This document shows, one piece after another, positions 1 to 21,085 of a stretch of DNA of 21,085 bases. Under the pieces are notes generated by a model, which was given only the letters and a program-made list of their open reading frames with translations, ran no database searches and was not told where the DNA came from. How positions within the stretch are numbered: position 1 is the first letter of the stretch; every line of letters begins with the position of its first letter. The stretch is taken from IMG/VR virus record IMGVR_UViG_3300007038_000018, positions 1 through 21,085 of that record; one strand, written 5' to 3'. The DNA comes from a virus. Made by a program: the position numbers and the translations under genes.

Positions 1-2
1 AC

Positions 3-185
3 ACGTTCAGCGGCACCACCTGGAACTGGCGAAAAGCCTACGACAAGGACGTCGATCTACCACCGACGTACGCCTCTCGGTATTTCGAGAACATGGAAGG
101 CCCTCCAGCGCCACAGCCTGCGGGCGGCGGCGGGTCGGGAGGCCCTGATAATTCGGCTCTTCGGAGGGACGATGATCGACATTGA
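3..185 (+). CDS. C-terminal end of an unidentified phage protein (partial)
   Basis: The frame entering the window is open to a TGA at 183-185 and encodes 60 residues; its start lies upstream of the window. The first half has G or C at most third codon positions, as in the clear genes downstream, so it reads as genuine coding sequence. It contains an aromatic, charged stretch (TTWNWRKAYDKDV) followed by a Pro/Gly-rich linker and a short basic/acidic tail. I do not recognise a family. Its position just before a possible holin makes a lysis enzyme conceivable, but no catalytic motif is visible. The stop overlaps the next gene by 14 bases. Confidence 0.55.
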   Translation, partial: TFSGTTWNWRKAYDKDVDLPPTYASRYFENMEGPPAPQPAGGGGSGGPDNSALRRDDDRH

Positions 186-411
186 GACAAAAGTAGGCGT
201 GACGGCGTATGCGATTGGCCTGTCGATTGGGGTCTTTGGGGTCGCCGTCTGGTTTGTCGGCGGGTACGGCCTGGGGATGGCCGTGCAGCATTTTGCCGGG
301 GCGCGATTTCCGGTCGGGCCGCTGAGCCTGCCTGTGTATCTGGGTGGTGTAGCGTCGGTCGTTTGCCTGGTGATTGCTGAAGTCCGAAAGTTCACAGCTG
401 AGGCTGACTAA
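172..411 (+). CDS. Small membrane protein with two helices, possible holin
   Basis: This 79-residue protein has two hydrophobic segments, about residues 12-38 and 51-71, joined by a short loop with Arg and Pro. The C-terminus is short and charged (EVRKFTAEAD). Small two-helix membrane proteins beside the packaging genes are often class II holins, which form the inner-membrane lesion that ends infection. The sequence shows only size, topology and position, so the holin role is inference. The start at 172 follows a good ribosome binding site (CGGAGGGACG) and overlaps the end of the preceding gene. A phage membrane protein of another function is equally possible. Confidence 0.7.
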   Translation: MIDIETKVGVTAYAIGLSIGVFGVAVWFVGGYGLGMAVQHFAGARFPVGPLSLPVYLGGVASVVCLVIAEVRKFTAEAD

Positions 412-422
412 CGGAGGTTGTC

Positions 423-596
423 ATGGCTTACAACCGCGAGCGAGCGAATCAGTTTTTTCAGGAGCTGATGGATGACGTGTATGGCCAGCGGCTCAGTCGC
501 CGGTGTGATGTGTGCGACCGCCGTTTGATTACGTATACGGGGTGGTCGCATGCGATGTGCCGATACTGCGACAGGAGACACGAGATCGATGAGTAA
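423..596 (+). CDS. Small zinc-ribbon protein, 57 residues
   Basis: A short open frame follows a GGAGG ribosome binding site at 413-417. The product has an acidic/helical N-terminus (residues 1-22) and then a compact zinc-ribbon pattern: C28-x2-C31, a 14-residue spacer, and C46-x2-C49, flanked by Arg-rich stretches. Four Cys in two CxxC knuckles should bind one zinc ion and may contact nucleic acid. Phage Mu encodes a comparably small zinc-binding protein, the translational activator Com, but similarity beyond size and knuckle pattern is not evident. The gene overlaps the small terminase start by 8 bases. It may assist late gene expression or packaging; its function is not known. Confidence 0.7.
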   Translation: MAYNRERANQFFQELMDDVYGQRLSRRCDVCDRRLITYTGWSHAMCRYCDRRHEIDE

Positions 597-1101
597 CGAG
601 ACATGCCAGGCGACGACGGAAAGCGGGGAGGGGTGCAAGAATCCGGCCCAGGAGGACGGGTATTGTTGGGTTGAGGGGCACGGGTCGCAGAGTGACGGGG
701 ATGACGCTCAGGCGCGCGACCCAAAGTATGATCCCGGCCTGGTCGCCGAGGCGATTCGTCGGGCGGACGGGAACCTGACGCAAGCAGCCGAGCTGGTCGG
801 GTGCCATCGGTTTACCGTCCACCGCTACTGCAACGACTTCGAGCAATGCGCTCAGGCTCGCGACCAGTTTCGCGGCAAGCTCGTCGACAAGGCGCGCAAG
901 ACGATCGGCGACAAGATGGAGAGCGACGACGAGTCGGTCAGTCTGGACGCCGCGAAGTTCGCGGCCCGCCACTACGACCACATCGCCAAGGAGCGAAGCG
1001 ACGTCACCTCCGGGGGCGAGCCGGTCGACGGCGGAGGCGGCGCGGTCGTCGTGCTGCCGGACAACGGGCGTGTCGACACCGAGGGGGCCGGCGATGAGTG
1101 A
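589..1101 (+). CDS. terS: Terminase small subunit with N-terminal zinc motif
   Basis: The 170-residue product would recognise phage DNA and hand it to the large terminase during packaging. Residues 51-84 form a Fis-like helix-turn-helix (AEAIRRADGNLTQAAELVGC then HRFTVHRYC), typical of small terminases. Residues 6-31 hold C6, C16, C26 and H31 in a pattern seen in small zinc-binding domains with C-x-A-T-T-x-S-G-x-x-C-x-N-P. The C-terminal third is acidic and Gly-rich. I chose the ATG at 589, with AGGAG at 573-577 upstream. An in-frame ATG at 550 would add 13 residues but lies inside the zinc-ribbon gene with a weak binding site. The stop overlaps the large terminase start by 8 bases (ATGAGTGA). 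The role rests on the helix-turn-helix and the adjacent large terminase. Confidence 0.8.
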   Translation: MSNETCQATTESGEGCKNPAQEDGYCWVEGHGSQSDGDDAQARDPKYDPGLVAEAIRRADGNLTQAAELVGCHRFTVHRYCNDFEQCAQARDQFRGKLVDKARKTIGDKMESDDESVSLDAAKFAARHYDHIAKERSDVTSGGEPVDGGGGAVVVLPDNGRVDTEGAGDE

Positions 1102-2644
1102 GCTCGTCCGCGATGGCGAAGTGCAGCCCCAGCCGGGGCCTCAGGCGGCGTTCCTCAGCTGTGAGGCCGACGTGGTCTTCTACGGCGGAGCGGCCGGCGG
1201 CGGCAAGACGATCGCCCTGCTGATGGACCCGCTTCGGGGCATCCACAAGCCGGACTTTCGGGGGATTATCTTTCGGCGAGAGTCGACCCAGATCGACACC
1301 GGCGGCGGGCTCAAAGACGAGTCTGAGAAGCTGTACCCGCTGGTCGGCGGCCAGCTGGTCACCAGCCCGCACATCCAGTGGACCTTCCCGTCGGGCGCGC
1401 GCATCGACTTTCGGCACCTGAAGCTCGAGCGCAACGCCAAGGACTACCAGGGGGCCCAATACGACTTCATCGGCTTCGACGAGCTGACCCACTTTCTGGC
1501 CTCGCAGTTTCTGTACCTGGTCGGGCGTAACCGCTCGCGCGCCGAGGGGATTGATCCGTGGGTGCGGGCGACGATGAACCCGGAGCACAACTCGTGGGTC
1601 TACGACTGGGTCAAGCCGTATCTGGACGAGGATGGCTACGCCGATCCCGACAAGGCCGGCGGGGTGCGCCACTACTGGATGGGCGATGACGACCTGCCGG
1701 AGTGGGCCGACGCCGATGACGTCCGGGAGGGCCCCGAAGGTATGCAGATCGCCCCGAAGTCGTTTGCCTTCGTGCCTGCCGACATCTCCGACAACAAAGC
1801 CTTGCTGGAGCGCGATCCCGGCTATCTGGCCAACCTGAAGACCGGGCGGCGCGTCGAGCAGGAGCGGCTTTTAGGGCGGTCCGACAAGATCGGGGGCTGC
1901 TGGACGGCCAAGGATACCGACGGGCTCTTCCAGCATGTCACCCCCCGGATCATCGAAGCGGCGCCGCCGAATGTGCGGTGGGTGCGCTACTGGGACCTGG
2001 CCGACACCGACGAAGAGGACGCGGACAGCAAGACGGCGCAGACGGCCGGGGCGAGCCTTGCGGTGCGCTACCGGCAGTGGAGCGTGTGTCTGCGCGAGGA
2101 CTGCTATTGGTGGAAGGAGGGCCGGGCGAAGGGGTCGTGCCCTGTGTGCGATTTCGCGATCTGGTCGAAGCCGATGCCCATCCTGTACATCGACCACGTC
2201 TGCGCCAGGCGGCTTGAAGGGGGAGCAAAAAAGCGGTGGATTCGGCGGCACGCCAAGTCGGACACCACCGCCATCCCCCAGATATTTGAGCAGGAGGGGG
2301 GCGGGACGGGCAAGGAGGTGATCGGGGACTACAACCGCGACGTCTTGCCCGGCCACACAGTCAAGGGGGACAGCCCGACCGGCGACAAGGCGGATCGGGC
2401 GGGCACCTGGGTGGAGCTTGGCGAGCAGGGGCGGCTGTTTTTCGTGCAGGGCCCGTGGAACAGCGACCTCGAGGATGCGATGCACCGGTTTCCTGACAAG
2501 CCACGCGACCGTATCGACGCCATCTCCGGCGGGTTTGGCGTGGCCAAGAAGCTGGCCAGGCTGCCTGAGTCGGGCTCGTCGGGCACCGTCGTTAAATCCA
2601 CCGCTTCGCAAAAATCTACTGACATCGGTAAATACTTCGGATGA
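1094..2644 (+). CDS. terL: Terminase large subunit (packaging ATPase/nuclease)
   Basis: This 516-residue protein is the motor that pumps and cuts phage DNA. Walker A is GGAAGGGKT at residues 31-39. Walker B is in YDFIGFDE at 123-130, with D129 and the catalytic E130. The RNase H-like nuclease begins at VRYWDLADT (acidic D301) and ends near RDRIDAISGG (472-480), with the usual GDKADRAGTW and FPDKP motifs between. An insertion at about 330-355 carries C332, C337, C349 and C352, which looks like a zinc ribbon between early strands of the nuclease fold. The ATG at 1094 overlaps the small terminase stop; a start at 1070 would add eight residues without a better binding site. It overlaps the portal gene by 4 bases (ATGA). 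Confidence 0.95.
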   Translation: MSELVRDGEVQPQPGPQAAFLSCEADVVFYGGAAGGGKTIALLMDPLRGIHKPDFRGIIFRRESTQIDTGGGLKDESEKLYPLVGGQLVTSPHIQWTFPSGARIDFRHLKLERNAKDYQGAQYDFIGFDELTHFLASQFLYLVGRNRSRAEGIDPWVRATMNPEHNSWVYDWVKPYLDEDGYADPDKAGGVRHYWMGDDDLPEWADADDVREGPEGMQIAPKSFAFVPADISDNKALLERDPGYLANLKTGRRVEQERLLGRSDKIGGCWTAKDTDGLFQHVTPRIIEAAPPNVRWVRYWDLADTDEEDADSKTAQTAGASLAVRYRQWSVCLREDCYWWKEGRAKGSCPVCDFAIWSKPMPILYIDHVCARRLEGGAKKRWIRRHAKSDTTAIPQIFEQEGGGTGKEVIGDYNRDVLPGHTVKGDSPTGDKADRAGTWVELGEQGRLFFVQGPWNSDLEDAMHRFPDKPRDRIDAISGGFGVAKKLARLPESGSSGTVVKSTASQKSTDIGKYFG

Positions 2645-5172
2645 TCCACCGCATCAGACAACGCATTGCTCGTAAGGTCGCCCACAGCCTCAGCAAGCTG
2701 GACCGCCGGCTGAAGGCGTGGGCGGCCAAACACATCCGTGACGAGGCGTCGGGCGGGTCGGTCAGCGACCGGGAGGGGCTTTTGGCGCGCCACGGGATCG
2801 ACCTGCAGGCGAGCGCCGACGAGCTCGACCAGCAGTTCTCGGAGCGCGAGGAGGGCTGTCTGGTGCGGACTTACCCCGAGCGGGTTGTCGCCTCGGAGTC
2901 GGGCCGGCTGAACGTCGACCAGCAGTCGACCAGCGGGGTCGCCTTCCACAACGACCGACCAAACTACGAGGACCGCAACAAGACCTACCAGCCGGTCAAG
3001 GTCCGCGGGCGTGCGACACGGCGGGGCCACGGGCTGTACCATCAGATGTGGCTGACCAGCGCATCGTACCAGCGCGCATGGGGTACGCCCCTTCAGGGGC
3101 TGGTGACCGGGGAGTGGTCGGTCGACCCGCCCGACCTGCAGGACCCGACCCCCGAGCAGCTGGACGCAGCCGAGCGGCGGGCGTCCAAGCTTCAGCGCAA
3201 CCTTCTGCACAACATCGCGGGGGGCTGGAAGCAGTACGTCACCGAGTGGCTGTACGCGCTGGTGGCCGGCTTTGTCGTCCACGAGCCCGTCTATCACGGC
3301 CAAGGGCCCGACGCGGGGCTTCTGGAGAAGCTGTCGTTCATCTATCCGTCATCGGTCGATGGGTGGGTTCTCGACGAGGCCGAGCAGAACCTGCAGGCGG
3401 TCCGCTTTCGGTCCGCCCAGGACGGGGGTCTGTATGTCATCGAGGCGCGGGATCTGCAGATTTACAGCCACCTGCGGATGGGGCTGAACCTGGAAGGGGT
3501 GTCGACCCTGCGGAGTGTGACCGGCTGGATTCAGACCGTCCAGCTGATGCAGCAGCTCGAAAACTTGAGCAAGGAGCGGCTGGGGGTCCCGTGGATTACC
3601 GCCCAGCAAGACGGCGAGTCGATGGGCAACACGGAGGCCGACAAGACCCTTGAGTCGATCTTGCAGGATGCCCGCGCCGAGGAGTCGCCGGTCATCAAAC
3701 TGCCCAACGGGACGACCCTGCAGATGCACTCGGCGGCCGGAAACGAGCCGGACTTTTCGACGCCCAAAGAGTTTGCCATCAAGCAGATCAAGCAGGTGCT
3801 CAACGCCGAGGGGTCCCTGATTGCGGTCAACGACACCGGCGCCTACGCCGCCCGCGAGGAGGCCAGCAAAGACGCCCTGCAGATCTCTGGGTATCTGGCC
3901 GGTCTGCTGTGCGACAACCTCAACGGGGCCGACAACCGCCCGTGCACCGGCGTGCTCAAGTCGACCGAAAAGACCTACTGGGGCGGGCCCATCCAGCCGG
4001 GGCGATACTGTCAGCTGTCGTGGAGCCCGGGCGATGAGCGAAACCCCAAGCGGGCGAGCCGGATCAACGAAGGGCTCAAAAGCGGGGCGCTGACCCCCGG
4101 GCCGGCCGTTGAAGGGGCGTACCGCGAAGAGGTCGGCTTGCCGCTCAGTCAGGACCAGGAGCGGGCGCTGGCCGACGGGCCCGGCGATGACGATTTGGTC
4201 GAGGGGGGCGGCAAGGACGCCGAGGGGGCAGACGACGACCAGCCTCTCGCCAAGCTGGCAGCCTCCGAGCAGGCAGACGCCTTCGAGCTGGTCGCCTCCG
4301 AGTCGCGGCGGCCGGGCGAGCGGGGAATTACCACCGAGCAGATGGTCCAGGCGGGGGCGGTACACCTGCGGGCGGCGGACGTCGACCCCGAGAAGCTGGC
4401 CGACAAGCAAGACCGGCTGGAGGCCCAGCTGGCCCGCCGTCTCGAGCAGGTGGCGACGGCCCACAAGAAGGCGTACCGCGACCGGGTCCGCTCGATGGCT
4501 GAGCAGGCCGACGGGCCGGCGGCGGCGAAGGGTGCGGCCGACCGGGCCAAGCAGGAGGTTCGCAACACGTACCTGCCCCGCTATCAGCGAGAGGCGAGGA
4601 AGGTACTCGAAAAGGCCAAAGACCAGGGCGGCCAGGATCTGATCCGCAGCTACGGCAAGACGATCGGCCAGCAGACGGCCATCCCGACCAGCCGGGACAT
4701 CGCCACGATCATCGACGATGAGGCCGACCAGATTGGCCGGGAGGCCTTCCAACGCCAGCAGGGGCGGTTTGACGAGCGGACCAACGCCATGCTGTCGGGG
4801 GACACCGCCAAGAAGCTCGAGAAGCTCGCCGGGTCGACGTGGGCGGCGATGGCCGGAAAGACCGTCTCCAAGCCGTACAACCTGGGGCGCCAGGCGGTCG
4901 TCGAAAAGACCGCCCAGAAGACCCGGCAGATGAACCCGAGCCGCCCCGTCGAATTGATCGCCGAGCGCTCCTCGGTGCTCGACGGCAAGACGTGCGGGCC
5001 GTGTGAGGATCTAGACGGTGAGCGCGCGATGCTTGGGTCGGACCGCTACGGAGTCATCAGCCCGCCCAACCAGTGCGACGGGGGCGGGCGGTGCCGGTGC
5101 ATCTTTTCATTCATCCTGCCTGACGAGCGCGGGTTTGACGCGGCCGTCGAGGAGATCAAGGCGGCTTCATGA
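2641..5172 (+). CDS. Portal protein fused to a MuF-like minor head domain
   Basis: This 843-residue protein would form the dodecameric portal through which DNA enters and leaves the head. Residues about 95-500 resemble the DUF935 portal family of Mu gp29, including a WSVDPPD strand, a helical segment, then YALVAGFVVHEPVYHG and a long central helix at 295-312. Residues 505-540 are an acidic linker. Residues 560-770 are strongly helical. The last 70 residues carry the MuF/SPP1 gp7 signature: TCGPCEDLDG with C785 and C788, then PPNQC (C812) and RCRC (C818, C820). Portal and MuF proteins are usually separate neighbouring genes; here one open frame covers both, about 300 residues longer than a typical portal. 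Start and stop both show 4-base ATGA overlaps. Confidence 0.85.
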   Translation: MIHRIRQRIARKVAHSLSKLDRRLKAWAAKHIRDEASGGSVSDREGLLARHGIDLQASADELDQQFSEREEGCLVRTYPERVVASESGRLNVDQQSTSGVAFHNDRPNYEDRNKTYQPVKVRGRATRRGHGLYHQMWLTSASYQRAWGTPLQGLVTGEWSVDPPDLQDPTPEQLDAAERRASKLQRNLLHNIAGGWKQYVTEWLYALVAGFVVHEPVYHGQGPDAGLLEKLSFIYPSSVDGWVLDEAEQNLQAVRFRSAQDGGLYVIEARDLQIYSHLRMGLNLEGVSTLRSVTGWIQTVQLMQQLENLSKERLGVPWITAQQDGESMGNTEADKTLESILQDARAEESPVIKLPNGTTLQMHSAAGNEPDFSTPKEFAIKQIKQVLNAEGSLIAVNDTGAYAAREEASKDALQISGYLAGLLCDNLNGADNRPCTGVLKSTEKTYWGGPIQPGRYCQLSWSPGDERNPKRASRINEGLKSGALTPGPAVEGAYREEVGLPLSQDQERALADGPGDDDLVEGGGKDAEGADDDQPLAKLAASEQADAFELVASESRRPGERGITTEQMVQAGAVHLRAADVDPEKLADKQDRLEAQLARRLEQVATAHKKAYRDRVRSMAEQADGPAAAKGAADRAKQEVRNTYLPRYQREARKVLEKAKDQGGQDLIRSYGKTIGQQTAIPTSRDIATIIDDEADQIGREAFQRQQGRFDERTNAMLSGDTAKKLEKLAGSTWAAMAGKTVSKPYNLGRQAVVEKTAQKTRQMNPSRPVELIAERSSVLDGKTCGPCEDLDGERAMLGSDRYGVISPPNQCDGGGRCRCIFSFILPDERGFDAAVEEIKAAS

Positions 5173-5435
5173 CTGACACGGAGCCGACATCCCAGATGGC
5201 CGCCGTCCGGCGGACCCACTGGATCTTGCAGAGGCTGCTGGCGGGGGCGTGTGTGTCGGTGCCAGACGTGTGCGACGAGTTTGGGTGCTCGGCCCGCCAG
5301 GCGCGCCGGTATCTGTACCTTCTCAAGGAGATGTATGCCCTCGAGTCGTTTCGGGCCGAGGGCGGGGGGCGCAAGTACTACACCGTCGACCCGGACCACC
5401 CGATTGACGTGGCCCCCTCGGTGCGGGGCGGATAG
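5169..5435 (+). CDS. Small winged-helix DNA-binding protein in the head operon
   Basis: The 88-residue product has the layout of a single winged helix-turn-helix, as in DeoR/HTH_11-type regulators. A first helix (VRRTHWILQRLLAG) is followed by VSVPDVCDEFGCSARQARRY, where DEFGC-SARQARRYLYLL is the helix-turn-helix. A wing strand pair follows (ALESFRAEGGGRKYYTV). No effector-binding domain is present. The start overlaps the portal stop by 4 bases, so the gene is co-translated with packaging genes. A DNA-binding protein here is unusual. The 96-base gap just downstream holds a perfect 8+8 inverted repeat that could be its operator. A structural role, such as an adaptor, cannot be excluded, since winged-helix folds also occur in virion proteins. 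Confidence 0.75.
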   Translation: MTDTEPTSQMAAVRRTHWILQRLLAGACVSVPDVCDEFGCSARQARRYLYLLKEMYALESFRAEGGGRKYYTVDPDHPIDVAPSVRGG

Positions 5436-5476
5436 GTGGCGGGCGTGTGGGGTCGGGGCTGGTGTCGACCCGGAGC

Positions 5477-5531
5477 GCGGCGCTGTCTACGGTCACAGTT
5501 GAAGCAATGTCTGTGACCCGGAGAGCGCCGC
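5477..5531 (+). promoter_or_regulatory. Nested inverted repeat enclosing the ribosome binding site of the protease/scaffold gene
   Basis: Two nested perfect 8-base stems are visible. The outer pair is GCGGCGCT (5477-5484) with AGCGCCGC (5524-5531). The inner pair is GGTCACAG (5491-5498) with CTGTGACC (5511-5518), with a 12-base loop. The GGAG ribosome binding site (5520-5523) sits in the internal loop between the stems, and the ATG at 5532 follows the outer stem directly. A 9-base direct repeat GACCCGGAG (5467-5475 and 5515-5523) overlaps it. As RNA this could sequester the start site; as DNA the inner dyad could be an operator for the adjacent winged-helix protein. Function is inferred from geometry. 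Confidence 0.6.
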
Positions 5532-6929
5532 ATGTTGTTTGAGTCCTACAAAGACCTGCCCGACGAGATTCGCCAGCGGGCAGACGTCCAGGCCATCCAC
5601 CGGTCGTGGCGCCCCAAGATCGTCGAGCAGGCCAACCGGCTGCACGAGGACGGGGCCGACCGGAGCGAGGCGGTCGACCAGGCCATCCAGGCCGTCGACC
5701 AGAAGGCCGACAAGGCGACTGAGTGGGTCAAGGTCCACACCACCGGACCGATCGAGCAAGACGGACAGGTTGTCGGGGTGACGCAGGGGTATTTTGAGCG
5801 GACTGTCGCCGAGTTTGACCGCTACCAGTCCGACCTCCAGGAGGCGGGGCTGGAGTGGTATCCGGCGGTGACCCGCCCGGTCTTTGGCCCCCACGTCGAC
5901 TCCGGGCGCCGCGACGGGGATGTCATCGCCCTGAAGGCGGCCCCCGACGAGCTGTGGGCCCAGATTGTCTGGAACCCCCACACCTGGACGGAGCGCAAGC
6001 GGGGGCACCTGCGCCAGCTGTCGGTCAACATCGTCCCTGAGCACAACGATCCGCAGCTGATGACCACCTACGGGCCTCACCTTCGTGAGGTCAGCCCGAC
6101 CAATTTTGGCAAGGACAAGTACGCGGGGATTGAGGCGGCGGTCACCAAGCTGACGGCCGCTGAGTGCGCCGACATCGGCCTCGAGGTCGAGGGGGCCGAC
6201 GAGCCTGACGAGGGGTCAGCCGGCGACGAGCCCGACGGCAAGCAGACGCACGACGAGCCCGACGATACGACTTTGACTGCTGCCCAAGACCAAGAGGACA
6301 CCGTGAAGCTGAGCAAGTGGCTGAATACGAAACTCAAGGCGCTGGACAATCTCTCCGAGGGCGGGTCGATGCCCTCCAAGGCCGACGTCGTCGAGCAGCT
6401 GGCCGACCAGGCCGGGGTCGATGTCGCGCAGGTCGAGGCGCTGGCGTCGGGCAAGATTGCCCACCCGACCGACGCGATGGTCGAGGCGCTGAGCGAGATG
6501 TTCGGCGTCGGGGTCGACAAGATCCGGGCGGGCAACCTGTCGACGGGTGAGCCCGACGAGTCCGGCGACGACCCCGAGGAGGGCGAGGGCATGGAGGGGG
6601 CCGGCGACGGGGAGGGGGTGGGCGAGGACAAGGCGCCCGGCATCGCCGCTTCGGAGTCCGGCCCCGACCACAGCGACCAGATCATGGCCAAGCTCGACGA
6701 GCTCGAGCAGCGGGTCGCCCGCCAGGAGCGGGTCGCCCAGAAGAACACCGCCCAGCAGTCCAACCCCGGCGAGCAGCCGCTGGTCGCCGCCGAGGGCGAG
6801 CCGTCCGGCGACGGGCCCGACTGGTCGGATATGTCCGACAAGGAGGCGCTCGACCGGGTCAAAGACGAGACCGAACTGGTCGGCCACGAGGCGGCCAACG
6901 AGGCGCGCCGCCGACAGGGCAAAGCCTGA
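5532..6929 (+). CDS. Prohead protease fused to Cro-like HTH and scaffold region
   Basis: This 465-residue protein probably cleaves the head scaffold during maturation and also supplies scaffold. Residues 65-205 resemble the Mu gpI-like prohead protease family: a VTQGYFERTVAEFDRY helix, H121 in FGPHVDSG, a DVIALKAAPDELWAQIVW strand pair, and S164 in RQLSVN, proposed as catalytic His and Ser. After an acidic linker (220-255), residues 281-333 form a Cro/XRE-like helix-turn-helix (DVVEQLADQAGVDVAQVEAL then GKIAHPTDAMVEALSEMFGV). Then come another acidic segment, a coiled coil (380-405) and a charged C-terminus, as in scaffolds. A GTG at 6303 (V258) with AGAGGA upstream could start a separate scaffold chain. 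The gene's own ribosome binding site lies inside a hairpin. Confidence 0.75.
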   Translation: MLFESYKDLPDEIRQRADVQAIHRSWRPKIVEQANRLHEDGADRSEAVDQAIQAVDQKADKATEWVKVHTTGPIEQDGQVVGVTQGYFERTVAEFDRYQSDLQEAGLEWYPAVTRPVFGPHVDSGRRDGDVIALKAAPDELWAQIVWNPHTWTERKRGHLRQLSVNIVPEHNDPQLMTTYGPHLREVSPTNFGKDKYAGIEAAVTKLTAAECADIGLEVEGADEPDEGSAGDEPDGKQTHDEPDDTTLTAAQDQEDTVKLSKWLNTKLKALDNLSEGGSMPSKADVVEQLADQAGVDVAQVEALASGKIAHPTDAMVEALSEMFGVGVDKIRAGNLSTGEPDESGDDPEEGEGMEGAGDGEGVGEDKAPGIAASESGPDHSDQIMAKLDELEQRVARQERVAQKNTAQQSNPGEQPLVAAEGEPSGDGPDWSDMSDKEALDRVKDETELVGHEAANEARRRQGKA

Positions 6930-6987
6930 CGCAGACGGGACGCAGACGGAGACGAAAAAAGTCGACTGACATGCAAGCGAGGAGACG

Positions 6988-7734
6988 ATGAACGCACAGC
7001 CGATTCCGCAGGGGCTCAAGATTCAGGGGCGACAGTCCGAAGAGGACATGCCCGACGCGTCGATGCTGGTCAAAGAGGGGACCGGCAACAGCGAGTTCAC
7101 CCCGACGGTGGACCCGGCCGACGAGGTGCTCGGCTACACGAATACGGGCCTCAAGCAGGGTCAGCACGGGGCGATCGTCAGCGGTCTGGGCAGCGTGACG
7201 CTGCTGATGGCCGACGGGGCGGTCGCCAAGGGTGACCGGCTGGCCCCCAGCGGGGCCGGCGGGGCCAAGGCCGGCTACGTCAAGGCCAGCGAGGACGTCA
7301 CCGAGACGTTCGTCGGCTACGCCCTGCAGGCGTGCTCGGACGGCGAGGAGTTTCTGGCCGTCTACCTGGGGCGGGCCGACGAGCCCGAGCGCATCCTGTC
7401 GGCCACGCCGGGGGCGGAGGGCGACGCTGTCGCCGACGCCTTCGACATCGGGCTGGACCAGAATCTGGCGTCGACCGACGAGTGGACGGTCGAGGCGTTC
7501 AGCGACGACGGGACCCGGGCGACGGACATCGAGTTTTCGCTGCAGGATGGCAACGGCTCGATGGTGCTGGGGACCAACACCAACGGGGTCGCCATCTTCC
7601 AGCTGCACACCGACGGCACCGAGACCCTGCGGGCCCTGGACGGGTCCGGGGCGCTGGCCGCCGACGTCCACCTGGTCTTTCGGCCGGTCGACGGAGACGG
7701 GCGCACACTCAGAGAGACGATCGCCTTCGCCTGA
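6988..7734 (+). CDS. Capsid decoration/cement protein with extra C-terminal beta domain
   Basis: The 248-residue product precedes the capsid gene, the usual place for head decoration proteins. Residues 50-130 resemble the DUF2190-like cement family: Gly-rich beta strands with VAKGDRLAPSGAGGAKAGYV, then ETFVGYALQACSDGEEFLAV. Residues 135-248 form a second beta-rich region (DEWTVEAFSDDGTRATDIEF and VHLVFRPVDGDG) that could be an Ig-like fold exposed on the head; that fold is inferred. The start follows GAGGAGACG, nearly the same binding site as the capsid gene, which suits two proteins made in large amounts. The assignment rests on position and strand pattern. Confidence 0.6.
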   Translation: MNAQPIPQGLKIQGRQSEEDMPDASMLVKEGTGNSEFTPTVDPADEVLGYTNTGLKQGQHGAIVSGLGSVTLLMADGAVAKGDRLAPSGAGGAKAGYVKASEDVTETFVGYALQACSDGEEFLAVYLGRADEPERILSATPGAEGDAVADAFDIGLDQNLASTDEWTVEAFSDDGTRATDIEFSLQDGNGSMVLGTNTNGVAIFQLHTDGTETLRALDGSGALAADVHLVFRPVDGDGRTLRETIAFA

Positions 7735-7797
7735 TTGGGGCCTGACGGCCACGGGACAGGCTGACGTTACACGACCGATGACTGCTGAGGAGACAGT

Positions 7798-8742
7798 ATG
7801 ACGCTGCGATTCAAAGACGACATGAACGACCTGGGTCAGGTGTACGTGGGGGAGCTGCTCTCCCAGCAGGCACCGATTCGCGACTCGGTGGCCGTCGACC
7901 TGTTCGGCCCCCGAATGATCGACACCCCCGACGGGCCGATCCCGTGGATTCCGCCCGAATTTCGGACGGCCAATTCCGGCGACCAGTACGTCGGTAAGAT
8001 CGGGCTCAGTGAGCCGGCGCCGTCTATCCAGATCGACCTGGACCACGTCGACATCGAGACGCAGGGGAAGTTCTCCCGCAAGGCGATCATCAGTCGCCAC
8101 GCCGACGAGGTGCTCGACGCGATCGACACCGCGATGGGCCTGACGGGCTACCTGGGGTCGATCGTCAAGGGGTTCAACAACGTGGCCATCGAGCAGGCGG
8201 TCTCGACGATCCTGAAGGACCCGCTCAAAAACGCCACGCAGTCGACCCAGGCGGCCTGGACGTCGGCCAGCTCGGCCGAGCCGTTCGACGACATCGAAAA
8301 CTGCATGGACATCGTCACCTCGGCCGGCGAGACCCCCGACACCATGATCATGGGGCTGGACTACGCCCGGCTGCTGTCGCGGACCGGGGCGATCAAAGGG
8401 GCGGCCGGCCGGTCGATCGATACGACCGGGGATGCCGTCTCCCACGAGGCGGTCCGCGAGATGCTGGTCCGCCGCTTCGGCTTCGACAACATCCTGATCG
8501 ACAACAGCGTCTACCAGAACGACGCCAACAAGGAGTCGACCCCCGACATCAACCGCGTGTACGACGGGACGCTGTGGATCGGCGCCTCCGAGCACATGAT
8601 TGTCCGGGACAAGGAGGATATGCGCGAGTCGGATGCCGGCTACGACTCGGACTCCCAGAACTACTGGACCCTCCAGCACCAGCTGGTCGACTTCTACCGC
8701 GGCATCAACGACGCCGGGGTCATTCTGACGAATGTGACCTGA
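7798..8742 (+). CDS. Major capsid protein
   Basis: This 314-residue protein would be the main HK97-fold shell subunit. Its size fits the family (about 300 residues). An N-terminal helical segment (residues 1-30) leads to PIPWIPPEFRTANSGDQY, where the E-loop region would lie. Later come NCMDIVTSAGETPDTMIMGL (P-domain helix and strand), EAVREMLVRRFGFDNILIDN, and a C-terminal stretch ending GVILTNVT. The pattern 'predefined position, then residues LLVRRFG-like, then trailing Tyr-rich segment' matches Mu T-like capsid proteins. It follows the protease and decoration genes in the standard order and has a strong binding site (GAGGAG, spacer 5). A 7-base hairpin lies just after the stop. Confidence 0.85.
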   Translation: MTLRFKDDMNDLGQVYVGELLSQQAPIRDSVAVDLFGPRMIDTPDGPIPWIPPEFRTANSGDQYVGKIGLSEPAPSIQIDLDHVDIETQGKFSRKAIISRHADEVLDAIDTAMGLTGYLGSIVKGFNNVAIEQAVSTILKDPLKNATQSTQAAWTSASSAEPFDDIENCMDIVTSAGETPDTMIMGLDYARLLSRTGAIKGAAGRSIDTTGDAVSHEAVREMLVRRFGFDNILIDNSVYQNDANKESTPDINRVYDGTLWIGASEHMIVRDKEDMRESDAGYDSDSQNYWTLQHQLVDFYRGINDAGVILTNVT

Positions 8743-8751
8743 TAGGCCGGC

Positions 8752-8773
8752 GGGCCCGGCGGATGTCGGGCCC
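8752..8773 (+). terminator. GC-rich hairpin after the capsid gene
   Basis: A perfect 7-base stem, GGGCCCG (8752-8758) with CGGGCCC (8767-8773), has an 8-base loop, starting 10 bases after the capsid stop. No T-run follows, so it is not a classic intrinsic terminator. It could partly attenuate transcription or protect the capsid mRNA 3' end and so raise capsid yield relative to the connector genes. Confidence 0.4.
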
Positions 8774-8818
8774 TGACGGTGCTGGCTTGGCGCTCGCGCG
8801 ACACGACGGAGACGACGC

Positions 8819-9361
8819 ATGGTCTATCTTGAGACGCACATCGACATTCCGGGGGCAGTCGCCCCCGACGGCAAGCCAATCCCCGAGGGGGCGCTGTTTC
8901 GGGCCTCGGACCGGTGGCTGCAGTCGAGGCGAAGCTCGCCGAATCTGACGCCGGTCACCTACGAGGAGTACTGGGAGGCGGCGGTCGCCGGCCAGGCCCA
9001 CGACGCCGAGCCGTCCGATGCGCCCGAGCGGTTCCGGAGGGCGGCCAAACCGGAGGAGTCGGAGGGCGAACGGCCCGAGCCCGAAGGCGCGCCGAGTCTG
9101 ACCGACGCCGAGCGTGCCGAGGTCGCCCGGGCGTACATCGACGAGCAAGAAGGCCAGATGCGCGACGAGTTGCCAGACGAGCAGCCGGGCGAGGACGCCC
9201 CGGCGGGCGTGCGTATCCTTTGGGCGCTGCTGGAGGGCGACTACCAGCACCGGCGCTCGGTTTTGGCCGACACCTCCGAGCGGTCGGCCCGCGGGAGCGG
9301 TGACGAGCTGGAGGCCCGGCTGCTCGCCGAGCTGTATGACCGCCAGATCGACGAGGAGTGA
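8819..9361 (+). CDS. Unidentified acidic protein between capsid and connector genes
   Basis: The 180-residue product has no family I recognise. Residues 1-55 look folded (VYLETHIDIPGAVAPDGKPI, then ALFRASDRWL and TYEEYWEAAVAG). Residues 57-95 are a charged, Pro-rich linker. Residues 93-180 are predominantly helical and acidic (LTDAERAEVARAYIDEQEG, then GVRILWALLEGDYQHRRSVL, LEARLLAELYDRQIDEE). Position directly after the capsid gene corresponds to the Mu gp35 slot, a small head/neck protein of unclear role, but sequence similarity is not evident. The ATG at 8819 follows GGAG at 8808-8811. It probably takes part in head completion or is a minor virion component. Confidence 0.7.
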   Translation: MVYLETHIDIPGAVAPDGKPIPEGALFRASDRWLQSRRSSPNLTPVTYEEYWEAAVAGQAHDAEPSDAPERFRRAAKPEESEGERPEPEGAPSLTDAERAEVARAYIDEQEGQMRDELPDEQPGEDAPAGVRILWALLEGDYQHRRSVLADTSERSARGSGDELEARLLAELYDRQIDEE

Positions 9362-9366
9362 TATAG

Positions 9367-9792
9367 GTGGCTATCGAGACACATGGCGTGACTCCCGGGG
9401 AGGTGCTCGACGAGTTGCCGATGCCGACCGATGGGGTGACGGCGACGAGCGACGGGCTGTCGACCACCAAGATTGACGGGTGGATTACCCGGGCGGCCGG
9501 GTCGCTCAACGCGATCCTCGTGGGGCGGGACATGGACCCGTCGAGCCTGACAGACAACTGGCGGGAGACGGTCCGCGGGGCGATCATCGCCTATGCGACC
9601 GCCAAGTCACTCGACCAGCGCCAGCTGGACGCCCAGCGGGCCTGGCAGGAGTACGGGTCGCTCAAAAAGACCCTGCGCACCGGCCAGGTCGACGCCGGTG
9701 AGTCGATCGACGCTGAGGCGTCGGTCCGCTCAAATGTCGATACCACCGACACCAAAAGCGCCCCGAAGTGGGGGGCAGGATGGGAGCCATGA
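9367..9792 (+). CDS. Head-tail connector-like protein
   Basis: This 141-residue product starts with GTG at 9367, with GAGGAG at 9353-9358 inside the end of the previous gene. Residues 34-110 are helical: IDGWITRAAGSLNAILVGRD, WRETVRGAIIAYATAKSL, then AQRAWQEYGSLKKTLRTGQV. This resembles Mu gp36/DUF1320 and HK97 gp6-like head-tail adaptors, in which a helical bundle docks under the portal. The first 30 and last 30 residues look flexible. Its place among neck genes supports a connector role. I see the helical pattern and context only, so the family assignment is moderate. Confidence 0.55.
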   Translation: MAIETHGVTPGEVLDELPMPTDGVTATSDGLSTTKIDGWITRAAGSLNAILVGRDMDPSSLTDNWRETVRGAIIAYATAKSLDQRQLDAQRAWQEYGSLKKTLRTGQVDAGESIDAEASVRSNVDTTDTKSAPKWGAGWEP

Positions 9793-10088
9793 CACCGACC
9801 AAGGACACGCCCATCGAGGCCAGGCTAATCCGCCAGTGCGTCCTCCAGATGGAGGATGGCACGCGCCTGCGGTTCGGCGAGACTGTCGAACTGCCAGCCG
9901 AGCGGGTGCGGACCGACGACAAGTTTTGCGCCCACACCGACCGGGGCCGGGTCATTGTGGCCCTGATCGGCAGCTACAACCACCGGCGAATGATCGTTAA
10001 GGGGTTGGGCCTGGAGACGAACGACGAGACCGACGAGTCGTACGTGGCCGCCCTGGAGGCGTACCTGGAGGACGATGTTTCGACTTGA
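9780..10088 (+). CDS. Small unidentified neck-region protein
   Basis: About 102 residues from the ATG at 9780. Beta-rich segments ARLIRQCVLQMEDGTRLRFG, ETVELP and GRVIVALIGSYNHRRMIV suggest a small barrel or sandwich domain, followed by an acidic helical tail (ESYVAALEAYLEDDV). No family recognised. The start is uncertain: GTG 9768, ATG 9780 and ATG 9789 are all in frame. ATG 9789 forms an ATGA overlap with the previous stop but has a binding site only 2 bases away; ATG 9780 follows a G-run with better spacing. Context between connector and tail-completion genes suggests a neck or head-completion role. Confidence 0.6.
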   Translation: MGAMTPTKDTPIEARLIRQCVLQMEDGTRLRFGETVELPAERVRTDDKFCAHTDRGRVIVALIGSYNHRRMIVKGLGLETNDETDESYVAALEAYLEDDVST

Positions 10089-10608
10089 GATCGGCACCGG
10101 TGACGCCAAGGGGATGAGCCGGGTGATCGGGCTGATGATGGAGGTGATCGGCTCGTTGGAGCATGAGTGGCGAAATGTCGTCCATCCGTATCTTTTGCGC
10201 CACTGGGAGAAGCAGTTTGCGACCGAAGGCGAGCACGGTGGGCGCCCCTGGGAGGGGTATGGCGGCGAGCCGAAATACGCCGACCACAAGATGGCCATTG
10301 TCGGCCACCACGACCTGTTGCGCTGGGATAAGGGCGGCAAATACGAGCGGCTGTACCCGTCGATCACCGAGCCGAGCCACACCGAGCACGTCTTCCGGGC
10401 CGACGCGACCAGCATGACCGCCGGGACGGCCGTGCCCTACAGCGACCGACTCATCAGCGGCGGCACCGGGCCCTTCGGTGAGACCTATCCGGGCCGTGAC
10501 TGGCAGCGGATGACGACGAGACAAAAGAAGAAGCTGGTCACACTGATCCAGCGGTCTATCCGGCGCAGGCTGTCGGATGACGCACTCCGAAACGCGAGGA
10601 TTACCTAA
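10075..10608 (+). CDS. Virion morphogenesis / tail completion protein (Mu gpG / P2 gpS-like)
   Basis: This 177-residue protein resembles the phage virion morphogenesis family, which finishes the head-tail junction. Features are an N-terminal helical pair (MSRVIGLMMEVIGSLEHEW), FATEGEHGGRPWEGY where family members have a 'F..EG...G..W' motif, a basic loop, HHDLLRWDKGGKYERLYPSI in place of 'L..TG.L..S', VPYSDRLISGG corresponding to 'YA..HQ.G', and a C-terminal arginine-rich region after GRDWQRMTTRQKKK. The ATG at 10075 follows GGAGG (10067-10071) inside the preceding gene. Its stop overlaps the next ATG by one base (TAATG). Confidence 0.65.
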   Translation: MFRLEIGTGDAKGMSRVIGLMMEVIGSLEHEWRNVVHPYLLRHWEKQFATEGEHGGRPWEGYGGEPKYADHKMAIVGHHDLLRWDKGGKYERLYPSITEPSHTEHVFRADATSMTAGTAVPYSDRLISGGTGPFGETYPGRDWQRMTTRQKKKLVTLIQRSIRRRLSDDALRNARIT

Positions 10609-11192
10609 TGCCCGTCGACGTCGACAAAGCGGTCAGCGCACTTATCGCCCGCACCCGCCAGGTGCTGGGCGACCGGCTGCCCGCCGAGCTGTCCGACCAG
10701 GAGGCCGACGCGTCGGGCCACTACCCGCTGCCGGCTCCGGAGCGGTACATCCTCGGCCGGGTCGACACCGCCGAGGCGTTTGGTCGGTTGAATGTCGACG
10801 AGGTCGCCTGCTGGATCACCAAGGCCGGGGCGGGCGACAATCAGCAGCTGTTCTCGGGGGCGGCCGACAAGCGGTCGGCCAGCCAGGACGTCATCTTGCG
10901 GGTGGGCCTGGTCGCCAAGGAGCGGGCCGGAGCAGACATCCCGCCCACTCTGCCTGACGGGACGGATCTTGGCCGGCAGCTGCTCGAGATGGAGTGGAAC
11001 GACCAGCGGGCCGAGCTGTACAAGGGGGCGATCATCAATGCGCTGACCCGGTATCTGCCCGACCCGGACGTCGCCGGAGAGGTCGAGCTCGCCGCCAACG
11101 GGGCCAACGGCGAGGTCATCGAGAATCTGGGCCGGGCCGCCTCGGCGGTCGTCGACATCGAAATCACCCAAGACATCCTACTGCACAGGTAA
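10608..11192 (+). CDS. Probable tail terminator / neck protein
   Basis: The 194-residue product has alternating helix and strand: ALIARTRQVLGDRLP at the N-terminus, PAPERYILGR, SQDVILRVGLVAK, a long helix LLEMEWNDQRAELYKGAIIN, and a final strand with AASAVVDIEITQDILL. This is the general order of tail terminator proteins (Mu gp37 or lambda gpU type), which cap the tube and stop its growth. Position immediately before the tube gene fits. No diagnostic motif is visible, so the call is inferred from context and topology; another neck subunit is possible. Confidence 0.45.
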   Translation: MPVDVDKAVSALIARTRQVLGDRLPAELSDQEADASGHYPLPAPERYILGRVDTAEAFGRLNVDEVACWITKAGAGDNQQLFSGAADKRSASQDVILRVGLVAKERAGADIPPTLPDGTDLGRQLLEMEWNDQRAELYKGAIINALTRYLPDPDVAGEVELAANGANGEVIENLGRAASAVVDIEITQDILLHR

Positions 11193-11198
11193 TCAGGC

Positions 11199-12254
11199 AT
11201 GTCCGACAATCTTGCAAAGCGCTTTCTGATCGGCGGGATCCCCGAGGACGCCTACGGGTCAGGGACCGACGGGACGACCGACTTTACGACCGGGCATGAC
11301 CCCGACGACTGGTATGCCGTCCGCACGCAGGGCGAGCCGCCCTTCTCCGAGGTCATCAACACGATCGCCAACCAGGAGATGACGGCGACCCACTCGACCA
11401 AGAAGAGCCACAACTACGGTCACCGGCTGGACGTCAGCCTGACGGTTCCGCTGAAGGGCAAAAAGTCGACGGCCGGCGACCCGCCGTTCGGGTCGTGGTT
11501 GCTGAAGGCGATGAACCTCGAGGAGACGGTCAATGCGACGACCTCGACGGTCTACCGGCCGGTCACCGGGGACGACCAGACGCGCGTCCCGTCGGCGGCG
11601 CTGGCGATGTACATGTTTACCCGGGGCTACGACGACGCGTACCGCTGGGTGTGCAAGGGGGTGCGAGGCAACGGCACGCTGACCCTCGAGATGGGCGAGA
11701 ATGCGACCCTCGGCTTTGAGGGGGCCGGGCTGTATGCCCCGTGGCCGACCGATCTGCACGTGGCCGACAACGCCAACACGCTGCCGACCACGCCGACCGA
11801 GTATTCCGGCGAGAAGAACACCCTGGAGGTCATCGGCATGACCTTCGAGGTCGACACCGGCTCGGGGCTGACCGCCTACCCGATCGAGTCGATGGACCTG
11901 CAGACCAACTGGAGCCTGCAGGAGGATATGGTCGGGACCAAGGCCGACCGGACCCTCGAGCAGTTGTACCTGGAACGGGGGTCGGAGGACCCGCCCGGCG
12001 GGGGCATCACTTTCAAGGGGCGGTCGGCGGCGATGAAGGCGATCTTGCCGCTGGCAAGCTCCGGGGCCGACTGTCAGATCACGGTCACTCTGTCGGACGG
12101 GACCGACACCGTCGAGCTGAACATCCCGGTCGTGCAGTTCTCCGAGCAGACCGTCTCGCTGGAGGGGTCGACCTTCGATGCCACCTACGCCGCCCGGGGC
12201 GACTTCGGGTCGGGCGGGGCGGCCGAGACGGACTTCGAGCTGACGTACACCTGA
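11199..12254 (+). CDS. Major tail tube protein
   Basis: At 351 residues this would polymerise into the tail tube. The sequence is beta-rich with YGHRLDVSLTVPLKGKKS, a central helix around SWLLKAMNLEE, AMYMFTRGYDDAYRWVCKG, then GNGTLTLEMGENATLGFEGA and IESMDLQTNWSL, the pattern of long tube proteins. After residue about 265 a further beta domain (SSGADCQITVTLSDGTDTVE, IPVVQFSEQTVSLEG) completes the protein. It lies between the terminator candidate and the tail chaperone genes, exactly where the tube gene sits in siphophages. No sheath gene precedes it, so the tail should be non-contractile. The start has only a weak binding site (CAGG). Confidence 0.75.
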   Translation: MSDNLAKRFLIGGIPEDAYGSGTDGTTDFTTGHDPDDWYAVRTQGEPPFSEVINTIANQEMTATHSTKKSHNYGHRLDVSLTVPLKGKKSTAGDPPFGSWLLKAMNLEETVNATTSTVYRPVTGDDQTRVPSAALAMYMFTRGYDDAYRWVCKGVRGNGTLTLEMGENATLGFEGAGLYAPWPTDLHVADNANTLPTTPTEYSGEKNTLEVIGMTFEVDTGSGLTAYPIESMDLQTNWSLQEDMVGTKADRTLEQLYLERGSEDPPGGGITFKGRSAAMKAILPLASSGADCQITVTLSDGTDTVELNIPVVQFSEQTVSLEGSTFDATYAARGDFGSGGAAETDFELTYT

Positions 12255-12278
12255 TTTTTTTGATGACAGGAGAGACCG

Positions 12279-12695
12279 ATGGCACTGGACCCGACGACAC
12301 TCGACGAGCCGGACGGCACCTTCACCCTGCAGGTCAAAGGCGAGCAGCTGGTCTTTGAATACCGGATCGTCGACGACTTCGCCAAGCCCGACGAGCTCAA
12401 GCGTGCCTCGGCCTTCTGGGAGATGGTCGAAGCGGAGGACGACGAGCCCGAGGAGGGCGACCGGCAAGAGGCGTCGATCACGGACGTCGAGCTGGTCGAG
12501 GAGGACTTCAAGCCGCTGATCGACTTTGTGCACCGGCAGGTGTGCGGGGTCAAAAGCGGCCTGACCGTCGACTGGGGGGACCTCGAGGAGTCGAGGCAAC
12601 GCCAGATCCTGCGGCGAGACACCAGCGGGCTGGTCGAGGCGTATGTGCAGATCATGGGCGATGACGGGATCGGGGAGGACGAAAAAAAGAGCTGA
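12279..12695 (+). CDS. Tail assembly chaperone, short form (gpG-like)
   Basis: The 138-residue protein is acidic and helical and starts after AGGAGA. Residues 12-32 form a strand pair (DGTFTLQVKGEQLVFEYRIV), followed by helices at 34-52 and 72-90 and GLVEAYVQIMGD near the end. Its place between tube and tape measure genes matches lambda gpG and similar chaperones, which coat the tape measure during tail assembly. The frame ends with GAC GAA AAA AAG AGC TGA, containing an A AAA AAG slippery heptamer (12683-12689). A -1 slip would extend the chain. Identification is mostly from position plus this slippery site. Confidence 0.8.
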   Translation: MALDPTTLDEPDGTFTLQVKGEQLVFEYRIVDDFAKPDELKRASAFWEMVEAEDDEPEEGDRQEASITDVELVEEDFKPLIDFVHRQVCGVKSGLTVDWGDLEESRQRQILRRDTSGLVEAYVQIMGDDGIGEDEKKS

Positions 12696-13009
12696 CCACA
12701 TACCTGCGTCAAGTCTACCTGACCGACCCGTGCGAGTGCCCGGTATGCACGGACCCGGACGCAGATGTCACCCGCCAGCAGGCCGGGTGTGACTGGCGGG
12801 GCGCCTCTCCCCGGGCGGCCCGTAGGTTTTCGGTCTACCGGCTGTATGTCGAGCGGGGCAATACCCCGCTGATTGACCTGCCGCCGTGGGTCGCCGAGGT
12901 GGCCCGTCTGGCCGCCCACTACGAGGGGATGAGCCGACAGCAAGACTACCACGACCGTCAAGAGCGTGAGCGCTGCAAGAATTTGCAGCGTCAATACGGA
13001 ATGACCTGA
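12279..13009 (+). CDS. Tail assembly chaperone, long frameshifted form (gpGT-like)
   Basis: After a -1 slip on A AAA AAG the ribosome continues from GAG at 12689 to the TGA at 13007-13009, adding 106 residues to the first 137, 243 in total. The extension begins ELTTYLRQVYLTDP, has high GC third positions, and has no start codon with a good binding site, so frameshifting is the natural way to express it. C152, C154, C157 and C171 form a Cys cluster (C-x-C-x2-C-x13-C) that might bind metal. The C-terminal part is basic and helical (HYEGMSRQQDYHDRQERERC). Its stop overlaps the tape measure ATG (TGATG), as in other siphophages. In lambda, the T part binds the tube subunit. Confidence 0.8.
12683..12689 (+). 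promoter_or_regulatory. Slippery heptamer for -1 programmed frameshift
   Basis: A AAA AAG lies in the correct phase of the upstream gene (AAA 12684-12686, AAG 12687-12689). A GGGGAGG stretch at 12672-12678 just upstream could act as an internal Shine-Dalgarno stimulator. The zero-frame stop follows 3 bases after the next codon starts (TGA 12693-12695). A 6-base hairpin (12728-12733 with 12747-12752) is probably too far downstream to help. Confidence 0.8.
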
Positions 13010-15678
13010 TGGCCGTCACATTCGACATTGAAGCGCTGAACGAGGCGTCGGATACGCTGGAGGATATCCAGCGTGACATGGACGACCTGCGTGATTCTGC
13101 CAATGATGTCGGCGACGAGACGTCCGACTCGATGGACGATGCGTCTGACTCGATGGATCGGGCGGGCGGGTCGGCTGAGACGCTCGGCGACAAGATGCGC
13201 CGAGTCGGCAAAGGGGTTGCCAATGTGGGGGCGGAGATGGCGGCTGCGGGGGCGGCGGCTGCGGTTGGTATCGGGGTCAAAAGCGTCCAGGCGGCCGGCC
13301 GGTTTGAGGATGCAATCGCGTCGGCGGCGGCCAAGACGTCCAACGCCCAGTTGTCGATGGAGAAGTTCAACGCCGCCGCCAAGCAGGCGGGGCAAGTGTC
13401 GACCAAAAGCGCCACCGATGCGGCCGGTAGCCTGCAGTTTCTGGCCCAGGCGGGCCTGTCGGCCCAGCAGTCTGTCGAGGCGCTTCCGGGGGTGCTCGAG
13501 TTGTCGGCGGCCGGCAGCCTGGATCTTGCGCAGGCATCCGACATTGCCACCAACGTCCTGTCCGGGATGCGCCTGGAGGTGGCAGACCTTGCCCGGGTCA
13601 ACGACGTGCTGGTGGCCGCCTCCTCGGCGGCAAACACAGGAGTCGGGGAGCTTGGGCAGGCCTTCAGTTTTGTGGCACCCAAGGCGCGAGCCGTCGGGAT
13701 GTCCGTCGAGCAGACGGCAAGCATCCTCGGGACACTCGCCAATGCCGGCATCAAGTCGACCCGGGCGGGGCGCGGGCTCCGGTCGGCGCTGGCGGCCTTG
13801 CAGAACCCGACCGACAAACTTCAGGCGGTCCTCGACAAAACAGGGATCTCGCTTCGGAAGGCCGACGGGGATATGCGGGCCTTCTCGTCGATCATCCAGG
13901 ACTTCTCAGACGCCGGGGCGCTCAAGCAGCTCAGCGGCTCGATGAGTAGCGTGGCCGGGTCGGTCGTTGAGGTGGTCGGCCCGGCGATCTCAGAGGTCGG
14001 CGAGCTGCGCAAAGGGTTTCAGGAGGCAGGGGGCGAGGCCCAGAAGCAGGCAGAACTGATGCGCTCGTCGATGGGCGCGCAGCTCGAGATCCTGAAGGGG
14101 TCGTTTGAGACGCTGATGGTGACGATGGGGGAGCGGTTCAAGCCCGTCGTCATGTCCGTGTCCAGTGAGTTGACGAACCTGTCGAACGAATCAGCCAAGG
14201 CGGCGGATGCGCAAAAAGGCGTATCAAAGGAGATGCGGGAGACGGCTCAGGTATCCGGTGAGCTGACCGCAGTGCTCGGCGAGCTGTTGCCCCTGCTGGG
14301 AGCGGCGGCGACAGACGTGGCTGGGGGGTGGTCGTTTACCGGTAAGCTTGCCTCGACGGGCACAAAAGCGATCGGCACGATGGTCGGGCTTCGGGACAGC
14401 TCCGAGGAGGCGAGCCGGGGGCTGCGCCGATACAAGGAGGCGACAGAAGGGGCTGCGGGCGTCGGGGAGATGCTCAGCGCAGTGTCTGCTGGGCAAAACG
14501 GCCAGCTCGACTTGCTTGGCAGCACGACCGACGAGGTCTACGAGGCGAACAAGCGGCTTGCCGAGGCGACACGTCAGTACGGACTCGAGTCCGATGAGGC
14601 CAAAGAGGCAGCCAAAGAACTGCAGGAGGCGATGGGGCAGCAAGCGGGCGGGGCGGCGACCGCATCGACGGCCTTCGAGACGCTGGGGCAAAAGGCCCGC
14701 GATGCGGCGGTGTCGATGTTCGGGGCGAAAACGCTGACTAAGGCCAACGTCAAGTGGGAATTGCTCAAGGGCCATGTCAACAACGCCAAAGACGCCCTGC
14801 AGACGTACATGGAGAAGCAGGTCGCCCAGCAGGAAAAGGCCAACGACCGGCTGAACCTCGAAAAAGACATCACCAAAGAGAAGCAAAAGCAGGCCGACCT
14901 GTCCGGGTTTGTCGGCGACTTCAAGACGACGGGCGGGATCACGGAAGGGGAGGCCAAGCGGCGCGGGGCGTCGGGCTTCGGGCTGGCCAACTCCGGCGGG
15001 GGCGAGACAGCCAGCCTCTCCGAGATTGCCGGGCCGGCCGGGCGCACCGACGGGGAGGAGGCGGCGCGCCGGTCACGCTTTGCGCGGGCGCGCCGGGCAG
15101 CCGAGCAGGCCAAGGCGGGCAAGCAGGCCAAGCTGCAAAAGGAGCTGACCGAAGACGTCGCCCAGCAGCAAAGCGCCGTCAAGCAAGAGATCCAAAATAC
15201 GACCACCGCGGCATCGGGGCTGGTGTCGACGCTGGCTCAGCTTCCCGCCGAAGGGTCGGCCGCCGCCGAGTCGATGAAGCGGGTCGCCTCGGCGATTCAG
15301 GGCGCCCAGGCTGTCGCCCAGGGGATCAACACCGCCCTGTCGGCCGCCTCCGGGTTCGGCATTGCGGGGGGCGTGCTGTCGGCGCTGTCTGCCGTCGCCG
15401 GAGTCGTCGCGCCGCTTTTTGGGGGCGACGCCGAGGAGGCGGCCAATGCGGCCGGGGCGAAGGTCGACGAGACGATCACCAAGGCGTCGGCCCGCAACCG
15501 GCGCCGCTCAAAGCAGGATCTCACCGAGGCGTTTACCGCCGCGCTGGAGGCCTCTCAGTCGGGGCCGGCCGGAGGAAGCACCAACGTCTTCAGCGATAAT
15601 GTCTTCTTGCAGGAGTCCGACCGGGTCGCCGCCCAGATCAACCAGGCGACCCGGCGCGGCTCCGAGACGAGGATGTGA
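13009..15678 (+). CDS. Tail tape measure protein
   Basis: This 889-residue protein sets tail length and is injected with DNA. Residues 1-75 are acidic and heptad-like (TLEDIQRDMDDLRDSANDVG). Residues about 85-370 match the TP901-type tape measure core: RFEDAIASAAAKTSNAQLSM, a LEVADLARVNDVLVAASSAA segment, VGMSVEQTASILGTLANAGI and SSMGAQLEILKGSFETLMVT. Residues 590-760 are coiled-coil with many Gln and Lys. Residues 765-806 are hydrophobic and Ala/Gly-rich, a likely membrane-insertion segment. The start overlaps the chaperone extension stop. By the ruler relation, the length predicts a tail of about 130 nm. Confidence 0.92.
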   Translation: MAVTFDIEALNEASDTLEDIQRDMDDLRDSANDVGDETSDSMDDASDSMDRAGGSAETLGDKMRRVGKGVANVGAEMAAAGAAAAVGIGVKSVQAAGRFEDAIASAAAKTSNAQLSMEKFNAAAKQAGQVSTKSATDAAGSLQFLAQAGLSAQQSVEALPGVLELSAAGSLDLAQASDIATNVLSGMRLEVADLARVNDVLVAASSAANTGVGELGQAFSFVAPKARAVGMSVEQTASILGTLANAGIKSTRAGRGLRSALAALQNPTDKLQAVLDKTGISLRKADGDMRAFSSIIQDFSDAGALKQLSGSMSSVAGSVVEVVGPAISEVGELRKGFQEAGGEAQKQAELMRSSMGAQLEILKGSFETLMVTMGERFKPVVMSVSSELTNLSNESAKAADAQKGVSKEMRETAQVSGELTAVLGELLPLLGAAATDVAGGWSFTGKLASTGTKAIGTMVGLRDSSEEASRGLRRYKEATEGAAGVGEMLSAVSAGQNGQLDLLGSTTDEVYEANKRLAEATRQYGLESDEAKEAAKELQEAMGQQAGGAATASTAFETLGQKARDAAVSMFGAKTLTKANVKWELLKGHVNNAKDALQTYMEKQVAQQEKANDRLNLEKDITKEKQKQADLSGFVGDFKTTGGITEGEAKRRGASGFGLANSGGGETASLSEIAGPAGRTDGEEAARRSRFARARRAAEQAKAGKQAKLQKELTEDVAQQQSAVKQEIQNTTTAASGLVSTLAQLPAEGSAAAESMKRVASAIQGAQAVAQGINTALSAASGFGIAGGVLSALSAVAGVVAPLFGGDAEEAANAAGAKVDETITKASARNRRRSKQDLTEAFTAALEASQSGPAGGSTNVFSDNVFLQESDRVAAQINQATRRGSETRM

Positions 15679-16604
15679 TGGCGTTGGGGATCGACAGGTG
15701 GGTCTATGAGGTCGAGATCACCTCGAGCAACAACACGATCGTTTTTGTGGAGCGGGACGCGGGGGGCACGTTGACGGCGACGGTGACCGTCGACCCGGGC
15801 ACCTACCACTGTGTGCTGGATACCGGACTGGTGCCGGCACAGATTGACGGGCTGTACAACGAGATCGAGCAGGCCGTCGGGGCCGGCGCGGAGCTGCCGG
15901 GGGCAGGATCGTACAGCCTGGAACGCATCGACCCGACAGCCTCGGCCAACACCTTCGGCAAAAAGTCCGGCCTCCGGCTGGCCTACAGTGACACTGATCT
16001 CGACGAGTTCGGGTGGGTCTTCTCGGATGCAAATTTTACTTTCCCGCCCGAACTGCTGGGCTACCTGGACGGCCGGTCGTCCGATGCGACGACGACCGCC
16101 CAGCAGCTAGACGCCCCCCACACCTGCTGGGGGACGTGGACTTCCCCGCGGGTCGCCAAGAAGGTCGGCTGGCCGCGCTTCGAGCAGCGGCATACCGGGG
16201 TGTCCTTCAGTCAGTTCGTCAACGTCCGCTGGGGTTCACAAAAGCTGCGCCGCCCCTTCAAGTACCACAATCTTCCGGCCGTCCACATCCACCGAGGGCG
16301 GGCTTCTCGTGATGCGTACGCCGAGGTTGGCCAGCTGGCCGATGACGATGACAACAACGCCTTCGAGGATGTCTGGCGGGCGATGAGTGACGGAGGTGAG
16401 GCGCTGGTCTTCCACGACCACGGCGACACCGTCGACGACTTCGCCAACCAGGATGAGTGGGAGTTGGTGCGCTTTCCGGACGAGGTGCTCGCCGGAGATA
16501 TCGACTTTCGGGACGTACCGACCGAGCAGAGCCGATCGGCGGAGTTTTACACCCTCGACTTTGAGGTCGAGGTCGACACTACTCTCAGCCCCTACACCTA
16601 CTGA
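15678..16604 (+). CDS. Tail tip protein, possible distal tail component
   Basis: The product is 308 residues from the ATG at 15678, which has GAGGA at 15669-15673; a GTG at 15675 would add one residue with a poor spacing. It is beta-rich and Trp/Tyr-rich: IDRWVYEVEITSSNNTIVFV, then YHCVLDTGLVPAQIDGLYNE, FGWVFSDANFTFPPELLGYL, CWGTWTSPRVAKKVGWPRFE and a closing strand AEFYTLDFEVEVD. Immediately after the tape measure gene is where distal tail proteins lie in siphophages. No family is recognised with confidence. Its stop overlaps the following hub gene by one base. Confidence 0.45.
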   Translation: MALGIDRWVYEVEITSSNNTIVFVERDAGGTLTATVTVDPGTYHCVLDTGLVPAQIDGLYNEIEQAVGAGAELPGAGSYSLERIDPTASANTFGKKSGLRLAYSDTDLDEFGWVFSDANFTFPPELLGYLDGRSSDATTTAQQLDAPHTCWGTWTSPRVAKKVGWPRFEQRHTGVSFSQFVNVRWGSQKLRRPFKYHNLPAVHIHRGRASRDAYAEVGQLADDDDNNAFEDVWRAMSDGGEALVFHDHGDTVDDFANQDEWELVRFPDEVLAGDIDFRDVPTEQSRSAEFYTLDFEVEVDTTLSPYTY

Positions 16605-18979
16605 TGGCCGTCCGAAAGACATACAATGTCGGGGTGCACATACAGGGGGTCTGCGGGGTCGACGGAGGGGTCAACGCCGACGGGAATCTGTTTACCTTCG
16701 CCGACGCCCCGACGGCGACGCCCGGGTATGACTTCGGGCTCTACCAGATCCTGACCGAAAAGCCCGACGTGCTCTCCTCGTCGGTCGACTTTCTGACCGC
16801 CGACTACGACGTCGCCCAGGCGACCTTTCGGCTCCTGGAGCTCGAGGAGTTGACGGGGGTGCTCGCCACGCAGTCGGGCGATGAGGCGACCCACGCCGTC
16901 GAGGCGGACTTCTCGGATGCCGCGACGACCGCCCAGATCGCCGGACCGTCTCTGCTGTCGACCGGCTTTTATTTCATCGGCGATGAGACGATCCGAGTCA
17001 CCGGGACGACCGGCGCGACCGGCGCGGGCTGGGTCGAGTACAACATCCTACGCGGGCAGGGCCTCAGCCCCCAGCAGCGCCACGAGACGGGTCAGCTGGT
17101 ACTCGAGCGGGTGCCCAATATCACCGGGCGCCCGGTCCGGGTGTTTCTGCTCGAGGAGGGGGTTGCCGAGGACGTCCAGTATACCGGCATGCTGACCAAG
17201 CGTCAGTTCTCGGCCGGAAAGGGCATCGTCTCGTTGCCTAGCAAGGAGACGCTCCACGCTTTGAAAGGGGCCAAAATCGGCGATGCTCGTCAGGCGTTGA
17301 CCGCCAAGCAGGGCGGGCGCATCCGGGCGTATCCCGATCGGTTTGAGGGGGCCCTCAAATTCAACACCGACGATCCCGGCTTCCGGCACAGCTTTGTCGA
17401 CCCAAACCCCGGAGGCCTCAAGCAGACGGTCCTTCAGATCGGCGATCATCTGGTGGTTGCCCAGCAGCGTTTTTTTGCCGAGCACGACGACCGCCTCGAG
17501 ATACTCGGCGACCCGGAGGACAAGCTGTTTTCGGGGCTGACCGGCGACTACGACGTCGAGCTTGTCGGCCCCAAAAAGTTTGAGTCACTGGAGGAGTCCA
17601 AGCCCGTCTACGAGCCGTTTGTCCACGGGCCGGAGTTTTCGCACCTGTACGAGTCGGCCACCCCGACAAACGAGGGCCCGGCCGATCCCGGCCACGGGGG
17701 CACTTACCGCCGTCATGTGCTGGGCCACTGTCTGGCCTTTGCGACGTCGACGGGCAATCGTGACAACGCCAACAAGAATGGGCGCTACGACATCTACTCG
17801 GCCAACTGGGGGGCAGGCATCCCGGCCAGTCTGATCGACCTGGACGCCTTCGAGGCGATGATGCGCCAGCACCCCGGCGACATCGCCTATCGGTACGTGC
17901 TCGGCTGGGGAAATGAGACCGTCGACATATGGCCGTGGATGAAGCAGGCCTTGCTGCGGTCGCGCAACTACGTCGTGGTGCCCGGCGATGATGGCCGGCT
18001 TCGGCCCGTCAAATTTCGTGCTCTCGCCCAGCGGGACGCCCAACAGCTTGTCGACAGCCGCGCCTCGGCCCTGATCGCCCCGACGACCCTCGACGGAGAC
18101 TACCGAAACGACCAGGCCCGTACCCGCCTGCAGGGAGTCTGGGGCAAGCTGCCATTCTTTGGCGGCGAGCCGGTCACCTCCGAGAAGTACGCGACCCGCG
18201 GGGAGTTTTTGCAGCGGGAGAAAAAGCAGGAGTTCGACTACACCGTCTACGCCTCGGCCGATCTCGCCCAGGATGATCTCGACGCCAAGATCAACGTCCG
18301 CGACAGTCTGCCACCCCTCCTGGAGTTCGAGGCGCTCATCGAGCATACCAAGGTGACTCCGGAGGGGGTGGCCGGCGGGGAGGTGCCCCAGGTCGGCCAG
18401 TGGGTTCGGCTTCTGGGCGGTCCCGGTCGGGGCATCGAAGGCTACGACGGTCAACTGTTTCAGCTCGACGACGAGCCGGTCCGGGCGACCGGGCGGATCG
18501 AGTCCCGCGACGTCGACCTCGACAAGGGGTCGGTACGTCTGTCAGTGCTGATGCTTGGCTGGGCGGGGCGCAATCCGACCCGCGTGGTCGCGCCGGTCGC
18601 CCAGCTCGACGGCACCACGGGCACCGACGGGGGCGGGCGCCCCTATGTCGGCTACACCGGCGAGCTGCCGTCGGCCGACGCCGCCGACGAGCCCGGCTTC
18701 CTCTCCGGCGATGATGTTCGACTCCACCAGAAGAACGGTCGGGAGTGGTACGTCGACGAGCAGCGGTCGGTCGTCGAGGTCGATGAGGCGAATAGCCGGA
18801 TTGTGCTCGACCAGTCATTCAGCGACGTCGAATCTGGTCTGCTTCTGCGGTGCGCCAAAGAGCCGAACTTCAGCAACACCAGCTGGGGCGGGTCCTCTTT
18901 CTTTGGTGGCGATCTCGCAGACAGGCGTTATGCTTACGTCAGCGTCACCACCGAAGAGCCTGATGCCTACGCGAGATAG
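16604..18979 (+). CDS. Large tail tip / hub protein
   Basis: This 791-residue protein is the largest after the tape measure and sits where tail hub proteins are encoded. Residues about 120-170 contain the module GFYFIGDETIRVTG...YNILRGQGLSPQQRHETGQLV, which resembles a repeated unit in many phage tail-tip proteins ('IG.E.IRVT...V.RG..GT...H..G'). Residues 430-640 are mixed alpha/beta, with DIWPWMKQALLRSRNYVVVP like hub domains that bind the tube end. The C-terminal 150 residues are beta-rich. Function (hub, receptor contact or both) is inferred from size and position. It is followed after 10 bases by a lipoprotein gene. Confidence 0.6.
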   Translation: MAVRKTYNVGVHIQGVCGVDGGVNADGNLFTFADAPTATPGYDFGLYQILTEKPDVLSSSVDFLTADYDVAQATFRLLELEELTGVLATQSGDEATHAVEADFSDAATTAQIAGPSLLSTGFYFIGDETIRVTGTTGATGAGWVEYNILRGQGLSPQQRHETGQLVLERVPNITGRPVRVFLLEEGVAEDVQYTGMLTKRQFSAGKGIVSLPSKETLHALKGAKIGDARQALTAKQGGRIRAYPDRFEGALKFNTDDPGFRHSFVDPNPGGLKQTVLQIGDHLVVAQQRFFAEHDDRLEILGDPEDKLFSGLTGDYDVELVGPKKFESLEESKPVYEPFVHGPEFSHLYESATPTNEGPADPGHGGTYRRHVLGHCLAFATSTGNRDNANKNGRYDIYSANWGAGIPASLIDLDAFEAMMRQHPGDIAYRYVLGWGNETVDIWPWMKQALLRSRNYVVVPGDDGRLRPVKFRALAQRDAQQLVDSRASALIAPTTLDGDYRNDQARTRLQGVWGKLPFFGGEPVTSEKYATRGEFLQREKKQEFDYTVYASADLAQDDLDAKINVRDSLPPLLEFEALIEHTKVTPEGVAGGEVPQVGQWVRLLGGPGRGIEGYDGQLFQLDDEPVRATGRIESRDVDLDKGSVRLSVLMLGWAGRNPTRVVAPVAQLDGTTGTDGGGRPYVGYTGELPSADAADEPGFLSGDDVRLHQKNGREWYVDEQRSVVEVDEANSRIVLDQSFSDVESGLLLRCAKEPNFSNTSWGGSSFFGGDLADRRYAYVSVTTEEPDAYAR

Positions 18980-18989
18980 GGAGGATACC

Positions 18990-19361
18990 ATGCGCCGACT
19001 GATATGGATGATGTGCCTGCTGGGGGTGGCCGCCGGATGCGGGCCCGTCGACCGCGATGCCGACTTGGGGGTCGACGCGGGGCAGATGGGAGATGCCGCC
19101 GAAGAGTGCCTCGACACCGAGGCCGTTGACTGCACCGAGCAGGAGGCGCAGGCGTATGCGGGCGCGTGGAACCGACAGAAGCGCGACCCGCGTGAGAGGT
19201 GGCGGTTATTCGAGTGTGATGATGGCCCTGTTCAACATGTCAGCAAGCCCAAAAACGGCAGAGATGTTCAAGAGTGCGACTGGACCACCGGCCGCTGGGA
19301 TGGCGAGCAGTGGCACGGCGACGAAGGTCCGGGCGAGTGGCAACCCGTCTGTATTTGCTGA
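18990..19361 (+). CDS. Secreted lipoprotein in the tail operon
   Basis: The 123-residue product has a lipoprotein signal: basic MRRLI, hydrophobic WMMCLLGVAA, and a lipobox ending at G16-C17. The mature chain starts CGPVDRDADLGVDAGQMGDA, a style common in deltaproteobacterial lipoproteins. It then carries six more Cys (C40, C48, C76, C96, C121, C123), enough for three disulfides, and six Trp. This fits an extracytoplasmic protein anchored in the outer membrane. The start has GGGAGG upstream. Stops and starts are 10 and 6 bases from its neighbours, so it is co-expressed with tail-tip genes. It could be a T5 Llp-like receptor blocker, an outer-membrane spanin, or a host-derived passenger gene; none is proven. 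Confidence 0.75.
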   Translation: MRRLIWMMCLLGVAAGCGPVDRDADLGVDAGQMGDAAEECLDTEAVDCTEQEAQAYAGAWNRQKRDPRERWRLFECDDGPVQHVSKPKNGRDVQECDWTTGRWDGEQWHGDEGPGEWQPVCIC

Positions 19362-19367
19362 GGAGCT

Positions 19368-19559
19368 ATGAGTTTCGACGGCACAGATTTCCAGCGCCTC
19401 CACCTCGATGAGACCCACGGAGAGGACCGGCCGTACGATGCCGGATTTCTGCGCCAGACGCGCAGCAACGTCGTCTTCTTGAACCGCGAGCGTGGCCGGG
19501 CAGGGGGTCAAGACGATCGAGCTAGACATCTGGTATCGCGTCTCCGATGCCGTCTCTGA
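19368..19559 (+). CDS. Short frame that is probably the 5' part of the next tail gene
   Basis: The ATG follows AGGAG overlapping the lipoprotein stop. The first about 44 residues (MSFDGTDFQRLHLDETHGED, GFLRQTRSNVVFLNRERG) have high GC third positions. The last about 18 residues are Arg-rich with many A/T third positions and look non-coding, while the +1 frame over the same bases looks coding. This suggests the coding frame switches near a run of five G at 19503-19507. It could be a frame break from an indel, a +1 frameshift, or simply a short protein overlapping the next gene. Confidence 0.55.
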   Translation: MSFDGTDFQRLHLDETHGEDRPYDAGFLRQTRSNVVFLNRERGRAGGQDDRARHLVSRLRCRL

Positions 19560-21027
19560 TCCTGATGCGGTCAGCGGGACCGGCGAGGGAGTATCGGGCA
19601 CCAACCAATCTGACACTGCCGTGGATGTCCGGCTGGCGACCCCGGGCGCCCTTCAGGCGGGCGGCGAGCCAGCGGTCACCACGCTGACCCCCGAGCGGGA
19701 CGCCAGCGGCGAGGAGTTGTGGCAGCGGGCGACGATCACGGCGACGATTGCCCCGGACTATGCAGCGTCGATTGATCACTTCGCCCAGATGCTGGCCGCC
19801 CTCGAGATTCAGTCCACTCCCATCAATACGTCGGTGACCTCCGCCGGCGTGACTGCCAGCTCGTTCGCCAGCCGGCTGGATACCGACGACGGCACCTTCT
19901 TTCCCGCTTCCCCGAACGATTACGACCCGCTGGGCCCGTCCAATCCGTGGACGATGTATGTCGCCCCATCGGGGCATGCGCCGGCCAACTTGATGGCCTA
20001 CGGCGGAGTCTCACAGGGGTCTGACAGCGACAGCGCCGAGGTGGACTCGTACGACTGGACGGATGTCAACAGCGGAGAGACGGTCGACCTAAAGCCGCTG
20101 TCGTACCTGCAGCTTCGCGCCGGTGCGCTTCGGACGACCTATTACGATCTCGGCAGCCAGTACAGCGGGGTCGACATCTCCGAGCCGGATACGTACGCCG
20201 ATCGGGACCCGTCGGGTAGTGTGCCGCGAAGACTTGCCCAGAATCTCAACCAGGCCCGCCGCCGCCCCGAGCCTCTGTGTGTCGGCACGCAGGCGAGCCC
20301 GTTTGGCGATGACCCCAACCTCGATGGCAACGGCTCGTGGGGCGAGGGGGCGGCCAACAACTTCGCGATGGCCCACGGCTACCACGTCGCCGCCCGTCAG
20401 TCGGCCTACATCGGCGGGCACACCGACAGCTACACGACCCTGTACGACGAGCGCGGGGTCGCCCCGCGGCATGTCACCTACGCGAAATTTGAGGCGATGG
20501 GGCTGGCTTTTCTGTCGTCGTTTCTCAACGACCCCGATGCCGGCTGGAAGGAGTCGGACGCCGGGATTGTGGCCGACGTCACATTTCGGGCGACCGTCTA
20601 CGAGATCGCTGGATCCGGCCCCTCACAGGTCGCCCAGGAGACCGCCACGGTCACCGACACGCCCGTCTATTTGACCAACGGCGCCTCCAAGGCCCAGCTA
20701 CTTCAGCAGCTACACTTCCTGTTTTTGCCGTCGGGGGGCACCGGAAACGACGAGCCGAACCTGGTCTTTAAGGAGGGGCATCTGGACACCTCGACGGCGG
20801 ACGTCAGCGACCTGCCCAGCGGGTCGCCCATCGACGACTACATGACCCCGGACCTGTGGTGCGACATCTCCGGGCGCGACCCTGACCTTCCGCTCCGCTT
20901 TGAGCTGGAGTGCAAGATCGATGCGATGACTCCGGCGTACGTGGTCAACGACCTTGAGCCGGTCTTCTCGAGCAACCTCAACGGCGTCGTCTCCACCGCC
21001 TTCTCTGTCTGGGGGTTCGACCTGTGA
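19492..21027 (+). CDS. Tail tip/minor tail protein
   Basis: The frame encodes 511 residues from GTG 19492. There is no good ribosome binding site before this GTG, and the frame has a stop at 19480-19482, so the true N-terminus may come from the 19368 frame. If one G is skipped in the run at 19503-19507 the combined product would be 552 residues. The protein is beta-rich with Ser, Thr and Asp: VKTIELDIWYRVSDAVSD, ATITATIAPDYAASIDHFAQ, YDWTDVNSGETVDLKPLSYL, VTFRATVYEIAGSGPSQVAQ, and a terminal beta segment ending SVWGFDL. No family recognised. Position after the hub suggests a tail tip or receptor-binding role. Its stop forms a GTGA overlap with the next gene. Confidence 0.6.
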   Translation: MAGQGVKTIELDIWYRVSDAVSDPDAVSGTGEGVSGTNQSDTAVDVRLATPGALQAGGEPAVTTLTPERDASGEELWQRATITATIAPDYAASIDHFAQMLAALEIQSTPINTSVTSAGVTASSFASRLDTDDGTFFPASPNDYDPLGPSNPWTMYVAPSGHAPANLMAYGGVSQGSDSDSAEVDSYDWTDVNSGETVDLKPLSYLQLRAGALRTTYYDLGSQYSGVDISEPDTYADRDPSGSVPRRLAQNLNQARRRPEPLCVGTQASPFGDDPNLDGNGSWGEGAANNFAMAHGYHVAARQSAYIGGHTDSYTTLYDERGVAPRHVTYAKFEAMGLAFLSSFLNDPDAGWKESDAGIVADVTFRATVYEIAGSGPSQVAQETATVTDTPVYLTNGASKAQLLQQLHFLFLPSGGTGNDEPNLVFKEGHLDTSTADVSDLPSGSPIDDYMTPDLWCDISGRDPDLPLRFELECKIDAMTPAYVVNDLEPVFSSNLNGVVSTAFSVWGFDL

Positions 21028-21085
21028 GATTTCTACCCGACGACCCGCCCATCCCCGTCAAAAGCGAATTTTTCGACGGGGGCGA
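21024..21085 (+). CDS. Start of a further tail-region gene (truncated by the window)
   Basis: A GTG at 21024 overlaps the preceding stop by 4 bases (GTGA) and opens a frame through the end of the window, beginning MRFLPDDPPIPVKSEFFDGG. Only 20 residues are visible. The overlap style matches the other operon junctions, so this is probably a real gene; its product cannot be assigned. Confidence 0.55.
   Translation, partial: MRFLPDDPPIPVKSEFFDGG

Follow-up and report, generated by a model that had tools for sequence, protein, structure and literature searches.

We analysed a 21,085-base virus record, IMGVR_UViG_3300007038_000018 (the whole of it hereafter the window), in which a head operon can be recognised. 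A terminase gene (1070-2644; phrog_979, E 3e-111) is followed by a portal/MuF-like ORF (2641-5172), assigned by its position and recognisable residues, whose C-terminus weakly matches phrog_595. Further downstream lie ORF 5532 (5532-6929, + strand), encoding 465 aa, a scaffold/decoration-like ORF (6988-7734; phrog_673, E 9e-5) and the gene for the major head protein (7798-8742; phrog_1005, E 4.5e-8), after which come the tail genes, including that for the tape measure. The head operon also encodes, after portal/MuF and ahead of the following head gene, a small protein of 88 aa (5169-5435, + strand), predicted to be a winged helix-turn-helix protein on the basis of weak HTH profile matches and a structure model. 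The model is a winged helix with a pLDDT of 78, and in Foldseek searches it weakly matched winged-helix repressors of the ArsR/SmtB type (best E 8e-3).

ORF 5532 begins with the ATG at 5532-5534, which is the first ATG, GTG or TTG past an in-frame stop at 5514. Family and profile searches with this ORF gave no significant match. However, a role as a putative head maturation protease/scaffold would fit its position between portal/MuF and the head protein, motif-like residues such as FGPHVDS and LRQLSVNI, and the acidic character and coiled-coil-like segments of its C-terminal part. AlphaFold modelled the first 225 residues with low confidence (46), with N-terminal helices predicted with fair confidence. 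The eight main proteins of the window are acidic (D+E 14.9% versus K+R 10.1%, with K at 4.2%), which hints at a salt-adapted host.

The 88-aa ORF, whose stop codon lies at 5433-5435, is separated from ORF 5532 by a gap of 96 nt (5436-5531). An earlier note on this DNA had singled out this gap as the largest in its surroundings, and it proves to be the largest from 550 to beyond 12254. The gap holds two perfect nested 8-base inverted repeats on the + strand, also described in that note and confirmed here by direct reading of the sequence. The outer stem consists of GCGGCGCT (5477-5484) and AGCGCCGC (5524-5531), and the inner stem of GGTCACAG (5491-5498) and CTGTGACC (5511-5518), the latter pair enclosing a 12-nt apical loop, TTGAAGCAATGT (5499-5510), with an out-of-frame AUG at 5507. 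A Shine-Dalgarno-like GGAG (5520-5523) lies 8 nt 5′ of the ATG. The outer stem does abut the start codon, as had been claimed: its 3′ arm ends at 5531 and the ATG itself is just outside the stem. Upstream of these repeats there is a second, weaker predicted hairpin with GGGGUCG-type arms (5450-5471, + strand), which is not significant (z -1.5). Moreover, an exact 17-base repeat, TCGGGGCTGGTGTCGAC, is common to the leader gap (5453-5469) and the tape measure gene (15214-15230), and two further exact repeats of 17-18 bases occur in the window.

Folding of the RNA from 5440 to 5560, the check that had been proposed, forms exactly both nested stems (z -2.5), and a 91-nt version of the region gives a z-score of -2.3. 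A single dominant hairpin is predicted, comprising the outer stem (5477-5484/5524-5531), a middle stem of three pairs (5486-5488/5520-5522) and the inner stem (5491-5498/5511-5518) with its 12-nt loop. The middle stem corrects one detail of the earlier note, which had placed GGAG in an open internal loop; the prediction instead pairs GGA with UCU at 5486-5488 (one pair being G-U), and bulges of 1-2 nt remain. The wider claim that the ribosome binding site is trapped is supported by the prediction, since the strong predicted hairpin hides the Shine-Dalgarno of ORF 5532. The further proposals of the note, a switch that would delay this gene relative to portal and capsid and a gap kept for a purpose, are hypotheses. 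The minimum free energy of the hairpin is -35.4 kcal/mol, and 5471-5540 ranks third by z-score among 2103 segments of 70 nt (z -5.2, against -4.3 when the segment starts one base earlier, with about one unit of sampling noise at 60 shuffles). RNA of the + strand folds more stably than that of the - strand (-35.4 to -36 versus -31.3 kcal/mol), partly through the G-U pair. The other top-scoring segments, at 2671, 12501 and 15601, are all inside genes, and thus this genome of 66% GC yields strong stems without regulatory need. An Rfam covariance-model search of the window returned no match at gathering score. An intrinsic terminator at the hairpin was rejected, as none appears there in the pattern-scan list and the tail of the hairpin is the start of a gene.

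Perfect nested repeats of this kind are not in themselves rare. A nested 8+8 pair was present in 12 of 200 Markov-1 surrogates of the window (mean 0.105), and therefore its existence is only mildly unusual; the real window has two, the second (16053-16106) lying within coding sequence. That such a pair should lie between genes and stop precisely at a start codon is far less probable by chance, a judgement made post hoc with 18 starts in 21 kb. It is the placement of the hairpin that is unusual.

Around the 5532 start, the region from -15 to +13 takes 25.2 kcal/mol to open, the highest value among the 18 starts in the window. This exceeds the cost at 108 of 109 starts from 21 GC-rich viral contigs, and none of the 41 among them that bear a Shine-Dalgarno reaches 25.2 kcal/mol, the comparison being approximate in that these starts were picked by a crude ORF rule (the first ATG of long ORFs). 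The Shine-Dalgarno region of ORF 5532 has a mean unpaired probability of 0.19. It is thus paired in a stable predicted helix, as is the Shine-Dalgarno and/or the start codon in RBS-sequestering structures; the start codon here is outside the stem and 71% unpaired. Several other starts in the window are preceded by SD-like GAGGAG or GGAG motifs. Therefore the host probably uses such motifs, and hiding the one that belongs to ORF 5532 should matter.

Our best explanation, which we hold tentatively, is that the hairpin sequesters the RBS in the head-operon mRNA, in the manner known from T4 e, soc and 49. The repeats, the predicted fold and the high opening cost are results of computation; formation in vivo, lowered translation and the manner of opening are inferred. 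On long read-through transcripts the hairpin would hide the Shine-Dalgarno of ORF 5532 and allow little direct ribosome entry, and translation of the ORF would then depend on opening of the stem. Most simply, transcripts beginning within the 5′ half of the hairpin, or cut there by a nuclease, would provide the opening; ribosomes crossing the stem might do so too. Because a stem this strong would nearly silence direct initiation, some such opening step must exist if ORF 5532 is well expressed. A promoter scan of 5000-7100 for a candidate opener, covering sigma-70 types, found none. Certain points count against sequestration. Taken literally, -35 kcal/mol would leave almost no initiation, an unexpected state for a head-assembly gene if nothing opens the stem. 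Moreover, the comparable folds at 2671, 12501 and 15601 are within coding regions of this same genome, and the start codon, predicted to be largely unpaired, lies beyond the stem. Should the hairpin control ORF 5532, it would illustrate how a head-assembly gene inside a structural operon is regulated through its RNA; for now, it is best described as a strong, well-placed predicted RNA structure of a familiar type. A more specific proposal, that this RNA element times or doses synthesis of the head protease/scaffold and is opened through cleavage or with the help of a phage-made factor, for instance the neighbouring winged-helix protein, seems to us improbable. Were it true, the timing of head maturation would be a translational decision.

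In T4 e, soc, 49 and I-TevI, an RNA helix hides the Shine-Dalgarno and/or the start codon (PMC3014915). The present hairpin is like these in that, by prediction, the Shine-Dalgarno of a phage gene is inside a helix; it differs in the gene concerned, here a putative head protease/scaffold, and in being a computational prediction. Translational coupling by RNA unfolding (PMC12548453) likewise involves an operon in which the RBS of a downstream gene is covered by an inhibitory structure, with the upstream ORF translated into or through the hairpin. Here, however, the upstream ORF ends at 5435, before the hairpin and 96 nt ahead of the ATG, a distance that is also long by the standards of ordinary stop-start coupling. 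For genes VII/IX, shifting the stop to a position far ahead of the hairpin (+89 nt) eliminated coupling (PMC12548453). Coupling to the upstream gene is disfavoured, since its stop precedes the hairpin and the short ORFs through the hairpin are without coding signal.

These short ORFs might nevertheless act themselves, with ribosomes on a 26-codon (5436-5516) or 31-codon (5447-5542) ORF, or on a minigene from the loop AUG at 5507, opening the stem for ORF 5532. Both frames reach into or across the stems, with the longer one stopping just past the ATG, and coupling by unfolding is documented (PMC12548453). However, they score -0.61 and -0.19 per codon, where the 1st percentile of true 31-codon stretches is 0.21, and neither has a clear SD, and we regard this explanation as very improbable. 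A coding function in the gap 5436-5531 was rejected on the same codon scores. RNase III processing hairpins occur in phage operons, for example in T7 and in the lambda N leader, and the hairpin resembles them as a long irregular stem between the cistrons of a phage operon. A hairpin for mRNA processing or stability (an RNase III-type site or a 5′ stabiliser), dividing the upstream cistrons from the segment 5532-8742, is the main rival explanation, though an unlikely one: approximately 19 base pairs with small internal loops are topped by the 12-nt loop and occupy the operon's first true gap, and a second strong stem (8740-8800; -34.6 kcal/mol) directly follows the putative major capsid gene. 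The gaps in between, 6930-6987 and 7735-7797, fold weakly, and thus two hairpins bracket the three head genes. Yet the stem at 8743 is not significant against shuffles (z -1.8), and here, unlike in the known processing hairpins, the 3′ arm reaches the start codon; ending exactly at the ATG is unneeded for a processing site. Under such a scheme, a cut in the stem might expose the Shine-Dalgarno as well. The gap after the head protein gene (8743-8818) is 76% GC.

It is also conceivable, if unlikely, that the structure is a chance product of GC-rich intergenic sequence and hardly affects expression in the cell. The surrogate counts, the second nested pair of the window in coding DNA, the similar z-scores attained by coding regions and the post hoc inspection of the feature are all in keeping with this, whereas its situation in the largest gap of the head module, flush with a start codon, and an opening cost that is extreme relative to other starts are not. 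Because a palindrome serves RNA and DNA alike, the inner repeat GGTCACAG-N12-CTGTGACC could instead be a DNA operator, a candidate site for the adjacent 88-aa winged-helix protein by which transcription into the head genes would be controlled. The palindrome is perfect, its half-site centres are 20 bp apart, the half-site GGTCACAG is found nowhere else in the window, and the neighbouring small protein is modelled as a winged helix resembling ArsR/SmtB repressors. We consider an operator distinctly unlikely, however, as the Foldseek matches are weak, the site has no second copy in the window, the sigma-70-type scan of 5000-7100 yielded no promoter-like site, and the outer 8-bp repeat and the middle pairing would be superfluous.

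Lastly, we searched for relatives of the locus. None that reach the hairpin were found in viral_contigs, genome_contigs, or phages and plasmids by tblastn; six protein queries (ORF 5532, major capsid protein, portal/MuF, terminase, winged helix and tail protein) were used for viral_contigs and two for genome_contigs. Terminase relatives were found at 30-40%, with head genes lacking detectable similarity. In the nearest of these (L067), there is no comparable gap, the end of the preceding ORF (4564) being overlapped by a protease-like ORF at 4561, and this protease-like ORF gave no meaningful alignment with ORF 5532. The inner palindrome with loops of 8-16 nt matched 62 contigs, none of which (0/62) carried a relative of any window protein, and the exact 28-mer matched no contig. 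The only close record, L082 (IMGVR_UViG_3300006982_000112), begins at window position 6616 and is 99.97% identical over 12,877 bases. Beyond these the match breaks off sharply where one ORF starts, or close to it (window 19492-21027 versus 12878-14507 in L082), with similarity of up to ~70% at the protein level (tblastx) and lower in places. The divergence resembles the exchange of a module or a tail gene undergoing diversification, and the two records are 99% identical again across the last 107 bases of the window (20979-21085).

Follow-up and report, generated by a model that had tools for sequence, protein, structure and literature searches.

What would a lipoprotein gene do in the midst of the tail genes of a phage, and could its product hide the receptor that the tail tip recognises? 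This question is raised by an IMG/VR virus record of 21,085 bp, which was analysed over its whole length and is called the window below. The record carries a terminase gene (Pfam Terminase_6N, E 1.8e-21; phrog_979, E 3.2e-111) and, by a weak match, a major head protein gene (phrog_1005, E 4.5e-08). The tail features on which the analysis bears are the following.

13009..15678, plus strand: tail tape measure protein, 889 aa (PF10145, E 5.8e-38; phrog_1533, E 5.3e-74)
15675..16604, plus strand: candidate distal tail protein, 309 aa (from its position; no confident family match)
16604..18979, plus strand: candidate tail hub protein, 791 aa (from its position; no family match)
18980..18989, plus strand: 10-bp gap before the lipoprotein ATG, GGAGGATACC, with the Shine-Dalgarno-like word GGAGG
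18990..19361, plus strand: gene of a 123-aa predicted outer-membrane lipoprotein (from the open reading frame, its signal and its composition)
19362..19367, plus strand: 6-bp gap before the next ATG, GGAGCT, with the Shine-Dalgarno-like word GGAG
19368..21027, plus strand: candidate tail-tip/receptor-binding gene (from gene order and strain variability)

Position and coding status of the lipoprotein gene

The genes thus follow each other in the order tape measure gene, 309-aa gene, 791-aa gene, lipoprotein gene and broken tip candidate. The original prediction had placed the lipoprotein gene between hub and tip genes. The in-line placement was found as described; the two neighbours are best called putative, as neither the hub nor the tip candidate protein gave a family match and both labels come from strain variability and from the order of the genes that follow the tape measure gene. 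Upstream of this region, the -1 frame stays open through the 313-bp gap that precedes the tape measure gene (region 12279-13006), where A AAA AAG stands at 12683-12689 in the right phase for a -1 frameshift. A programmed -1 frameshift of a tail assembly chaperone, of the G/GT type, is likely at 12279-13006.

The limits predicted for the lipoprotein gene, 18990-19361, proved exact, with an ATG at 18990, a TGA stop at 19359-19361 and 123 codons for amino acids. The operon-like spacing was likewise borne out, since the upstream junction reads TAG-GGAGGATACC-ATG and the downstream junction TGA-GGAGCT-ATG, with gaps of 10 and 6 bp and a Shine-Dalgarno-like word at both starts. An alternative ATG upstream (18963) is not preceded by such a word. 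No promoter or terminator was predicted at the gene by a scan that covered promoters of the sigma-70 type, and the operon layout suggests that the gene would be expressed late.

Among the six frames, the lipoprotein frame had the best codon score. Its synonymous codons gave a z value of +5.1 against uniform usage and of -5.1 against the phage's own habit, the latter being the lowest among the 16 genes tested, followed by the tape measure gene (-4.7). Since codon usage is above uniform yet below the habit of the phage, it was concluded that the open reading frame is coding, though atypical in codon choice.

Such atypical usage also fits the recent acquisition of a gene with any function. The product could be cargo, that is, an acquired surface lipoprotein parked in the tail operon, which would alter the infected or lysogenic cell otherwise than through the receptor, for instance by preventing the entry of DNA or by shielding the envelope. 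The deviation from the phage's own codons (z -5.1) argues for this explanation, which we nevertheless consider rather unlikely: a cargo gene is not usually set so tightly (10 and 6 bp) between genes of the same strand, nor does it usually lack a predicted promoter and terminator.

Signal sequence and composition of the predicted lipoprotein

The protein is laid out as follows.

1-16: signal peptide, MRRLIWMMCLLGVAAG
17: Cys, predicted to be lipidated
about 18-39: acidic linker, GPVDRDADLGVDAGQMGDAAEE, rich in Asp, Ala and Gly
about 40-123: domain with six Cys and six Trp

The 12 residues that precede Cys17 have a mean hydropathy of 2.04 and Cys17 is followed by Gly at +2, a residue that by the E. 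coli rule does not lead to retention in the inner membrane. The mature part of 107 aa begins with CGPVD and contains, besides Cys17, six Cys (40, 48, 76, 96, 121, 123) and six Trp (60, 71, 98, 103, 108, 117). One further Cys and one further Trp lie in the signal peptide itself and are outside this count, so that the six Cys, or three potential disulfides, and six Trp announced by the original prediction are right when the signal and Cys17 are set aside. The structure model of the protein was too poor for use (mean pLDDT 43.6).

The signal had been called clear, and this was upheld in part. The sequence passed a broad, PROSITE-like lipobox rule and failed the strict box [LVI][ASTVI][GAS]C, having Ala at -3. 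When the lipobox was applied without the hydropathy and Shine-Dalgarno terms, second-order Markov controls had on average 3.1 matches per window (0.65 at an ATG), so the lipobox alone is not significant. The full signal rule combined the broad lipobox with an ATG, a Shine-Dalgarno-like word and a hydropathy of at least 1.5. With this rule, the lipoprotein gene was the sole gene of the window to pass, a match of any kind was present in 1 of 200 controls, and no match was observed in 14 other viral loci (L004-L017, 206,734 bases). Of five known exclusion lipoproteins, the full rule recovered those of T5, T1 and Rtp; N15 Cor and mEp021_81 escaped it. The lipoprotein signal therefore exceeds chance by the count of controls.

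The Asp/Ala/Gly-rich acidic linker after CGPVD seems to resemble the lipoproteins of myxobacterial or saline-habitat hosts, a style that would also suit cargo taken from such a host. Isoelectric points lie between 4.1 and 5.7 in 15 of the 16 phage proteins, the remaining one being basic (9.5). Taken as a lead only, the linker style and the low isoelectric points may point to a myxobacterial or saline-habitat host.

Relatives of the lipoprotein and of its neighbours

The lipoprotein had no match in Pfam at E values up to 1, none among the PHROGs families at E values up to 10, and none in NCBIfam, PADLOC or plasmid records. Phage records gave three matches at chance level (E 2-6), as did the PDB, where the best E value was 0.54. 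The sole other copy was found in IMGVR_UViG_3300006982_000112 (L003, 16,241 bp), which carries an identical gene and belongs to nearly the same virus. Apart from this near-identical sister contig, the predicted protein is an orphan among the collections searched, and the novelty in sequence that had been claimed for it can be maintained.

Close homologues among host housekeeping lipoproteins had been named beforehand as an observation that would speak against the masking idea. No bacterial homologue was found in genome_contigs (84,980 species) by a search that required exact 8-residue matches and thus reaches close relatives only; within the same reach, this also counts against the acquisition of a host lipoprotein as cargo.

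Scans of viral records retrieved just L003, except for the terminase scan, which gave 14 further contigs among which no tail relatives were present. A scan of bacterial genomes gave four clostridial terminase relatives, which were uninformative, and the phage relatives of the terminase, tape measure and portal proteins point to many different hosts.

The neighbourhood and the searches also bear on a lysis function. Lipoproteins of phage lysis modules exist, and the signal rule picked up a small example in the lysis region of mEp021, so that an outer-membrane lipoprotein of the spanin type may be envisaged here. We regard this as very unlikely: no holin, endolysin or inner-membrane partner was recognised alongside among the genes scanned, the flanking genes both in the window and in L003 have the appearance of tail genes, the 107-aa domain is rich in Cys and Trp, and no spanin family was matched at E values up to 10.

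Exchange in the candidate tip gene next to a constant lipoprotein gene

The sister contig L003 is 99.96% identical to the window over 6616-19495. In the 12,877 bp of 6616-19492, four differences were counted, and the lipoprotein gene is free of them. These differences (13080, 13259, 13271 and 14332) are all inside the tape measure gene. The two sequences then diverge from about 19493 to 20978, after which they rejoin. In the divergent block, the pieces that can be aligned share 73-79% of their DNA and the proteins are 55% identical; the NG86 estimates are 0.40 for dN and 1.33 for dS (487 of 488 aligned codons), which corresponds to a dN/dS ratio of about 0.3.

In L003, the tip candidate is intact and encodes 585 aa (L003:12753-14510). 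In the window it is broken into two open reading frames, one of 63 aa and one of 511 aa. At the break (19492/19493) about 140 bp are missing, through either a genuine deletion or faulty assembly. The structure model of the tip candidate, with a pLDDT of 30.0, was too poor for use. Judged from the two sequences, such an exchange within identical flanks, with purifying selection acting on the block, would be the pattern expected of a receptor-binding protein.

The whole lipoprotein gene and the first 125 bp of the tip gene are outside the exchanged block; hence the lipoprotein stays the same when the tip differs. The original prediction had proposed a matched pair made of a receptor-binding tip protein and a receptor-masking lipoprotein. 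As an identical lipoprotein gene stands alongside two tip alleles of 55% identity, a strictly matched pair is weakened, it being understood that both tip alleles could share one receptor.

The constancy of the gene between the two strains, which it shares with most of its structural neighbours, can also be read in another way. The lipoprotein might be a tail component or an assembly factor that builds the tip or rides in the virion, where a lipid/Trp domain would aid contact with the outer membrane. Its gene is placed in line right between the hub and tip candidates, a site where structural genes are expected, which agrees with such a role. We judge it improbable nonetheless, because the export signal would remove the protein from the cytoplasm, the place of tail assembly, and because none of the five known lipoproteins at such sites is annotated as part of the virion. 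In a special form of this proposal, which seems to us highly improbable, a lipidated tail-tip part, carried in the tip or required there, would use its lipid and its Trp-rich, disulfide-stapled domain to help the tip dock into the outer membrane, and one gene would serve both the virion and the cell surface.

Layout and families of the known exclusion lipoproteins

In coliphages, RBP and SE genes are identified from their place beside gpJ (PMC9586334), and the same locus logic appears together with a Cor cassette in PMC11990801 and PMC13164509. Llp is described as a periplasmic protein that attaches to the plug of FhuA and makes two outer loops fold inward (PMC9586334), while Rtp45 binds LptDE from the periplasmic side, Rtp44 being taken as the receptor-binding protein (PMC12685063). 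The mEp lipoproteins are placed in the structural cluster, and phages are excluded upon their expression (PMC11893012). Exclusion lipoproteins are said to avert wasteful adsorption to infected cells and lysis debris (PMC9586334, PMC12685063, PMC11990801). A literature search with narrow terms gave no match for a late, in-line exclusion lipoprotein.

It had been stated that in T5 the llp gene lies beside the receptor-binding gene. This was confirmed, and the lipoprotein genes of T1, N15, Rtp and mEp021 are likewise beside tail-tip or receptor-binding genes. Four of these five genes run against the direction of the tail genes: T5 llp is opposite to oad and has its own promoter, T1 cor is opposite to the tail genes, and rtp45 and mEp021 gp81 stand immediately upstream of rtp44 and gp80, respectively, in pairs opposite to the tail genes. 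The fifth, N15 cor, runs with the tail genes; 111 bp separate it from gene 23 upstream and 211 bp from a tail fibre gene downstream. The order lipoprotein gene, then receptor-binding or virion gene, is found in two of the five cases (Rtp and mEp021). In both, the genes of the pair overlap by 1 bp; a 6-bp gap separates those of the window.

The mature lengths are 62 aa in T5, 59 in T1, 57 in Rtp, 62 in N15 and 57 in mEp021, against 107 aa for the protein of the window. Besides Cys1, two Cys are present in the T5, T1, Rtp and N15 proteins, four in mEp021_81 and six in the window lipoprotein. The profile phrog_1119 is matched by T5 Llp, T1 Cor and N15 Cor, and PF24052 by Rtp45 and mEp021_81. Local alignments of the window lipoprotein with Llp, T1 Cor, Rtp45, mEp021_81 and Mx8 p58 and p59 scored below the shuffled mean; the best score, obtained with N15 Cor, was reached by 18 of 500 shuffles, which is unconvincing among seven comparisons.

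Late expression had also been argued from T5. The T5 gene gives no argument for it, since Llp is early (an early protein, according to the title of a reference) and is transcribed by its own promoter on the other strand.

A possible receptor-masking function

We tentatively propose, as a real possibility that may well prove wrong, that the gene encodes an outer-membrane lipoprotein which, late in infection, conceals the receptor or puts it out of action. This reading is favoured by a signal beyond chance together with a site beside tail-tip genes, as in the five known cases; by a position directly before a candidate receptor-binding gene, as for the receptor-binding or virion genes of Rtp and mEp021; and by the strain variability of that next gene between identical flanks. 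The lipoprotein would be synthesised along with the tail proteins and exported; after lipidation at Cys17 it would reach the outer membrane. There, the disulfide-stapled domain would most likely bind the outer-membrane protein recognised by the tail tip, or its neighbour. The bound receptor would no longer accept the phage, and the infected cell and its debris would then cease to trap new virions.

Against this reading, the protein resembles no known exclusion lipoprotein or family, is longer (107 versus 57-62 aa) and has six Cys, its gene is in line with the tail genes, and an identical lipoprotein accompanies two divergent tip alleles. The suggestion of Llp-like masking is supported in part, by a location beside a tip candidate that recalls T5, T1, N15, Rtp and mEp021; the lack of similarity and the greater length speak against it.

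If receptor masking is the function, receptor-hiding lipoproteins would not be confined to coliphages and to a 60-aa, one-disulfide design. An unrelated, larger, multi-disulfide design would have arisen, made along with the tail. According to the Llp-FhuA and Rtp45-LptDE structures, a receptor can be shut from inside, and new families could lead to new receptors and new closures.

Comparison with known systems

T5 Llp and the window lipoprotein are both small, are encoded beside a receptor-binding gene (a candidate here), have extra Cys and presumably an outer-membrane anchor. Llp differs by its 62-aa mature part with one Cys pair, encoded on the opposite strand and expressed early from its own promoter; the window protein has 107 aa and six Cys, is encoded in line with the tail genes and shares no sequence similarity with Llp.

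The two Cor proteins of N15 and T1 resemble it in that their genes adjoin a J-like tip gene, and in N15 the two share a strand, with a tail fibre gene next in line. N15 cor differs by its wider spacing (111 and 211 bp) and by the putative terminator that follows it, and both Cor proteins by mature parts of 59-62 aa with one Cys pair. Among the Cor/Llp traits, a lipoprotein signal by the broad rule is present in the window. The gene adjoins a strain-variable gene whose role at the tip is putative. The phrog_1119 profile, the short mature part (about 60 aa) with a single Cys pair and separate transcription are absent.

In the Myxococcus phage Mx8, a structural gene is closely followed by two genes, p58 and p59 (L031:33297-34251), on the other strand. 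Their products are lipoprotein-like, of 141 and 154 aa, with a mature start CGGPD to be compared with CGPVD. They differ from the window gene by their opposite strand, and no similarity was detected beyond the start (z -0.1 and -0.5). As p58 and p59 follow a structural gene with no annotated receptor-binding gene alongside, they lend some support to the cargo explanation.

Returning to receptor masking, Rtp45 and mEp021 gp81 (PF24052, phrog_4281) share with the window lipoprotein a gene directly before, and on one strand with, that of Rtp44 or gp80, the counterpart in the window being the tip candidate. They are unlike it in their 57-aa mature parts, in the orientation of the pair opposite to the tail genes, and in showing neither sequence nor profile similarity. 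By profile, size and Cys pattern, the predicted lipoprotein falls outside both known families. The analogy with Llp is reasonable, but Rtp45-Rtp44 is a better match than T5.
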